Positions 1-64,000 of a stretch of 64,000 bases of DNA are shown one piece after another. This stretch comes from Armatimonadia bacterium (GTDB lineage: Bacteria; Armatimonadota; Zipacnadia; Zipacnadales; JABUFB01): the NCBI GenBank assembly GCA_039679385.1, contig JBDKVB010000143.1, forward strand, positions 1 to 64,000, in the 5' to 3' direction. Numbering within the stretch: position 1 is the first letter of the stretch; every line of letters starts with the position of its first letter. Below the pieces are notes generated by a model, which made no database searches, had not been told where the DNA came from, and saw only the letters and a program-made list of their open reading frames with translations. A program made the translations under genes and the position numbers.

Positions 1-150
1 CTGTTAGGGGCCTATTGAGGAGGAAGAGAGAAGAAAGTCGGGCTTTTTTGGTGGCGCCAGGAGGTGTTCTTGAGGGGGTTAGCGAATTACGATTCCAATT
101 GGCTCGTAGAGGCCCCTAGATGGGCCGCAGAGGGCCACTTTTGCGGCGCA
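1..150 (+). promoter_or_regulatory. probable CRISPR leader region
   Basis: AT-richer stretch directly before the first intact repeat, on the side opposite the degenerate repeats. crRNA orientation inferred from the ATTGAAAC repeat end also places the leader here. It contains a T-run near 45-50 and, at about 51-63, a segment (GGCGCCAGGAGG) resembling the right end of the dispersed element found inside and after the array. No promoter can be called with confidence, and any cas genes would lie left of the window. Confidence 0.5.
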
Positions 151-1140
151 GTCTCACCGCACTCGCGCGATACCGCGCATTGAAACCGTGTCGGTCTGCG
201 CCGTCCAGGTCTCCGTGCAGGGGTCTCACCGCACTCGCGCGATACCGCGCATTGAAACTGTGACCGGGCTTACCGTCCTTGCCGTTGAGCGTCTCACCGC
301 ACTCGCGCGATACCGCGCATTGAAACTGTGACCGGGCTTACCGTCCTTGCCGTTGAGCGTCTCACCGCACTCGCGCGATACCGCGCATTGAAACTAAGCC
401 ACCCCGGCGCCCAGGGAGCCGCTGTCCGTCTCACCGCACTCGCGCGATACCGCGCATTGAAACTGAATCGTTCCAGCGAGGAACCAGCCCCCAGGTCTCA
501 CCGCACTCGCGCGATACCGCGCATTGAAACAGACCTTAGCGGCCATACATACATCGTTCTGTCTCACCGCACTCGCGCGATACCGCGCAGGCAAAGGCAC
601 CTCACCCCCTGTGTCCCCCTCTCCACGCAGTGGCGAGGGGGAAAGGCAGCGGCGTACGGCAAAAGGGCAACGGCCCCAGGTGCGCCATCTGCGGAGGTGG
701 TGGTTGTTGCCGTTCGCCCCCTCGCCACTGGTGGAGAGGGGGAGTCGAGCGCAGCGAGACGGGGGTGAGGTACGCCAGGAGGAACCGCGCGAGACCGCGC
801 ATTGAAACCCTCCGGCCTTGGCCCCTTCCTTGGTTTGGTTGCACCGTAACCGCGCGAGACCGCGCATTGAAACACAAACAACTTCTATGAACTGAAACGA
901 GTCCATAGTCTCACCGCACTCGCGCGATACCGCGCATTGAAACGTTACCCTCGGTGTCGTTCCAGTTATAGAAAAAGTCTCACCGCACTCGCGCGATACC
1001 GCGCATTGAAACTCAGACATGATGGCTGACCTCCTTTCAGTTTGTCTCACCGCACTCGCGCGATACCGCGCATTGAAACGAACCGTAGGTGTTGCGGCAG
1101 CGGGCCGAACCGTTGCACCGTAGCCGCAAGAGACCGCACA
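151..1140 (+). CRISPR. CRISPR array, 36-nt repeats with ATTGAAAC 3' end
   Basis: Nine identical 36-nt repeats start at 151, 223, 291, 359, 428, 495, 908, 977 and 1044; they begin GTCTCACCGC and end CCGCGCATTGAAAC. Spacers are 30-36 nt. The ATTGAAAC end is the crRNA 5' handle typical of type I-A/I-B/III repeats, so transcription is read left to right. A full-length variant repeat (838-873, starting GTTGCACCGT), a variant 3' part (783-808) and two copies cut after position 29 (561-589 and 1112-1140) mark decay. The spacers at 259-290 and 327-358 are identical. A dispersed element occupies 590-782. No cas gene is present in the window, so subtype cannot be fixed. Confidence 0.96.
590..782. mobile_element. 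MITE-like palindromic element inside the CRISPR array
   Basis: Begins GGCAAAGGCACCTC immediately after a repeat cut at nucleotide 29 and ends near GTACGCCAGGAGG, after which a variant repeat resumes at its position 11. Inverted ends CCTCACCCCC (601-610) and GGGGGTGAGG (about 761-770) enclose CCCCCTCTCCACGC/GGCGAGGGGG-type inner palindromes. It has no transposase and no convincing ORF. Related sequences lie at 1141-1202, 2905-3035 and 62317-62386, so this is a dispersed non-coding repeat family; its mobility is inferred. Confidence 0.6.
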
Positions 1141-1202
1141 GGCAAAGGCACCTCTGCCCCAAGCAGTGGTGAGAGCCAGCGGAAGGTTGCGCCAAGAGGA
1201 GG
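1141..1202. repeat. decayed copy of the dispersed element after the array
   Basis: Starts with the same 14 nt (GGCAAAGGCACCTC) as the element at 590 and again follows a CRISPR repeat cut after its 29th nucleotide. It ends with GCGCCAAGAGGAGG, resembling the right end of the 590-782 copy. The interior is short and degenerate. Confidence 0.5.
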
Positions 1203-1222
1203 TCGGGCTGCTCTTGAGTGGG

Positions 1223-2209
1223 TTAGCCCTGCTTTGAGTGCTTGGGTTTCGCGGGTGCCGGCTTCTGGAACACGAGGATGTACTGGTGGTGGATGTTGGA
1301 GATGAAGGCGAAGGGGATCCCGAAGGGATAGAGGTTCTTGTTGTTCTGCGCGAGGATGGTTACGCCCTTGAGCTGCAGACCCAGGGCCTCCACGCGTGCA
1401 GCAAGGTCGGCATGGTACAGGTAGAAGCGCGGTCCGTGGCGGAAGTCAGACACGATGACCGCCATGTATCGTTTGGGCTTTAGCACGCGTCCACACTGCC
1501 CGAAGATGCGGGCCAGCTCGTCGAGAAACTGGTCGTAATCCTCGAGGTTGCCCAAGTCACCATCGCTGTCGCTGTACTGGGTCGGCAGACCGCGCGAGGT
1601 CCGTTCGGCATGGGCCTTGAGCCCGGCCTTCTTGGTGAGAATGCTCCAGTAGGGCGGACTGGTGACCACGAAGTCGAAGCTGTCGGCCTCCATCTCCTGA
1701 AGGCACGAGCGTGCATCGCCCTCCACCACAGACAACTCCAGCGAGGGCTGTGGTTGCCCCGAGACGGCCTCGGTCTGCAAACGCTCCCGAGCCACCTGCG
1801 CCCACTCGGGGGAAAGCTCGATGCCGACGCCCTTGCGTCCGGCAAGGGCACAGGCAAGGAGCGCCGAGCCACTCCCGACGAAGGGGTCGAGGACTCGCTC
1901 GCCCTGCTTGGTGAACAGCCGGATCAGGCGCTCGACGTCACGCTCGGAGAAGGTTGCCGGGTGGAGAGCCTTGAGTGCGCTTCGCGGCGGCGCCTGGCTG
2001 TAGACGAAGCTGTCGTCAAGCTGGCCGAGCAGGCGCTCGACCTCCTCCGGCGCATCCGTCTGCCGCAGCCACTGGACGAACTCCCCGGCGAGCTCCGAGA
2101 ATGCCTCGTTCCCATCGTCGCCACTCAGCCAGAAGCTCTTGGTCTCGATCAGCCACTGGCGGTTGGGCAGGTCGTTGAGTGCGTTTTTGGGGTGAACCGG
2201 GTCGTCCAA
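1223..2209 (-). CDS. site-specific DNA methyltransferase (N4-C/N6-A type), orphan
   Basis: 328 aa. A SAM-binding motif I, DPFVGSGS (residues 108-115), is followed by the catalytic TSPPYW motif (183-188), and a motif X-like HPATFS sits at 83-88. The order X-I-IV is gamma-like rather than the IV-then-I order of many beta-class enzymes. The TSPPYW form favours N4-cytosine methylation, which is an inference. The TTG start is supported by GGAGG eight bases upstream. No restriction endonuclease lies beside it, so it looks like an orphan enzyme placed next to the CRISPR array, possibly with a regulatory or protective role. Confidence 0.88.
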   Translation of the reverse strand: MDDPVHPKNALNDLPNRQWLIETKSFWLSGDDGNEAFSELAGEFVQWLRQTDAPEEVERLLGQLDDSFVYSQAPPRSALKALHPATFSERDVERLIRLFTKQGERVLDPFVGSGSALLACALAGRKGVGIELSPEWAQVARERLQTEAVSGQPQPSLELSVVEGDARSCLQEMEADSFDFVVTSPPYWSILTKKAGLKAHAERTSRGLPTQYSDSDGDLGNLEDYDQFLDELARIFGQCGRVLKPKRYMAVIVSDFRHGPRFYLYHADLAARVEALGLQLKGVTILAQNNKNLYPFGIPFAFISNIHHQYILVFQKPAPAKPKHSKQG

Positions 2210-2242
2210 GTCGTCTTCCTCCGGCCGGCTTCGCGGCGGTGG

Positions 2243-2809
2243 CTACTGCTTCTTCGCGTGGTGCTGGAGGAGGATCTTGATCAGGTCTTCCTCCTGGGTG
2301 ACGATGATGATCTTCATGTCCTTCTCGTCACCGGCCTGGATGGTGAGGGTCTTGTGCTCCCCCGTGCTCATCTCGGAAAGGGCCGCGTCTTTGTACTTGT
2401 CCTTGTAGAACTGGGCCACCTTCCCGAAGGCGTCAGAGGTGGTGAACTGGGCCTGCGTGACATCTGTGTCGCCGCCCGAGACGGTGCTCGCCTGCTCCTG
2501 TTTGGCGCCGGGGTAGATCTCGATCCCGAGCTTGGAGAGGTCGCCTTGCTTGCCGCCCTGGTAGGTGACTTGCTTCCCATCGGGCCCAGTAGTCTTGACG
2601 GTGACCTGATCCTCGCCCTGCTTCTGGGCCTGGACTTCGACGACGCCGTTCTCAGTCTGGAGGCGGGCTGTCTCGCCCTGGGCGAGTTTGGCGGCCTCGC
2701 CCACATTCCGCAGATCCGTCGCGGCTTCCTTCGCCTTTGAACATCCCCCGAGCATGACAGTGGCCATAGAGACGACACAGCACGCCACAAGCAAAGCTCT
2801 GCAAGCCAT
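2243..2809 (-). CDS. small secreted lipoprotein of unknown function
   Basis: 188 aa. The N-terminus is a classic lipoprotein signal: a basic start, a hydrophobic stretch and the lipobox LGGC near residues 20-23, so the protein should be lipidated and exported. The mature part is charged and has two halves: a Gln/Lys/Asp-rich segment, then a domain beginning IYPGAK with the motif FTTSDAFGKVAQFYKDKYKD. I recognise no characterised family; similar YPGAK-FYK domains occur in hypothetical lipoproteins. The ATG at 2809 was chosen over a longer reading because the lipobox signal starts there and an AGGGG lies upstream. Confidence 0.82.
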   Translation of the reverse strand: MACRALLVACCVVSMATVMLGGCSKAKEAATDLRNVGEAAKLAQGETARLQTENGVVEVQAQKQGEDQVTVKTTGPDGKQVTYQGGKQGDLSKLGIEIYPGAKQEQASTVSGGDTDVTQAQFTTSDAFGKVAQFYKDKYKDAALSEMSTGEHKTLTIQAGDEKDMKIIIVTQEEDLIKILLQHHAKKQ

Positions 2810-3181
2810 GGTGAAGGTCCCCTTTCGGCGGAGTTCAGGCGACCGGCTTTTCCATCTTACCACAGGGCAGGCGCGGTCACAACGGGCCCTCAGCTCGCGG
2901 GCCCATTGACGGCACCTCACCCCCTGCCCCCTCTCCACGCAGTGACGAGGGGAGAAAGGCAAAGGCGAAGGGATGACGGCAAAGGCCCTCACCCCAGCCC
3001 TTCCCGAGGGGAGAGGGAGAGTGGACGGCGGTGAGAAGCGGGTAACCACTGGTGCGGGTGAAGTGGCGAAGGTCGCGACGCCGGGCGTGTGGAACCTGAG
3101 AGGAGTGTTTTCGTGTTCTGGTTTGGGAGAGCCTGCCCGTCGTCCGGGGCAGACGAGTAGCATGTCTTCGAGGTGACATCG
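2810..3181. other. 372-base intergenic region between divergent genes
   Basis: Holds the two outward gene starts and, in its middle, a dispersed palindromic repeat (listed separately). I see no ORF with coding character and no clear sigma70 promoter. Confidence 0.6.
2905..3035. repeat. dispersed palindromic repeat, two tandem units
   Basis: Contains GGCACCTCACCCCCTG followed by CCCCCTCTCCACGCAGTGA, then GGCAAAGGCCCTCACCCC with a second GAGGGG/CCCTC palindrome and a final GGCGGTGAG. Wording and palindrome design match the elements at 590-782 and 62317-62386. Non-coding. Confidence 0.6.
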
Positions 3182-3949
3182 ATGCAGAGACAGCGGATAT
3201 GGATCAGCTCGATCGTGGTTGTGCTTCTGGTCGTCGCGCTATACGCCTTCAACACCCTCTCGGAGCGGCCCAAACCGCCGGCCGATGTGAATCTGGAGGG
3301 GCGTCTCGCCAAGGAGACTCCCGAGGAACCGGCCGAGAACGCTGCGACGCCGGAATCCACCGTCGGCGAAGCCAGCAACGCTGCAACCTCCGAGGCGACG
3401 GCGGCCTCGGAGCAGTCAGGGGCGGACAAAGAGGTCGTCGCCCGCGCCAAGGGTTCGGTGGTCAAGCTGGTCACCGACAAGGGCACCATATACCTCGACC
3501 TGTACGATGACAAGACGCCGATCACCGTCGGCAACTTCCTGGACTTGGTCGGGAAGGGTTTCTATAATGGCCTCACCTTCCACCGGGTCATCGCGAACTT
3601 CATGATCCAGGGCGGAGACCCGAAGGGTACCGGCGAAGGCGGCCCGGGCTTCACGATTCCCGACGAGGCCGACAAGGGCCTCAAGCACGTCCGGGGCAGC
3701 CTCTCGATGGCGAAGACTGCGATGCCCAACACGGGCGGCAGTCAGTTCTTCATTTGCCACTCGCCGCAGGCGCACCTGGACGGCGTCCACACGGTCTTCG
3801 GCGAGTGCCTGCAGGGCATCGATGTCGTCGACTCCATCCAGATGGGCGACAAGATCAAGAGCGCAACGATCCTGAAGAAGTCGTCTGCGGCGGATGCGGA
3901 CATCGCGAAGGGCAAGGCGGCAAGGGTGCCGGAGACCAGTGGAGGATAG
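3182..3949 (+). CDS. membrane-anchored cyclophilin-type peptidyl-prolyl isomerase
   Basis: 255 aa. One transmembrane helix (about residues 7-24) is followed by a low-complexity Ala/Glu/Thr linker (30-90) and a cyclophilin domain (93-235). Family signatures are FHRVI (133-137, with the catalytic Arg135), QGGDPKGTG and GSQFFI (186-191). The topology predicts a periplasmic or extracytoplasmic foldase acting on proline bonds. The ATG at 3182 is preferred because GAGGTG sits at the right distance; the in-frame GTG at 3173 is itself part of that ribosome-binding site. Confidence 0.93.
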   Translation: MQRQRIWISSIVVVLLVVALYAFNTLSERPKPPADVNLEGRLAKETPEEPAENAATPESTVGEASNAATSEATAASEQSGADKEVVARAKGSVVKLVTDKGTIYLDLYDDKTPITVGNFLDLVGKGFYNGLTFHRVIANFMIQGGDPKGTGEGGPGFTIPDEADKGLKHVRGSLSMAKTAMPNTGGSQFFICHSPQAHLDGVHTVFGECLQGIDVVDSIQMGDKIKSATILKKSSAADADIAKGKAARVPETSGG

Positions 3950-4107
3950 TAGCCGGCCTGACAAGGACGTGCTCCTGTACCGATGCGATGACCCAGAGGA
4001 AGGCTCCCGGAGGGCTGTCGCGAGGCAGGCCGAGACCCAAACCCGCAGGCGCCGGACAGGATTCCGGTGACGGGGTGCCGGTTGATCCCCGCCTGCTGCC
4101 GAATCGG

Positions 4108-4137
4108 TTGACCGCCGATATGCCACCACTGTACACT
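4108..4137 (+). promoter_or_regulatory. candidate sigma70-type promoter for the 4210 operon
   Basis: TTGACC, 18-bp spacer, TACACT, about 70 bases before the next gene. Both hexamers are near consensus. It is the best candidate in the 260-base gap after the cyclophilin gene. Confidence 0.4.
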
Positions 4138-4209
4138 TCCGCCGTCCCGGCCGGAGGCGTGTGATTGCGCCTGGGGACGAGCGGCCTTTTCCCTGGAGAG
4201 TGACCTTCT

Positions 4210-6036
4210 TTGGCAGCGGCTCCCGATGGTGACGCAAGGAAGCTTGGCGCCGGTTCCATCGCCCTGTTCGCGGTAAGCGCCCTACTGGTCGGCGCGATCG
4301 GCAGCGCCCAGTTGTGGAAGGCGCAGATGGGCGCCTACCCCGTGCCCTTCGGTCGGATCGTCGGGGTCATCTGGATCGCCGAGCTGCTGGCCTACTTCAC
4401 GGTTATGCTGGCCCAACTGGGCGGCAAGGTCAGTGGCGCACCGGTCTTCGCGGGCGTTGTGGCCGGGATGGTGCTCCGAGCACTGGAGGCGGCTCTGGCA
4501 GCGATCCTCGGCAGCCCGGAGAACTCCAAGAGCTTTGGCGATGCCTTCGGCCACTACTACGCCGGTTACTACCTCGGGGCTGTGCTGCAGATCGTCGTCA
4601 CCGCGCTGTTTCTGTGGCTGATCCGCACGGCCTTTGAGCCGCCGGAGGTCGTGCTGGTGGCGCCGAAGTCTGACGTGCCTGACATGGATCCCGAGCGACT
4701 GCGGGGCTTCCATGAGGTGACCGAGCGTCGCCGTGAGCTCATCGGCCAGCTCATGAACGCGGAGGACATGCAGCCGGAGAGCGAAGAGGCTCCACAGGCT
4801 CCGGCCGAGCAGGTGGTACTCACGCCGCCGCAGGCGCAAGAGGAATCTGCGGGGACGCCGGAAGCGCCCGCTGCGGAGGAGCCTGTCGAGGAGCCTGCTG
4901 CAACGGTCGAGGCCGAGCCGACTGCACCCGTCGCTGAGACGCCGACTCCCGAGCCTGCCCCGGAGACCGTGACTCCACCGGCAGCACCACCCCTTCCACC
5001 CGTGATCTCCACGCCGATCATCACACCGGCGGAGCCGCCTTTGACCTCGGAGCAGTCCGTCATTTTGGCCCTGCGTGAGGATGATGACGAGCGGCCCGTG
5101 CGGTCGGCTGTTGAGACCTTCCGGCCGGAACCGGCTCGACCCGCTCCGCCTTCAGAGCCACCCGTGCAGGTCACTGAGCAAGAGACCGCGACGAGTGCAT
5201 CGGTGCCAAGGCCTGCACCCGAGGCCCTGGCTGCCGTCGCGGAGACCCTCAATGCGGCGACGGTGGAGATCGGCGCAGGCACTGCCGTCATGCGGCCGAC
5301 ACGCGAGGGTCGCGTGGTCGCCCTCGCTGCCGAGGGGCTGTACATCCTCGATGCGGTGCTGAGCTCCGCCGACCATTTCTGCCGCGGAGCCTCCTGTCTG
5401 TGCCGCGAGGCACGCATCGGCGACCCACGCAAGATCCTGCTGCGCTATCCGGGCGGCTATGCCGGAGCTGCCATGCTGGGTGATGAACAGGGAGGCCTGC
5501 TGACGCTGCTTGGTCTGCCCCGAGGTGCGAATCTGGGGGTCGCCAACCAGGCGCTGAACAAGCTGGAGACGCTGCAGCTTTCCGGTCCGCTTCCCGCATG
5601 GCCGCAGGGCCCTGAGCCGGAGTTTCCGCCCGCGTACCGAGATGCGGACCTCGAAGGGCGCATTGGTCCGCTCCTGGAGTGGGTGCCGGAGGCCGCCGGT
5701 CTCGCGTCGACTTCGTCCTCCGCCGGAGGGCGGCAGATTGTCACCCTCAGCCGCGATGCAGCAGCGTCGGCCTCGATCGCCGGAGCGGTCGCCCATGCCT
5801 GGGGAACTGCCGAAGCCCTGTGCATGGCGCTGAGCCGACCTCGCTGCGACCTGGTCATCTGGAGCGCAACGGGAGGGACGGTGGCCTGCGGAGCGGCGAC
5901 AGTGGCCGGTCAGCACCTGCTGGTCGCACTGATCCAGTCGGGACCTGAGGCCGCGGGACCGGCCAACGTACGCCTGGGCCAGATTCTCAACAGCCTCGGC
6001 CGCGTCGCCGGTGAGAGTTCCATGAGCGGGGAATGA
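4210..6036 (+). CDS. membrane protein with Pro-rich linker and roadblock-like C-terminus
   Basis: 608 aa. The N-terminal 140 residues hold about four hydrophobic helices (e.g. around 15-32, 46-65, 78-98, 118-140). A long Pro/Glu/Ala-rich linker follows (about 180-350). The C-terminal region (about 360-608) has alternating alpha/beta patterns, including AEGLYILDAVLSSADHFC and IVTLSRDAAASASIAGA, which recall roadblock/LC7 (longin-like) modules; this is a weak, pattern-based match. The TTG start has GGAGAG upstream. First gene of a compact three-gene unit with the next membrane protein and a small Cys-rich protein. Function unknown. Confidence 0.72.
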   Translation: MAAAPDGDARKLGAGSIALFAVSALLVGAIGSAQLWKAQMGAYPVPFGRIVGVIWIAELLAYFTVMLAQLGGKVSGAPVFAGVVAGMVLRALEAALAAILGSPENSKSFGDAFGHYYAGYYLGAVLQIVVTALFLWLIRTAFEPPEVVLVAPKSDVPDMDPERLRGFHEVTERRRELIGQLMNAEDMQPESEEAPQAPAEQVVLTPPQAQEESAGTPEAPAAEEPVEEPAATVEAEPTAPVAETPTPEPAPETVTPPAAPPLPPVISTPIITPAEPPLTSEQSVILALREDDDERPVRSAVETFRPEPARPAPPSEPPVQVTEQETATSASVPRPAPEALAAVAETLNAATVEIGAGTAVMRPTREGRVVALAAEGLYILDAVLSSADHFCRGASCLCREARIGDPRKILLRYPGGYAGAAMLGDEQGGLLTLLGLPRGANLGVANQALNKLETLQLSGPLPAWPQGPEPEFPPAYRDADLEGRIGPLLEWVPEAAGLASTSSSAGGRQIVTLSRDAAASASIAGAVAHAWGTAEALCMALSRPRCDLVIWSATGGTVACGAATVAGQHLLVALIQSGPEAAGPANVRLGQILNSLGRVAGESSMSGE

Positions 6037-6038
6037 GC

Positions 6039-6536
6039 ATGCAGCGCGCTTCGAAGCCCGAAATCGTCGCCCTCGTTCTGCTGGGCCTGGGGCTGTACAA
6101 CCTTGCCCTGTGCCTGCGAGCGGCCCAGCCGGGGCTGCTGGAGACCGACCTGCCCGGGTACGTGTGGCCGCTGGGTGCGGTCGTGATCTACGCGGCCGTG
6201 GCCCTGTTCATGGCCGGGGCGAACCTGCGGGCTCTGTTGCTGCTGGCCCTGTGTCTGCTGGCGCACGTGCTAGAGGCGCTGCTGATGGGACTGGGGTTCC
6301 TGGTCCTGGCCAAGGAGCCCGGTGGACTCTCGGCGACGGTCCTCGGGCAGGGGCTGTGGGCCTATCCCCCGGCCACCTTGCTGCAGATCGCTTTCGTTGT
6401 CCCCTTCGTCTACACCCTCTATGCGGGTCTGCACCGCGAGTCGACGGCAGACCCGATCCCCCTGGTGCTGGCCCCTCAGACCGCCACTGAGGTGCCGTCT
6501 TCGGTCGACACTCCCGCAGGGGGCGACAGTGCGTAA
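6039..6536 (+). CDS. small integral membrane protein of unknown function
   Basis: 165 aa with about four hydrophobic helices (residues 9-25, 43-60, 65-92 and 112-133) and a polar C-terminal tail. It starts at the end of the previous gene. The ATG at 6039 has GGGGA at good spacing, whereas the ATG at 6033, overlapping the upstream stop, is too close to that site. The hydrophobic helix layout resembles the N-terminal part of the preceding protein, so the two may be related or partner subunits; this is an inference. No family recognised. Confidence 0.75.
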   Translation: MQRASKPEIVALVLLGLGLYNLALCLRAAQPGLLETDLPGYVWPLGAVVIYAAVALFMAGANLRALLLLALCLLAHVLEALLMGLGFLVLAKEPGGLSATVLGQGLWAYPPATLLQIAFVVPFVYTLYAGLHRESTADPIPLVLAPQTATEVPSSVDTPAGGDSA

Positions 6537-6705
6537 GGTCCTCCTCCGGCTCCAGCGGCAATGGAAGCGCCTCAGGTCACGGGTGTCTGCCTTGACGGCT
6601 CCCGGGACCTTCCTGTGCGACTCATGCCGCTACGACTACCGCGGAGCCTGCAAACAGCCCCAGCGACCGAATGCGAGAGCGTGCGAGGATTACCGTCGGC
6701 GGTGA
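6529..6705 (+). CDS. 58-aa Cys-containing small protein
   Basis: GTG start overlapping the previous stop by 8 bases, with AGGGGG about 5 bases upstream. The N-terminal half is strongly basic (RKVLLRLQRQWKRLRSR) and the C-terminal half carries CDSC, then single Cys residues at about 41 and 52, in the form C-x2-C-x7-C-x10-C, suggesting a small zinc- or metal-binding knuckle. The tail DYRGACK..ACEDY recalls short C-terminal Cys patches in environmental hypothetical proteins. The overlap makes translational coupling likely. Confidence 0.62.
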   Translation: MRKVLLRLQRQWKRLRSRVSALTAPGTFLCDSCRYDYRGACKQPQRPNARACEDYRRR

Positions 6706-6726
6706 GAGGGTGGCGGACCGGCGGGG

Positions 6727-7275
6727 CTAGTGGTGATATGCCATGGTGAGGACGAGGACGACCATCACGACAGCGAGGATGACTTTGAGCAGCGTCCCTG
6801 CGACCCGGCCGAGCATCGCGCCAACTCCGGCGCGCTTGGCTTCCTCCACAGATCGGCCCGCGCGGCGCTCGTACCAGTAGCCGCCGGCGAAGCCGCCGAA
6901 CACTCCCCCGACCAGGGGCCCCACGACCGCACCGACGAGACCGAGGACCGGGCTTAGCACCGCAGCGCCCGCGAAGGCCCCGATCATGCCTGCCACGAAG
7001 GCCCACATCATCCCCCTGGAGGAGCCCCCGTACTTCTTCACTCCCGCCGCCCCGATCACATTGTCGGCGACCTCGGCAAGAACCGAGATGCCGAGCAAGA
7101 CCAGCAGGAACCACCAGGGAAGCTTCCAACCATTGAGGGCCGAGAAGACGAGAGCGTCGGCGACGATGACCAGGGTGCCCGGGATACCCAGCAGCGTCAG
7201 CACCGCGCCGGCAAAGAGCACCAGCACGAAGAGGAGGTGACCCAGGATCATCAGCAGGCCAGAGAGGGTTGCCAT
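6727..7275 (-). CDS. DUF456 family membrane protein
   Basis: 182 aa and almost entirely hydrophobic, with Gly/Ala-rich helices. The family pattern is visible: an N-terminal helix pair with LLGIPGTLVI, ADNVIGAAGVKKYGGS in the central loop, then glycine-zipper-like helices (GAFAGAAV, GPLVGGVFGGFAGGYWYE). DUF456 proteins are integral inner-membrane proteins of unknown role. Start ATG at 7275. Confidence 0.88.
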   Translation of the reverse strand: MATLSGLLMILGHLLFVLVLFAGAVLTLLGIPGTLVIVADALVFSALNGWKLPWWFLLVLLGISVLAEVADNVIGAAGVKKYGGSSRGMMWAFVAGMIGAFAGAAVLSPVLGLVGAVVGPLVGGVFGGFAGGYWYERRAGRSVEEAKRAGVGAMLGRVAGTLLKVILAVVMVVLVLTMAYHH

Positions 7276-7316
7276 GTGCCCTCGTGTGGACGGGGAAGGT
7301 AGTGTCGGCAGAGAGG

Positions 7317-7349
7317 GATAGGGCGAGGCCGAAGGGGCCCCGCCCTATC
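7317..7349 (-). terminator. hairpin downstream of the NlpC/P60 gene
   Basis: GATAGGGCG (7317-7325) pairs with CGCCCTATC (7341-7349), with a further GGCC/GGCC pairing inside. It lies just past the stop of the leftward gene at 7362. No strong T-run, so intrinsic termination is only probable. Confidence 0.45.
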
Positions 7350-7361
7350 GCGTTGTTGCGT

Positions 7362-9299
7362 CTAGAAGATCCGCCGCGCACCCGCGTAGTGGTCGGCGTA
7401 GTAACCCGAGCCCAAGTCGGAGATCTTCACGCCGGAGCGGCTGTTGGCGGCATGGATGAAGTTGCCCTGCCCAATGTAGATGCCGACGTGTGAGATGCCC
7501 GCCCGGTAGGTGTTCTGGAACACCAGCACGTCGCCGAGCTCCAACTCGTCGCGGCTCACGGGGCGTCCCTGGAGGTACTGCCCCGTGGTTGTCCGGGCCA
7601 ACTCGACGCCGAACTGGCGGTAGACATAGGAGGTCAGGCCGGAGCAGTCAAAGACCTCCGGTCCGTCGCCGCCACGGACATAGGGCTTGCCCAGGTGCCT
7701 CATGGCCTCGCGGACGACGGCACGGCCGCTTCCTGATCCGGAACTGCCGGTGATGCTGGTGGACGACGAGATACCCGATCCGGAGGAGCCATTGCCGTAG
7801 TGCTCGGCCCGGGTCTTCACGAGGTCCTGATTCACCCAGCCCATGGTTCCGTCGGTGAAGGCGACCTTGAACCAGTCGGACTTCTGGTCGATGATGACGA
7901 CCTCGGTACCGAGAGGAGCCTGGGTGACCACAGCCTCGCTGGTGCTTGCGCCCTTGCGGACATTGACGCTGGGGCGGTTGATCCAGCCGGCCTTGGCTTC
8001 GGTGCGCTCTCCGTTGACGACCTTGGTGGCCTCAGCCTGTCCCGGCGGCTGGAAGTCGAGGACCCATCCGGCGGCCCAGCCGTCATTGCCTGCAGTAGTG
8101 CGGACCTTGCACCACTGGCCCTGAGTGTCGACGACCGTTACGGGCGTGGCCTTGCTGAGCGAGAACTTGACGTCGCGGTCAGTGCCGGCACCATAGCGGA
8201 CATTCGTCCCGTCGTCGGAGATCCAGGCGCGGAAGGGCTTGAGCTGGCCCTCGACCTGAGGCTCCTCGTCGTCACCGGCACGTGAGCTGGGCGCAGGGTC
8301 ATCAGGGCTCTTGGCGATGGTGGTCTGTGCGCCGTGACGGCGGACGTACCAGCCGGCAATCCAGCCGCTACGACCGTCGAGGGTCGCGACCTTGCACCAC
8401 AGCCCCTTCTCGTCCTTGACCCATACCGTGTCGCCCTGACGGAGTTGCCCCAGAGAGCTGGAGCTGGTGCTGGGACCCTCGCGCAGGTACACGGAGCTTC
8501 CCACGCAATAGGCCTTGTCACCATTGGAGCCTCCGCTGCCCGCGAGAGCCCGACCCTTGTGGGCGTCGGTCTCAAGCAGCTCGCGCAGGACCCAGCCGTA
8601 GCCGTTCGGAGTCCGGCACTTGCGCCAGTCCCCCTGGGAGCTGATGACGTAGATCTTGTCACCCTTGGTGAGCTGGCCGACCATGGAGTAGCCGACCGAC
8701 GGGCCGCTGCGAACGTTGACCACGTTCTCCTTGATCCACACCGGTACGGGTGCGAAGTCGGGCGTCGTCCCGGAGGAGGCCGGTTTCCGTCCGGCGGCCG
8801 GATCGGTGACCAGCAGGTCGGAACGGATCCAGCCCCAGGTGCCGCCCTCGGACTTGACCTTCCGCCAGCCGCCATCGCTAGCGACGACATAGACCTTCGT
8901 GCCGCGCTTCACTTGTGCGGCGCAGTCCGTACCGACATCGGGCCCCTTGCGTAGGTTGGCGATCTCGGGCTCGATCCACGCGGCCGTGACCTTGGTGGAC
9001 TTTGAGCTCGAGCTCGAACTGGAACTCGAGGAGGGAGCGGTGAAGCGGACGTACTCTTCCTTGACCCAGCCCGACTTCCCGCCAGAGAGAGAGACGCGGC
9101 ACCAGCGGTCCTCGCGGAAAGCGGAGACCTCAACCTTCTGGCCGCGTGTGAGGGTACCAACTGATTCGCTGCTGGTGCCCGGCGACTTCCGGACGTTAAG
9201 TACCGATGCGTCTACCCAACCCGTCTTGGCCGATGCCAGACTCGGGAGACCCCAGAGCGCCAACGCCGCCAGGGCCAGTACTATCTTGTTGTTATTCAT
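7362..9299 (-). CDS. secreted NlpC/P60 cell-wall hydrolase with six SH3b repeats
   Basis: 645 aa. A signal peptide ends near ASA-KT (about residue 24). Six bacterial SH3 repeats follow, each with a (V/T)N(V/L)R.GPS-like core: LNVRKSPG, ANLRKGPD, VNVRSGPS, VYLREGPS, TNVRYGAG and VNVRKGAS. A Ser-rich linker (SSSSS runs) separates repeats 1 and 2. The C-terminal NlpC/P60 peptidase has Cys552 (DCSG), His604 (SHVG) and His616 (IHAAN). Such enzymes cut D-Glu-gamma-diaminopimelate peptide bonds of murein. The ATG at 9299 is chosen because the signal peptide starts there and AGGTG precedes it. Confidence 0.93.
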   Translation of the reverse strand: MNNNKIVLALAALALWGLPSLASAKTGWVDASVLNVRKSPGTSSESVGTLTRGQKVEVSAFREDRWCRVSLSGGKSGWVKEEYVRFTAPSSSSSSSSSSKSTKVTAAWIEPEIANLRKGPDVGTDCAAQVKRGTKVYVVASDGGWRKVKSEGGTWGWIRSDLLVTDPAAGRKPASSGTTPDFAPVPVWIKENVVNVRSGPSVGYSMVGQLTKGDKIYVISSQGDWRKCRTPNGYGWVLRELLETDAHKGRALAGSGGSNGDKAYCVGSSVYLREGPSTSSSSLGQLRQGDTVWVKDEKGLWCKVATLDGRSGWIAGWYVRRHGAQTTIAKSPDDPAPSSRAGDDEEPQVEGQLKPFRAWISDDGTNVRYGAGTDRDVKFSLSKATPVTVVDTQGQWCKVRTTAGNDGWAAGWVLDFQPPGQAEATKVVNGERTEAKAGWINRPSVNVRKGASTSEAVVTQAPLGTEVVIIDQKSDWFKVAFTDGTMGWVNQDLVKTRAEHYGNGSSGSGISSSTSITGSSGSGSGRAVVREAMRHLGKPYVRGGDGPEVFDCSGLTSYVYRQFGVELARTTTGQYLQGRPVSRDELELGDVLVFQNTYRAGISHVGIYIGQGNFIHAANSRSGVKISDLGSGYYADHYAGARRIF

Positions 9300-9336
9300 G
9301 CTGTGAACACCTCTCCGCAAGCAGTGGCAACCCCGA

Positions 9337-9366
9337 ATTATAGAACGCCCCTCTCGCGGGAGTCAA
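9337..9366 (-). promoter_or_regulatory. sigma70-type promoter of the NlpC/P60 gene
   Basis: On the minus strand: TTGACT (9366-9361), 18-bp spacer, TATAAT (9342-9337). The perfect -10 lies about 38 bases upstream of the ATG at 9299. Confidence 0.72.
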
Positions 9367-9524
9367 ACCGCCCGGCCCCGGAAATGAAACGTTACATGGC
9401 GAAATCGCCCGCTTCCGCCCGATCACTTGACTCGTTCACAAACACTTCCTATTTGTCTTCTCAGACGCCGGGCTCCTCGGGCCCCGACTGGACGCTTTCG
9501 GAGGCCCCTGGCCAGGACACGCAC

Positions 9525-10346
9525 TCAGGACAACTCGACCGAGAGTCCGTCATAGGCGACCGACAGACCCGGGTGGCAGGCCTGCTCGACGAAGCGGTCG
9601 TGGATCGGGACGAAGTGCTGGCTCAGGTGAGTCGCGTACACGGGAGCCCCGTCGGTCAGCAGGCCCTTGTCGCGCAGCTCACTCGACAGGCGGCACAGGG
9701 TTGCCCAGTTCAGATGATGAGTGAGGCAGTCGGGGTGACCGTCAGCGTCCAGCGGGCCGAAGGTGGACTCGATCACGGCGCCCGTCAGATGACGCCCGTC
9801 GAGGAGCTGCCACCAGAGGTCTTCGGGCCATGCCGTGTCGGTGGCGTACAGCACCGAGGCGTCCCCGTTGCTGATCACATAGGTCAGCGAGTTCTGATTC
9901 GTCCAGTCGTGGCGGGCAGGCAAGGTGAGCACCTGCCAGGTCCCCAGGTCGAGCTCATCGCCCGCGTGAATCTCGTGGGCCTCGAGAGGACCGTCGACCG
10001 AGGCGAGCTTGCGCACTGTTGCCTCGTTGCCCCACACCTGCAGCGGCTCGAGACCGGCGGCTGCGCGACCTCTCGTCAAGGCGCGGAGCGACTCCGGGTC
10101 AAGATGGTCGCTGTGGGCGTGGGTGATCAGCAGGTGTCCGATCGCCTCGGGCCTGACGTGCATTTCGGCCAGTCGCCAGGCAGCCGTCGGTCCGCAGTCG
10201 ATGAGCAGCGAACGATCGATGAGGAGGCTGGAGAAGGTGCGCAGGTTCCGCCCGGCGAGTTGACGGGCCTCACGACAGATGGGACATGAGCAGGTCAGGG
10301 CCTGCAGGTAGTCTGCAGCGCCGGTTCCAACGAAGTCCAGTTGCAT
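9525..10346 (-). CDS. PhnP-like metallo-beta-lactamase-fold phosphodiesterase
   Basis: 273 aa. The MBL signature HAHSDH (76-81) binds two metals, and ATDTAW and the later ATHLSQHF supply further ligands. The N-terminal CSCPICREA (19-27) matches the extra zinc-binding Cys cluster of the PhnP subgroup, which opens cyclic ribose phosphodiesters, so a phosphodiesterase role is likely though the substrate is unknown. It follows the 10348-11226 gene with one base between them, implying one transcript. Confidence 0.82.
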   Translation of the reverse strand: MQLDFVGTGAADYLQALTCSCPICREARQLAGRNLRTFSSLLIDRSLLIDCGPTAAWRLAEMHVRPEAIGHLLITHAHSDHLDPESLRALTRGRAAAGLEPLQVWGNEATVRKLASVDGPLEAHEIHAGDELDLGTWQVLTLPARHDWTNQNSLTYVISNGDASVLYATDTAWPEDLWWQLLDGRHLTGAVIESTFGPLDADGHPDCLTHHLNWATLCRLSSELRDKGLLTDGAPVYATHLSQHFVPIHDRFVEQACHPGLSVAYDGLSVELS

Positions 10347-10347
10347 G

Positions 10348-11226
10348 TTAGTGCTCCCGTGCTATGAAGGTGGGCTGACCGTCGGCGGAGACCTCGCTCT
10401 GCGACCGGCCATGGTCGAGATCGGCAAAGGCGGCGTTCGCCCTCTGCAGGAAGAGTCCGGTCGTCCATCGCTCGCCTGCCGCAAGAGACGGCAGGTCGTC
10501 TACCGAGACCTTCGCGACCAGGTAGGGCTCCAGCGGCAGGCGGTCGCGAACCTTGAGTGTGTGCAGCCCGTCGCGGACTCCAAGCCCGGCGCGGAGGATC
10601 AGGTGCGCGTCGAAGTACAGGCGCACTCCCGGTCGGTACTCGATGTCGGGGCTAGGCAACATCCGTCCGGCTTGTCGGCAGGCGACGACGAACTCCGGGC
10701 CAGGGGCGTCCATAGTGCCCAGGGCGACGTGCTGTGCGTAGTCGGGAGGATCGCCGACCAGCAACTCGCCGATCGGACTACAGTCTACGCCACCAAGCAG
10801 CGCGGCCGACCGGAGCTCACCACAGGCCTGGATCTGGCTCCAGGCCTCACGAGTGGTCGAGTGCACGAGCCAGCGCGGATCAGTCGGCCGCACGGCCGTC
10901 GGCGAGAACTCCGGCTCCAAGGCCTCTTCGACCAGTGCCTCAGCGCTGACGCCCTCCGGGCAGGCGACGATCACACTGCGCCCCTGCGCCGCCTCGTAGC
11001 GCAGGAAGTCGCCCAGACGCTGCAGCAGATGCGGAGTTCGGCGACCGAAGCTCGCGGTGTAGAGGCCGCTTCGACTCCGGCCGTTTCGCACCATCTCGTC
11101 CTCCGCAGCGCACAGGTGGAAGCAACTCCAGGTCGGGCCGAAGCTGCCAGCCGCCGAGAAGGGGTTCGAGGACTCGGGTGTCCAACCTGCCGACGCGGCC
11201 AACCACGTCACGCCGTCGTCCACCAC
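10348..11226 (-). CDS. hypothetical protein, faint ADP-ribosyltransferase-like pattern
   Basis: 292 aa, cytoplasmic, no signal. Not assigned to a family. The middle reads WLVHSTTREAWSQIQACGELRSA, then YRPGVRLYFDAHLIL, which loosely recalls the H-T/S-x(n)-I..G.L entry and YFD-type strands of KptA/ART-fold enzymes; this is only a pattern impression. Two start codons (GTG GTG at 11226 and 11223) follow GGAGG. The last residues, SEVSADGQPTF, nearly repeat the C-terminus of the next upstream gene product (see findings). Probably co-transcribed with the PhnP-like gene. Confidence 0.6.
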   Translation of the reverse strand: MVDDGVTWLAASAGWTPESSNPFSAAGSFGPTWSCFHLCAAEDEMVRNGRSRSGLYTASFGRRTPHLLQRLGDFLRYEAAQGRSVIVACPEGVSAEALVEEALEPEFSPTAVRPTDPRWLVHSTTREAWSQIQACGELRSAALLGGVDCSPIGELLVGDPPDYAQHVALGTMDAPGPEFVVACRQAGRMLPSPDIEYRPGVRLYFDAHLILRAGLGVRDGLHTLKVRDRLPLEPYLVAKVSVDDLPSLAAGERWTTGLFLQRANAAFADLDHGRSQSEVSADGQPTFIAREH

Positions 11227-11328
11227 GTCACCTCCGACAGTCTACACAACCCGGAGCCGACACCGAGGGTTCCGCGGCCTACGCTGCGGAGCGTCCTGTT
11301 GCCTATCCTGGTCGGTCTGGGAATCGTG

Positions 11329-13152
11329 TCAGCGCTCCTTCGGTTCGAAGGTCGGCCGACCGTCGGCGGAGACTTCCAGGGTGCCGATCAGGATCCGTCG
11401 ATCGGTCTCGCCTCGGTCCGGACTCAGGCGCTCATCCGACTGGCCGATTCGCGAGGGCAAGAACAGACCGACCCACACCTCAAAGGTGCTCCCCGCCGCT
11501 TCGGCCGGGACGGAGAAGAGGCAGTCAACAGAGGACTCGCCGGGCGTCTCGAGGACACTCGCTGCCTGCGCCGAGGCGGGGTTGCCCTGGAAGATGATCC
11601 GGCCGCCGCGGTCGAAGTGGCAGAAGGGCCTCACCCCGGCTGGAGCGGCTGCGTGGACCGTCCACTTCAGCGGCAGCGACCAGCCCTGCTTCGCCGGCTG
11701 CAAGGCGCCGACGGTGACGTCGTAGTCGGCCTGCACCTGGAGCGTGCCGAGGCGGTAGCGACGATGCCCATCGCCGTCGGGCAAGGGCAAGGCGATCTGC
11801 GGCGTCCCGGTGCGACTGCCGACCGAGACATATATATCATAGGTACCGCCCTGGGCATAGTAGGGCAGCGACACGCTCAGGGCCTGCTCCGTCTCCGGCG
11901 CCTCACCCGGCGCCGCGACTGCGAGCGAGCGCATATCGAAGCTGTCGTCTACGTAGGTCGCGACGATCCCGCCCTTGCGGTCCTTGAGTGTCACGCAGGG
12001 GAAACCGCCGGGGAGACAAGGCGCTACTCCGGCATTGCGCCAGCGGCAGGTGAACTGCATCGGCTCGCCAAACTTCACCTTGCGCGGCCAGGAGGCCTCG
12101 GTCAGTTGCAGCCGGTAGCCCAGGCGCAGGTTGATGCGGTGGATGAGGTCGCCGCACTCCTGAAGGAACTCGCGAGGCCACCAGTGGATCGAGGCGTAGC
12201 TGGCATGGTAGTCCTCGACCGCCTGCAGGTAGAGCGACCCATCCTGCCAGCAGCCACGGTCGCGGGAGCCACCGTAGTGCTCACTCTCCAGGATCACCGG
12301 CAGGTTCGGCCAAAAGCCCTGGGCGAAGTTCGCATGGAAGTAAGCGTTCTTGCCACCCTGCACGAGAATGCTGTCGTCGCGGAGCGTCAGCCCCTGCTCC
12401 CGCGCATAGTCAATCGTCTCGTCGCCGCGCCCCTGCGAGGAGAAGTCGTCGTTGGCCGCCAGCAGCGTGCGGGTGAAGTACTTGCGGTGCAGGTCGATGT
12501 GACGGCGCACGGTGTCGCCCGAGAAGGGCAGACGGGTGCTGGCGAAGGTGTGGCCCTCGCCCCAGACACCGAAGGAGCCTACGTCGATGAAGGCCACCTC
12601 GGGGTTGCCATCATAGCGCTTGGCGGCTGCGGCGAGGAAGTTGCCGAGCTTCTCGAGGAAGATAGGGTCGTCGTAGTCGGGCTCCCAGAAGGGCCCGTCC
12701 TCCACGACGCCGCGGCCGGGCGTGAAGTTGTACCCGTTGGCTCCAGCCTTCTTCACCCACTCGGGCGTCGCCCAGCGCATCCAGGACTCTGAGCAGGAGA
12801 ACCGGAAGGCGACCTGCTTGCCCTTGTCGATCCAGCGCTGGGCCGGGGCATCGACCACTGCCCAGTTGAAGTGGCCCTCCTCGGGCTCGACGTAGGACCA
12901 GGGGATACGCAGGTAGATCACCGTCATGCCGGGGAACTCGTCGACGGTGTCGCTGGGCTCGAGACGCGAACCATAGTTGCGCGGGTTGTTGTCATAGTAG
13001 TGGAACACCCAGCCCATCCCGGGATTGCAGAGCGCCTCCCCGGTGTCCTGCGGGTGTACCACTTCTCGCCCCTCGGGGGCTTGTGCAGAGGCCGTCATGG
13101 TCATCACCACCATGTAGATAAGGGTGCCGAGGCCGGCATAGAGACTCTTCAT
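11329..13152 (-). CDS. secreted DUF4832-type glycosidase-like protein
   Basis: 607 aa. A signal peptide (about residues 1-24, ending ASAQA) is followed by a TIM-barrel-like region starting NPGMGWVFHYYD and IYLRIPWSYVEPEEGHFNW, the layout of glycosidase-like DUF4874/DUF4832 proteins. Then come AFIDVGSFGVWGEGH and the DUF4832 core with SEHYGG and WWPREFL, and a beta-sandwich C-terminal part. Catalytic activity is unproven for this group, but a role on extracellular glycans is likely. The ATG at 13152 starts the signal peptide; AGGAGG lies 11 bases upstream. Confidence 0.8.
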   Translation of the reverse strand: MKSLYAGLGTLIYMVVMTMTASAQAPEGREVVHPQDTGEALCNPGMGWVFHYYDNNPRNYGSRLEPSDTVDEFPGMTVIYLRIPWSYVEPEEGHFNWAVVDAPAQRWIDKGKQVAFRFSCSESWMRWATPEWVKKAGANGYNFTPGRGVVEDGPFWEPDYDDPIFLEKLGNFLAAAAKRYDGNPEVAFIDVGSFGVWGEGHTFASTRLPFSGDTVRRHIDLHRKYFTRTLLAANDDFSSQGRGDETIDYAREQGLTLRDDSILVQGGKNAYFHANFAQGFWPNLPVILESEHYGGSRDRGCWQDGSLYLQAVEDYHASYASIHWWPREFLQECGDLIHRINLRLGYRLQLTEASWPRKVKFGEPMQFTCRWRNAGVAPCLPGGFPCVTLKDRKGGIVATYVDDSFDMRSLAVAAPGEAPETEQALSVSLPYYAQGGTYDIYVSVGSRTGTPQIALPLPDGDGHRRYRLGTLQVQADYDVTVGALQPAKQGWSLPLKWTVHAAAPAGVRPFCHFDRGGRIIFQGNPASAQAASVLETPGESSVDCLFSVPAEAAGSTFEVWVGLFLPSRIGQSDERLSPDRGETDRRILIGTLEVSADGRPTFEPKER

Positions 13153-13259
13153 CGCGTAGGGAACCTCCTGCATACTGAGGCTGGATGCACGCCCGGAGGG
13201 CGCGGTGCAGCAGGTGCTTGAGCTCCTCTGCAGTTGCCGAACTTGTTTCGGCCACCTTT

Positions 13260-13288
13260 TTGACATCCGGTGCGGGGCGTGTTAGTGT
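13260..13288 (+). promoter_or_regulatory. possible promoter for the PHP-domain gene
   Basis: A perfect TTGACA (13260-13265), a 17-bp spacer and a weak TAGTGT. It lies in the gap between divergent genes, about 60 bases before the GTG at 13347. Confidence 0.35.
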
Positions 13289-13346
13289 ACTGTGTCAGCT
13301 ACATACCAGGTGCCTTTTGGCCCCCTTGTTCGAGGAAGCCCACTCC

Positions 13347-13988
13347 GTGTACCCCTTCGAGATCCACAGTCATACGAAAGAGCATTCCGCGTGCTCACGA
13401 GTTCCCGTAGAGCACCTGCTGGCCCGTGCCGACGAACTCGGCCTGGCCGGCATCGTTGTGACCGACCATCACTACCAGTGGCCGCAGGCTGAGCTGGAGA
13501 AGATCGCAAGGCGCGTCACCCGCAACGGCCTTGTGGTTCTGAGCGCCTACGAGCTGACCACTGCCGATCCGCGCACTGGTGCCCATGCCGGAGACCTGCT
13601 AGTCTTCGGCGGTCCCGACGATGCGGTGATGCCCATCTGGACGCCCTACGAGGAGGCCTGCGCTCGGGCCCATGAGCTCGGTGCAGTCACCATCTCGGCC
13701 CATCCCTTCCGTGAAGGCATGGGTGCGGGCGACCGAATCTACTACATGGACATCGACGGGATCGAGATCTACAACCAGAATCATTCGCGCCTGGATGTCC
13801 TGCGAGCACGCCAGGCCGTCCAGAAGGCCGGGTTCCTGGGAGTCGCCGGAAGCGATGCACACCGGGCTGTTCAGGTGGCCCAGTTCCTTACGGTCTTCGA
13901 GCGGCCGGTGCGGAGCATGGAGGACTTCAAGCGCGAGCTACTCGCCCGGCGCTTCCATCTGGCCTCCAACCGCCCCGACATCAACTGA
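13347..13988 (+). CDS. PHP-domain metal-dependent phosphoesterase
   Basis: 213 aa. Motifs of the PHP fold are all present: HSHTKEHS (7-14), VTDHH, a glutamate in the AYEL strand, ISAHPFREG and the terminal AGSDAHR. Such proteins hydrolyse phosphate esters such as histidinol phosphate or nucleotides using up to three metals; the substrate here is not evident. The GTG at 13347 has GAGGAA upstream and makes the protein begin right at the first beta strand (YPFEIHSHT), which favours it over an earlier in-frame start. Confidence 0.86.
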   Translation: MYPFEIHSHTKEHSACSRVPVEHLLARADELGLAGIVVTDHHYQWPQAELEKIARRVTRNGLVVLSAYELTTADPRTGAHAGDLLVFGGPDDAVMPIWTPYEEACARAHELGAVTISAHPFREGMGAGDRIYYMDIDGIEIYNQNHSRLDVLRARQAVQKAGFLGVAGSDAHRAVQVAQFLTVFERPVRSMEDFKRELLARRFHLASNRPDIN

Positions 13989-14011
13989 GCCACTCCGGCC
14001 TGCAACCTCCG

Positions 14012-15121
14012 TTACTTCTCCAAAGACCGCAGTAGGCCTTCCTCGACTCGTGCCGCGTAGACCTGCGGCACACCGGTGCAGTTGGAGTGAAAGGCGACGT
14101 AGCGTGCATCGGGGCTGAAGAGGGGAGACGGATTCGTGCAGCGAGGCACGCCCACGCAGGCATGGGTCTGCACAAGGAGCTCGGCACGCCCGGTGCGTAC
14201 CGAGCCGATCCACAGGTCTGCAGTGGGCGCCTCGACGGCGACCCACCAGCGGCCGTCGCGACTCACATCGAAACCCCCGAAGTGCCGCCCCTGAGCCATC
14301 ACCCGCAGGTCTTCGCCCTCCAGCGCAAGGGTTACGAGACGGTCGTCGGCAAAGGCCTCGTCCGGGGTGTCGCGGTGCAGCACCGCCGTCGCAAGACGAT
14401 CCTTGCCGGCCCAGTGGCAAGAGCCCCGGGGCAAGGAGAGGTCGGAATTCCCCAGGGGGACCTGACGCAGGTTCGTGCCGTCGTCGGCGATGACCTGAAG
14501 GCCGGGACCATACCCGGCGGAGAAGGTCCGGTCGCCCCCGGCCGGGCAGATCAGCAGGTCAGGGGAGGACTGCGGAGCGTACTCCACGCTTGCCTGGGCC
14601 AGCGCCGGCGACTGGAGGATCACCTCCGCCTCGCGGTGAACCAGATCAAAGCGCACAATCGCCCATAGGTCGTCGCTGACTTGCCCACAGACTGCGAAGG
14701 CTGCGCCATCGTGGCGAACGGCCCCACAGCCGCAAGAAGCGAGCGGGAATCGGGTCGCCACCACTTGCTCCTGCTGCAGGCTCCCCAGACACAGACGCCA
14801 GAGGCCCGGTCGCCCGGAAGCCTTCAGGTAGTACAGGTAGCGGCCGTCGGGACTCAGCGCAGGAGCCTGCACGCCGGCCTCGTCGAGGAGTAGCCGGAGT
14901 TGCCCTTGCTGCAGGTCCGCGAGCCAGTACTGCGGAGGCAGGTCTGGTGCGAACCGGCGCGAGTACAGCAGGTGAGTGGAGTCCTGCGTGAAGGCCGCTG
15001 CTGCGGGCGCCACGGTCTCATGGAGGAGAGGTGTGCTGGTGAGCTGGAGCACCTCGACTTCTGTGTCCGGGTCCAGTCGCGGGATGAGCTCGCAGTGAGT
15101 CGGCATCGAGGCGGCGTACAT
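14012..15121 (-). CDS. oligogalacturonate-lyase-like (PL22-type) beta-propeller
   Basis: 369 aa. The N-terminus LQLTSTPLLHETVAPAAAAF followed by TQDSTHLLY fits the first blade of the PL22/oligogalacturonide-lyase propeller (usual form: LT...H....F..DG..L.F). Later blades carry SPDGRYLYYL, SRDGRWWVAV and FSPDARYVAFHSN. No signal peptide, consistent with cytosolic oligogalacturonide lyases. It may instead be a TolB-like propeller without catalysis. ATG at 15121 with GGAGG seven bases upstream. It converges on the PHP gene. Confidence 0.72.
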   Translation of the reverse strand: MYAASMPTHCELIPRLDPDTEVEVLQLTSTPLLHETVAPAAAAFTQDSTHLLYSRRFAPDLPPQYWLADLQQGQLRLLLDEAGVQAPALSPDGRYLYYLKASGRPGLWRLCLGSLQQEQVVATRFPLASCGCGAVRHDGAAFAVCGQVSDDLWAIVRFDLVHREAEVILQSPALAQASVEYAPQSSPDLLICPAGGDRTFSAGYGPGLQVIADDGTNLRQVPLGNSDLSLPRGSCHWAGKDRLATAVLHRDTPDEAFADDRLVTLALEGEDLRVMAQGRHFGGFDVSRDGRWWVAVEAPTADLWIGSVRTGRAELLVQTHACVGVPRCTNPSPLFSPDARYVAFHSNCTGVPQVYAARVEEGLLRSLEK

Positions 15122-15290
15122 TCGGTTTCCTCCAGAGCCTTCTTCCCCGCGGAGGAGTTCGCGCAGGGCCCGACGTTAGGCTGTGTGGGTGTGGCCCTGT
15201 CGTGAAGTCGAGGCCGGCAGGGCGGAGCTTCGAACAGGTGGTGTACTCACGGCTCGCGAGTGCTCTGAGGTGACAGAGGCGGAGCGACCC

Positions 15291-16154
15291 ATGAAGGAGG
15301 AGACACCCCGGCAAGGCACCGGCGCCTCGCGGTGGCGACTGCTCGGTCCGCTTGGCTGCCTGGCATTGCTGACGGCGCTGGTCGGTACCACTGTGGTGGC
15401 CTTCCTGGAGCCGCACTGGCTGCAGGTCGTCCGCACGGAAGTCGGCATCGCCGGTCTGCCTCCGGGCTTCGACGGACTGCGGGTCGTGCAGCTCACCGAT
15501 ATCCACCGCGGTCCCTATACCAGCACTGAACAGGTGCGGGCTGCCGTGGATCTCGCCAACAGCCTGCAGCCGGATCTGATCGTCCTGACCGGCGACTACT
15601 GCCACCGCAGCGCAAAGTACATCCCGGATTGCTTCCGAGAGTTGTCTCGACTGAGAGCACCCCTCGGTGTCTACGGGGTACTGGGCAACCACGACCACTG
15701 GGCCGACGCCGGTCTGAGCAGGTCCGAGATGGCCCGGGCCGGGATCCACGAGCTCACCAACCGCCACTGGTGTCTCGAGCGCAAGGGCGACCGGCTCTAC
15801 CTGGCCGGTGTGGGTGACCTCTGGGCCGACCAGCAGCGGCTCGACGAGGCTCTCAAAGGCGTGCCCGCGGAGGCTAGGGTCCTGCTGCTGTCGCACAACC
15901 CGGACTACAATGAGAAGTTGCAGGATCGGCGGGTCAAGCTCATGCTGGCTGGACACACGCACGGCGGGCAGGTGGTCTTGCCCCTGCTGGGGCCGCTGGT
16001 CATCCCCTCGCGATACGGCTCCAAGTACGCGGCGGGGCTGATCCACGACGGCTGGAAGCAGGTCTACGTGTCACGCGGTGTGGGAGTCATCATCCCTCCG
16101 GTGCGGTTGAACTGTCGCCCCGAGGTGTCCTTGCTCACCCTGCGTCGGGAGTGA
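15291..16154 (+). CDS. YkuE-like membrane-anchored metallophosphoesterase
   Basis: 287 aa. An N-terminal transmembrane helix (about 18-38) is followed by a calcineurin-like phosphoesterase domain: QLTDIH (67-72), TGDY (100-103), GNHDHW (132-137), LSHNPD and GHTHGGQ (221-227). These bind a dinuclear metal centre. Related YkuE/LpxH-group enzymes act on phospholipid-like phosphoesters at the membrane; the exact substrate is unknown. The ATG at 15291 has GGAG upstream and precedes the anchor helix. Confidence 0.9.
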   Translation: MKEETPRQGTGASRWRLLGPLGCLALLTALVGTTVVAFLEPHWLQVVRTEVGIAGLPPGFDGLRVVQLTDIHRGPYTSTEQVRAAVDLANSLQPDLIVLTGDYCHRSAKYIPDCFRELSRLRAPLGVYGVLGNHDHWADAGLSRSEMARAGIHELTNRHWCLERKGDRLYLAGVGDLWADQQRLDEALKGVPAEARVLLLSHNPDYNEKLQDRRVKLMLAGHTHGGQVVLPLLGPLVIPSRYGSKYAAGLIHDGWKQVYVSRGVGVIIPPVRLNCRPEVSLLTLRRE

Positions 16155-16318
16155 GTGGGTCGGTGCCTCCTGGCCGTCGTAGGCTCTGCAGCAATCGGCG
16201 TGCCGGGAGGAGGGCAGCTCACCCCATGCCTGACTCACCACTCTGGGAGACACGGGGGAAGTCCAAGTCAGGCAGCCCTCCGTCGCCAGAGGCGGGCAGC
16301 CACCTGCTTTGGCGAGTC

Positions 16319-16348
16319 TTGACACACTCGAAGAGGCTGGAATATACT
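16319..16348 (+). promoter_or_regulatory. strong sigma70-type promoter of the fatty-acid operon
   Basis: TTGACA (16319-16324), 18-bp spacer, TATACT (16343-16348). It is the only strong promoter seen ahead of the yceD-rpmF-plsX-fab genes. Expected transcription start near 16355. Confidence 0.75.
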
Positions 16349-16373
16349 CGGCGGGTCTAGGAGGCGTATTGAA

Positions 16374-16391
16374 CCGCGGCGAAAGCCGCGG
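16374..16391 (+). promoter_or_regulatory. 5'-leader hairpin before yceD
   Basis: CCGCGG, loop CGAAAG, CCGCGG, just downstream of the predicted transcription start and 8 bases before the ATG of yceD. There is no T-run, so it is not a classic terminator. It could occupy the ribosome landing site, since no Shine-Dalgarno is visible there. Confidence 0.45.
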
Positions 16392-16399
16392 TCTGCGTT

Positions 16400-16903
16400 A
16401 TGCAGTACGGCATGAAGGCGAAACTCTCTCAACTGATGGGGCGGGCGACGTGCGAGGTGGAAGCGCCCGTTCCTCCGGGTGTGGGCGCCGAGTTCCGGGG
16501 CCCTGTGAAGGGTCAGGTCGTCCTGACAAACGCCGGGGCGACGATCAGCGCCCGTGGCCACCTGAGTGCTACGGCAGTGTGCGAGTGTAGTCGCTGCCTG
16601 CTCAAGCATGAGGTGCCGCTGGAAGTAGAGGTCAACGAGGAGTGCCGGCTGGCCCAGATCGACGAGCCTCCGGCGCCGGGTGAGGAGGAGCCGCAGTCGA
16701 TTCCGATCCTGGACGCCGACCTGGTGGATCTGAGCGAGTTGGTTCGTCAGGTGCTGGCGATCAACGTTCCTCCTCGGTCCCTATGCCGGCCGGACTGTCG
16801 GGGACTGTGCCCCCACTGCGGCAAGAACCTCAACGCCGGACCGTGTTCGTGCAAGGCGGAGGGTCCCGATCCCCGGTGGGCTGCCCTGCGAGGCCTCCGG
16901 TAG
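16400..16903 (+). CDS. yceD: YceD/DUF177 family protein
   Basis: 167 aa. YceD (DUF177) proteins are needed for normal 23S rRNA and are encoded beside rpmF and plsX, exactly as here. The family core CECSRCLLKHEVPL (61-74) is present, and a C-terminal Cys cluster CRPDCRGLCPHCG (129-141) is followed by CSC (149-151), probably a zinc site. It starts at an ATG shortly after a stable hairpin, with no clear ribosome-binding site; ATG 16412 is an alternative. Confidence 0.9.
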   Translation: MQYGMKAKLSQLMGRATCEVEAPVPPGVGAEFRGPVKGQVVLTNAGATISARGHLSATAVCECSRCLLKHEVPLEVEVNEECRLAQIDEPPAPGEEEPQSIPILDADLVDLSELVRQVLAINVPPRSLCRPDCRGLCPHCGKNLNAGPCSCKAEGPDPRWAALRGLR

Positions 16904-16942
16904 CTGTCAGGGGTCGCCGTTCCTGATAGGATCCAGACCTGC

Positions 16943-16969
16943 GCGCGGCGGATCAGCCCGCGCCCTTTT
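16943..16969 (+). terminator. hairpin with T-run between yceD and rpmF
   Basis: GCGCGG (16943-16948) pairs with CCGCGC (16958-16963), followed by CCTTTT. Given the operon context this may be a weak attenuator rather than a full stop. Confidence 0.4.
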
Positions 16970-17036
16970 GCCGTCGCTGTAGACCAGTGGTACTTCGTGA
17001 ACATCACCGGGGCACCCGTAAACAGGAGATAGTTCA

Positions 17037-17246
17037 ATGGCTCTGCCGAAACGCAAACATTCAAATGCCCGTACCAACAAGCGCCGGGCGAACTGGAAGC
17101 TCGAGCAGCCTTCCCTCACCGAGTGCAGCAACTGCCACGCCATGATCCTTACGCACAACGCCTGCCCGAAGTGTGGGTACTACCGGGGGCGGAAGGTCGA
17201 CCATACCATCAAAGGGGACGACAAGAAGAAGCGCGAGGGTAAGTAG
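17037..17246 (+). CDS. rpmF: ribosomal protein L32
   Basis: 69 aa. Begins MALPKRKHSNARTNKRRANW, the standard L32 start, and carries the zinc-type Cys pairs CSNC (30-33) and CPKCG (43-47). It is therefore the C+ (zinc-binding) form, part of the large ribosomal subunit. AGGAG lies 9 bases upstream of the ATG. The yceD-rpmF-plsX order is conserved across bacteria. Confidence 0.97.
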   Translation: MALPKRKHSNARTNKRRANWKLEQPSLTECSNCHAMILTHNACPKCGYYRGRKVDHTIKGDDKKKREGK

Positions 17247-17346
17247 CGCTTGGTTGTGCGGCACAACCGGAGCGATCCGGGCCGCACTGCCTTGTCTTCC
17301 AGTTGCAGACCGGTGACGTAGGGCCGGGGGACCTCAGGAGCAGCCA

Positions 17347-18360
17347 ATGATCATCGCGCTCGATGCGATGGGAGGCGATTTCGCGCCCGAAGAGATAGTC
17401 AAAGGCGCGATTCTCGCCCAGGATGAACTCGAAGCTCAGATAGCGCTGGTCGGCTCCCAGGAGCGGATCGCACCGATCCTGGAGCAAGCGCATGCTTCGG
17501 ACCGTCTGTTCATCCGTCATGCTTCCGAGGTCGTCGAGATGGAGGACAGCCCGCGTGTGGCCCTCCGCAGCAAGCCCGACTCCTCCGTCGCCCAGACTGT
17601 GAACATGGTGCTCAAGGGGGAGGCACAGGCCTGCGTCTCTGCCGGTAACAGCGGTGCCTACATGGCCCTGTGCCACACCCGTCTGCGGACGATTCCGGGC
17701 ATCGACCGTCCGGCCATCGCCCTGTTCTTCCCGACTGCTGCCGGTCCCCGCGTCATTCTCGATGCGGGGGCAAATGCCGACTGCAAGCCGGCCTACCTGC
17801 AGCAGTTCGGCATCATGGGCAGCGTGTACGCTGAGTTCGCCCTCGGTCTCGAGCGGCCCCGGGTCGGGGTCTTGAGCATCGGCACCGAGTCGCACAAGGG
17901 CAACGAGCTCACCCAGGCAGCCATGCCGTTGCTGGCCGAGGCCCCCATCAACTTCATCGGGAATGTCGAAGGTGACCAGATCTTCGGGGATGAGGTAGAT
18001 GTGGTGGTCTGTGACGGCTTCGTTGGCAACGTCGTCCTGAAGGTGGCAGAGGGGCTGGCGGGGATGCTCTTCTCCTCGATCAAGAAGAGCATCGCACGCA
18101 GCATGAAGGCGAAACTCGGCGCCCTGCTGCTCAAGGACGCCTTTGGGGATTTCCGTCGTCAGTTCGACTATCAGGCCTATGGCGGCGCGCTCTTGCTGGG
18201 CGTCAACGGCATTTGCGTGGTGAGCCACGGCAAATCCGATGCCCAGGCGATCAAGAACGCGCTGCTCGTGGCGGAACGATCCGCCAGGGCGCAAGTGGTA
18301 GAGCATGTCCGTGAGACCTGCCAAGGTCTCATGGAGACAAGCCAGAGCCTTAGCGTCTGA
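17347..18360 (+). CDS. plsX: phosphate acyltransferase PlsX
   Basis: 337 aa, normal family length. Starts IALDAMGGDFAPEEIVKGA, the PlsX signature, and shows SAGNSGA, NADCKPAYLQQF, GTESHKGNEL and FVGNVVLKVAEG. PlsX converts acyl-ACP to acyl-phosphate for phospholipid synthesis, linking the fab genes to membrane lipid assembly. Cytosolic and membrane-associated. It follows rpmF by 100 bases. Confidence 0.97.
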   Translation: MIIALDAMGGDFAPEEIVKGAILAQDELEAQIALVGSQERIAPILEQAHASDRLFIRHASEVVEMEDSPRVALRSKPDSSVAQTVNMVLKGEAQACVSAGNSGAYMALCHTRLRTIPGIDRPAIALFFPTAAGPRVILDAGANADCKPAYLQQFGIMGSVYAEFALGLERPRVGVLSIGTESHKGNELTQAAMPLLAEAPINFIGNVEGDQIFGDEVDVVVCDGFVGNVVLKVAEGLAGMLFSSIKKSIARSMKAKLGALLLKDAFGDFRRQFDYQAYGGALLLGVNGICVVSHGKSDAQAIKNALLVAERSARAQVVEHVRETCQGLMETSQSLSV

Positions 18361-18531
18361 CCAGGCGCTCGAAGCGATGGGAGCGCTCTGGGATCCACTC
18401 GGAGCCGAGAGTTTCCGGGGGACTCCCTCGGTGCGGTATCGCGTGTGCCTTCCGGCCTGGACCCTATCCCTCGCAGCCACCCCGCTTGACCTGACGACCC
18501 GGGCTGCGTCCCAATGAGGACAGAGCTGCAC

Positions 18532-19521
18532 ATGGAAACCCGTGGCGCGTGCATCATGGGGCTGGGTTCCTACGCCCCGGAGAGAGTGCTCACCAACGAC
18601 GATCTGAGTCGGATCGTCGATACCAACGATGAGTGGATCCTAGACCACACGGGCATCCGTGAGCGTCGCATCGTTGCCGAGGATCAGGCGACCTCCGACC
18701 TGGCCTGCGAGGCAGCCAGGCGGGCCATGGAGGACGCCGGCGTCTCCCCCGCGCAAATCCAACTGATTCTTGTTGCAACCGTCAGCCCCGACCACCACAT
18801 GCCGGCTACAGCCTGCCTCGTTCAGGACAAGCTGGGCATCAAGGGTGCCGGGGCCTTCGACCTTGTCTGTGGCTGCACGGGGTGGGTTCAGGCTCTCGTC
18901 ACCGGCGCGCAGTACGTCCAGTCCGGCTCTATGGACCATGTGCTGGTGATCGGCGCGGACAGCTTGAGCCGTATCACCGATTGGACCGACCGCGCCACCT
19001 GTGTCCTCTTCGGCGACGGTGCCTGCGCTGCTGTTCTTGGCCCCTGCGAGCCTGGCCAGGGGCTGCTTGCCTTCCGCATGGACACGATCGGGGAGGCAGC
19101 TCCGCTTCTGGCCATCCCCGGCGGCGGCAGCAAGATGAGGATGACCCCCGAGCTTCTGGCCGAGCACATGGACTGCGTCAAGATGAACGGCCACGAGGTC
19201 TTCAAGCTGGCCGTCCGAGGTTGTCCGGACATCGCCGCCGCAACTCTCGAGCAGGCCGGGCTTGACCCGCACGAAGTCGACGTTCTGGTGATGCACCAGG
19301 CCAACCTGCGCATCATTGAGGCAGCGGCGAAGCGTCTGGACATCCCCTACGATCGTCTGCCCATCAACATCGACCGCTACGGGAACACCTCGGCGGCCAC
19401 CATCGGCCTGGCGCTGGACGAGTACCGACGCGACCACGAGCTGAAGACGGGCGACGTTGTCCTGTTCGTCGCTTTCGGGGCCGGGTTTGCCCTGGCTTCT
19501 GCCGTATTCCGTTGGGTGTAG
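18532..19521 (+). CDS. fabH: beta-ketoacyl-ACP synthase III
   Basis: 329 aa. FabH starts fatty-acid synthesis by condensing an acyl-CoA primer with malonyl-ACP. The N-terminus [15 protein letters not shown], then [17 protein letters not shown], is diagnostic. Catalytic residues: Cys115 (CGCTGW), His255 (HQAN) and Asn285 (GNTS). An upstream in-frame ATG at 18514 lacks a ribosome-binding site, whereas GAGGA precedes 18532; the start is not certain. The following gene is the acyl-CoA dehydrogenase rather than fabD, which is unusual. Confidence 0.96.
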
Positions 19522-19594
19522 TCAACCGCCAGGTAGCCCTGCGGCCCTCGCGGGAGTTGGGCTCCGTCGGCGACCAATACAGGGAGGACCTCGC

Positions 19595-20743
19595 ATGGAT
19601 TTCGCCTTCACCGAGGAACAGCAGGAGATCTTCGACGCCGTTGCCGAGATCTGCAAGGATTTCAAGGCCACGTCGCGCCAGGTAGATGAGTCCGGCGAGT
19701 ACCCCTGGGCCAACATCCAGGTCATGCGTGACTGCGACCTCTTCGGGATTCCCGTCCCTGAGGAGTACGGCGGCATGGGCATGGGCTACCTCGAGTGGGC
19801 TGTTATCGGCGAGATGCTCAGCTCGGCCTGCACCACCACCGGAGCCGTCTACGGCGCCCATATGCTGGCCCTGTACCCCATCATGGCTTTCGGCAACGAA
19901 GAGCAGAAGCAGAAGTACCTCACCCGCCTCGCTACCGGTGAGAGCATCGGCGCCATGGGCCTCACCGAGCCCGCCGTCGGCTCTGATGCAGGTTCCGTTC
20001 AGACGCGTGCCGAGAAGCGCGGCGACAAGTACATTCTCAACGGCACCAAGATCTTCATCACCAACGCCGGCGACGCAGAGGTCTACGTGGTCGTGGCCAA
20101 CCTGCACCCCGAGAAGGGGACCCGCGGCCTGACCGCCTTCATCATCGAGAAGGACTTCCCCGGCTTCACCTTCGGCAAGAACGAGAAGAAGATGGCCTAC
20201 CCCTCGCTGTCGAACCGCGAGCTCATCTTTGAGGACTGCGAAGTGCCGCTGGAGAACCTGCTGTACAAAGAGGGCCGGGGCTTCCGCGTAGCCATGGACC
20301 TGCTCGACGTGGGCCGCATCGGCATGGCCATCGGCGCCGTCGGTCTCGCGCAGGCCGCCTACGAGGCCGCCGTCCAGTATGCGCTGGTACGCGAGCAGTT
20401 CGGCCGCAAGATCAGCGAGTTCCAGGCCATCCAGCATCACCTGGCCAACATGGCCATGGACATCGAGTGCTCCCGCAACCTGGCCTACAAGGCCGCCTGG
20501 ATGAAGGACCAGGGCGTGGAGTTCTCCAAGATCGCCGCCATGGCGAAGCTGTACAGCTCCGAAGCCGCCAATCGCGTCTGCGACAGGGCTGTCCAGGTCC
20601 ACGGTGGCCATGGCTACACCGCCGAGTTCGACGTGGAGCGCTACTACCGCGAGGCCAAGCTCTTCGATATCGTTGAGGGGACCTCGGAGATCCAGCGTAA
20701 CGTCGTCGCCGTCAACCTGCTGCGCGAGGCCATCGGCAAGTAG
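19595..20743 (+). CDS. acyl-CoA dehydrogenase (Bcd/CarC-like) inside the fab operon
   Basis: 382 aa, typical of short-chain flavin dehydrogenases. The FAD/substrate motif [13 protein letters not shown] (122-134), the KIFITNAG strand, [13 protein letters not shown] and the catalytic base Glu361 in [10 protein letters not shown] are all intact. The loop [10 protein letters not shown] (198-207) departs from the common KMGIR.S.T form. These enzymes exchange electrons with an Etf, and the etfB and etfA genes follow directly. They can oxidise acyl-CoA or, in Bcd and CarC complexes, reduce enoyl-CoA. With no FabI-type enzyme in the operon, a reducing role is suspected. AGGGAGG upstream of the ATG at 19595. 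Confidence 0.94.
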
Positions 20744-20800
20744 TCCGGCGGAACCGAATCGATCCTTACATCACGGGCGTTCCCACGAGTGTGTCAGGAC

Positions 20801-21583
20801 ATGAACCTCATCGTCTGTATCAAGCAAGTTCCGGACACCACTGAGGTCCGGATTGACCCGGTCACCAATACGCTGGTTCGCGAAGGGGTTCCGAGCATCA
20901 TCAACCCCTTCGACGAGAACGCGATCGAAGAGGCGCTCCAGCTCCGCGAGAAGTACGGCGGCGAGGTCACCATCCTCACCATGGGGCCACCGCAGGCTGC
21001 CGATGCCTTGCGTCAGGCCCTGGCCATGGGCGCCGACAAGGCCGTGCTGCTATGCGACCGTGCCTTCGCCGGCAGCGACACTCTCGCCACCAGCTACGCA
21101 CTGTCCAAGGCCGTGCGCTACCTCGGCGAGTATGACATGATCCTCTGCGGTAAGCAGGCCTTCGACGGTGACACCGCGCAGGTCGGCCCCGGTCTCGCCG
21201 AGCACCTGGGCATCCCCCAGGCCACCTACGCCATCCAGGTCGGGGTGGAGGGCAAGAAGGCCCGTGTGAAGCGCCTGCTGGATGATCGCTTCGAGCTCGT
21301 CGAGATGTCCATGCCCTGCCTGATCACCGTGGTCAAGCAGATCAACGACCCGCGGCACGCCAGCCTCAAGGGCGTCATGAAGGCCCGCAAGGCCGAGATT
21401 CCGACTCTGAGTGCCGAGGACATCGGTGCCGACCCGGAGCGCTGTGGCCTGAACGGATCGCCCACCAACGTGGTGCGCATCTTCACTCCGCAGCGTACCC
21501 GCAAGGCCGAACGCCTCGAGGGTGAGCCGCCGGAGATGGTAGCGACGCTCGTTGAGAAGCTGAGGGCAGACAAGGTCCTCTAG
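20801..21583 (+). CDS. etfB: electron transfer flavoprotein beta subunit
   Basis: 260 aa. Starts MNLIVCIKQVPDT, the usual EtfB opening, and contains INPFDENAIEEAL and the nucleotide-binding motif DGDTAQVGP (122-130). EtfB pairs with EtfA to carry electrons to or from acyl-CoA dehydrogenases; in bifurcating types it holds the FAD that takes hydride from NADH. Whether this one bifurcates cannot be read with certainty. An in-frame GTG at 20789 is an alternative start. Lies between the dehydrogenase and etfA genes. Confidence 0.96.
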   Translation: MNLIVCIKQVPDTTEVRIDPVTNTLVREGVPSIINPFDENAIEEALQLREKYGGEVTILTMGPPQAADALRQALAMGADKAVLLCDRAFAGSDTLATSYALSKAVRYLGEYDMILCGKQAFDGDTAQVGPGLAEHLGIPQATYAIQVGVEGKKARVKRLLDDRFELVEMSMPCLITVVKQINDPRHASLKGVMKARKAEIPTLSAEDIGADPERCGLNGSPTNVVRIFTPQRTRKAERLEGEPPEMVATLVEKLRADKVL

Positions 21584-21626
21584 GCCCGAGCGTACGACAA
21601 AGCCCTCAGAAAGCTTGGTATCTGGC

Positions 21627-22823
21627 ATGTCCATTCACGTTGATCTTGAGAAGTGCACCGGCTGCAAGCTCTGCCTCAGCGCGTGCCCCTACGGCGCCGT
21701 TGTCGTGGAAGAGGGCAAGGCCCGCTTCACCGACGATTGCAACGGCTGCGGGGCCTGCGCCTCCTCCTGCCGGTTCGACGCCATCATCGTCGAGCTGCCG
21801 AAGAAGGAAGACGTCGACACCAGCCAGTACAGCGGCATCTGGGTGATCGCCGAGGTCCATGACGGCCGCCTGGCCGATGTGACGCTGGAGCTTTTGGGCG
21901 AGGCCCGCCGACTTGCCGAGACTCTCGGCGAGGAAGTGTCGCTGGCGCTGCCCGGCAACGGAGTCGAAGGGCTTATCCCGCAGGCCGCCGCCTATGGCGC
22001 CGACAAGGTCTACCTGGTCGAGCATGAAGTGCTCACCCAGTACCGCACCGGTCCGTACACCGACGTCATGTCCGGTCTGATCCACACCTACAAGCCGGAG
22101 ATCGTGCTCATCGGCGCGACTCCCATGGGCCGCGATCTCGCCAGCCGCATCGCCGCAAGGATCGGCGCCGGCCTCACCGCCGACTGCACGGGGCTCGATA
22201 TCGACGTGGAGACCCGGCTGCTCCAGCAGACCCGTCCGGCTTTCGGCGGCAACATCATGGCGACGATCCTGTGCCGGAACGCTCGGCCGCAGATGTCCAC
22301 CGTGCGCCCGCGGGTCATGAAGAAGATCGAGCCCCGCGAGGGTGTCACGCCGCAGGTCGTTCGCGTGTCGGTCGACCTCAACGAGCGCGTTGTGGCCTCC
22401 AAAATCGTCGAGATCCTCCGCGAAGAGGGCGGCGAGCAGGTCAACCTGCAGGATGCTGAGATCATCGTCTCGGGCGGCCGCGGGCTGAAGAAGCCCGAGA
22501 ACTTCTCGCTCATCCGCGAACTGGCCGACGCCCTGGGTGGCGCTGTCGGCGCCTCGCGCGCAACGGTCGATGCCGGATGGATTCCCGCCTATCACCAGGT
22601 CGGCCAGACCGGCAAGACCGTGCAGCCGAAGCTCTACGTTGCTGTGGGTATCTCCGGCGCCGTGCAGCATCTGGCCGGGATGTCCTCCTCCGATTGCATC
22701 GTAGCGATCAACAACGATCCGAGCGCACCGATCTTCGACGTTGCCACCTACGGAATCGTGGGCGACCTCTTTGAGGTCGTCCCGGTGCTGACGAAGGCCA
22801 TCAAGGAGGAGTTCGGGCGATAG
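21627..22823 (+). CDS. etfA: electron transfer flavoprotein alpha subunit with N-terminal 2[4Fe-4S] domain
   Basis: 398 aa, longer than a plain EtfA because of an added ferredoxin domain. Two CxxCxxCxxxC sets lie at Cys10/13/16/20 and Cys38/41/44/48, enough for two [4Fe-4S] clusters. The EtfA domain follows: IPQAAAYGADKVYLVEH, the FAD motif SGGRGLKKPENF, QVGQTGKTV, GISGAVQH and YGIVGD. The same fusion is known in CarE of the Acetobacterium caffeyl-CoA reductase and in LctC, both electron-bifurcating. ATG 21627 begins the ferredoxin domain; a TTG at 21615 is possible. No strong ribosome-binding site. Confidence 0.96.
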   Translation: MSIHVDLEKCTGCKLCLSACPYGAVVVEEGKARFTDDCNGCGACASSCRFDAIIVELPKKEDVDTSQYSGIWVIAEVHDGRLADVTLELLGEARRLAETLGEEVSLALPGNGVEGLIPQAAAYGADKVYLVEHEVLTQYRTGPYTDVMSGLIHTYKPEIVLIGATPMGRDLASRIAARIGAGLTADCTGLDIDVETRLLQQTRPAFGGNIMATILCRNARPQMSTVRPRVMKKIEPREGVTPQVVRVSVDLNERVVASKIVEILREEGGEQVNLQDAEIIVSGGRGLKKPENFSLIRELADALGGAVGASRATVDAGWIPAYHQVGQTGKTVQPKLYVAVGISGAVQHLAGMSSSDCIVAINNDPSAPIFDVATYGIVGDLFEVVPVLTKAIKEEFGR

Positions 22824-22862
22824 GAGGCGCAGGCCGCCTCTGCCGCAAGGCAGGGGACCGCT

Positions 22863-23834
22863 GTGTCTTCCGACAGGCCCGGTTCTTGCATGAAGCTCAT
22901 GAAGCCCAGGATCGCCTACATATTCCCCGGACAGGGGTCTCAGACGCCCGGCATGGGCAGAGAGCTTGCGCAGGACTCTCCGGCGGCCGCCGAAGTTTTT
23001 GCGGCCATCGATGACGCTCTGGGCTTTTCTCTCAGCGAGATCATGTTCGGCGACGATGCCGCCGCGCTGATGCCGACGCAGATCCAGCAGCCCGCGATCT
23101 TCGCCCACAGCATGGCCGCCTTCGCAGCACTGCGCAGCCGCCACCGCGACGGACCGCAGATGCTTGCCGGACACAGCCTGGGCGAGTACGCCGCCGTTTG
23201 TGCGTCCGGAGCCCTGGAGCTGTGCGAGGCTGCCTGCCTGGTGCGCACCCGCGGTGAACTGATGGGCAAGGCCGCCGAGGAAGTCGGTGGCGCCATGGCC
23301 GCCGTCCTGGGGATGACAAACGAGGAAGTCGAGGCTCTGGTTCAGGAGGCCTCCTCAGCAGGCGTCCTGGCTATTGCGAACTACAACACGCCGGGTCAGG
23401 TCGTTATCTCGGGCGAGGCCGAGGCGGTAGCCAGAGCCCGCGAACTGGCCCGCGAGCGCTCCAAGAAGGTCATCCCGCTCAAGGTCAGCGGCGCCTTCCA
23501 CTCACCACTGATGGCTCCGGCGGCCGAGGCCCTGCGGCCTCACCTGGAAGCGGCCGACCTGTGCAAAGCCATGGTGCCGGTGGTGTCGAACGTGGACGCC
23601 GTTTCGCGCTGGGACGCCGAGGGCATCAGGCAGGGCCTCATCGCCCAGGTGACCCAGAGCGTGCGCTGGGAAGACAGTGTGCGCTGCATGATCGCTCTCG
23701 GAGTTGAGGCGTTCATCGAGCTCGGGCCGGGCAGCGTTCTGAGCAAGATGATCCCGCGCATCGAGGACGGGGTGCCTGCCTTCAGCGTCGGGACCCTGGC
23801 CGAAGTGTACGCGGTGCTGGAGCTGCTGGGCTGA
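22863..23834 (+). CDS. fabD: malonyl-CoA:ACP transacylase
   Basis: 323 aa. FabD loads malonyl groups onto ACP. Visible motifs: YIFPGQGSQTPGMG, the nucleophile Ser105 in GHSLGEY, His213 in GAFHSPLM and the Gln-containing GQGSQ oxyanion region. The GTG at 22863 has AGGGGA at good spacing and is preferred, although the ATGs at 22890 or 22899 would give the more usual short N-terminus. It resumes the standard fab order after etfA. Confidence 0.95.
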   Translation: MSSDRPGSCMKLMKPRIAYIFPGQGSQTPGMGRELAQDSPAAAEVFAAIDDALGFSLSEIMFGDDAAALMPTQIQQPAIFAHSMAAFAALRSRHRDGPQMLAGHSLGEYAAVCASGALELCEAACLVRTRGELMGKAAEEVGGAMAAVLGMTNEEVEALVQEASSAGVLAIANYNTPGQVVISGEAEAVARARELARERSKKVIPLKVSGAFHSPLMAPAAEALRPHLEAADLCKAMVPVVSNVDAVSRWDAEGIRQGLIAQVTQSVRWEDSVRCMIALGVEAFIELGPGSVLSKMIPRIEDGVPAFSVGTLAEVYAVLELLG

Positions 23835-23907
23835 TCCGTACAGCGGCACCGGCCGACGGAAAAGCACTCGAGATCGGGCTCACGGGCCCTCTCGCAGGAG
23901 GTAACAC

Positions 23908-24648
23908 ATGGTTCTCGAAGGCAAGATCGCAGTCGTGACCGGCGCAGGGGGCCTCATCGGGCGGCATATCGCCAAGACCCTGGCCTCCGATGGTGCGGAC
24001 ATCGTCGTCAACGACATGGTGGAGCAGACGGCCAAGCAGACGGCGGAGGAGATCGAGGCAATGGGCCGGCAGACGCTGGTTACCATCGGTAGCGTCGCCA
24101 AGGCCGAGGACGTCGACGCCATGGTCGAGGCCGCCCTGGAGCGCTTTGGTCGCATCGACATCATGGTCAACAACGCCGGTATCACCCGGGACGGTCTCCT
24201 TGTGCGCATGAAGGAGGACCAGTGGGACCTGGTGCTCGACGTAAACCTCAAGAGCGCCTTCCTGTGCACCCGTGCCGTTGCGCGCCCGATGATGAAGCAG
24301 AAGGGCGGGCGGATCATCAACATCGCCTCGGTCGTCGGTGTGACGGGCAACGCCGGACAGGCCAACTACTCGGCCTCCAAGGGCGGGCTCATCGCTCTGA
24401 CCAAGACTACGGCGAAGGAACTTGCCAGCCGCAACGTCAACTGCAACGCGGTTGCACCGGGCTTCATCGAGACACCGATGACAGAGCAACTGCCTGAGGA
24501 GGCACGGACTGCCTGGCTGGCGAACATCCCGCTGGGCCGGCCGGGCACGGCGCAAGATGTGGCTGACGTGGTCGCATTCCTGGCGGGCCCGCGGTCGTCT
24601 TACGTGACCGGTCAGGTGATCAGGATCTGTGGCGGCATGGTGATGTAG
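23908..24648 (+). CDS. fabG: 3-oxoacyl-ACP reductase
   Basis: 246 aa, classical short-chain dehydrogenase length. Cofactor motif TGAGGLIG (11-18), NNAG (88-91) and the catalytic Ser141, Tyr154 and Lys158 (YSASK) are present. FabG reduces beta-ketoacyl-ACP with NADPH. The second Gly motif reads LIG rather than the common GIG, a mild variant. Strong AGGAGG before the ATG. Confidence 0.95.
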
Positions 24649-24722
24649 CGCTTCTGGACCGAGCATTACCCTACCAGTTCAACTGGGTAACCGACGCACA
24701 CAACCGAAGGGAGACAAGCTGG

Positions 24723-24962
24723 ATGGCCCTGTTCGAGAAAGTCAAGGAAGTTATCGTCCGTGAGTTGTCCGTTCCGGAGAGCAAAGTCACCGAGAGCGCG
24801 AGCTTCGATGGCGACCTGAGCGCCGACTCGCTGGACGTTGTCGAGCTGGTTATGGCCCTCGAGGACGAGTTCGACATCGAGATCCCGGAAGAAGACGCAG
24901 AGAAGATCCGCACGGTGGGCGACGCTGTTCGCTACCTTGAGGAGAAGGGCGTTAGCGCGTAA
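24723..24962 (+). CDS. acpP: acyl carrier protein
   Basis: 79 aa, acidic. The 4'-phosphopantetheine attachment serine is Ser36 in the DSLD motif, followed by [16 protein letters not shown], the recognition helix. It carries growing acyl chains in fatty-acid synthesis. Preceded by GGGAG. It lies between fabG and a broken methyltransferase gene, then fabF. Confidence 0.97.
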
Positions 24963-25099
24963 GAGCGCTACCTTGCTGTCTCGGTGGGACAGGCGGCCAG
25001 CCGGTTCTTGTAGTGCGAGGCCGGCGATGCAACCGACGGGCTGCCTGTCTCACCGCCGCTTACTGACACTCTGGGGGGTGCACCCTGTCCGCCCTGGCA

Positions 25100-25689
25100 A
25101 GCTGTCAGATATGCGGGTCGTGTGACCAGCAGACCTAGGTCGACCATGGGCCGGCGCGTTATGTCAGGTGCCGCGAAGGCGGCCTGATTGCCAAGGCCGA
25201 CGCGGAGGCACTGCTCGCGGAGGCCGAGGGGCACTACGCCGAGGAGAGCTACTTTGGCGTCTATTCGCGCTGGTTTGCGCGGAAGCTGTGGAGTGCGCGA
25301 CGCAGGATCGACCTGTTGCGGAGCTACCAGCCGACGGGCTGCGTGAGGTCGCCAGAGTCCTAAAGCCCGGTGGGGTCCTTGGGCTGGTCGTACCCAGCGG
25401 GGAATATCTGCGGGCCTGTCTGTTCCGCAACACCTATCAGAATTACCGGGGGCTGTGGGCACGAACGCACCTCGTGTACCACAACGCGCGGACCCTATCG
25501 CGGGTGCTGGTCTCTTGTGGCCTGCAACCGCTGCCACTTCCGCTCGTGCACCGTGGGGCGTTGTGTCGTGGCCCTGCGGAGGCGGCGGCGGAGCTGGTGG
25601 CGAGTGTACCGCGATATCTGCTCGCATCCTTTCGCAGAGCCTGTCGTCTCAGCCGGAGCCTGCTCGTGATCGCGCGCAAGGCCGTCTGA
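25100..25689 (+). pseudogene. degraded zinc-ribbon SAM methyltransferase
   Basis: Reading frames must be joined to recover the protein. The first part gives SCQICGSC, then an in-frame TAG (25136-25138), then RYVRCREGGLIAK and YAEESYFGVYSRWFARKLW. That frame ends at a TAA (25361) after SYQPTG. Another frame continues from about 25333 with DGLREVARVLKPGGVLGLVVPS and a normal C-terminal half to 25689. The expected SAM motif I (a DVGCG-type stretch) is missing, so an internal deletion joined the halves. One Cys of the ribbon is also lost (REGG where RECG is usual). The original enzyme was a class I methyltransferase with an N-terminal Cys ribbon. It sits inside the fab operon between acpP and fabF. 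Confidence 0.75.
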
Positions 25690-25725
25690 GGCCCACAGGA
25701 ATCCTGAGCAACGAGGGCCATCACC

Positions 25726-26964
25726 ATGCTGAACCGAGTCGTCATCACCGGAATTGGCTGCATCTCCCCAGTGGGACACTCGCTGGCCGAGGTATGGTCT
25801 GCCGCCGTCGAGGGACGGACCGGCGTCAAGCAGATCGAGCTGTTTGACACGACCGAGTATGACGTCCATTTCGCCGCGGAGATCAGCAACTGGGACCCGA
25901 CGGCCTTCATGGACGGCAAGCTGGCCAAGCGCTGCGACCGCTTCGTGCAGTTCGCCATCGCAGCGGCCGACCAGGCTCTCGCCGACGCCCAGTTGGGCAT
26001 CGCTGAAGATAACGCTGACGACATCGGCGTCGTGATCGGCTCGGGCATCGGCGGCATGCACGTCTGGGAGGCCCAGCACGAGATCCTGCTCAACCGGGGT
26101 CCCAAGCGTGTGTCGCCCTTCCTGATCCCGATGCTGATCTCGGACATGGCCTCGGGGATGGTCTCCATCCACACCGGCGCTCGCGGGCCGAACTATGCCG
26201 TGGTTTCGGCCTGCGCCAGCTCCACCAACGCCATCGGTGACGGCTTCGAGCACATCCGTCGCGGCACCGCGAAGATGATGATCACCGGCGGCACCGAGGC
26301 GGCCATTACCCCGATCGGGCTGGCCGGCTTCTGCGCCGCCAAGGCACTCTCGACTCGCAACGACGATCCGGCGACGGCCTGCCGGCCCTTCGACAAGACC
26401 CGCGACGGCTTCGTCATGGGCGAGGGTTCCACGATCGTGGTCCTTGAGGAACTCAGCCACGCCGTGGGGCGCGGTGCGAGGATCTACGGCGAGATCGTGG
26501 GCTACGGCGCCAGTGGGGATGCGCACAACATGGTTGCGCCGGAGCCCTCGGGAACCTGCGCCGCCAGTGCGATGCGAGCCGCCCTCAAGCAAGCAGAGAT
26601 GACGCCCGACGAGATCGACTATGTCAACGCGCATGCGCCGGGGACTCCGGGCGGCGACGACATGGAAGCGCGGGCACTGGGGCTGCTGTACTCGGGCGAC
26701 TACTCGCCGATGGTGAACTCCACCAAGCCCATCCACGGTCACCAGCTTGGCTCCACCGGTGCGACCGAACTCGCACTGTCCCTGATGATGATCCGCGACG
26801 GCCTGGTGGCACGCACGCTCAACTGCAACGAGGTCGACGACGACATCCGCATCGACGTGGTGAGGGGTCAGAACCGCGAAGCTCGCGTCGACACGATCAT
26901 GACCAATTCCTTCGGCTTCGGTGGGCACAATGCTGTACTCATCGCCCGCCGCTACGAGGGCTGA
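25726..26964 (+). CDS. fabF: beta-ketoacyl-ACP synthase II
   Basis: 412 aa, normal FabF length. The active-site triad is intact: Cys163 (SACASS), His303 (NAHAPGTP) and His339 (IHGHQLGS), with Lys334. FabF elongates acyl chains with malonyl-ACP. The segment after His303 reads APGTP where ATSTP or GTSTP is usual, so one of the two threonines near the pantetheine arm is replaced. The C-terminal SFGFGGHNAVLI is standard. It overlaps no neighbour; rnc follows. Confidence 0.95.
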   Translation: MLNRVVITGIGCISPVGHSLAEVWSAAVEGRTGVKQIELFDTTEYDVHFAAEISNWDPTAFMDGKLAKRCDRFVQFAIAAADQALADAQLGIAEDNADDIGVVIGSGIGGMHVWEAQHEILLNRGPKRVSPFLIPMLISDMASGMVSIHTGARGPNYAVVSACASSTNAIGDGFEHIRRGTAKMMITGGTEAAITPIGLAGFCAAKALSTRNDDPATACRPFDKTRDGFVMGEGSTIVVLEELSHAVGRGARIYGEIVGYGASGDAHNMVAPEPSGTCAASAMRAALKQAEMTPDEIDYVNAHAPGTPGGDDMEARALGLLYSGDYSPMVNSTKPIHGHQLGSTGATELALSLMMIRDGLVARTLNCNEVDDDIRIDVVRGQNREARVDTIMTNSFGFGGHNAVLIARRYEG

Positions 26965-27001
26965 GAATCTGCCGGGCACGCCCGGCCTTAGCAGGCGCAC
27001 T

Positions 27002-27778
27002 GTGGAAGAACGCCGCAACAACGAGACAAACAACCATCTCACGCAGGCCGACCTGAGTGACAAGCACTGGGAAACGGTCGCGCAGGAAATCGGCTTACCT
27101 GAGGGCATGTCGACGGCACTGCTGCGCCAGGCCTTCACCCATGCTTCCTTCGCCCGCGAGGCGAACATGGGCGCTACGGCCTCCAACCAGCGATTGGAGT
27201 TCCTGGGCGACGCCGTACTCGACGTCATCCTCGTCGAGTACCTGTACCTGCGCCACCCGGACATCCCCGAAGGCCAACTGACCAAGATGAAGGCGACGGC
27301 CGCCCGGTCGCAGACCCTGGCGCGGATCGCCCGGCAGCTTCACCTGGGTACCTATCTGCTCCTGGGACGCGGCGAGCAGGAGACCGGTGGCCGCGAGAAG
27401 CCTTCTCTGCTGGCGGACTCCTTCGAGGCCCTGGTCGGCGCGATCTACCTGGCGACCGGCCTCGAAAGGACTCGCAGCTTCGTCCTCAGCCGCTTCGAGC
27501 AGGTGCTGGCCGAGATCGAGGCGCAGTCGACTATCTACGACCACAAGACGAGTCTGCAGGAGCTGCTCCAGGAGCACGCGAAGCAGACGCCCTCCTACGT
27601 CACGGTGCAGACCCTTGGGCCGCCACATGACCGGACCTTCGTCGTGCGGGTGCAGTTCCGGGGCATCAACATCGGTGAGGGTGAGGGCTCCAGCAAGCAG
27701 GCCGCCCAGCAGGCAGCCGCTCGACACGCCCTCGAAACCCAGGAGACGTGGCTCCCCGACGCGCTTGCGGAGAAGTAG
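27002..27778 (+). CDS. rnc: ribonuclease III
   Basis: 258 aa. Catalytic signature NQRLEFLGDAVLD (62-74) with Glu66 and Asp70, and the second acidic pair Asp139/Glu142 in DSFEALVGAIYL. A double-stranded RNA-binding domain follows (about 178-250; YVTVQTLGPPHDRTF, EGEGSSKQAAQQAAA). It processes rRNA and other duplex RNAs. rnc commonly follows acpP-fabF. The GTG at 27002 is the first good start after the fabF stop; the ORF extends further upstream inside fabF, which is unlikely to be translated. Confidence 0.95.
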   Translation: MEERRNNETNNHLTQADLSDKHWETVAQEIGLPEGMSTALLRQAFTHASFAREANMGATASNQRLEFLGDAVLDVILVEYLYLRHPDIPEGQLTKMKATAARSQTLARIARQLHLGTYLLLGRGEQETGGREKPSLLADSFEALVGAIYLATGLERTRSFVLSRFEQVLAEIEAQSTIYDHKTSLQELLQEHAKQTPSYVTVQTLGPPHDRTFVVRVQFRGINIGEGEGSSKQAAQQAAARHALETQETWLPDALAEK

Positions 27779-27781
27779 CCC

Positions 27782-28291
27782 CTAACACTTCCGCACCGCA
27801 TAGCGCAGAATCGTGCGGACCTCCCGCGCATCGGGTTTGGTCAGGTACTCCTCTTCGTGCGGGCCCGCGAGTTCGTAGCCCTTGGCTGCGATGAACTCGT
27901 GCAGGCGATCGACCGACGGCTTCTCCTCCGAGTAGGGACCGATGTGCAGGATCTGCGCCACCGTGCCATAGGTCCAGCGCTCCACCTTCAACTCCACCGT
28001 CTGGTCCTTCGAGGCGATCTCGGTAACGTCCTCGGGGATCGGCAGGCCCCAGATGCCCGTCCACTCGTCTCTGGCTACGGTGTGCGCGTCCGGCCACCGT
28101 GCGCGCAGCGGGCCGACCTTCATCTCGCGCCCCTGCTTCCTGAGAGTGAACTTCAGCCCAAAGACGCTCCCGAACAGGGCAGGCATCACCCGCTCCATCT
28201 GTGGGCCGGGCTCGCCGTGGGTGTACACGACGGCCATGGTCTGGTCCGGCATCTCCAGGATCTGCGGGTCCGTGCGCTTGACAGCCGGCAT
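27782..28291 (-). CDS. GyrI-like small-molecule-binding protein
   Basis: 169 aa. The pattern QTMAVVYTHGEPG..., an alternating alpha/beta core, WTYGTVAQILHIGPYSEE and a C-terminal HEEEYLTKPDAREVRTILRYAV fits the GyrI-like/SOUL-type ligand-binding domain (the effector domain of BmrR- and AraC-type regulators), here without a DNA-binding part. The glutamate in EEEYL is the usual ligand contact. Role unknown, perhaps binding amphipathic cations. ATG at 28291, with AAGGAG 11 bases upstream. It converges with rnc (3-base gap). Confidence 0.85.
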   Translation of the reverse strand: MPAVKRTDPQILEMPDQTMAVVYTHGEPGPQMERVMPALFGSVFGLKFTLRKQGREMKVGPLRARWPDAHTVARDEWTGIWGLPIPEDVTEIASKDQTVELKVERWTYGTVAQILHIGPYSEEKPSVDRLHEFIAAKGYELAGPHEEEYLTKPDAREVRTILRYAVRKC

Positions 28292-28449
28292 GAGGTCATC
28301 GACTCCTTGGCCAACGCAACCGGTGGAAGGACCACCGCCCTCGCAGCGCGAAGTCATCTACCCTATTCGGAAGCGTTGGTATGTACGAGTTCGCCGTCGC
28401 CGGGCCCGGTCCTGCCCCGCGTCCACCCCGTGTCACCGGAGGCACTCCG

Positions 28450-28905
28450 ATGAGTCGTCGCCCGATGAGAGTCCGCGCTGTGGCCGTCGTCATCTACGAC
28501 GACGAGACGCTTTTGGTGGAGTCCACGCACTCGCCTGGGTCCTGGGTGCCGCCGGGTGGACGCGTCGAGAGTCGCGAGGCCTTGCAGGAGGCGGCGGTGC
28601 GCGAAGTGGCCGAAGAGACCGGCGTGCAGGTAGAGACTGCGGGGATGATCGCCTATCGTGAGCTGTGGTGGGGTGAGGAGGACCTGCTGGAGTTCTACTT
28701 CGCCGCTCGACCCATCGGCGAATCGGCCGGCTGGGCCGGTTCAGGTCCCGAAGGGCGTCCTGCGAAGTGGGTGCGACTGGAGGACCTGGACAGCCTGCAG
28801 TGCTACCCGCTGGCGCTTCATGCTCTCTGCCGACTGGCCCAGGAAGCCCTCGAGGGCTCTGAACTCGTGGCCTGGCACATGGGTACCGAGGAGGTCCGGG
28901 AATGA
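28450..28905 (+). CDS. NUDIX hydrolase
   Basis: 151 aa. A complete Nudix box lies at residues 37-59: G, five residues, E, seven residues, then REVAEETGV. These enzymes hydrolyse nucleoside diphosphates linked to another group, using divalent metal. The substrate cannot be told. ATG 28450 follows GGAGG by 8 bases. It overlaps the next gene by four bases (ATGA), so the two are translationally coupled. Confidence 0.92.
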   Translation: MSRRPMRVRAVAVVIYDDETLLVESTHSPGSWVPPGGRVESREALQEAAVREVAEETGVQVETAGMIAYRELWWGEEDLLEFYFAARPIGESAGWAGSGPEGRPAKWVRLEDLDSLQCYPLALHALCRLAQEALEGSELVAWHMGTEEVRE

Positions 28906-31202
28906 GGCGATCTGTGCAGTGGGCCTGCCTGTCGGCGGTCCTGTTTCTGGCCGCAGTACAGCTTTGCGCAGCGCCCACTTCGGTGGCCTATCTGTGCAAG
29001 TACGGCGAGGCTCCGCGTCGGCTGCAGACTCTGCCCGTTCCGGCCACCTCCGAGCCCCTGGATACCCTCAAGAGCTGGGACCTGTTTGCCGTGGATAGCA
29101 TCGCCCGCGCCGTGCGAGGACAGGCACGGCTGACTGATGCCTTGCCCCTCTTTGAGACGCTGCTTCGCAACGGTCCCTACGCCGGCGCTTTCGCGGAGAA
29201 GTCGGCGACGATCGAGCCTTTCACCGCACTGCGTGCCCGCCGGTTCCTGGATGCCGCCGCTCGTCTGGCAGCGGGTCCGAATCCGGGCCTGGTGCGTGAG
29301 CTTCTAGCAGACGCCAAGCTGGTCGCGCTGCTTCGCCAGGACACCACGGGTTCCGCTCGCACCGCCGGGGACTACTTGCTGGCCCACGACCTGACCGGCG
29401 CTGATGCGTCTTCTGCGCGGGCGAGATTCCTTCCCTGGCTGCTGGGCACACAGGAGCAGGTGAGCGACCCCGAGCTTGCGGCACGCTGCCTGACCCAGGT
29501 GGATCAGGGCAACCTGGGCGGCGACGTCGCCCGACTTCTGGCCGACACCTACCTGTGGGACTTGCGCCTGTTCCTCCTGGCCTACCCGACCGACGAGGAG
29601 CTGGCGGCGGCCCTCAAGCTGCCGGACGACCAGCTCACTTCGACCTACACCCAGAAGGTCTCGGCAGCACACCTGCGCTACTTCCTCTTCGGCGGACGCG
29701 AGGTCAAGGCAGTTGCAGAGGCCTGGGACGGCTTCGAGGCCGACCGGTTCCTGAAGGAGCATCCCGACTTCGCCTGGGTTGCCCATGCCGCCGCTCTCGC
29801 CCATGAACTGCAGGCAGGGACGGTCCTGCGAGTGACCGGCGAGGACACGCTGCTTCTGGGCAAGTCCGGGGAAACGCTGCCAAGGACGTATCTTGTCGAG
29901 CCCGCGCAGGGCGCGACCTATGCGACCGCCTCCCTCGTCTGGCCCCGGTCGGTAGACAAGACCTACGACGGTGTGCGCTGCCTACAGGACACGACGCTCG
30001 TGCGCTATCTCTCCCCTCTCAGCGCGCAGGCCAAGGATAGCGGTCTCTCCTACCAACTGGCCTTCACCAAGGCCGGCACGCAGCGGCTGACCTTCGAGTA
30101 CCGGCTCTACGGGCTGGACCTCCAGACGGTCAGTCATCCGGTGGTCGTCCGCTATCCGGGCACCGAGGAGACCGATCCGACGGCAAGCAATCAGCGGTTC
30201 TCGCCACGATCGGTGGTGCTGGAGCTCACGACGCCGCCGGCTGGATTCGTGCCGGTTGCCAACGCCGGGCAGGTGCCCTCCGCTGGACAACCGCAGGTGA
30301 TCAACGGTGGCCGCAAGGTCTTCGAGTTCACGGACGGCCGGCACGCCATGGAGCACCTTGTGGTGTACGAGATTCGCGCAGCCTCCGAGGACCGCTTCCC
30401 TGAAGAGGTCACCTACTGCGACCCGAACCCTCGCGGCGACCAGGCAATCAGTCAGCGCGCCACTGAGGAGGCCGAGACGCAGGTCGCCAAGCCCCTGCAG
30501 GGCTACTTCGACCTCGTCCCCGGCCGCTACCGTGTGCTCGGACGCGACTGCTGGGTCGGTCGGAAGGGCTGCGGCCAGGACGGTCAGTGGTACTACGTGC
30601 TTTGCCGCGGGACCGAGACCTACTACAAGCGCAGCGAGCTGTACCCGTACCAAAAGTACTGGGATCCGCTCATCGGTGAGCAGTCGGTCTATGACACCTC
30701 GAAGATCAAGGACGACACCATCGCCTATACCGAGGCGGTGCTCCAGGCGCTGAGGGCAGTGGGTCCGGGCAAGGCCCCGACGACCGCCAGTGCCACGCCT
30801 GGGGAGAAGACCACAGCGTACCTTGGCGAAGCTCGTCAGATCCTCCAGGAGGACACCGACTTGGTGGCCCGTGCGAATCTGATCGTGGCGGCCTGGCAAC
30901 AGAAGCGCCTCGACAACGAGGCTGCTGCGAAGACCATGCAGGAGGACATTGCGGCCGCCTACGATGCTCTCTCGGCGCGAGCTGCGGCCCTGTCTGCGCC
31001 CGACCCGACACTGCAGAGGATTCAGGAGGGAGTGACGACGGCGCTGAGCGTGGGCGTTGCTGCCTCGGGGCTAATGCACCGTGGGATCCTCAGCGCTGAC
31101 CCGGACAAGGTGACGCGCGGCATCAGTCTGCTGCACAGCTTCGACGCCGACCGCCAGGCCCTACAAACGCGAGTGATGACCTTCGGGCTGGAGCTGAAGT
31201 AG
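28902..31202 (+). CDS. large secreted protein of unknown function
   Basis: 766 aa. A signal peptide ends near residue 24 (QLCAAPTS). The first half is alpha-helical and Leu/Ala-rich, suggesting repeat-like helices. The middle (about 300-560) is beta-rich, with YLVEPAQGATYATASLVWP and a segment ending FDLVPGRYRVLGRDCWVGRK that holds a pair of Cys residues. The C-terminal 150 residues are helical again. I recognise no family. It is coupled to the NUDIX gene by an ATGA overlap, which is odd for an exported protein and a cytosolic hydrolase. Confidence 0.75.
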   Translation: MRRSVQWACLSAVLFLAAVQLCAAPTSVAYLCKYGEAPRRLQTLPVPATSEPLDTLKSWDLFAVDSIARAVRGQARLTDALPLFETLLRNGPYAGAFAEKSATIEPFTALRARRFLDAAARLAAGPNPGLVRELLADAKLVALLRQDTTGSARTAGDYLLAHDLTGADASSARARFLPWLLGTQEQVSDPELAARCLTQVDQGNLGGDVARLLADTYLWDLRLFLLAYPTDEELAAALKLPDDQLTSTYTQKVSAAHLRYFLFGGREVKAVAEAWDGFEADRFLKEHPDFAWVAHAAALAHELQAGTVLRVTGEDTLLLGKSGETLPRTYLVEPAQGATYATASLVWPRSVDKTYDGVRCLQDTTLVRYLSPLSAQAKDSGLSYQLAFTKAGTQRLTFEYRLYGLDLQTVSHPVVVRYPGTEETDPTASNQRFSPRSVVLELTTPPAGFVPVANAGQVPSAGQPQVINGGRKVFEFTDGRHAMEHLVVYEIRAASEDRFPEEVTYCDPNPRGDQAISQRATEEAETQVAKPLQGYFDLVPGRYRVLGRDCWVGRKGCGQDGQWYYVLCRGTETYYKRSELYPYQKYWDPLIGEQSVYDTSKIKDDTIAYTEAVLQALRAVGPGKAPTTASATPGEKTTAYLGEARQILQEDTDLVARANLIVAAWQQKRLDNEAAAKTMQEDIAAAYDALSARAAALSAPDPTLQRIQEGVTTALSVGVAASGLMHRGILSADPDKVTRGISLLHSFDADRQALQTRVMTFGLELK

Positions 31203-31210
31203 CGTCGCGG

Positions 31211-31240
31211 AGGGCCAGGGCGTCCCAAGGTCCTGGCCCT
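31211..31240 (+). terminator. hairpin after the large secreted protein gene
   Basis: AGGGCCAGG (31211-31219) pairs with CCTGGCCCT (31232-31240), 8 bases past the stop codon. Without a strong T-run, so moderate confidence. Confidence 0.5.
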
Positions 31241-31486
31241 CGTCCCCGTCTTGCGGAAGGGCGAGTTGGCATCTGATGAAGTGCCGTCTCGTCTTCCAGA
31301 ACCAGGCAGGTCCCCGCGATCTCGTGGCGAAGAGACCGCGACGAGGTCCGTCGTCCTGAGCCGTCGACGCAGACCTCGCTGTCACGAGCCACATCGACAG
31401 TGGCCCTCACACCTTCCACCCACCGAACGAAGGGATCCCGGCAGACGGTCTACCCGCCCTGCCCATCTGACAAGGAGCGCACAGAC

Positions 31487-32770
31487 ATGAGCAAGCTGGC
31501 AATCTACGGAGGCCCCAGGACCCTGGACCCGGCGGAGATCAAGCCCTGGCCGCCAATCGATGAGACCGACGAGAAGCTGGTGCTGGACGCCCTGCACGCG
31601 GAGAAGCAGGCTCGTGGCGATCACGCCCTCGCCTTCGAGAAAGAGTTCGCGGAGTGGAACGGCAACCGGTATGCCCTCCTCACAAACAGCGGCACGGCAG
31701 CTCTGCACATGGGCCTCGTCGGCTGCGGCGTCGGCGCCGGCGACCATGTGCTGGTCACCGCCTACACCTGGAGCTCCAGTGCTACCTGCATCCTGCACCA
31801 CAACGCCATCCCCATCTTCGTCGACATCGACTTTGACACCATCAACATGGACGTCGACAAGATTGAGGCCGCGATCACTCCTCGCACCAAGGCGATCGTC
31901 GCAGTGAACCTGCACGGCCTGTGCCTGGACTATGACAAGCTCCTGGCCGTCGCCCGCAAGCACGGCCTCAAGGTCGTCGAGGACTGCTGCCAGGCACACG
32001 GCGCGCAGTTCCATGGCAAGAACTGCGGCACTTTCGGCGACTGCGCCGCCTTCAGTCTGAATCAGAACAAGTGCATGTGCAGCGGTGAGGGCGGCGTCTT
32101 CGTCACCGACGACGAGGAGGTCTACCAGAACGCCTCGCAGCTCTGGAGCTTCGGCGAGGTCCGTAAGCCCGAGGAGCGCCGGGACTACCATGCCTACGCC
32201 CTGGGCTGGATGTACCGCAACAACGAGCTGACGGCCGCCTTCGCTCGCGCCCAGTTGGCCAAGTACCCGCGTCACTTCGAGATGCTGCGGCGCAACGGTG
32301 CGGTGCTCAATGAGATCCTGCCGGGCACTCGTGCCCTCATCCTGCCCACTGAGCCCGAGGGCTTCGTGCACAACTGGTACAACTACAACCTGCGCGTCGA
32401 CTACCAGGCCGCCGGATGGACCGGCGATCGGCGCCGCTTCCGCGATGCCGTCAATGCCGCGCTCAATGCCGAGGGCGTACCCACCAGCATCTGGCAGCAG
32501 TTCATCCTGCCCGAGATGACGGTCTTCCAGGCCAAGAACGCCTACGGTGGCGGGTTCCCCTGGTCGATCCCCGGCGCCGATGAGGGCGTCAACTACGACC
32601 CGGCGCAGTTCCCGGTGGCGCAGCGTCACTGCGAGAGCTACATCGCCCTCGTCATGGCTCTGCGCGCGCCCAATGGCCCGGACATCGCCGAGAAGATCGG
32701 CCTCGGCATCCGCAAGGTCTTCGACAACATCGGCGAGATCGATCCCGATCGCATCCTCCCGCAACAGTAA
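31487..32770 (+). CDS. DegT/DnrJ/EryC1 family PLP aminotransferase
   Basis: 427 aa. Family motifs: TNSGTAALHMGL (67-78), the cofactor Asp166 in VVEDCCQAHGA and the Schiff-base Lys195 in SLNQNKCMCSGEGG. These enzymes make or use amino sugars or related keto compounds. AAGGAG precedes the ATG at 31487. The TIM-barrel epimerase-like gene begins two bases after its stop and a ceramidase-like gene follows, which implies a small catabolic or sugar-modifying operon. The amino donor and acceptor are not evident. Confidence 0.92.
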   Translation: MSKLAIYGGPRTLDPAEIKPWPPIDETDEKLVLDALHAEKQARGDHALAFEKEFAEWNGNRYALLTNSGTAALHMGLVGCGVGAGDHVLVTAYTWSSSATCILHHNAIPIFVDIDFDTINMDVDKIEAAITPRTKAIVAVNLHGLCLDYDKLLAVARKHGLKVVEDCCQAHGAQFHGKNCGTFGDCAAFSLNQNKCMCSGEGGVFVTDDEEVYQNASQLWSFGEVRKPEERRDYHAYALGWMYRNNELTAAFARAQLAKYPRHFEMLRRNGAVLNEILPGTRALILPTEPEGFVHNWYNYNLRVDYQAAGWTGDRRRFRDAVNAALNAEGVPTSIWQQFILPEMTVFQAKNAYGGGFPWSIPGADEGVNYDPAQFPVAQRHCESYIALVMALRAPNGPDIAEKIGLGIRKVFDNIGEIDPDRILPQQ

Positions 32771-32772
32771 GG

Positions 32773-33570
32773 GTGAGTCACTTGAAGCTGTGCATGATGA
32801 GCTACACCATGGCCCGTCAGGGCGTGGGCGTCGAGGATATCGTCCGCTGCGCCGAAGAGCTCAAGCTCGAGGGCATCGACTGGGTCAGCACCTATGATCG
32901 TGACCCGCACGAGCTGAAGAAGCTCAGTGACGCCGCCGGTCTGACGGTCGCCTGTCACACCTTCTTCCTGCCGGGCTTTGCCTCCGGGAGCGACTGGCGT
33001 GGTGCGGCTAAGCGAGGACTCGACAACGCCCGCGTCCTGGGCGCACCCGTGGTGATGATTCCGACAGGGACCGCCCCGGACCTGAGCCGCGACGAGTTCC
33101 GACGTCAGTGGACCGATGCCCTGGAGGAGATCGCACCCCTGGCCCGTGAGGCCGAGATCGCGTTGACGATCGAGAACTTCCCGGGTGCCGAGAGCGCCTT
33201 CGTCACCGCCGCCGACTTCTATGCCGCGAAGGAGCGCGTGCCCGACCTGAAGCTCACCTTCGACGACGGGAACGCCGCCAGTGGTGAAGACCCGGTCGCC
33301 TCCTTCGAGGCTTGTGCGAAGGACGTCGTCCACATCCACCTGAAGGACTGGATCGTGCGAACCGAGCCGACCGAAGGGTACCGCAAGATGCTCGATGGTC
33401 GGTACTTCAAGGCCGCTCTGATCGGCGAGGGCGACATCCCGACCGCTGCCTGCTGGGAGGCTTTCCGCCGGGCAGGCTATGCGGGCTTCATCAACATCGA
33501 GTATGAGAGCAACGAGATTCCGGCCGCCGAGGCCATGAAGAGCGCAGTCGATTTCCTCCGGAGCCTCTGA
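32773..33570 (+). CDS. sugar phosphate isomerase/epimerase-like TIM barrel
   Basis: 265 aa. The AP-endonuclease-2/xylose-isomerase-like fold is shown by LTIENFPG, LKLTFDDGNA, VVHIHLKDW and FINIEYESNE, whose Glu, Asp, His and Glu side chains form the usual metal site. Probably isomerises or epimerises a keto sugar. A GTG start follows the previous stop after 2 bases, so translation is coupled to the DegT gene. Confidence 0.9.
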   Translation: MSHLKLCMMSYTMARQGVGVEDIVRCAEELKLEGIDWVSTYDRDPHELKKLSDAAGLTVACHTFFLPGFASGSDWRGAAKRGLDNARVLGAPVVMIPTGTAPDLSRDEFRRQWTDALEEIAPLAREAEIALTIENFPGAESAFVTAADFYAAKERVPDLKLTFDDGNAASGEDPVASFEACAKDVVHIHLKDWIVRTEPTEGYRKMLDGRYFKAALIGEGDIPTAACWEAFRRAGYAGFINIEYESNEIPAAEAMKSAVDFLRSL

Positions 33571-33630
33571 TAGAGGGCTCCATGCTCTACACAGGAGGCG
33601 GCATCAGTCGCCAAAGGGAGAAGCTTGAAC

Positions 33631-35082
33631 ATGAGCGCCAGAGCGTCCTATGGATGGGCCAGTCGCGACATCACGCCGCATCGGCCAGTCTCCTTGCGCG
33701 GCCAGTTCAACCTCCGCATCGCCACCAAGATCATGGACCCGCTGACCCTCACCGTGCTCGCGGTCGAGGCCGACGGTGAGCAGGTGCTTCTCGCCTCGAT
33801 CGACAGTTGCGCCGTCGACCAGGAGATGCTCGAAGTGGCTCGCGAGAGGCTGCACGAGAAGCTCCCCGAGGTCGATCCCCGCAAGCTGATCACCGGGGCC
33901 ACTCACACCCACACGGCGCCCTTCGCAGGCGGCAAAGTCGGCCTACAGAAGGACGACGACTACACGAAGGACATCCGCGCCAAGTACCCGGACTACATGA
34001 CCGCTTCCGAGTACTGCAGCTTCCTGGCGGACGCCCTGGTCTCAGCGGCCTGCGAAGCCTGGCAGAATCGCAAGGTGGGCTACCTGGCCTGGGGATACAC
34101 GAACGCGGTAGTGGGCGAGAACCGGCGGGTCCGCTACTTCGACGACCGCGCGATGATGTACGGCAGCACGCACACCGACGACTTCTCCCACATCGAGGGG
34201 CACGTCGATCACGGCCTGCACCTGCTGCTCACCTACGATGCGGACCAGAAGCTCACCGGCGCAGTGGTGAACATCCCCTGCCCGTCGCAGTGCACCGAAG
34301 GCTCTCAGGACTCCATCTCCGCCGACTACTGGCACGACGTTCGCGAGGCTCTGCGAGCCATCTACGGCGCAGACCTCTTCGTCCTGCCACAGTGCTCGGC
34401 AGCCGGTGACCAGAGCCCGCATCGGCAGGTAGACACTCGTGCCGAGGAGCGCATGCTCCAGCTCAAGTACGGCGCGGGCCTCAGCCGACAGGATAACCGC
34501 GGCCTGCGCAAGGAAATCGCGCACCGCGTCGCCGTTGCCGTAGAGCATATCGAGCCGGTGATCCGCAAGGACCTGCGCGACAGCGTGGTCCTCAAGCACG
34601 AGTACCAGACGCTGAAGCTCGATCACTGGAAGGTGACCGACAAGGAGTACGAGACCTTGCAGGCGGAGAGCAAGGAGCTGCAGGCACGGCTGGAGGAGCT
34701 TGGCGACGGCGACCGTCTCAGCTCGGCCTACACTTCGGCTCACTCGCGGCTTGCCTGGTGCCAGCGCGCGGTGGACCGCTACGAGCATCCGTTGGAGAAC
34801 GTTCCCGTCGAGGTCAACGTGGTCCGGCTGGGCGATATCGCCATCGTCACGGCGCCCTTCGAGTACTACCTGGACTTCGGCGACCGGATCAAGGGCCGCT
34901 CCGAGGCAGTGCAGACCTTCGTGGTGCAGCTGGTCGGTGGCGGCAGCTATCTGCCGACCGAGCGTGCAGCCGCGGGTCTCAGCTACGGCGCCATTCCTGC
35001 GAGCTGCAAGGTCTCGCCGAAGGGTGGCCAGCAACTGGTCGAGGCAGCGGTCGCAACAGTCCGGAACATGTTTGCGGGCTAG
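33631..35082 (+). CDS. neutral-ceramidase-like (PF04734-type) hydrolase
   Basis: 483 aa. The N-terminal pattern (GWASRDITPHRPVSLRGQF), ATHTHTAPF (zinc-type His pair) and VLPQCSAAGDQSPH match the alkaline/neutral ceramidase N-terminal domain. Many bacterial homologues next to sugar genes are not true ceramidases, so the substrate is open. No signal peptide, unlike secreted ceramidases. ATG 33631 follows AAAGGGAG by about 10 bases; a TTG at 33625 is too close to it. Confidence 0.82.
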   Translation: MSARASYGWASRDITPHRPVSLRGQFNLRIATKIMDPLTLTVLAVEADGEQVLLASIDSCAVDQEMLEVARERLHEKLPEVDPRKLITGATHTHTAPFAGGKVGLQKDDDYTKDIRAKYPDYMTASEYCSFLADALVSAACEAWQNRKVGYLAWGYTNAVVGENRRVRYFDDRAMMYGSTHTDDFSHIEGHVDHGLHLLLTYDADQKLTGAVVNIPCPSQCTEGSQDSISADYWHDVREALRAIYGADLFVLPQCSAAGDQSPHRQVDTRAEERMLQLKYGAGLSRQDNRGLRKEIAHRVAVAVEHIEPVIRKDLRDSVVLKHEYQTLKLDHWKVTDKEYETLQAESKELQARLEELGDGDRLSSAYTSAHSRLAWCQRAVDRYEHPLENVPVEVNVVRLGDIAIVTAPFEYYLDFGDRIKGRSEAVQTFVVQLVGGGSYLPTERAAAGLSYGAIPASCKVSPKGGQQLVEAAVATVRNMFAG

Positions 35083-35134
35083 GTGGCTCGGATCGTGGTG
35101 ACGGTCCGGCTGCCCGCGGACATCTGAGAGTACG

Positions 35135-35170
35135 CGAGCTCCAGGGCCCCGACAAGGGTTCTGGGGCTCG
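35135..35170 (+). terminator. hairpin module ahead of padR (copy 1)
   Basis: CGAGCTCCAG (35135-35144), a 16-nt loop, CTGGGGCTCG (35161-35170), followed by TTCT. A near-identical hairpin lies at 37321-37356, also just before a TTGACA promoter. Confidence 0.7.
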
Positions 35171-35186
35171 TTCTATGCCAGAGCCC

Positions 35187-35215
35187 TTGACAGGGGAACG
35201 AGCCAGTGCTATATG
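35187..35215 (+). promoter_or_regulatory. padR promoter
   Basis: TTGACA (35187-35192), 17-bp spacer, TATATG (35210-35215). The -10 overlaps the first PadR operator at 35212. Confidence 0.7.
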
Positions 35216-35226
35216 TAATTCACATA
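35212..35226 (+). promoter_or_regulatory. PadR operator O1
   Basis: 15-bp palindrome TATGTAATTCACATA overlapping the padR -10. It fits the ATGT...ACAT pattern known for PadR-family sites. Binding by this PadR is inferred. Confidence 0.7.
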
Positions 35227-35227
35227 G

Positions 35228-35242
35228 TATGTCAATCACATA
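35228..35242 (+). promoter_or_regulatory. PadR operator O2
   Basis: TATGTCAATCACATA, 16 bp downstream of O1 centre to centre and just before the padR start codon. O1 and O2 are in tandem. Confidence 0.7.
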
Positions 35243-35252
35243 GAGTGTAGCC

Positions 35253-35639
35253 ATGCGCCGAGGATGCTGCCCGAGACATCAGAACATGCAAGGCCCGTGC
35301 TCCTGTGGACTGGGACGGATGTCCCGCCTGGTGGAGCCCGTCATCCTGAGCCTGCTATCTCGTGACCAGGCCCGCTACGGCTACGAGATCATGGAGCAGG
35401 CGAACCGCGAGGCGCTCACCGACTCTGAGATCGATGCCGCCGTGGTGTACCGCACGCTGCGAACCCTTGAGGACGCGGGCTGTGTGCAGTCCGAGTGGCA
35501 GCCGGGCGACGGCGGACCGCACCGCCGGATGTACCAGATCACACAGGTGGGGCGCGAGCACCTGGAGGACTGGCTGAGTGTGCTGGCCCGGCATGGCGAG
35601 CGGCTCAGCCAGTTCGTGCAGCAGCACCGGACTGAGTAA
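35253..35639 (+). CDS. PadR-family transcriptional regulator with N-terminal Cys cluster
   Basis: 128 aa. A winged-helix PadR domain begins about residue 24 (RLVEPVILSLLSRDQARYGYEI) and continues through AAVVYRTLRTLEDAGCVQSEW to a C-terminal dimer helix. The N-terminal CC-x9-C-x-C cluster (Cys5, 6, 16, 18) may bind metal or sense redox state. Two operator palindromes lie in its own promoter and a third before the following nifX-like gene, so it probably represses itself and the metal-handling operon. No clear ribosome-binding site; the ATGs at 35286 and 35320 are alternatives. Confidence 0.88.
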   Translation: MRRGCCPRHQNMQGPCSCGLGRMSRLVEPVILSLLSRDQARYGYEIMEQANREALTDSEIDAAVVYRTLRTLEDAGCVQSEWQPGDGGPHRRMYQITQVGREHLEDWLSVLARHGERLSQFVQQHRTE

Positions 35640-35643
35640 GGCA

Positions 35644-35670
35644 GGAGCAGGTGCAGGCCTGCTCCGTTTT
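35644..35670 (+). terminator. Rho-independent terminator after padR
   Basis: GGAGCAGG (35644-35651), loop TGCAGG, CCTGCTCC (35658-35665), then GTTTT. It separates padR from the nifX-like operon, which has its own operator. Confidence 0.75.
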
Positions 35671-35681
35671 CGGCTATCGTA

Positions 35682-35696
35682 TATGTAAATCACATA
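35682..35696 (+). promoter_or_regulatory. PadR operator O3 before the nifX-like operon
   Basis: TATGTAAATCACATA, one of three sites with consensus TATGTnAnTCACATA. A -10-like TATATG overlaps it at 35680-35685. Confidence 0.7.
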
Positions 35697-35713
35697 CAGC
35701 GGAGGTTCACGAG

Positions 35714-36079
35714 ATGAAAGCGGCAATCGCTTGCGATGGAACACGAGTTTCCCAGCACTTCGGGCGATGCGAGAAGTACCTCGTCGCCGAGCTTGACGGC
35801 ACAGATACACGCAGCGTGCAGTGGCTGGCGAACGCCGGACACGAACACGGAGTGCTGCCCGAAGTCATCCGGCGCGAGGGCGTGCAGGTAGTAGTGGCAG
35901 GAGGCGCGGGGCCACGAGCCCAGCAGCTCCTGGCTGAGTATGGTGTTCAGATGATCCTGGGGGCCTCGGGCGATGCCCTGGAGGTCCTGCAGGCCCTGGC
36001 CCAGGGGACTCTGCAGCCCGGCGCGAGCTCCTGCGACCACAGCAAGTGCGATCACACCGGGTGCAATCATACCGGCTAA
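35714..36079 (+). CDS. NifX/dinitrogenase-cofactor-type protein with Cys/His tail
   Basis: 121 aa. The NifX/NafY/NifB-like fold starts MKAAIACDGTRVSQHFGRC and continues with VVVAGGAGPRAQQLL. Such small proteins bind Fe-S or metal cofactors and occur widely outside nitrogen fixation. The last 15 residues are three C-(D/N)-H-(S/T)-x repeats (CDHSK, CDHTG, CNHTG), a likely metal-binding tail. GGAGG lies 8 bases upstream of the ATG. First gene of the operon ending with mrp. Confidence 0.9.
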   Translation: MKAAIACDGTRVSQHFGRCEKYLVAELDGTDTRSVQWLANAGHEHGVLPEVIRREGVQVVVAGGAGPRAQQLLAEYGVQMILGASGDALEVLQALAQGTLQPGASSCDHSKCDHTGCNHTG

Positions 36080-36139
36080 GCGTCCGGCCTGCGGCGCATG
36101 CGGCCAGACGCATCACTGACAAAGGACGAGGTGACCCGA

Positions 36140-36433
36140 ATGCGAGGTTACGGCCGTCAAGTAGGGTTGCGAGGCCGGCGTGGCTCCTGTGCCGGCAGGC
36201 GTGGTGACTGGAGGGGTGGCATGGGAAGAGGGCCCGTTGCTGAGTGTGCCTGCCCGGCCTGCGGCGCGAGGATGCCGCGACAGCCGGGTGTCCCCTGCTA
36301 CCAGCACAAGTGCCCCAGGTGCGGAGCGGCGATGGCACGGGCCGACCGGACCTGCCGCGCTCTGCAGCAGACCACCACTCCGCAACCGCAAGAGCCCCAT
36401 GCCAGCAGCAGTACAGAAATCGAGGAGAAGTGA
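36140..36433 (+). CDS. small Cys-rich zinc-ribbon protein
   Basis: 97 aa. An Arg/Gly-rich N-terminus precedes two Cys clusters: CACPAC (36-41) and CYQHKCPRC (53-61), with a further Cys at 72. Similar short MGRGRG...CP.CG...CP.CG proteins are commonly found next to NifX-like and Mrp genes. Probably binds zinc or an Fe-S cluster. ATG at 36140 follows GAGGTG; two bases separate its stop from mrp. Confidence 0.75.
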   Translation: MRGYGRQVGLRGRRGSCAGRRGDWRGGMGRGPVAECACPACGARMPRQPGVPCYQHKCPRCGAAMARADRTCRALQQTTTPQPQEPHASSSTEIEEK

Positions 36434-36435
36434 GC

Positions 36436-37296
36436 ATGCCGGAAGACTGGTGTCCCCCGGAGTACAAGGCAAAGAAACAGGACGCACCACAAGATGATCA
36501 TGCGGCGCAGGAGGAACGGATCCGTGAGCACGCGGCGAACATGTCGCACCAGATCCTGGTGCTGAGCGGCAAGGGAGGCGTCGGCAAGAGCACGGTGGCC
36601 ACAAACCTGGCCTGGTCGCTCGCAGCCCGTGGCCTCCGCACCGGTCTTCTGGACGCCGATATCAATGGCCCCACGGTCCCGCTGATGATGGGACTGCAGG
36701 GCCAGATCGGGAAGGGATCGCTGGGACTGACACCCATGCCGGTGCTCGAGAACCTGCTGGTCATGTCCATCAGCTTCTTCCTCGATAGCCCCGACACGCC
36801 GACAATCTGGCGCGGACCTCTCAAGGGCGGGATCATCCGGCAGTTCATCGCCGACATGGATTGGGGCCCGCTGGACTACCTCGTTATCGACCTGCCGCCA
36901 GGCACCGGCGACGAGCCCCTGACGGTGGCCCAGACCTTCCCGGCGGCCGACGGAGGCCTGATCGTGACCACGCCCCAGGAGGCCAGTCTGTCGGTGTGCC
37001 GCAAGGCGGTCAACTTCCTGAAGGCCGTGAAGCTGCCCTGCCTCGGCGTCATCGAGAACATGAGCGGCTTCCTCTGCCCGCACTGTGGCGAGAGGACCGA
37101 TATCTTCTCCACCGGCGGCGGAGAGACGATGGCGCAGCAGATGGGCGTGCCCTTCCTTGGCAGCCTCCCGCTCGCACCGGAAGTCGTTGCTCTCGGTGAC
37201 GAGGGCCAACCCATCATCGGGGCCCAGGCCTCGGCGGGACTGCGGGAAGCCTTCGATGAGGTGGTCGGCAACCTGCTGGCCGTCCAGACGCACTAA
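36436..37296 (+). CDS. mrp: Mrp/NBP35-type Fe-S carrier ATPase
   Basis: 286 aa. The deviant Walker A motif SGKGGVGKS (44-52), the Walker B-like VIDLPPGTGDE and the CPHC pair (214-217) that bridges a [4Fe-4S] cluster between two subunits are all present. ApbC/Mrp proteins carry Fe-S clusters to apoproteins. It is shorter than forms with an N-terminal MIP18 domain. Last gene of the PadR-linked operon; terminator copy 2 follows. Confidence 0.96.
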   Translation: MPEDWCPPEYKAKKQDAPQDDHAAQEERIREHAANMSHQILVLSGKGGVGKSTVATNLAWSLAARGLRTGLLDADINGPTVPLMMGLQGQIGKGSLGLTPMPVLENLLVMSISFFLDSPDTPTIWRGPLKGGIIRQFIADMDWGPLDYLVIDLPPGTGDEPLTVAQTFPAADGGLIVTTPQEASLSVCRKAVNFLKAVKLPCLGVIENMSGFLCPHCGERTDIFSTGGGETMAQQMGVPFLGSLPLAPEVVALGDEGQPIIGAQASAGLREAFDEVVGNLLAVQTH

Positions 37297-37320
37297 CCCC
37301 CGACCACACCGCAGAGCAGG

Positions 37321-37356
37321 CGAGCCCCAGGGCCCCGACGAGGGTTCTGGGGCTCG
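37321..37356 (+). terminator. hairpin module after mrp (copy 2)
   Basis: CGAGCCCCAG (37321-37330), 16-nt loop, CTGGGGCTCG (37347-37356), then CTTTGTCTTT. It ends the mrp operon. Copy 1 at 35135-35170 has the same loop apart from one base. Confidence 0.85.
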
Positions 37357-37368
37357 CTTTGTCTTTGG

Positions 37369-37397
37369 TTGACAGGAGCCGATTCGTATATTATATA
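37369..37397 (+). promoter_or_regulatory. sigma70-type promoter of the sugar-acid operon
   Basis: TTGACA (37369-37374), 17-bp spacer, TATATA (37392-37397), beginning 12 bases after the hairpin. About 60 bases precede the ATG at 37458. Confidence 0.78.
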
Positions 37398-37457
37398 TTC
37401 TGCGTTAGCCACAACCGTTGCTGCTGCCGACAGGTGTTCAGGAGGGCTCTGAGCGAC

Positions 37458-38609
37458 ATGAAGATAACCGACGTCAAAGCCATACCGGTCAAGGGCCGCC
37501 ACTGGCCACGCTTCCCGATGATCTTCATCGAGGTGTATACCGACGAGGGCCTCGTCGGCACCGGCGAAGCGCTGACCTTCCAGGCGACCGGCGTGATCCA
37601 GTCCATCGAGAGCCTTGGCGAGTGGATTCGCGGCGAGGACCCTCTGCGCATCGAGCGCATCTGGGAGCGCTGCTTCCGCCGTGGCGCGAACCTCCCTGCG
37701 CTGAGCGGGATCGAGACCGCGCTGTGGGACATCGCCGGACAGGCCGCCGGGATGCCGATCTACCAACTCCTCGGCGGTGCGTGTCAGGACCGCATCCGGG
37801 TCTACGCCGACGGGTTCTTCCGTGGTGCCGATCCGACGCCGGAGGCCTACAAGGAGAAGGCTGCTGCTGCCGTCGCGCAGGGCCTCACGGCGCTGAAGCT
37901 GGACGTGGACGACTTCATGGGGCGCCTCAGCGGAGAGGCGAAGCCCGGTGAGGAGCGCCCGCTGATCCGCTGCCACGGCACGAACCTGGGACGCGGCATC
38001 CGCAACAAGGAACTGGAAGAGGTACAGTCGAGTGTGGCGGCAATCCGTGAGCACCTCGGCCCCGATGTAGACCTGGCGCTGGATTGCCACTGGGCCTTCG
38101 ATGTGCCCTCGGCGCTGCGACTTGGCCGTGCCCTGGAGCCCTACAACCTGCTATGGCTGGAGGATCCGATCCCCTCGGGCAACGCTGCCGCCCTGGCCAA
38201 GCTGTCCGAGCAGTTGGCCGTGCCGATCTGCGTCGGCGAGGCCTCCAAGACCCGCTACGAGTTCCGTGAGATCTTCGAGCGCCAGGCAGCGGACATCATC
38301 ATGCCTGACGTCGTCTGCGCCGGCGGTGTCCTGGAGATGAAGAAGATCGCCGCCCTCGCCGACACCTACTACATCCCGATGGCCCCGCACGACATGGTTG
38401 GCCCGGTGGCAACGGCGGCCAGTGTGCAGGTGTGTGCGTGCATCCCCAACTTCCTGATCCTCGAGCACCAGATGAACGACGTGCCCTGGCGCAACGACCT
38501 GGTGGATGAAGCGCCGGTCGTGCGCGACGGACACATCGACGTACCGACTCGCCCCGGTCTGGGGCTTCGCCTGAATCACGACGCCCTTGCTGCATACCGC
38601 GCTGAGTGA
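37458..38609 (+). CDS. mandelate-racemase/enolase-superfamily sugar-acid dehydratase
   Basis: 383 aa. Metal ligands Asp209, Glu235 (WLEDP) and Glu261 (VGEAS), plus His211 (DCHW) and His311 (APHD), are arranged as in the mannonate/galactonate dehydratase branch. These remove water from aldonates to give 2-keto-3-deoxy acids; which sugar acid is unclear. GGAGGG lies before the ATG at 37458. The aldehyde dehydrogenase and GntR genes follow closely, as in sugar-acid catabolic operons. Confidence 0.9.
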   Translation: MKITDVKAIPVKGRHWPRFPMIFIEVYTDEGLVGTGEALTFQATGVIQSIESLGEWIRGEDPLRIERIWERCFRRGANLPALSGIETALWDIAGQAAGMPIYQLLGGACQDRIRVYADGFFRGADPTPEAYKEKAAAAVAQGLTALKLDVDDFMGRLSGEAKPGEERPLIRCHGTNLGRGIRNKELEEVQSSVAAIREHLGPDVDLALDCHWAFDVPSALRLGRALEPYNLLWLEDPIPSGNAAALAKLSEQLAVPICVGEASKTRYEFREIFERQAADIIMPDVVCAGGVLEMKKIAALADTYYIPMAPHDMVGPVATAASVQVCACIPNFLILEHQMNDVPWRNDLVDEAPVVRDGHIDVPTRPGLGLRLNHDALAAYRAE

Positions 38610-38627
38610 CACGGAGAGGAGATTCGC

Positions 38628-40058
38628 ATGAACCCCGAACTGGTTCCGCTGCTGGTTAACGGTCAGGACGTTACCACTGGCCGCACCTTCGTGGTCGATG
38701 ATCCGGCCACCGAGGAGCAAATCGCCCAGGTGGCTGCCGCTGACAAAGAGACGACCCTTGCCGCGCTCGAGGCCGCCAAGAAGGCCTTCCCGGCCTGGTC
38801 GAAGACCACTCTCGCCGAGCGCAAGGCAATCGCGCTGCGTTACGTCGATTTGCTCGAGCGCGACCGCGAGCACCTGACGGACCTGCTCGTGGCTGAGACG
38901 GGCAAGCCTCGCGACGCTGCGGGCTACGACGTGACCATTCTGGTCAACTCGGTTCGCTTCTTCCAGGAGGAGGTCGAGCGGATCCGTCAGGAGGTCATCC
39001 CCGACCCGACCGGACGGTTCCATCACTACGTCCTGCGTCAGGCGCTGGGGGTCGTCGTCGGGTTCCTGGCGTGGAACTACCCTCTGCTGAACCTGGGCTA
39101 CAAGCTCGGTCCGATCCTGGCCACGGGCTGCACCTCGGTCATCAAGCCCTCGCGGCATACTCCGCTGGCGACCCTTGCCTCAGCCCGGTTGCTGTCTGAG
39201 GCCGGTGTTCCTGACGGTGTGGTCAACGTCATCGCCTGCGACGACCGCGAGACCACCAGGGTCCTGCTGCAAAGCGACATCCCGGCGCTGGTGACGATGA
39301 TCGGCTCGACCGCTGCCGGCCTGGAGGTCATGCGCACCGCCTCCACCAGCATCAAGCGCTACTCGCTGGAGCTGGGCGGCAATGCCCCGGCCATCGTCTA
39401 CCCCGATGCCGACCTGCAGGACGCCGTGAACCGCATCGTCGATCTCAAATTCAGCAACGCCGGGCAAGTCTGCGTGGCGCCGAACCGGGCTCTCGTGCAT
39501 GCCGAGGTGCTGGAGGACTTCCTGCGCCTGGCCGCCGAGCGCGTCGGGAAGTTCAACCTCGGCAGCGGCGTCGGCCCCCTGCCGATGATGGGGCCGATGA
39601 TCACCGCCGACGCTCGCGACCGGATGCTGGAGCTGGTGCAAGAGTCCGTAGCCGACGGCGCGAAGGTGGTCTGCGGAGGTAGCAGGCCCGAGCAGCCGGC
39701 ACGCGGGTACTTCATGCAGCCGACGGTCCTGCGCGACGTGCGCCCTGAGATGCGGATTGCTCGCGAGGAGATCTTCGGGCCGATCCTGCCGGTAATCCGC
39801 TTCACCGAGGACGAAGAGGCGCTGGCGATGGGCAATGACACCAACTATGGCCTCGCGGCCTATGTCTTCACCACGAACCTGAGTCGCGCGCTGCACGCGG
39901 TGGAGACTCTCCAGGCGGGTAGCGTGTGCGTGAATGAGCCGCACAACGGCGTGCACCTTCCGCACGGCGGTCAGAAGCAGAGCGGCCTGGGTTGCGACCG
40001 CTCGCACTACAGCCTCGAAGAGTACATGACCCTGAAGCGCGTAACCATCCGCAAGTAG
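38628..40058 (+). CDS. NAD(P)-dependent aldehyde dehydrogenase
   Basis: 476 aa. Active-site Cys282 (NAGQVCVAPNR), Glu248 (LELGG), Asn150 (LAWNYP) and the EEIFGP motif are all present. Similar to succinate/alpha-ketoglutarate semialdehyde dehydrogenases. Next to a sugar-acid dehydratase, oxidation of a semialdehyde from a keto-deoxy acid is likely. GGAGAGGA precedes the ATG. Confidence 0.94.
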   Translation: MNPELVPLLVNGQDVTTGRTFVVDDPATEEQIAQVAAADKETTLAALEAAKKAFPAWSKTTLAERKAIALRYVDLLERDREHLTDLLVAETGKPRDAAGYDVTILVNSVRFFQEEVERIRQEVIPDPTGRFHHYVLRQALGVVVGFLAWNYPLLNLGYKLGPILATGCTSVIKPSRHTPLATLASARLLSEAGVPDGVVNVIACDDRETTRVLLQSDIPALVTMIGSTAAGLEVMRTASTSIKRYSLELGGNAPAIVYPDADLQDAVNRIVDLKFSNAGQVCVAPNRALVHAEVLEDFLRLAAERVGKFNLGSGVGPLPMMGPMITADARDRMLELVQESVADGAKVVCGGSRPEQPARGYFMQPTVLRDVRPEMRIAREEIFGPILPVIRFTEDEEALAMGNDTNYGLAAYVFTTNLSRALHAVETLQAGSVCVNEPHNGVHLPHGGQKQSGLGCDRSHYSLEEYMTLKRVTIRK

Positions 40059-40076
40059 CCTGAGGGCGAGGTCGCT

Positions 40077-40769
40077 GTGAGCAGTCCGAGAAGCGTCGAG
40101 CCAATCCCGCAGACCCAGCTTCTGCAGTCCGTGGCGCTGGAGCACATCCGCGACGCCATCCTGGAGGGCCGACTGGCGCCTGGGACGCCGCTGCGGATTG
40201 GTGCCCTGGCTCAGGAGCTTGGGGTGAGTCCGATCCCGGTCCGCGAGGCGCTGCAGGTCCTGGCGACCGAGGGACTCGCAGTGCACCTCCCCCGGCGCGG
40301 GATGGTCGTGAGCTCGCTCACCGCCGAGGACATCAACGACACTTACGAGGTGCGGGAGGCGCTGGAGGGTTTCGCGGTCCGCTGCGCTGCCGGAAGGATG
40401 AGCCCGGAGGGACTCGCCGAATTGCAGGCGATGCTGGGGCAGATGGAGGAGGCGACCGAGCGGGTCGACCATGAGGCCCTGCTGCGACTGGATCGCGCCT
40501 TCCACACCCGTCTGTGCGAGGCCTATCCGAACCGTCGCGCCTGGACCTTCCTGCGGCAGCTCTGGGACTACACCTACCGGATTCGCCGGTTCTACCCGCG
40601 CTCGGAGGGACGGCTGCGAGTCACGATGGTAGAGCACCGGGCGATCCTGGCGGCCTTTGAAGCAGGTGACGGCGAAGGCTGCGAGCGACTCATACGTGCC
40701 CATCTGGATGGTGCGCGTCAGGATCTGCTGGAGCGTCTTGGCGACGAAGGCGAGGCAGAAGCAACCTGA
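40077..40769 (+). CDS. GntR-family regulator (FadR/FCD subfamily)
   Basis: 230 aa. Winged-helix part (residues 14-80) with LRIGALAQELGVSPIPVREALQ, followed by the all-helical FCD ligand domain (about 90-215) with a D-x3-H metal pair (LDRAFHTRLCEA). It probably senses a sugar-acid intermediate and represses this operon. GTG start, 18 bases after the aldehyde dehydrogenase stop. Confidence 0.94.
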   Translation: MSSPRSVEPIPQTQLLQSVALEHIRDAILEGRLAPGTPLRIGALAQELGVSPIPVREALQVLATEGLAVHLPRRGMVVSSLTAEDINDTYEVREALEGFAVRCAAGRMSPEGLAELQAMLGQMEEATERVDHEALLRLDRAFHTRLCEAYPNRRAWTFLRQLWDYTYRIRRFYPRSEGRLRVTMVEHRAILAAFEAGDGEGCERLIRAHLDGARQDLLERLGDEGEAEAT

Positions 40770-40817
40770 GTTCCGCAACAGCCCTGTTGCCGTCCGCGTA
40801 TGCCTCACGGAGGAAGC

Positions 40818-40847
40818 GAAGAAGCCTGCCTTGCGGCAGGCTTCTTC
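40818..40847 (+). terminator. Rho-independent terminator after the GntR gene
   Basis: A 13-bp stem (40818-40830 with 40835-40847), loop TTGC, rich in G/A on one side and C/T on the other. The following bases are TGTG, so the T-run is the CTTCTTCT of the stem. Confidence 0.8.
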
Positions 40848-40950
40848 TGTGACTGGTGGCAGGTGGACCGGACACCGTGCCTGCTACCCGAATCGCTTGA
40901 AGGCCTGCGGTCGGCGAGTAGCGAAAGGACCGCCACCAAGGAGGCGACCC

Positions 40951-42246
40951 ATGGAACCCTTCACCCAGACCTTGCGCCGGCTCCTCGACGAGACACCTGT
41001 TCTTGACCCGCATTGTCACCTGCGTGCCAGTCGTCCCCAGGCCGACACCCTCGCCGACCTCGTGCTGTATCACCATGTGTGGGTGGAGCTTGTCTCTGCC
41101 GGAATGCCCGTCGAGGCCACCAGCCGCGCCGGGCTGCCCCACGAAGTCGCCGACCCGGACATGCCGCCGATGGACCGTCTTCGGGCTGCACTTCCCTGGC
41201 TCTCCCACCTGCGCAATACAACGCTGGGCTACCTGCTGCGGACTCTGCTCGAGGACTTGTACGGCGTCCCCGGCGGGCAGTTGACGGAGGACAACCTTGA
41301 GGAGGTAGCTGCGCAGGTCGCGGAGGCGAGTGCCTGTGAAGGCCGTGCCGTCGAAGTCCTTCGCGATCGTTGCGGCATCCGAAAGGCGCTGACCGTAGAA
41401 GCCTCAGGACGCCCGCCGATCGGTGAAGTGATCGGCCTGGGACGCGAGGGTGTCCCGACGAACCTCCTCAGCGGCAAGCAGACGCCCCGGCAAGTCCTGG
41501 AGGGTATGGCGCGGACGCTGGGCTCTGAGTTGCGGACCGGTGAGGACTACGCCGCCGCAATGAGGCAGCTCGGGGCCCTTCGCGGCAAGAGCAGTTTGCG
41601 CTTTGTCGGTGTGTGGGTGCTGCCCTCGATGACACTCCGGCAGCCGCAGCCCGGCGAGATCGAGGGTATCCTCGATCGCGCTCGGGAGGACCGTCCCATC
41701 TCGCCGGAGGAAGCGGGCCTGCTCTGCGGCTTTGGTCTGACGCACTTCCTGCTCGGTATGCGCGAGGGTCATCTGCGCACGATCCAGCTCATCGTCGGGG
41801 CGGAAGTCCTGCCCCCACACCGGTCGATCACCCAGTGGAGTCCGGAGCTGCCCGGCGGTCTGGCAAGACTGGCCGGAGCCTTCGAGGACTTCCAGTTCAA
41901 CTGCTCGACCGCCAGCGACCTCTTCACGCAGGACCTGGGCATCCTCGCCAAACACCTCCCGAACGTCAGCGTCGCCGGTTACTGGTGGCACGTACTGTAC
42001 CCGCACTATATCCGCAAGAGCCTCGAGACGCGGCTGGACATGGTGCCGGCCAACAAGATCGTCGGGTTCTTCTCCGACGCCTACCATGCGGAGTGGTGCT
42101 ACCCGAAGCTGAAGCTGGTGAAGCAGATCCTTAGCGAGGTGCTGGTCGATCGCGTCGAGCGTGGGCTCCTCACCGAGGACATCGCTCTCTCGCTCGTGGC
42201 ACCGCTGCTGCATGAGAACGCAGCGCGAATCTACGGGGTCGGATAG
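40951..42246 (+). CDS. uronate-isomerase-like amidohydrolase-superfamily enzyme
   Basis: 431 aa. The N-terminal metal site reads DPHCHL (19-24), and FSDAYHAEWCYPKL near the C-terminus resembles the SDxRS..YPR region of uronate isomerase (UxaC). Uronate isomerases turn glucuronate or galacturonate into keto-uronates, which would feed the dehydratase upstream. Homology is distant, so the sugar is uncertain. AAGGAGG before ATG 40951. Confidence 0.8.
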   Translation: MEPFTQTLRRLLDETPVLDPHCHLRASRPQADTLADLVLYHHVWVELVSAGMPVEATSRAGLPHEVADPDMPPMDRLRAALPWLSHLRNTTLGYLLRTLLEDLYGVPGGQLTEDNLEEVAAQVAEASACEGRAVEVLRDRCGIRKALTVEASGRPPIGEVIGLGREGVPTNLLSGKQTPRQVLEGMARTLGSELRTGEDYAAAMRQLGALRGKSSLRFVGVWVLPSMTLRQPQPGEIEGILDRAREDRPISPEEAGLLCGFGLTHFLLGMREGHLRTIQLIVGAEVLPPHRSITQWSPELPGGLARLAGAFEDFQFNCSTASDLFTQDLGILAKHLPNVSVAGYWWHVLYPHYIRKSLETRLDMVPANKIVGFFSDAYHAEWCYPKLKLVKQILSEVLVDRVERGLLTEDIALSLVAPLLHENAARIYGVG

Positions 42247-42362
42247 TCACAGCACCCGCGAAGGCGAAGTGCCTTGCGGCGGGAGCGAAATAGGTGGCCC
42301 AGGGAGGAGCCCGACCGGACGTCAGCGAACCAGTCGCAGGCCGCACCGAGGAGCGCAGAGCA

Positions 42363-43292
42363 ATGGCCGCAGCACAAGCACCGCACACTTCACGAATCCG
42401 CAGCCGCCGACTGGCGCTGGTGGGAGCGATCGCCTTCCTGATGGCGCTGTCGAGATGCTGCCTCGCAGCGGAGGCACCGCAACTGAAGCCCTTCGCCCTG
42501 TGGCAACTGAAGAATCAGACGCACAGCCAGATGATGTCCTATGTGATCCGCAGCGAGTCGGGCAAGGTCATCGTCATCGACGGCGGCATGGCCGGTGACG
42601 CAAAGTACCTCTCCGCCTTCCTTGCGAAGCTGGGCGATCATGTCTCCGCGTGGTTCCTCACTCACCCGCACGACGATCACATGGACGCCCTGACCGCGAT
42701 TCTCCCGAACCCCGGCAAGCTGCAGATCGACGCCCTCTACGCCTCCATGCCCAACCGGGAGTGGATGGCCCGCTACGGCTCGAAGACGGAGCTGCAGGCC
42801 TATGACCGAGCCTGCGCCGTGTTCGCCGAGACCGGGCGTGCGGTTACCGAGCTGCAGCTTGGACAGGAGATCGTCCTCGACGGGCTGCTCTTCGAGGTCC
42901 TTGGTGTCAAGAACCCCGAGATCACCGCGAACCCGGTCAACAACCAGAGTCTTCTGCTGAGGCTGTCCGGGGCCGGACGAACCGTGCTGTTCACCGGCGA
43001 CCTGGGCGTCGAGGGCGGACGCAAGGCGATCACCGGGGCCTACGCGAGCAAGCTCCATGCCGACTATGTCCAGATGGCGCACCACGGGCAGAACGGCGTC
43101 AACGAGGCCTTCTATCAGCACGTCGGGGCAAGCCATTGCCTGTGGCCGACGCCGCTGTGGCTCTGGGACAACGACAAGGGCGCCGGGAAGGGCTCCGGGC
43201 CCTGGCGAACGCTGGAGGTCCGAGCCTGGATGGACAAGCCGCCGGCGAAGACGCACCATGTAGGCTGTAGGGATTCCGAGCTCATAGACTGA
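42363..43292 (+). CDS. exported metallo-beta-lactamase-fold hydrolase
   Basis: 309 aa. An Arg-rich start and hydrophobic stretch (about 16-36) form a signal peptide. The MBL motif is HPHDDH (101-106), followed by FTGDLG and MAHHGQNG, a ComEC-like beta-lactamase-fold pattern. Substrate unknown. ATG 42363 has GAGGAG upstream; a GTG at 42294 would extend the protein with unlikely residues. Confidence 0.82.
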   Translation: MAAAQAPHTSRIRSRRLALVGAIAFLMALSRCCLAAEAPQLKPFALWQLKNQTHSQMMSYVIRSESGKVIVIDGGMAGDAKYLSAFLAKLGDHVSAWFLTHPHDDHMDALTAILPNPGKLQIDALYASMPNREWMARYGSKTELQAYDRACAVFAETGRAVTELQLGQEIVLDGLLFEVLGVKNPEITANPVNNQSLLLRLSGAGRTVLFTGDLGVEGGRKAITGAYASKLHADYVQMAHHGQNGVNEAFYQHVGASHCLWPTPLWLWDNDKGAGKGSGPWRTLEVRAWMDKPPAKTHHVGCRDSELID

Positions 43293-43301
43293 GGTTGCCA
43301 A

Positions 43302-44402
43302 ATGGCTGAAGAGAGAAGCGCTAAGGAACCTGTGTCCACTCAACTGCCCGGCTATACGATCCCCGTCATCGACCTCGCCGAGGAGACTGAACGGCAGGTC
43401 GTCGTGGATCGCGAGCCGGGCCAGTATCTGGGCCACCCGACGACCGTCCTGCTGAAGGACGGGAAGACGATGCTGATCGTCTACCCGAAGGGCCATGCGC
43501 GGGGCGCCATCGTGCTGAAGAAGAGCACCGATGGTGGTCTCACCTGGTCGGAACGGCTGCCGGTGCCGGAGAACTGGGCCACCTCGAAGGAGATCCCTAC
43601 CCTCTACCCGACCGTCGATGCGCAGGGCAGGCGGCGGATCCTCCTGTTCTCGAGCGAGTACCCAATCCGCAGGGCCGTCTCCGAGGACGACGGCGAGACG
43701 TGGTCGCCGCTCGAGCCCATCGGCGACTTCGGCGGAATCGCTGCGATGTGCGACTGTATCCGCCTCAAGGACGGCCGCTACATGGCGCTGTTTCATGATG
43801 ACGGCCGGTTCCTGCGCAACGAGGGCACGGCCACGAAGTTCACCGTGTTCAAGACCCTCTCCGAGGACGGGGGCATGACCTGGAGTGAGCCCTTCGTCAT
43901 CGCCGAGCACCCGCAGGCGTGGCTTTGTGAGCCGGGTGCGGTGAGGTCGCCGGACGGTCGCCAGATCGCCGTGCTACTGCGCGACGAGAGCCGCAAGTTC
44001 AACTCCTTCATCATCTTCAGCGACGACGAGGGTGAGACCTGGACTGCGCCGCGTGAGGTGCCGTCATCACTCACCGGCGACCGCCATCAGGCCATGTACG
44101 CGCCCGACGGTCGCCTGTTCCTCAGCTTCCGCGACAAGGCTCGTGAGAGCCCAACCTATCACGACTGGGTGGGCTGGATCGGCACCTACGAGGACCTCGT
44201 CGAGGGTCGTGAGGGGCAGTACCGCGTGCGCTTCCTGCACAATACCAAGGGCCAGGACTGCGCCTACCCGGCGGTCGAGTTGCTGCCCGACGGTACCTTC
44301 GTGGTCACCACCTATGGCCACTGGGTCGAGGGTGAGCAGCCCTTCATCGTAAGCGTCCGCTTCCGGATCGAGGAGATTGACGCGAAGGCACCCGGACGCT
44401 AA
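43302..44402 (+). CDS. BNR/Asp-box (sialidase-fold) protein
   Basis: 366 aa, cytosolic. Four Asp-boxes mark a six-bladed sialidase-like propeller: STDGGLTW, SEDDGETW, SEDGGMTW and SDDEGETW. The arginine triad of true sialidases is not obvious, so a different glycan activity or a binding role is likely. GAGG lies upstream of the ATG. A second, related gene lies at 46780. Confidence 0.88.
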   Translation: MAEERSAKEPVSTQLPGYTIPVIDLAEETERQVVVDREPGQYLGHPTTVLLKDGKTMLIVYPKGHARGAIVLKKSTDGGLTWSERLPVPENWATSKEIPTLYPTVDAQGRRRILLFSSEYPIRRAVSEDDGETWSPLEPIGDFGGIAAMCDCIRLKDGRYMALFHDDGRFLRNEGTATKFTVFKTLSEDGGMTWSEPFVIAEHPQAWLCEPGAVRSPDGRQIAVLLRDESRKFNSFIIFSDDEGETWTAPREVPSSLTGDRHQAMYAPDGRLFLSFRDKARESPTYHDWVGWIGTYEDLVEGREGQYRVRFLHNTKGQDCAYPAVELLPDGTFVVTTYGHWVEGEQPFIVSVRFRIEEIDAKAPGR

Positions 44403-44442
44403 CAGAGCCGCCAGCCCCTCGGCCCAGGCCACAAGAATCAGC

Positions 44443-44478
44443 AAAGGGCGACCCGCTACAGAAGACGGGTCGCCCTTT
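44443..44478. terminator. bidirectional terminator between convergent genes
   Basis: A 13-bp stem AAAGGGCGACCCG (44443-44455) / CGGGTCGCCCTTT (44466-44478) with a 10-nt loop. A- and T-runs on both sides let it serve both the rightward BNR gene and the leftward GH gene. Confidence 0.88.
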
Positions 44479-44501
44479 CTGGGTTTGCGGCAGGGGGTTC
44501 G

Positions 44502-46571
44502 CTACTCCGGGTAGTCGACCTTCATGACCACGTCGAGGACCGAGTACACGCCGCTGCGCAGCTTCGCGGACTTCCAGAGTGCCTCGCCGACCTGCGGGCT
44601 GTTCGACGCGCCGAACTGGAAGGTGTTGCGGCCGGCGGCGATCGGTACCGTGAACTTGCCGGGCGCGTCGAGCACCGTCTTGCCGTCGACCTGAAGGCTC
44701 ATGTCCTGGCCCTTCAGAACCAGTCGGTAGGTGTGGAAGTCATCCGTGGTGTTCATCTCGTACTTCTGCTTGGTGCTGTACCAGGAGATCTCGCCGGGGG
44801 TGAGGATCACGCGGTCACCGGCGACGCCGTTGCTGAAGATGATGCTGTTGATGCCCGAGATCACCTTCGCCTGAACCTCGGCCACAGTCTCCCGAGCGGG
44901 ATCGGCGTTCCACGGGTAGACGAAGTAGAGGTACTCCCCGCTATCCACGCCACGGTCAGCGACGAGCAAGGCTCCGTCCTTCGCCTCGGCGACGCGGTTC
45001 TTGCCGAGCGTCTCCGCGCTCCAGGGCGAGGCCGGTATCTTGTCTCCCTGCCAGGTGACATCCCACAGGTACTTCTCGGTCGGGACGGCCGTCGCCTTGA
45101 GCGTAACCTCGTTGTGACCGGGCTTGAAGATCGTTGCGGGCACCGGGTACTCCCACCAGGCGTCCTTGCGGGTCGGGGCAGAAAGGTCGGTACCGTTGAC
45201 GGAAGCCTCCGGCCCGGTCGGTGCGGTCGTCATCACGCAGAGATGGACGGTCGCGCCTTCGCCTTCCTTGCCGAGCTCAATCGGCACGGTGATTGGCTTG
45301 TCCTGGCTGAGCGCCCAGGGGTTGTCCGGTGTGAGGATGGGGACGTTTTGGAAGCGCTCCCCGTCCTTGAGGTACATGCTTGGCCGGTAGTTGCGGACGG
45401 TAACGAAGTAGGTCTTGTCCATCGAGGCCAAGGCCTTCGGGTCACCGATCTCCGAGAGCATCGGCGCCTTCGGGTTGAAGAAGTTGAACAGGTAGATGCC
45501 GTCGGCGCCGGCCTGCCAGACCTCGGCGGCACGAGCCCGGTAGGTCTGCTGCGAGCCCCGGTTGTAGACCGGCGTCTTGGCCCGGACGCGCGACTCACTC
45601 AGCGAGGGGTAGACCGGGACGCCGTACTTGTGCCCCAGGTTGATCAGGTACTCCCAGGGGTTGAGCTGGTAGTAGCAGGTGCCGCTCAGCAGGTCCACAT
45701 ACCCCTCCTGCAGCCAGCGCTCGATATCCAGGCCCACTGCCCGCGCGTAGTCGACCGAGTCCGGCACGCGCACCGCAATCAAGATCGGACGGCCGCGCTT
45801 GCGGCCCTGCTCATCGGCCATGACTCGGACGCGGCGCACGAGGTCGGTCATCATGTCCAGTTCCGCCTGGCTCGCGGTACCGCCATAGGCGACGGACTTG
45901 AAGTAGCTGCAGTGGCGCAGGAAGTCGAGCTCAACCCCGTCGACGTCGTAGTTGGTGCAGATCTCCTCCAGGTAGCGGAAGGCCAGGTCGCGGATCTCCG
46001 GGTGCGTGTAGTCCACGCCGCTCCAGGGGCCGAACTGGGACTTGTTGTCGTAGCTGCCGATGAGCCACTCCGGGTGCTGGTACTTCAGCGGCGGGAAGAG
46101 CGGGTATGGGTTGTCCGGTGAGTGCGCAGCGTCGTGGGTGTCGTTCATGCGCATCGAACAGAAGATTTCGATCTTATGCTGCTTGCCGAAGTCCACGACC
46201 ATCTTGAGCGCATCCGTGCCGAGGTTGATCAGGTCGCGCGTAGCGTTGCGCCCATCGAGGACCTGTCGGTCCAGGACGGTGCCCACTTTGGTGTTGTAGG
46301 TGAAGTTGCTGAAGCCGGAGCTGATCGGGCAGTAGAAGATCGTATCAACCTGCGAGCCGACCAGCGGCGAGGTCCTCTGCAGGAGCGCGTTCTCCACCGT
46401 GAGCGGCAGGTCCTTGGGGTAGTAGAGCACATCGCAGCCATCGTTGTTGAGGATGATGCGGCGCTGACGATGCGCCAGTTCCTTCCGCTGCTGCACGAAG
46501 GCGTCCTGCGACCAGGCTTCGGTCATGACGGTCACCACCATTAGCGCAAGTATCGCGAGACGGTTTCCCAT
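44502..46571 (-). CDS. secreted GHL10-like glycosyl hydrolase with C-terminal LamG-like domain
   Basis: 689 aa. A signal peptide (to about residue 21, TEAWS) leads into a TIM-barrel domain of the GHL10/DUF187 type, shown by DYTHPEIRDLAFRYLEEIC and YDVDGVELDFLRH, where Asp/Glu side chains sit on strand ends. A central Ig-like segment and a C-terminal beta-sandwich (FHTYRLVLKGQDMSLQVDGK, DUF1080/LamG style) follow. It probably acts on an extracellular glycan. The ATG at 46571 with GAGGTG upstream is preferred over a GTG at 46580. Confidence 0.85.
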   Translation of the reverse strand: MGNRLAILALMVVTVMTEAWSQDAFVQQRKELAHRQRRIILNNDGCDVLYYPKDLPLTVENALLQRTSPLVGSQVDTIFYCPISSGFSNFTYNTKVGTVLDRQVLDGRNATRDLINLGTDALKMVVDFGKQHKIEIFCSMRMNDTHDAAHSPDNPYPLFPPLKYQHPEWLIGSYDNKSQFGPWSGVDYTHPEIRDLAFRYLEEICTNYDVDGVELDFLRHCSYFKSVAYGGTASQAELDMMTDLVRRVRVMADEQGRKRGRPILIAVRVPDSVDYARAVGLDIERWLQEGYVDLLSGTCYYQLNPWEYLINLGHKYGVPVYPSLSESRVRAKTPVYNRGSQQTYRARAAEVWQAGADGIYLFNFFNPKAPMLSEIGDPKALASMDKTYFVTVRNYRPSMYLKDGERFQNVPILTPDNPWALSQDKPITVPIELGKEGEGATVHLCVMTTAPTGPEASVNGTDLSAPTRKDAWWEYPVPATIFKPGHNEVTLKATAVPTEKYLWDVTWQGDKIPASPWSAETLGKNRVAEAKDGALLVADRGVDSGEYLYFVYPWNADPARETVAEVQAKVISGINSIIFSNGVAGDRVILTPGEISWYSTKQKYEMNTTDDFHTYRLVLKGQDMSLQVDGKTVLDAPGKFTVPIAAGRNTFQFGASNSPQVGEALWKSAKLRSGVYSVLDVVMKVDYPE

Positions 46572-46779
46572 GGGAGGCACCTCGTAAGGTTGTGCAACTC
46601 ACCGGTTGTGGCTGAGAGCGGCTCGGGTCGTGAGTCCCCTTCAGAAGCCTCGCTTCGCCGTCTGCCCGCGTCCTCCTCCTCGCTGGTGACAGACGGCTCA
46701 CGCCCTGGGAAGGTCGGAGTTGATGTGGGAGGAACAGAACCAGGTTTCCGGCACGAGCAACACAAGGAGAGAAACTGAG

Positions 46780-47784
46780 ATGAGACTGAAGCAAGTGGTC
46801 ATCGGCGGGCCGCGCGAGGATCAGCAGTGGCGCGGGATTCCCAGCATCGAGCGCAGTCCGGGCGGAAGGCTCTTCGTGTCCTGGTTCTCCGGCGGCAAGA
46901 TCGAGCCCGAGGAAACCAACCGTGTCTATCTCCAGACCAGCGACGACGATGGCCAGAGCTTCTCCGAGCCGATCGTGAGGTGCGACCCGGAGGGCAAGAC
47001 CCGCGCCTTCGATCCGTGCCTGTGGTTCGACCCGCGCGGACGCCTCTGGTATATCTACAATGTCGGCAACCGCGAGGAAAACCAGCACGGGGTCTGGGCG
47101 CAGTGCTGCAGCGAACCGGACGCCCCGCAACTCCAGTGGTCTGAGCCGAAGCGTCTTGGGTTCGACGTGCCCTTCAGCTTCCGCAGCAACAAACCGACCG
47201 TGCTCAGCACCGGCGAGTGGCTGCTCCCCGTCACCTGGGCCGAGGACACCCGGGGCGACTGGTTCGCCGGCGACCGCCAGCTTCAGGGCTGCGCGATCTC
47301 CGAGGACGAAGGCGAGACCTGGACGCTGCACGGCGCGGTGAAGGCCCCCTCCTGGGCGCTGGAGTGCATGTTCATGGAGCTGCACAAGGGCGACGTCCGT
47401 ATGTACACCCGCTGCGGCGGCGGAGTCATCGACGAGAGCCTGTCGAGGGATCGGGGTCGCACCTGGAGCGAAGCCCGCCCGACGACCATCACGAATCCCG
47501 GCTCGCGGTTCTTCGTGCGCCTCCTCGCGAGTGGGCGCTGGCTGCTGATCAACAGCCCCGACCCGAAGGCCCGCACCGGAATGGTCGCCATGCTCTCCGA
47601 GGATGAAGGCCGGACCTGGAGCGCACCGCTGATGCTCGATGAGCGCACCAACATCAGCTACCCCGACGCTTGCCAGACCGCCGAGGGTCTGATCTATGCC
47701 GTACACGATCGCGAACGCCAGGGGGCAATGGAGGTCCTGCTGTCGGTCTTCTCCGAGCAGGACATCGTGCCCGGACTTCCTTAG
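46780..47784 (+). CDS. BNR/Asp-box (sialidase-fold) protein, second copy
   Basis: 334 aa. Asp-boxes TSDDDGQSF, SEDEGETW, SRDRGRTW and SEDEGRTW. Starts directly at the first blade with no signal peptide. It contains SIERSPGGRLFVSWFSGG, typical of exo-glycosidase-like propellers of DUF4185/BNR type. AAGGAGA before ATG 46780. The URO-D-like gene follows by 23 bases. Confidence 0.87.
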   Translation: MRLKQVVIGGPREDQQWRGIPSIERSPGGRLFVSWFSGGKIEPEETNRVYLQTSDDDGQSFSEPIVRCDPEGKTRAFDPCLWFDPRGRLWYIYNVGNREENQHGVWAQCCSEPDAPQLQWSEPKRLGFDVPFSFRSNKPTVLSTGEWLLPVTWAEDTRGDWFAGDRQLQGCAISEDEGETWTLHGAVKAPSWALECMFMELHKGDVRMYTRCGGGVIDESLSRDRGRTWSEARPTTITNPGSRFFVRLLASGRWLLINSPDPKARTGMVAMLSEDEGRTWSAPLMLDERTNISYPDACQTAEGLIYAVHDRERQGAMEVLLSVFSEQDIVPGLP

Positions 47785-47807
47785 GCCTCACTCAGCAGGA
47801 GCCTGCC

Positions 47808-48797
47808 ATGCAGCCCAGATGGCACATCGCGTTCTGCAACGTGACCGTGACCGAGTATGCCGGGGTGCCCTACCGGGACTACTACGGTTCGCCTGCGGTG
47901 ATGCTCGAGGCACAACTGACGGCGCAGGAGGTCGCCCAAGAGCGCTGGGGAGTCGGGCAGTTCCTGCGTCCGCACGTGGATTCGCCCTCCTGCACCTTCG
48001 CCTCCTACCTGGGCGCGCCGGTCATCGAGCCCGAGGAAGACGAGGTCCCGTATCTCGACGCCGCCCGACCGCTGCTGACGGAGGTGGCGCAGATCGACCG
48101 GCTTCGTGCAGGCGACCCTCGCCGCGACGGTTGGATGGCGCGGCGCTGGAAGGCCTGGCAGTACTATACCGCCCGCGGCTACAAGGTCGGTCTGGGCGGC
48201 TATGACGGTGGCGCCGTGACGGCGGCCTGCGAGATCAGCGGCGGGCAAGCTCTGGCGTGGTTTGCGGAGAGTCCGGAGGCGGCGCAGAGACTGCTGGAGG
48301 CCATGGTCGCGGCGACGGAGAGTCTTGCGACCTTCGATGCGTCGCTGCGAGGCGACACCTACAGGGGGCTCAGCTACACCGGCGACGACTTCTCCGGTCT
48401 GCTGTCGCCGGGGATGTTCCGGCGCTTTGCGGTGCCCTGCTACCAGCGGCTCTACGCCGGTCAGGAGCACCGGTACATGCACAGCGAGCTTCTGCGTGCC
48501 GAGCACCTGCGGATCGCTCGCGACGAAGTCGGCATCACCGAGTTCCATGGCGCGGGCTGCAAGAACCTGACCCTCGCGGAAATGCACGAGATCATGGGGA
48601 ACGCCTTCTGGACGCAGCTCACTCCGCAGGAGATGGAGGAGCTTGAGCCGGAGGCCCTCGACGAGCGCATCAAGGAACTGGCGGGATGCGGTGCCTCGCA
48701 CGTGCAGCTCTATCCCGGACGCGGGACTCCCGACAGGAACATGGAGGCTGCGATCGCGGCGGTGCAGCGCGAGTGTCCCGGTGGTCCGGCGTGGTAG
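47808..48797 (+). CDS. uroporphyrinogen-decarboxylase-like (URO-D/MtaA) protein
   Basis: 329 aa. The TIM-barrel pattern of URO-D/MtaA proteins is clear: YTGDDFSGLLSPGMFRRFAVP, a histidine strand (MHSELL) and FHGAGCKNLT. The sequence lacks a typical heme-pathway context, and such paralogues in glycan loci are of unknown role; some transfer methyl groups. AGGAG upstream of the ATG. Paired with the preceding BNR gene. Confidence 0.82.
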   Translation: MQPRWHIAFCNVTVTEYAGVPYRDYYGSPAVMLEAQLTAQEVAQERWGVGQFLRPHVDSPSCTFASYLGAPVIEPEEDEVPYLDAARPLLTEVAQIDRLRAGDPRRDGWMARRWKAWQYYTARGYKVGLGGYDGGAVTAACEISGGQALAWFAESPEAAQRLLEAMVAATESLATFDASLRGDTYRGLSYTGDDFSGLLSPGMFRRFAVPCYQRLYAGQEHRYMHSELLRAEHLRIARDEVGITEFHGAGCKNLTLAEMHEIMGNAFWTQLTPQEMEELEPEALDERIKELAGCGASHVQLYPGRGTPDRNMEAAIAAVQRECPGGPAW

Positions 48798-48809
48798 AGC
48801 GCGAGAGCC

Positions 48810-50837
48810 TCACACCCAGAAGCCGTAGGTGGGGATGCCTTTGAAGATGCCGATCAGCGTCCAGACGCTACCGACAAAGAACTCGCCGAGCACGAGGCCG
48901 ATGAACAGCGGCATGGCGGCCCGGTACATCTTGGCCCGGCCGTAGCGCAGGATCACGGCCTTCAGAGTCCAGGCGATGAGCAGGGGCAGCCACAGGCAGT
49001 TCATGGCCCAACTGCCCGAGACTGCGTAGCCGATGGGATGGAAGGGCCAGCCGGCGAACCGAGCGCGCCCCTCGAAGAGCAGCATGACACCGACGAACCC
49101 CGCTCCCATGGCACCGATCGGGCCCCAGGCCGGTCCCTGCGGACTGGTCAGCCAGTTCTGCAGCCGCTGGTAGGGCTGGCGACCGAAGCTCCGAGCAGTG
49201 CCTCCCCACTTCGCGCCAACACCCATCCGGAAGCCCGGGTCGAGCCATCCCCAGAAGCTCCCCACCGCGCCGAGTACGGACGCGAGGATCATGGCGCCGG
49301 CGAACTTGCGTGCGTCGAAGCCGACCTCCTCGGCCATACGGAAGCCCTCAAGCTGATGGGGCATCTCGTGGTTGCGGTAGGCGCGGTTCTGCCAGAAGAG
49401 GATGGACAGCACCACCAGGTCCTGCTTGCGCAGGTTGGCGGTCCCGACGACCTGCGGGATGATGAGGTCCGGTCCGGCGAAGTGCAGATCGTGGACCGGA
49501 TGCCCCAACTCCGCCCGGATACGCGTGACGACCACGCCGAGCATGAAGAAGATCGCGAAGTAGGCCAGCGCCACCGATAGCGAGGCTCCGCCATGCACGA
49601 GCATGGCCACGAGTGCCGCGCAGCCGAGAACCATTCCCCAGAAGGCCACCGGGATCGGCAGCGGGTCATCGTCCGAGCTATCGCCTCCCGGCCTGCTGCG
49701 GTCACCCCAGACCTGAGACCAGATGTCAACCAGATGCGAGCGCATGGCCCACAGCGAGAAGGCAAAGAGGCCGACGTATCCGCCGAAGGCCTGCTCGTTG
49801 AGATAGGGCGGTGCGCTGGCTGTCCAGCTCTGCGGCTCGAATCCCAGGGCGCTCGACAGCACCCGCAGCGCCTTCCACCAGAAGAAGAAGAACCAGCACG
49901 AGAAGAGCTGGTCCTGCGGCAGCAGGTATCCCAGGCCGATGGCAAAGGGGTAGAAGGAGATGGGCGTCCAGCCCAGGGCACGCCACGGCCGGGTCTTGAT
50001 GAAGGGGCTGAGATCCCAGACTCGCACGCGGATCATCGGCACCGACGGGTACAGGACATGAAGGCCGTTGAGCAGGTCGATGCTCGCCGCCAGGGCGAAG
50101 CCGATCCACAGGAGGCGGTTGCGGAAGAGCAGTCCCCGCGGCTCAGTGATCTGCAACGGCAACACAACCAACGGGTAGCTGAGACGTTCGCGCTCGGTCC
50201 ACTGCTTGCGGATCAGCACGTTCATGCACAGCATGACCAGCAGCATCAGGACCATGTAGACGGACCAAGTGAGTACGGGCACACCCCAGGGGGCCAGGTG
50301 CGCGACGGTGTAGGGAGTCGTGCCGCCGTTGAAGAGTGCCTCGAGGGACTTCATGTCCCTGACGACCCAGCCCTTCGGCAGGTCGGCGAGGAAGAGCTCC
50401 TCCCACTTGTTCTCCGGTGTGGCCAGCCAGAAGGGTGCGGCCATGGCCGGTGCCAGCATCTGGATACTGTCATGCGCGGCGAGTCCCGAGGCGATGGACA
50501 GGCAGGTGTAGACGACCAGCAACTCGCCCTGCGACAGCGCCCAGCGGGGAGCACGCCACAGGAACAGTTGGTTGACCCCGCGCAGCAGGAGGATGCAGAA
50601 GATAACGTTGAAGAACAGGGAGACGGTGGTGGGGTGCCCGCTGTAGCGGACCTCCTCCATCATCACGATCCAGTAGCAGTTGAGCGGGGCGAGGAGGCAG
50701 ACAAGCAGGAGGGAACGCCAGGTGACGGCCGGGCGTGTTGCGGGTTCGCGCAGGTGGCTTGCGAGCAACTGCACTTCGGGCCCCCACCGGGACGAGGGTG
50801 CAAGGAGGGCGCAGGTCACCGACACAGCCTGCGCCAA
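48810..50837 (-). CDS. large DUF6785-like polytopic membrane protein
   Basis: 675 aa with about twelve transmembrane segments. Long loops include FNGGTTPYTVAHLAPWG and the C-terminal LVLGEFFVGSVW. The layout resembles the DUF6784/DUF6785 proteins common in environmental bacteria, distantly like oligopeptide transporters; transport is a guess. The TTG start at 50837 is weakly supported, and GTG codons shortly downstream are possible. It may supply substrate to the nearby glycosidase-like genes. Confidence 0.68.
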   Translation of the reverse strand: MAQAVSVTCALLAPSSRWGPEVQLLASHLREPATRPAVTWRSLLLVCLLAPLNCYWIVMMEEVRYSGHPTTVSLFFNVIFCILLLRGVNQLFLWRAPRWALSQGELLVVYTCLSIASGLAAHDSIQMLAPAMAAPFWLATPENKWEELFLADLPKGWVVRDMKSLEALFNGGTTPYTVAHLAPWGVPVLTWSVYMVLMLLVMLCMNVLIRKQWTERERLSYPLVVLPLQITEPRGLLFRNRLLWIGFALAASIDLLNGLHVLYPSVPMIRVRVWDLSPFIKTRPWRALGWTPISFYPFAIGLGYLLPQDQLFSCWFFFFWWKALRVLSSALGFEPQSWTASAPPYLNEQAFGGYVGLFAFSLWAMRSHLVDIWSQVWGDRSRPGGDSSDDDPLPIPVAFWGMVLGCAALVAMLVHGGASLSVALAYFAIFFMLGVVVTRIRAELGHPVHDLHFAGPDLIIPQVVGTANLRKQDLVVLSILFWQNRAYRNHEMPHQLEGFRMAEEVGFDARKFAGAMILASVLGAVGSFWGWLDPGFRMGVGAKWGGTARSFGRQPYQRLQNWLTSPQGPAWGPIGAMGAGFVGVMLLFEGRARFAGWPFHPIGYAVSGSWAMNCLWLPLLIAWTLKAVILRYGRAKMYRAAMPLFIGLVLGEFFVGSVWTLIGIFKGIPTYGFWV

Positions 50838-50922
50838 TTTGCTGTGCGACGGAATCCAGGTGGGGCAATTCGCGACCGGCCGCCGGTCCGCCTCCTCAGC
50901 AGGGAAGAGAGAAGGAGGCCGT

Positions 50923-53112
50923 CTATCGTGCTCGCAGCGTCAGCGGCAGCGACGGCTGCGAAAGGACTACCACCGTGCCTCGGGCGGTGACGGGTACCGG
51001 GGTTCCGTTGGCCGTGGCCTCCGTGAGTCTTCGGCCCGGAACCGCCAGGCGCAGACGGATCTTGCTCGGAGTACCCCGCTCCAGTCCTCGCAGGGCCACC
51101 TCAAGCTCGTCACCACGGAGTCGTGCCCGCAGGCTGATCGGGCCCCAGCGAGTGGGGCAATCAGTTACCGCGAGACCGCCCGGCCCCGTCAGCCACCGTG
51201 CCGGGCAGGCCCGCAGCAGGTGCAGCACGTCCTGGTCGCGATCGTCGTCCACCAGCAGGTGCTTGAGCATCAGTGGAGCCATGGCCTGACTCGGCACCAC
51301 CTGCTCAGCGCCGCCCTTTACCGTCCGGAACCCTTGCGGCCCAGGCAGTACGGTCACTTGCTCGTAGGAGGCCCAGTATCCGCGCGAGTGGTGGTGCGCG
51401 AGGTGCCCGTAGAAGCTGGTCAGGTAGCCTGCCACATCCTCAGCGTCCAGCAGGCCGCGCGTCCAGTGCCAGGCAGGCCAGTCGTCGAGGTGTCCGCCGA
51501 AGCGGGTCGTACCCAGCAACTCGCCGCCATGATCACGACGGTAGCGAGCGATCGCTCGCACGACGGAGGTCTCCAGCACACCCGCCGAGACCATCTCCAG
51601 CAGGTAGCGGTAGTTGCAGTAGGAGGCGTGGCGCGACTCGGTCATGCGCTCGAAGGGTGGCGGCTGCACGGGACCGGCAGGTACAAACCCGGAGGGATGC
51701 GTCGCAGCCGCTACGGCCGCCCGGATGTCCGCCTGGTATGCGGTCGCCTCTGCCGTCAGCGCTTCTCCCTCGTGGCGCGTCACCGGGTCGGCCAGGAGCG
51801 CTCGGCCCAGGTCACGCAACCCGCGGCAGACCCACACATCGCCGGCGAAGTAGAACTGCTTCCACTCCGCGGCGTCACCGTGGTAGTCCGCCTCAGGCAA
51901 CCCGGGGAGGAGGCCCCGGGTCGTCGCGTCGTCCGACGCCAGGGCCTCACGGCGCAGGTCCAGGAGACGGCGGGCAACTCGCCGCAGGATCACCAGGTGC
52001 TCGTCCCACCAGGACTGGTCGGCCGAGAGCTCCCGGTAACGTGCAGCGGCGGCCAGCAACTGCCCGTACTCGGCGACCGCGGGACCGTAGTAGTCGAAGG
52101 TCCCGTCGGGCTGCACATACCGGCCCAGGTAATGGCTCAGGGCGTCGCGTGCGTGGTCGAAGCGCCCCCACTCCATCATGGCCCAGGTGAAGAACAGGAC
52201 CGCCGGCGGGAAGCTATCATGGCGCGGCTGATCGTAGGTGCCCACGCCGTAGCGCGGCAGCACACCCCGGAAGGTCAGGTCAACAAGTCGCAAGGAGGCG
52301 GCCACGCCCTGCTGCACTGAGGCCTCAGGGACTCGCACTTGCAGGCCGTCGGCGGCCCAGGACTGGTGCCGCAGATGCGCCCCTAGCAGCGCCTGGTAGA
52401 AGCCCAACTCAGGCGCGACGACACCGGCACAGGAACGCTCGTGACACAGCGTCTCTCCTTGCGGCGAGAGGGTGCGCAGGCGACGGTACACCGCGAGTTC
52501 GCCGGCTGGACCATCGGCGAGAGCGAAGGCGATCATCTCGACGCCCTGCTGCTTGTCCTCGTCCCAGGCGCCGTAGCACACCGCGTTCATGGACTCGCCC
52601 AGCAGACCGTGAGCACAGCGCGAGGAGGCAGTGATCTCGAAGGCGGCCCCGAAGTGCCCCTCGATGGCACCGTCTGCACGCACCACGGCACGGTCTTCGG
52701 TGCGCTCGTCCCCGAGGAAGGTCATGTCCAGCAGTCGCGGCAGGAGGTCGGCGACAGCGGCAAAGGACGGCTCGCCCTGAGCCTGCGCCTGCTGCGCGAG
52801 GAGGTCCTTCGAGGCCTCGAGGAGAGCCTGGCAGTGCGAGGAATCGTCCGCCGGGACACGAGGGAGACTCTCCAGCGACCCGAAGGGCCGCTGGAGCCTT
52901 CCGCGCACCATGGGCGGCTCGGTACTGAGGAAGAGAAACTCCGTAGGACTCTCGAGGACGGCGAAGGGCGTTTTGGTTTCGCGATAGGTGGCGCGCAGCG
53001 TCCAGCCGGCGAGCGTCTCCCCGGCGGTGAGGTGGTGCTGAGAGCCCGCGATCCGGACCGTCGCCCCGCCGTCGGAACGCAGGGCAACCAACTCAGGCTT
53101 TGCGGCAGGCAT
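50923..53112 (-). CDS. six-hairpin (alpha/alpha)6 glycosidase-like protein
   Basis: 729 aa, no signal peptide. An N-terminal beta-rich region is followed by a helical barrel (about 260-620) with LPRYGVGTYDQPRHDSFPPA, YLGRYVQPDGTFDYYGP and WWDEHLVILRRVARRLLD, typical of six-hairpin glycosidases. A small C-terminal beta domain follows. Catalytic acids cannot be assigned by eye. AGGGGG precedes the ATG at 53112. Leftward cluster with the membrane protein and the GH-A-like gene. Confidence 0.72.
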   Translation of the reverse strand: MPAAKPELVALRSDGGATVRIAGSQHHLTAGETLAGWTLRATYRETKTPFAVLESPTEFLFLSTEPPMVRGRLQRPFGSLESLPRVPADDSSHCQALLEASKDLLAQQAQAQGEPSFAAVADLLPRLLDMTFLGDERTEDRAVVRADGAIEGHFGAAFEITASSRCAHGLLGESMNAVCYGAWDEDKQQGVEMIAFALADGPAGELAVYRRLRTLSPQGETLCHERSCAGVVAPELGFYQALLGAHLRHQSWAADGLQVRVPEASVQQGVAASLRLVDLTFRGVLPRYGVGTYDQPRHDSFPPAVLFFTWAMMEWGRFDHARDALSHYLGRYVQPDGTFDYYGPAVAEYGQLLAAAARYRELSADQSWWDEHLVILRRVARRLLDLRREALASDDATTRGLLPGLPEADYHGDAAEWKQFYFAGDVWVCRGLRDLGRALLADPVTRHEGEALTAEATAYQADIRAAVAAATHPSGFVPAGPVQPPPFERMTESRHASYCNYRYLLEMVSAGVLETSVVRAIARYRRDHGGELLGTTRFGGHLDDWPAWHWTRGLLDAEDVAGYLTSFYGHLAHHHSRGYWASYEQVTVLPGPQGFRTVKGGAEQVVPSQAMAPLMLKHLLVDDDRDQDVLHLLRACPARWLTGPGGLAVTDCPTRWGPISLRARLRGDELEVALRGLERGTPSKIRLRLAVPGRRLTEATANGTPVPVTARGTVVVLSQPSLPLTLRAR

Positions 53113-53177
53113 GATGTCCCCCTGATGGCTGGTGGCAGCGGATGATGCTCCGTGAGGTGCGAGAGGTAGAGTGGGGC

Positions 53178-54200
53178 TCAGGTCAGCGAACGTGCGCCGT
53201 CGCGCCACGCATAGAAGGCGGGCTTGGGCTGCCCCTGCTTATCCACCAGTCCCCAGGCCGTCTCCGCAGGGCAATCGGGCGAACCGCACTGCCAGCAGGT
53301 CTCCTGGTCCTCCCAGCGGTAGAAGAAGACTCCCAGCAGGGCCCCACGCTGTGTCTTGAGAGCTTCGAAGGCGGCCGCCACGAACTTGGCCTGGCCGTCG
53401 GGGGTGTGCCCTTCGCCCCAGCCGTAACGCCACTTACGGAGCTTGCACACCGGCTGGTTCGTGCGGGCTTCCTCCTCCGTCTGGATGCCACCTGCCGAGG
53501 AGTAGCCCCACTCGTTGATGAGGACCGGCTTGCTGGTGAGGGCGTACAACTCGGCGACCCGCTGAGCCCAGTTCTCCGGACCGCCGGCCCCCCAGGTTCC
53601 GTAGTAGCCGTCGATTCCGCAGTAGTCGAGCAGGCAGTCCTGGCGACCGTGCAGGTAGCCGAAGAAGTAGAGGGACGGCGGCGCGCCGGCGGGGTTATGA
53701 CCGACGATCAGTGAGGGATCGGAATGCTTGAGGCCGCGAGCAGCGGCAGCGACAAGATCGCAGGCCTGCCGCGGATTCAGCGGCCCGGCGAACTGGGTGA
53801 TGTCCAACTCATTGGCAAGCTGCCACACGGGCACGAGTCCCCGCAGGTCCTCGGCGAGCCACTCGCAGGTGGCCTCGTAGTTGCGCAAGAACTCCTCGCT
53901 GCCGAGCTCGCCGTACCAGGCGGGGAAGCGGTTCCTCCACTGCAGCTTCAGGCTACCATCGGGCTGGGCGACATAGGTTCCGCCACCCGGTCCCGGGGTG
54001 ATGCCCATGACCTGGATGCCGGCCTTGGTGAAGCGCCGCACGGCCTCGCGGTTCTTGAGGTACTGGGGTGACAACTCGCCGCCGAGACGATCCACAAAGG
54101 GATAGCCGAGGCCCTGGCGGACCCAGCCCATCCCCGCCTGCTTGAGCAGGTCCGTGTCGGCGGTCGGGAAGGCAGAGGTGCCGATCATGAGCGGACGCAT
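53178..54200 (-). CDS. clan GH-A-like glycoside hydrolase
   Basis: 340 aa. The acid/base motif WQLANELDI (the Asn-Glu pair at strand 4) and the nucleophile Glu in VLINEWGYS (strand 7) mark a retaining clan GH-A TIM barrel, near families 5/39. The C-terminal Cys-rich CWQCGSPDC loop is unusual. No signal peptide, so it acts in the cytosol. GGGAGG upstream of the ATG. Confidence 0.82.
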   Translation of the reverse strand: MRPLMIGTSAFPTADTDLLKQAGMGWVRQGLGYPFVDRLGGELSPQYLKNREAVRRFTKAGIQVMGITPGPGGGTYVAQPDGSLKLQWRNRFPAWYGELGSEEFLRNYEATCEWLAEDLRGLVPVWQLANELDITQFAGPLNPRQACDLVAAAARGLKHSDPSLIVGHNPAGAPPSLYFFGYLHGRQDCLLDYCGIDGYYGTWGAGGPENWAQRVAELYALTSKPVLINEWGYSSAGGIQTEEEARTNQPVCKLRKWRYGWGEGHTPDGQAKFVAAAFEALKTQRGALLGVFFYRWEDQETCWQCGSPDCPAETAWGLVDKQGQPKPAFYAWRDGARSLT

Positions 54201-54283
54201 CGCACGACCTCCCGTTGTCGGGCAGCCTCTGAGCCGCCCCTTGTCACGGCTGGGGTACCTGCAGACACGACCTTGTGGCAGCC

Positions 54284-57200
54284 CTAACCCTTCAGCTTCC
54301 GCGCGATGTAGTTCGTCAGTCCGTCGAGTGCTGAGTAGACCACCGGCACCACGAACAGGGTCAGGAGGGTGGAGGTAGCAAGGCCGCCAATGACGGCGGT
54401 CGCCATCGGAGCCTGAACCTCCGAGCCCTTGCCAAGGCCGAGCGCGATCGGCAGCATACCCAGGATGGCAGCCGAAGCGGTCATGAGAATTGGCCGCAGA
54501 CGGGTCGGGCCGGCACGGAGCAGGGCCTCATCGCGGCCCATTCCCTGAGAACGCAGGTGGTTTGTGTAGTCCACCAGCAGAATCCCGTTCTTGACGACAA
54601 TGCCAACGAGCATCAGCGTCCCGATGAAGGCGGTGATCCCAAAGGAACGGCCTGTGAGGAACAGGCCGAGAGCGACGCCGGTGGCGGCCAGCGGCACGGT
54701 GAGTAGAATCGTGAAGGGGTGCAGGAAGGCCTCGAACTGCGAGGCCAGCAGCATGTAGATCAGGCCGATGGCCAGGATGACGGCCAGCGCCATGCCCGCG
54801 AACTCCTCACCACGACGCTTCTGGCTGGTCCCCCAGTCCCAGTAGTAGCCGGTTGGCAAGGTCACGCGGGAAAGGGCCTTCTTGATGTCCGTCTGCACCT
54901 CACCGGGTGACCGCCCCTGGGGAGAGCCTGTGACGGCAATGTAGCGCTGCCGGTTCAGGCGGGTGATCTGGCTGGGACCGGTTCCGTAGTTGGCGTGCGC
55001 AACCTGGTTAAGGGTGATGGCGCCCTGGGTGTTGTTCCCCGAGGAGGGGCTGACGACAAGGTGCAGCATATCCTCCACGGTCTTGCGCTTGCCCTCGGGC
55101 ACCTGGACGATGATGGGATACTGGAAGCCGCTCTCCTGGTAGTAGCTGGCGATGCTGCCGTTCGTGGCGGTGTTGATGGTGTTCGCGACGTCGGAGAAGC
55201 TCAGGCCGAGCGAACTGGCCTTGTCGCGGTTCACCTGCCACTGGATCTCGGGCATGGCCTCCTGCCAGTTGACATCGAGGTTCTCCAGGCCGGGAATGTC
55301 TCGCAGGGCGGCCATGACTTCCTTGGCGGTGCTGGAGAGGGTAGCGAGGTCTTGGCCGAAGATGTCGATCTCAACGTTCTGCCCCCCACCAGTCATGAGG
55401 GAGGAGACCAGGTCGTTCTGCTCCAGACGGGCCGAGACTCCGGGAAGCGCACTGAGCTGCTTGCGCAGCGAGCGCATTACCTCCTGGGTCGTGGCTTTGG
55501 CATCGGGCTTGAGTTTGGCGGTTACCGAGCCCTGGAAGGGAACGCTCTGGCCTACAGACCCGGCGCTGCGCATGTTGGCCCCGGCAGCGGCGAGAACAGT
55601 GTCTATGTTGGGGTTGGCGCGGACAATGTCCTCGACCTGCAAGACCACCTCATTGGTCTTCTCGAGGGCGGTGCCCACGGGCATCTTGATGCTCACGCTG
55701 AAGTCGCCGCTGTCGGTGGCGGGCATGAGCTCGGTACCAACCTGGGCCATGATCGGGAGGCTTCCGATCGTGATCACCACGGCGGCGATGAGGACCGTAA
55801 GGCGGTGATGGATGGCCCACTGCAGGCCGTTGCGGTAGGACTGATCGAGGGCGTCAAACCACTTCCCGGCTTGCCGGAAGGCGAGCTGCAGCAGGCCGCG
55901 GTGCCTGACCTCGCCGTTGATGCTCTCTGCGTGCGCCTCGCCGGAGATGAGACGAGTGGCCAGCATCGGAACGGCGGTCAGAGCCACTACCAGCGAGATC
56001 GCCAGTGAGAAGACGACCACGAGAGCGAACTGCGTGTACATCTGCGCCGCCTGACCCTTGATGAAGACCAGGGGCAGGAACACGACCATGACCGTCCAGG
56101 TCGACGCAAAGACGGCGCCCATGATCTCCGTGGTCGCATCCACCGCTGCGGTCCAGACGTCCTTACGGTCGCGCTCGATATGCCGGAAGATGTTCTCCAA
56201 GACAACGACCGCATCGTCTACGATCAGACCGGTTGCAAGAGCGAGACCGCCCAGCGACATCGTGTTGAGCGTGAAGCCGCAGAGGTAGACCAGGGAGAAG
56301 GTGGAGATGATTGCGGTAGGGATGGAGATCGCAACGACCAGGGTGCTGCGGAGGTTGCGCAGGAAGAAGAGCAGGATCAGGATCGCGAGCGTGCCGCCGA
56401 GGAAGGCGCTGATCTTCACATCGTTGATGGACTGCTCGATGTAGGAAGCCTGGTCGTAGGCGACACTGAAGGAGAGGTTCGGGTAGAGCTCCCGGACCTT
56501 CTCAATCTTCTCCTTAACCTCGTAGCCCGTGCTGATGGTGTTGGCTTCGCTCTGCTTGGCGATGGACAGACTGGCCGAGGGCTCGCCGTTGAAGCGGGTA
56601 TAGACGCGGGTCTCGTCGTGGCTGTCGCGGACGTCGGCGACCTCACCCAGGGTTACGAGTCGCCCGTTGAGACTGGTGATGGGTAGCTTAGCCAGCTTCT
56701 CGGGACTGGGAAGCCATCCGAGACTGCGGATGACGTACTCTGTGTTGCCTTGCTTGCCGATGCCCGCCGGGAGGTTGAGGTTCTCCTGCGAGATGCGCTT
56801 GATGACCTGGCTGAGAGTGACGCTGTGGGCGGCGAGACGCACCGGATCGGCGTCGATGATGATGGCGCGCTCTTGCCCACCCGAGACGGTGGCGGAGGCA
56901 ACACCGTTCGCCGCCTCGACCATCGGCACGACCTGGTTCTCGAGGATCGTGCGCAGCTTGACGGGATCGCTCTCACCGGTGACACCGTAGACCAGGATCG
57001 CCATCTGGTTCGGGTCGAACTTGCGGATGATGGGGGTCTTGAGAGTCGCGTCGTTGGGGAACCGCTGCTTGGCGCGCTCGACAAGCTGCAGGACGTCGAC
57101 CGCGGCCTGGCCCATGTCGGTGCCCCACTGGAACTGGACCCGCACGGAGGAGCTACCCTCTGTGGTGCTGGAGTTGACCTGGTAGATGTTGGGGGCTGCG

Positions 57201-57415
57201 GAGACAGCCTCCTCCACCGGCCGTGTGATCTGGGTCTCGATCTCCTGCGGTGCGACGTTGGGCCAGCTCGTCTGCACGGAGATGGTGGGCAGTGAGACCT
57301 TGGGCAGCAGGTCAACAGGCAGGCGCGTGAGACAGACGGCTCCCAGCAGTACGGGAGCCAGGACCAACATGGTCATGGCCACAGGTCGGCTTACGGCTAT
57401 GCGCGCGATGTTCAT
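54284..57415 (-). CDS. RND-family efflux pump, inner-membrane subunit
   Basis: 1043 aa, full AcrB/MdtB-type length. Twelve helices with two large periplasmic loops. The start MNIARIAVSRPVAMTML, the proton-relay Asp-Asp in GLALATGLIVDDAVVVLENI and the later GIVVKNGILLVDY are family hallmarks. It exports hydrophobic compounds with proton antiport. Its start overlaps the adaptor's stop by four bases. No TolC-type gene in the window. Confidence 0.96.
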   Translation of the reverse strand: MNIARIAVSRPVAMTMLVLAPVLLGAVCLTRLPVDLLPKVSLPTISVQTSWPNVAPQEIETQITRPVEEAVSAAPNIYQVNSSTTEGSSSVRVQFQWGTDMGQAAVDVLQLVERAKQRFPNDATLKTPIIRKFDPNQMAILVYGVTGESDPVKLRTILENQVVPMVEAANGVASATVSGGQERAIIIDADPVRLAAHSVTLSQVIKRISQENLNLPAGIGKQGNTEYVIRSLGWLPSPEKLAKLPITSLNGRLVTLGEVADVRDSHDETRVYTRFNGEPSASLSIAKQSEANTISTGYEVKEKIEKVRELYPNLSFSVAYDQASYIEQSINDVKISAFLGGTLAILILLFFLRNLRSTLVVAISIPTAIISTFSLVYLCGFTLNTMSLGGLALATGLIVDDAVVVLENIFRHIERDRKDVWTAAVDATTEIMGAVFASTWTVMVVFLPLVFIKGQAAQMYTQFALVVVFSLAISLVVALTAVPMLATRLISGEAHAESINGEVRHRGLLQLAFRQAGKWFDALDQSYRNGLQWAIHHRLTVLIAAVVITIGSLPIMAQVGTELMPATDSGDFSVSIKMPVGTALEKTNEVVLQVEDIVRANPNIDTVLAAAGANMRSAGSVGQSVPFQGSVTAKLKPDAKATTQEVMRSLRKQLSALPGVSARLEQNDLVSSLMTGGGQNVEIDIFGQDLATLSSTAKEVMAALRDIPGLENLDVNWQEAMPEIQWQVNRDKASSLGLSFSDVANTINTATNGSIASYYQESGFQYPIIVQVPEGKRKTVEDMLHLVVSPSSGNNTQGAITLNQVAHANYGTGPSQITRLNRQRYIAVTGSPQGRSPGEVQTDIKKALSRVTLPTGYYWDWGTSQKRRGEEFAGMALAVILAIGLIYMLLASQFEAFLHPFTILLTVPLAATGVALGLFLTGRSFGITAFIGTLMLVGIVVKNGILLVDYTNHLRSQGMGRDEALLRAGPTRLRPILMTASAAILGMLPIALGLGKGSEVQAPMATAVIGGLATSTLLTLFVVPVVYSALDGLTNYIARKLKG

Positions 57416-59085
57416 GAGGGCGGGCGAGCTTCCTTCGATGGCGTGGCCGGCGCTTCAGCGCCAGGTGCCGTTTGTCTGTCGCCGCGACCTCCGGCCCCTC
57501 TCGGAGAGGTGCCGGGGAGAACGGGCTTGACCGTCTTGCCGTCCTTGAGCGGCACGGAGGTGACGGTTACCACCTGCTGGCCGAGATCCAGGCCGGAAGA
57601 GACCGAGATGTACTTAGCGTCGGACAGCCCCACACTCACGGGCTGCTTGCGTACCTTGCCGTCGGGGTCGACGACCGTGACATAGGCTCCCGAAGGACCG
57701 CGCTGCACGGCCTCGCGTGGAACAGCGATCTGCTGCTCGGCGCGCTGCGTCACGATCGTGACGTGGGCGAACATGCCGGGGCGGAAGGCACCGGCGGCGT
57801 TATCGAGGGCTGCGCGAACAGTGAACTGTCGCGCCTCGGGGTCGGCAGAGGGGTTGATCTGGACCACAGCGGCCGGGAAGATCTGGCCTGGGAAGGCGTC
57901 GAAGGTCACGTCGAGGTTGTCGCCCAGGCGGATGGCTGAGCTGACGTCCTCGGGGACGGATACGCTCACCCAGATCTGCTTGAAGGACTCGATGGTGAGG
58001 ATCTCCTGGCCGGAGGAGGCCATTGCTCCGGGGTCTTGGTGGCGGCCGGTGATCACGCCATCCATGGGGCAAGTGAGGACGGTGTCGGCACGTTGCGCCT
58101 CAGCACTGCGCACGGCGGCCTGGGCAGCGGCAACGGAGGCTTTCAGTGCGGCGACGCCCTGCCGATAGGCGGGGCTCTGGGCGGTGTTGGCACGGGCGTA
58201 TTCCAGGGAGGCCTTTGCCTGCGCCAGCTTCTGCCGAGCGGCCTCGACGTCGGCCGTTCCCTTGGTGCGCGTGATCTCGACCTGGTGCTCGTTGGACTTG
58301 AGCTGGCCCTGGGCGGAGTCTCGGGCGCCCTCAGCAGCCCGGAGCTTGCTGCGGGCAGACTCTACCTCGGCCTCCTGGACGCCCACAGCGGTCCTCGCAT
58401 TGTCCACCTCCTGGCCGGAGACGTACCCCTTCGACAGGAGGTTGGAGAGCCGGTTGTAATGCGCTCTGGCGTTTGCGAGGGTTGCCTGGGCGCTGTCGAT
58501 CGAAGAGGAGGCGGTGTTGATGGCCGCGACGGCGGCGTCGACCTTGCCCTGGGTGTCCTGCACATCGGACTGAGCGGCAGCGACCTGGTACTGCAGGCTG
58601 TGCCGAGCCTGGTCATAGTCCGCAGCGGCACTGGCGACGGCAGCCTCCTGCTGGCGTACCTGCGTCTTCACTCCGACGTCGGTGGGTCCCTGGGCAATCA
58701 GCGCCTGGGCGAGCTTCGACTGGGCCTCGGCGACGTTGGCGCTCTGCTTGCGGACCTCGGCCTCGACCTGTGAGTCGTCGATGCGGACCAGCACCTGGCC
58801 CTGGCTGACGCGGTCGCCCTCATGCGCGGTCAGAAAGAGGATGCGCCCGCTGACCTTGGGTGTGATGTCCACCTTGCGCGGGGCCTCGAGCGTTCCGGTG
58901 GCCTCGAAGGTGGTCTGAAGGTCGCGCAGTTCGGCGCGAGCGACGGCGACTTGGGGCACCGTCGAGGCACGAGCGGCCCGCTGCTGGGCCAAGGCTGCCT
59001 CTGCAGCCCGCTTCTCTCCCATTCTCCACCAGATCAAGCCGCCGAGGATCAGTACAGGGATGAGGATGGTAAGGATACGTTTCAC
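57412..59085 (-). CDS. RND efflux periplasmic adaptor (HlyD/AcrA family)
   Basis: 557 aa. One N-terminal anchor helix, a lipoyl-like half (VSGRILFLTAHEGDRVSQGQV), a very long alpha-helical coiled hairpin (about 95-330) and a beta-barrel half (TIESFKQIWVSVSVPED). The hairpin is longer than in E. coli AcrA. The GTG at 59085 has AAGGG upstream and starts at the anchor; the reading extends further but without a site. Overlaps the pump gene. Confidence 0.94.
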   Translation of the reverse strand: MKRILTILIPVLILGGLIWWRMGEKRAAEAALAQQRAARASTVPQVAVARAELRDLQTTFEATGTLEAPRKVDITPKVSGRILFLTAHEGDRVSQGQVLVRIDDSQVEAEVRKQSANVAEAQSKLAQALIAQGPTDVGVKTQVRQQEAAVASAAADYDQARHSLQYQVAAAQSDVQDTQGKVDAAVAAINTASSSIDSAQATLANARAHYNRLSNLLSKGYVSGQEVDNARTAVGVQEAEVESARSKLRAAEGARDSAQGQLKSNEHQVEITRTKGTADVEAARQKLAQAKASLEYARANTAQSPAYRQGVAALKASVAAAQAAVRSAEAQRADTVLTCPMDGVITGRHQDPGAMASSGQEILTIESFKQIWVSVSVPEDVSSAIRLGDNLDVTFDAFPGQIFPAAVVQINPSADPEARQFTVRAALDNAAGAFRPGMFAHVTIVTQRAEQQIAVPREAVQRGPSGAYVTVVDPDGKVRKQPVSVGLSDAKYISVSSGLDLGQQVVTVTSVPLKDGKTVKPVLPGTSPRGAGGRGDRQTAPGAEAPATPSKEARPPS

Positions 59086-59138
59086 GGGGATCCCTTTGTG
59101 ACGACATCCGTGCAAGCGTTCCGCCCCTTGCGAGGCGG

Positions 59139-60161
59139 CTAAGAGTCGCGTCTGAGAAAGCGACGCGCGAAATCCAGAACCGAGCGAGTGAAGGTGAACT
59201 CGCCGGTCTCAGGCACAGTTCTCGGCGGCGCCGGAATCCAGCTTTCGATCACGTACTGGTCCGGAGCGCCGCCGACCATGGCGTAGTCATAGCCCTGGCG
59301 CATGACCGAGATATACCAGGTCGCCTCATCCGCGATCCCGAGTCGATTGAGCGCCGGGTAGTCTGCAGCCCAGTAGAGGAGGCTGAAGGGCAACTGATGG
59401 CTGCGGCAGTACTGCTCCAGGCTCCGGATCTCGACCCAGGAGCCATGGCCGCGGACGAAGTGGACCCAGTCGACGTCCAGGCGGAAGAAGTCTAGGCCAT
59501 GCACGCCCATATCGGCCAGACGTGCCTGAAGAGCCTCCAGCCACCGAATCTGGTCAGCCACAGGGATGGACGGGCAGGGCTCGATGTCACCGATCAAGGT
59601 TTGCGGGTAGCGCCTGCGCACCAGCGAGATGAAGGTGGCGGTCTCCTGTACCGCGTACTCCTCGGGCTTCTTGAGAGAATTGAGCGCGCAACACAGGGGC
59701 TCATCAAGGGCGAGGGTGTGAATCGTGGCACCGAGGCCCTGGAAACGATCCCACATCGGGACTTGCGCGTTGAAGGCTTTCTCGCCGGTCGGGCCCCACT
59801 CCTTGACGGCGCCGACCTCCAACTCGAGCTTCAGACCCCATTCCCGCAGACGCCCGAACATTGAGCGGAGTTCATCATCTCTGAACTCGCGGTTGAGAAC
59901 GTGGTCCGCGAAGCCGATGGAGTCAAGAATCTGGCGGGTCTTGCTCCAGGCCTCGGGCTGATCGAACAGCTCGCGGAAGCCTCGGGCATGGTCCTGTGAA
60001 GGAGGATACATGGCGAGGCTCGGCCTCGCCACAGTCGCAGAGGTGGCAGGCTGTCCGATGGCGGCCAGAGTCGGAAGCAGCGTAACGAGCAACAGACTAC
60101 CCACCTTGAAGTGGATGCGGTTGCGACTGGACACCGCAGGTAGCCTCCACACAGCCGGCAT
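59139..60161 (-). CDS. secreted TIM-barrel-like protein of unknown function
   Basis: 340 aa. A basic start and a hydrophobic segment (about 17-32) indicate export. The remainder alternates helices and strands ending in acidic residues: LALDEPL, LIGDIEPCPS and FFRLDVDWVHF, as seen in glycosidase-like barrels. No family is recognised. The start (ATG 60161) has no clear ribosome-binding site. It lies 23 bases after the glycosyltransferase-like gene, possibly in one transcript. Confidence 0.7.
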   Translation of the reverse strand: MPAVWRLPAVSSRNRIHFKVGSLLLVTLLPTLAAIGQPATSATVARPSLAMYPPSQDHARGFRELFDQPEAWSKTRQILDSIGFADHVLNREFRDDELRSMFGRLREWGLKLELEVGAVKEWGPTGEKAFNAQVPMWDRFQGLGATIHTLALDEPLCCALNSLKKPEEYAVQETATFISLVRRRYPQTLIGDIEPCPSIPVADQIRWLEALQARLADMGVHGLDFFRLDVDWVHFVRGHGSWVEIRSLEQYCRSHQLPFSLLYWAADYPALNRLGIADEATWYISVMRQGYDYAMVGGAPDQYVIESWIPAPPRTVPETGEFTFTRSVLDFARRFLRRDS

Positions 60162-60184
60162 GGCGACAGACGGACACAACTGGC

Positions 60185-61960
60185 CTATTCCCCGGCGCGT
60201 TGCTTTCGTCCTTCGCCCGGATTCGGTGGGTCTTGCGTAGGGTTGGCGGGAGGGATCACCTGCAGCAGTCGCCATTCACCCACTCGCGCCACCTCTTTGG
60301 TGGCAACCGGCAGCGGCCGGAGCTTCTCGTGCAGGATCTTGAACTCCTCCTCATCTATCTCCAGGAAGGAGCCCCAACTGCCGGCTCGCATCCTGTCGAG
60401 CAGGCTGTCACCGGCCGGCGGTTGCCTGGGTATCCGACGCCGGTAGACCGGCCCGGCCAGCACGTAGTCCACGGGTGCGCGTCGGATCAGTGAGGTCAGC
60501 TCGGGCGCTCCGACGGAAATCCCCGCGTAGCGCTCATTGTCGACCCAGTAGACGGTGGAGGCAGTCGTCAGATACACCGAGGCACCGACAAGATCGCCAG
60601 AAGTGCGCACACCATCCCGGGCCATCAGGAGTATCCGCCGCCCACGAACCAGTTCCTGCATCCGTGTGTCCTTCCCGAGCACTGCAAGGTCCGCTATCCG
60701 CTCTTCTGGTGTGGGGAGCAGCAGATTGGCGGTTCCCTGGAGTGCGCCGTCGAGGAGTATGCACAGCCCCAGCAAGGCAACGGGGGGACGCAAGGCGGGT
60801 AGACGCGCTGCAGCGGCAACCAGCGCGGCGATCGTCATCACGCACGCCTCCATCATCATCCGCCCGCCCGGGTGGTTGATCCACTTGGCAGACCGATAGA
60901 AGGCCAGGCCGAGAACCGCTGCCAGCGTGCAGCCGACTGCCAGGACAAGCAGCCACCGCAGCCCGGTAGTCTCCGGATCGCGTCGCAGGCGCCGGTACAT
61001 CACCACCGTGACGATGACCGAGACGGCAAGGATCACCATGCCCTGGAAGGCGATGAGGCCCTGGAGTCCGCGTATAGCGGAGCCCGCGCTCGGGTTCCAG
61101 CAGAAGTTGCTGAGGTAACACCGGAGGGAGATGAGAAGCTGCTTGCCGAAGTCGCCGCGGCCGGTCCCGTAGAAGCCGCCACCATGCCCCGTAACGGCCA
61201 GGCAGCGTGCCGTCCAGACTGCCCAGGAAGCCACGCCCATACCGGGAGCAAGGAGGACCGAGGGCAGCCACCTTCGCCAGCCCTGTCCTCGCAGCACCAT
61301 CCAGGCAGCACCTCCTGCACACACGGCCGCCGCAACACCCCAGTGCCGCGTGAGGCACGCGAGTCCCCAGAGAGTACCGGCTCCCAGGGCCAGGCGCCAT
61401 CCGCCTCTCTTGACCGCCAGCAGGTGCAGGACCGCTGCCCAGGCCGCCAGCGGAAGGTACACATGCTCCGAGAGCGCCCTCGGGACCTCAGAAAGGAAGG
61501 GCCCGGAGAGGATGCACAGTCCGCCACCCAGAAGACCGGCCGGCAGACTCCCGCTTGCGACCGTGATGAGTGCGACCAGCCCCGCCGCTGCCACCAGCAT
61601 TCCAGCCAGATCGAGGTTGCCCGCTGTCGCCACCAGGTGCGCCGCGTCCATGAGTCCGCGACCCGCCGCGACGGCGATCACCAGGGAGTACAGAGGCGGC
61701 CACCAGCCGAGACGGTCCAGTTCCGGCGCCTCCGGCAAGGTGTAGGGGTTGAGCTGCACGAGGTTCAGCCCGTAGACGCCCCGGGTAGCCATGATCCGCG
61801 CCGCAGACAGGTACCCGCAAGCGTCCGGCCAGATCACCGGGGCTGCATGGCGCTGCCCGGCGGTGTAGAAGGCTGCGCAGCAGGCGAAGAAGAGCGCGGC
61901 GCCCACCAGTGGGAGTCGAGACGGCCTATCAGAGCGCTTCGGCAAACTCTCAACTGCCAT
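60185..61960 (-). CDS. PMT/ArnT-like polytopic glycosyltransferase
   Basis: 591 aa. About eleven transmembrane helices, with an acidic first loop (VIWPDACGYLSAARIMATRG) placed like the catalytic Asp of GT-C enzymes (PMT/ArnT/GT83). The C-terminal 150 residues form a soluble periplasmic domain. Such proteins move sugars from polyprenyl phosphates to proteins or lipids. GGAG lies 7 bases before the ATG at 61960. Confidence 0.8.
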   Translation of the reverse strand: MAVESLPKRSDRPSRLPLVGAALFFACCAAFYTAGQRHAAPVIWPDACGYLSAARIMATRGVYGLNLVQLNPYTLPEAPELDRLGWWPPLYSLVIAVAAGRGLMDAAHLVATAGNLDLAGMLVAAAGLVALITVASGSLPAGLLGGGLCILSGPFLSEVPRALSEHVYLPLAAWAAVLHLLAVKRGGWRLALGAGTLWGLACLTRHWGVAAAVCAGGAAWMVLRGQGWRRWLPSVLLAPGMGVASWAVWTARCLAVTGHGGGFYGTGRGDFGKQLLISLRCYLSNFCWNPSAGSAIRGLQGLIAFQGMVILAVSVIVTVVMYRRLRRDPETTGLRWLLVLAVGCTLAAVLGLAFYRSAKWINHPGGRMMMEACVMTIAALVAAAARLPALRPPVALLGLCILLDGALQGTANLLLPTPEERIADLAVLGKDTRMQELVRGRRILLMARDGVRTSGDLVGASVYLTTASTVYWVDNERYAGISVGAPELTSLIRRAPVDYVLAGPVYRRRIPRQPPAGDSLLDRMRAGSWGSFLEIDEEEFKILHEKLRPLPVATKEVARVGEWRLLQVIPPANPTQDPPNPGEGRKQRAGE

Positions 61961-62126
61961 CCATGATCTCCGCGTCCGGGAAACCGGGTCGCAGGCACCT
62001 GCGGGCTCACGCCGAGCAGCCTGCACTCACCGCTCAGAGGGCGTCTGGGGAGGTACAACTGCGCAGATTCGTCGGCAGGGGGAGGCACACCTTTTCGGCG
62101 AGCACATAAGAGGCCAGGCAGAACGC

Positions 62127-62157
62127 AAAGCCCGCAATGGTGATCATCGCGGGCTTT
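62127..62157 (-). terminator. terminator of the tRNA-Ser gene
   Basis: AAAGCCCGC (62127-62135) pairs with GCGGGCTTT (62149-62157). It follows the tRNA 3' end by 9 bases on the minus strand. Confidence 0.85.
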
Positions 62158-62166
62158 CATGGCAAC

Positions 62167-62252
62167 TGGCGGACGGGGAGGGATTCGAACCCCCGGAGCT
62201 TTCGCTCAACGGTTTTCAAGACCGCCGCCATCGACCTCTCGGCCACCCGTCC
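62167..62252 (-). tRNA. tRNA-Ser (anticodon UGA)
   Basis: 86 nt with encoded CCA. On the minus strand the acceptor stem begins GGACGGG, the anticodon loop reads CTTGAAA (anticodon TGA), a long variable arm follows as expected for tRNA-Ser, and the T arm has GGTTCGAATCC. It reads UCA-type serine codons. Confidence 0.97.
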
Positions 62253-62263
62253 GTTAACCATGA

Positions 62264-62292
62264 AGTATACGGAGCCCCCGCGATTGCGTCAA
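62264..62292 (-). promoter_or_regulatory. promoter of tRNA-Ser
   Basis: On the minus strand: TTGACG (62292-62287), 17-bp spacer, TATACT (62269-62264), about 12 bases before the tRNA 5' end. Confidence 0.78.
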
Positions 62293-62316
62293 GAAGTGCG
62301 GCGCCCAGGGCCTTGG

Positions 62317-62386
62317 CCTCACCCCCGTCTCGCTGCCGCTCGACTCCCCCTCGCCACGCGTGGCGAGGGGGACAAAGGGGGTGAGG
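62317..62386. repeat. dispersed palindromic element, short form
   Basis: Ends CCTCACCCCC (62317-62326) and GGGGGTGAGG (62377-62386) with an inner CTCGCCACGCGTGGCGAG palindrome. It is a shorter version of the 590-782 element and would fold into one long stem. Confidence 0.65.
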
Positions 62387-62482
62387 TGCCGTGTGGCCTC
62401 CCAGCACTGTGAGTGCGTCAGTGCCAGGTGCGGCCCCGTGCCCCTCTACTTACGGCACTTCCGGGGTCGGTCCCGGAACGGT

Positions 62483-62511
62483 TTGAGCGCCTCCGAGCGT
62501 TCTGGTATACT
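62483..62511 (+). promoter_or_regulatory. sigma70-type promoter of the LptD-like gene
   Basis: TTGAGC (62483-62488), 17-bp spacer, TATACT (62506-62511). It gives a leader of about 155 nt. Confidence 0.7.
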
Positions 62512-62570
62512 GGTGCTAGTTCCAAGGTATGTTCTGACTATTAGGTAGCGGTGAAGTCCGCGGGCCGTTG

Positions 62571-62587
62571 GGGCGCGCGCCCTTTTG
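62571..62587 (+). terminator. possible leader attenuator hairpin
   Basis: GGGC-GCGC-GCCC followed by TTTT, inside the untranslated leader of the LptD-like gene. The stem is short, so activity is doubtful. Confidence 0.3.
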
Positions 62588-62605
62588 TGCTGTTTGCACT
62601 CTACG

Positions 62606-62677
62606 ATGAAGACCGGCACCGCGCAGAACCCGTCAGTGGCTTGCTCATACCCGCCAACTCCGGGGAAGTACTCTTGA
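62606..62677 (+). CDS. possible 23-aa leader ORF
   Basis: ATG to TGA, 23 codons (MKTGTAQNPSVACSYPPTPG then KYS). Its TGA overlaps the TTG start of the LptD-like gene, which would allow translational coupling. No ribosome-binding site is visible, so it may be chance. Confidence 0.2.
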   Translation: MKTGTAQNPSVACSYPPTPGKYS

Positions 62678-64000
62678 GGAGCTGCGTGCTGGCCGTACTG
62701 CAACTGTTACTTGCCCTGTCCTGGGGAACTTGCGCCGTCTGGGCTCAGCAGACGGTGACGGTGCCGTCGCGAGTCCACATCTCGGTGGAGGGCGACTGGA
62801 GCCGGTACACCCTGGACGGTCAGAGGGCGACCGTCCGGGGCGATGCGCGGATCAAGGTCACCTCGCCCGAACTGGGCGGGCAGAGCGCAGAGATCCGTGC
62901 GGAGGAGCTTGAAGCCGACTTCGCCCAGCACCGCTTCAGTGCGGACAAGGGCGGGAGGATACTTGCCGGTCCTGCGCTGATAGCAGGGGACAAGTTCACG
63001 TACGACGGAGCCCGGGGCGAGCTCCTGATGGACCGCGCCCAGGGCTATGTGGCGCTCGGTCCTTCCGCGACGAACCCAGACCAGCCGGGGCCCACGGCCT
63101 ACTTCTCCGGCCGGCGTGTCGTGCAGACGGGGCCGAAGGCCTATCTGTACGGCGGGCGCTTCACGACCTGCGACCACGATGACCCGCACTACTACATCGG
63201 CGCCAAGCGCATCAAGTACGACACAAGCGACGGGAAGCTGACCGTCAACAATGCCAAGCTGCACCTATATGGTCTGTCCATCCCGATTGCGCCCTGGGCG
63301 AGTACTGGGCTTGGCGGCGCGGGCCCACAGAGCGGTCTTCCCTTCGGAACCCCCGGCTACAGCAGCCGAGAGGGCCTGTACGTGCCGCTCTCGCACAGCT
63401 TCAGCGGGCCCGAGGCAGACTGGACCCTGCAGGCCAACCTCATGGCCACCCGGCGTCTGGGTGTCACCGGCACCGCCTACGCGGAGCGCAAGACGGACGA
63501 CTGGGAACTGAAGGCCCAGGTGACCCGCAAGGAGGCCGTCACTGACCGGCTGGAGGACCGTCTCGGACTGTCGCGGTACCCGGAGGTCAACTACACACGC
63601 CACGTGACGCCGACGGGAGACGGCAAGGCGGCCCTCAGCTTCAACCTGAGCCTGGGCAACTACGAGGAAGACCTGGAGACGCCCGTCGAAGGCACGCCCC
63701 CGCGGCCGCGCGTGAAGGAACAACGCGTGCTCGGAGCGTTTAGCTATGTGGGGAACGCTGCACAGCTTCAAGCCCGCCGGGGCGACTGGTATGGCCTGGC
63801 AGGCCGACTGAGCCACTACTCGAGCGGCGACACCTACGGCGATCTCGAAGCCTTTGCGGGAGCGGGCTTCAATCTGGGTTGGCGGGTGCAGGCTCACGCA
63901 ACGCTGCGCCACCATTTCATCTCAGGCGAGACACCCTTCCTGTTCGATGACGTGGACATCAAGACGGAGCTCGCCGGTGGAGCGACCTTCGGGATCAGCG
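62674..64000 (+). CDS. LptD/OstA-like outer-membrane protein (partial, runs off the right edge)
   Basis: About 442 codons seen, with no stop. A signal peptide (RSCVLAVLQLLLALSWGTC, cleaved near AVWAQ) leads to an OstA-like N-terminal domain (residues about 30-150, including ATVRGDARIKV), then TTCDHDDPHYYIGAKRI and LHLYGLSIPIAPW, a pattern typical of LptD, and the beginning of a beta-barrel with alternating residues. LptD inserts lipopolysaccharide into the outer membrane. TTG 62674 has GGGGA upstream and keeps an Arg before the signal core; GTG 62686 is the alternative. Confidence 0.82.
   Translation, partial: MRSCVLAVLQLLLALSWGTCAVWAQQTVTVPSRVHISVEGDWSRYTLDGQRATVRGDARIKVTSPELGGQSAEIRAEELEADFAQHRFSADKGGRILAGPALIAGDKFTYDGARGELLMDRAQGYVALGPSATNPDQPGPTAYFSGRRVVQTGPKAYLYGGRFTTCDHDDPHYYIGAKRIKYDTSDGKLTVNNAKLHLYGLSIPIAPWASTGLGGAGPQSGLPFGTPGYSSREGLYVPLSHSFSGPEADWTLQANLMATRRLGVTGTAYAERKTDDWELKAQVTRKEAVTDRLEDRLGLSRYPEVNYTRHVTPTGDGKAALSFNLSLGNYEEDLETPVEGTPPRPRVKEQRVLGAFSYVGNAAQLQARRGDWYGLAGRLSHYSSGDTYGDLEAFAGAGFNLGWRVQAHATLRHHFISGETPFLFDDVDIKTELAGGATFGIS

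Follow-up and report, generated by a model that had tools for sequence, protein, structure and literature searches.

A REPIN-like element and a decayed REP-like remnant joined to a solitary CRISPR array at the same repeat position

Introduction

Reported insertions into CRISPR arrays include the MITE HqIRS37, which lies inside a residual CRISPR without cas genes in Haloquadratum walsbyi HBSQ001 (PMC3119063), and a pING1-like insertion in CRISPR_2 of Sulfolobus islandicus LAL14/1 (PMC3718332). REPINs are doublets of REP sequences that form hairpins (PMC3116915). GTAG- and CGTC-tagged REPs are characterized as short palindromes often paired in opposite orientation, and the CGTC class is described as being without a dedicated transposase (PMC3733652). 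A search of one literature collection for REP elements and RAYT together with CRISPR arrays returned no paper.

Here we analyzed a CRISPR array near the start of a 64-kb window (the whole stretch of DNA under analysis) from an Armatimonadia bacterium. The first-pass annotation of this DNA had described a dispersed element, beginning with GGCAAAGGCACCTC, that starts directly past position 29 of a repeat both at 590 (consensus repeat) and at 1141 (variant repeat), with the repeat after the first copy resuming at position 11. Coordinates and letters were confirmed at both joints, and so was the resumed repeat, a variant named R' at 783-808. Our results indicate that the observation is real and ordinary in kind, and that its mechanism is partly resolved.

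Results

A solitary CRISPR array with mosaic repeats

The array and its repeats comprise the following features.

151..1140, + strand: solitary CRISPR array with nine full consensus repeats, variant repeats and 11 spacers (two identical)
223..358, + strand: exact tandem duplication of one repeat-spacer unit (68 nt x 2; 223-290 = 291-358)
561..589, + strand: consensus repeat cut to positions 1-29; the element follows directly at 590
783..808, + strand: partial variant repeat R', resuming at its own position 11
838-873, + strand: full copy of variant repeat R' (GTTGCACCGTAACCGCGCGAGACCGCGCATTGAAAC)
1112..1140, + strand: degenerate terminal repeat R'', R'-like, positions 1-29 (GTTGCACCGTAGCCGCAAGAGACCGCACA)

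The repeat consensus (R) is GTCTCACCGCACTCGCGCGATACCGCGCATTGAAAC, 36 nt in length, and its nine full copies start at 151, 223, 291, 359, 428, 495, 908, 977 and 1044. Direct repeats of this length, separated by spacers of 29-36 nt of which one (TGTGACCGGGCTTACCGTCCTTGCCGTTGAGC, the spacer of the duplicated unit) is present twice, identify the region as a CRISPR array. Because the 36-nt repeat ends in ATTGAAAC, the leader is presumably at the low-coordinate end, following the usual orientation. From leader to trailer, six full R are followed by a seventh cut at position 29, the element at 590-776, six filler bases, a partial R', a full R', three full R, R'' cut at position 29, GGCAAAGGCACCTC and decayed sequence. 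R'' differs from the consensus at 9 of its 29 nt. The predicted repeat stem pairs positions 15-19 with 24-28, which places the joint one base past the stem. Position 29 is also close to the point at which a Cas6-type enzyme would cut to give an 8-nt handle.

The only Cas1 found in the genome belongs to a complete type I-C locus on another contig, C180 (Cas3, Cas5, Cas8c, Cas7, Cas4 and Cas1; C180 1-8748), which has its own array of different 32-nt repeats at the contig end. A search with one Pfam model detected no Cas6 in the genome, and the 36-nt repeat of the present array has no copy elsewhere in the genome. With no cas genes adjacent, an I-C locus on another contig using a different repeat and no Cas6 hit, the locus is termed a solitary array rather than a CRISPR-Cas locus. 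Downstream are genes for a DNA N6/N4 methyltransferase (1223-2209, minus strand) and a cyclophilin (3173-3949), and the methyltransferase was the only defence-family match among the flanking window genes tested. The methyltransferase gene directly abuts the array trailer.

Window positions 1-127 form an exact 127-nt overlap with positions 1-127 of contig C1 (reverse strand). This contig, which carries a gene for a beta-helix (pectate-lyase-like) protein, is probably the upstream neighbour, the assembly breaking just before the array. Three copies of the motif GGTTAGC(GAAT) lie in the roughly 230 nt that precede the array (window 50-83; C1 about 157-266, reverse strand), and GGTTAGC is present once just past the trailer end (1185-1228). 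CGCCARGAGG stands beside two of the motif sites, and the motif may be a short flanking repeat. The leader (50-83) and the trailer flank (1185-1228) agree at 15 of 16 positions in TCTTGAG[G/T]GGGTTAGC, a similarity that is suggestive but only borderline against gapped shuffles (p=0.05) and was set aside as evidence.

The same array was absent from the genomes searched of the genus (1 genome), the family (4) and the class (46), and had no match in viral contigs; there was thus no relative offering an empty site for comparison. The 23-nt repeat core had no match in a collection of 85k species genomes, and two spacer cores had no exact match in viral contigs.

The first copy belongs to a REP-type family scattered through the genome

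The first copy, 590-776, consists of two REP-type palindromes in inverted orientation plus a linker.

590..595, + strand: GGCAAA, linker-type sequence lying beyond the left end that family copies conserve
596..643, + strand: first REP-type palindrome, GGCACCTCACCCCC...CCCCCTCTCCACGCAGTGGCGAGGGGG (family profile hit at 589-666, E=2e-18; matches across the genome)
717..770, - strand: second REP-type palindrome, in inverted orientation (...GAGAGGGGGAGTCGAGCGCAGCGAGACGGGGGTGAGG) (minus-strand profile hit at 773-705, E=2e-8; fold)
771..776, + strand: TACGCC, right-end variant; TACGCC or TACGCG also follows two other family copies (L009, L024)
777..782, + strand: AGGAGG, filler that separates the element from the resumed repeat

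At the filler, CGCCAGGAGG recurs from the leader (55-64), and a near-identical form lies at 1190-1199. The profile was built from 38 other members of the family, whose unit is a REP-type palindrome, often clustered and joined by linkers of the GGCAAMGGC type. When 561-840 was folded as single-stranded DNA, the two palindromes paired together at -87.3 kcal/mol (z=-6.1; 0 of 200 shuffles as stable). BLAST of 575-800 against the 5.6-Mb genome gave 109 pieces, and the strict REP motif was found at 25 genome places, versus none for a reversed control. The element is therefore dispersed, as first annotated, within a family of tens of genome copies. To our knowledge, the sequence of this palindrome differs from published REP types.

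An inverted REP pair that forms a hairpin and a high genome copy number are features of a REPIN. No match to the Y1 transposase (PF01797) was found in the genome itself, while the same search recovered the enzyme in all seven relatives tested; lacking a detected RAYT (Y1), the element is named REPIN-like rather than REPIN. Near the Y1 genes of the relatives there were only scattered partial motifs and no full copy of the REP of this genome. A large REP-type family thus stands here beside no detectable Y1 transposase, and it may have lost its mobilizing enzyme. The strict motif was absent from the genomes of other species. At E<=1e-4, a looser DNA search detected weaker relatives of the REP family in three further genomes from the order but in none of the three genomes from the same taxonomic family, so the distribution of the REP family is patchy. 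The first-pass annotation had proposed looking for the element beside CRISPR arrays in related genomes, and a simple scan around the weaker relatives in those three genomes of the order found no array. As a separate observation, R' (AACCGCGCGAGACC; window 783-873) is closer than the consensus repeat to the right arm of some REP copies (AACCGCGAGACGG; L024, L053), possibly by chance.

The two joints share coordinate, strand and linker

Both joints have the same repeat coordinate, the same strand and the same linker, GGCAAA, off the element end, and the exact 14-mer GGCAAAGGCACCTC occurs at only two places in the window (590 and 1141). The left end conserved across 54 other copies reads GGCAC[C/G]TCAC, and GGCAAA stands before it in 3 of the 54. 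The joint at position 29 is thus 6 nt outside the usual left end of the family and is not a natural element end. Because repeat positions 26-29 read CGCA and many REP half-arms finish with the same letters (CACGCA), the breakpoint can be placed only to within a few bases. The concern raised at first pass, that the element ends might include repeat letters by chance, is to this extent justified.

At 590, repeat positions 30-36 were lost together with a spacer and with positions 1-10 of the repeat that follows. Repeat positions 11-29 flank the first copy on either side, in two variants that differ by 3 mismatches in 19, so any target-site duplication here would not be a fresh one. The spacers preceding the two joints also differ (531-560 versus 1080-1111).

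The sequence at 1141 is a decayed remnant

1141..1202, + strand: GGCAAAGGCACCTC plus a decayed REP-like remnant at the array trailer end (14-nt identity, 39-bit pairwise match)

The two copies are linked only when 1130-1160 is compared directly with 579-609 (39 bits, E=0.002). The core of the second shows a weak resemblance (GCAGTGGTGAG), and the profile from 38 other members does not report it even at E<=10. Since a chance 14-mer exactly at a repeat end is not credible, the sequence at 1141 is a real remnant; 'second copy' overstates its nature, and the two copies are not equivalent. A specific derivation from the first copy was considered and found unsupported: without the first 14 nt, other family members match the remnant as well as or better than the first copy does.

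Discussion

At about even probability, we consider that the two joints share one origin and that recombination within the array then reshuffled them. Under this explanation, an old solitary array would have been interrupted by a REPIN-like cluster of the scattered family, the junction of repeat, linker and REP forming once, probably by way of the short sequence CGCA, which repeat positions 26-29 share with the terminus of a REP arm. The repeats would then have recombined with one another, leaving one joint internal with an intact REPIN and the other at the trailer end, where it decayed. The repeat types alternate as R, R', R, R'' (order R7-E-R'2-R3-R''-E', with E and E' for the sequences at 590 and 1141), an order that spacer acquisition alone does not produce: copying of the leader-proximal repeat cannot yield such alternation without repeated back mutation, so recombination between repeats is favoured. 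The exact duplicate unit 223-290/291-358 is an independent sign of recombination within the array, and by our own estimate (about 1/68 for position, 1/2 for strand and 3/54 for linker) the coincidence of independent joints would be about 4e-4. Target-site choice in the repeat and recombination between two array copies each bearing the element had been offered at first pass as the alternatives. Of these, recombination is supported by the repeat order, the duplicated unit and the common linker; two element-bearing array copies are not, and target-site choice fares poorly because no common flanking target accompanies other copies and no Y1 transposase was found. A simple tandem duplication of the array end is excluded by the difference between the spacers preceding the two joints. 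As both spacers and repeat variants differ at the joints, the exchange either ran through a repeat, or the joints are independent microhomology joins. Against one origin, R and R'' differ at 9 of 29 positions at the joints, so that the crossover would have fallen within repeat positions 22-29 or have preceded the decay of R'', and the second copy has decayed too far for its descent from the first to be demonstrated.

Two independent joins, both held in register because the CRISPR repeat resembles a REP half, form a possible but clearly less probable alternative. REP clusters in this genome include halves ending CACGCA and followed directly by the linker (C)GGCAA[A/C]GGCAC; such halves would have recombined, or served in template switching, with a repeat ending in CGCA, which would put the linker just past position 29 on each occasion. 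In 4 of the 17 other copies that carry the linker, CGCA stands immediately before it, and the alignment to the cluster C70:50702-50751 takes in the repeat part as well (BLAST 54.5 bits). The score of repeat positions 1-29 against this cluster is 38; among the 830 window 29-mers that end in CGCA, a single one scores as high, and it is a REP. The resemblance is nevertheless modest and was noticed post hoc, the next unrelated 29-mer scoring 36, and R'' has no such resemblance (183 of 300 shuffles as good). CGCA microhomology may have set the joint register, and since microhomology or partial similarity can do so, a target-choosing enzyme is not required. Such an enzyme is what target-site-specific transposition would involve, with a RAYT-like Y1 or other REP transposase inserting REPINs past a short target supplied by repeat positions 26-29, beside the repeat hairpin. 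IS200/IS605-type enzymes use short targets, coordinate and orientation are identical twice, and the joint is one base past the stem ending at position 28. We regard this explanation as unlikely, given the negative Y1 result from a search that succeeded in every relative tested, and the loss of repeat parts and a spacer at 590, unlike a clean insertion. Isolated family members also share no upstream target and usually end at GGCAC rather than GGCAAAGGCAC, and no constant short target of the IS200/IS605 kind was present across the upstream flanks of the 54 other copies.

Slightly less likely still is that the joint at 1141 is simply the array trailer, a terminal repeat minus its last 7 nt beside pre-existing REP-derived DNA, with only 590 an insertion and the coordinates agreeing by luck and microhomology. 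Terminal CRISPR repeats are usually degenerate, as R'' is, and the family profile does not detect the 1141 copy, but a shared coordinate, strand and linker are improbable by chance, on the order estimated above. An assembly artefact, in which collapsed or chimeric repeats made one joint, is very improbable. The genome is a 184-contig draft and the window begins at an assembly break, its first 127 nt being identical to the terminus of contig C1, which would fit a branch close to the leader. At the overlap length of 127 nt, however, each joint stands in unique sequence, with differing spacers to either side, and both joints are several hundred bases from the end of a 100-kb contig.

Under the favoured explanation of one joint followed by recombination, the element would be a passive disruptor that destroyed one repeat-spacer-repeat unit and would put a long hairpin into any precursor crRNA. 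Arrays without working cas genes decay, and here decay is visible as the loss of a spacer unit, the intrusion of a palindromic element and a mosaic of repeat variants in which recombination between repeats is recorded. A preference of REP-type elements for capture at the foot of the CRISPR repeat hairpin (position 28/29, the point of 8-nt handle release expected for Cas6-type enzymes) is improbable in our assessment; if it existed, repeat structure would make arrays recurrent landing or recombination sites for REPINs. Should joints at one repeat position recur in many arrays, repeat hairpins would be implicated as breakage or capture sites, which a single locus cannot establish.

This kind of event is already known from the MITE in a cas-less array (PMC3119063), and the repeated coordinate, for which ordinary explanations exist, is the only unusual point. 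In terms of composition, the element resembles REPINs in its two inverted REP-type palindromes, long hairpin, many copies and clusters, but differs from them in that no RAYT was found in this genome and about 73 nt separate the palindromes (PMC3116915). It shares with GTAG- and CGTC-tagged REPs short palindromes and pairing in opposite orientation, whereas no GTAG tag was noticed beside the palindrome on inspection of the array region and the family copies (PMC3733652). Like the pING1-like insertion of S. islandicus, it is foreign DNA within an array; that insertion sits precisely between two complete repeats in the manner of a spacer, whereas the repeats are truncated here (PMC3718332). Like HqIRS37, it is a small non-autonomous repeat element in a residual array without cas genes, the H. 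walsbyi case being a cas-less strain; HqIRS37 lies in a spacer, whereas here a REP-type element is joined within repeats, twice at the same coordinate (PMC3119063).
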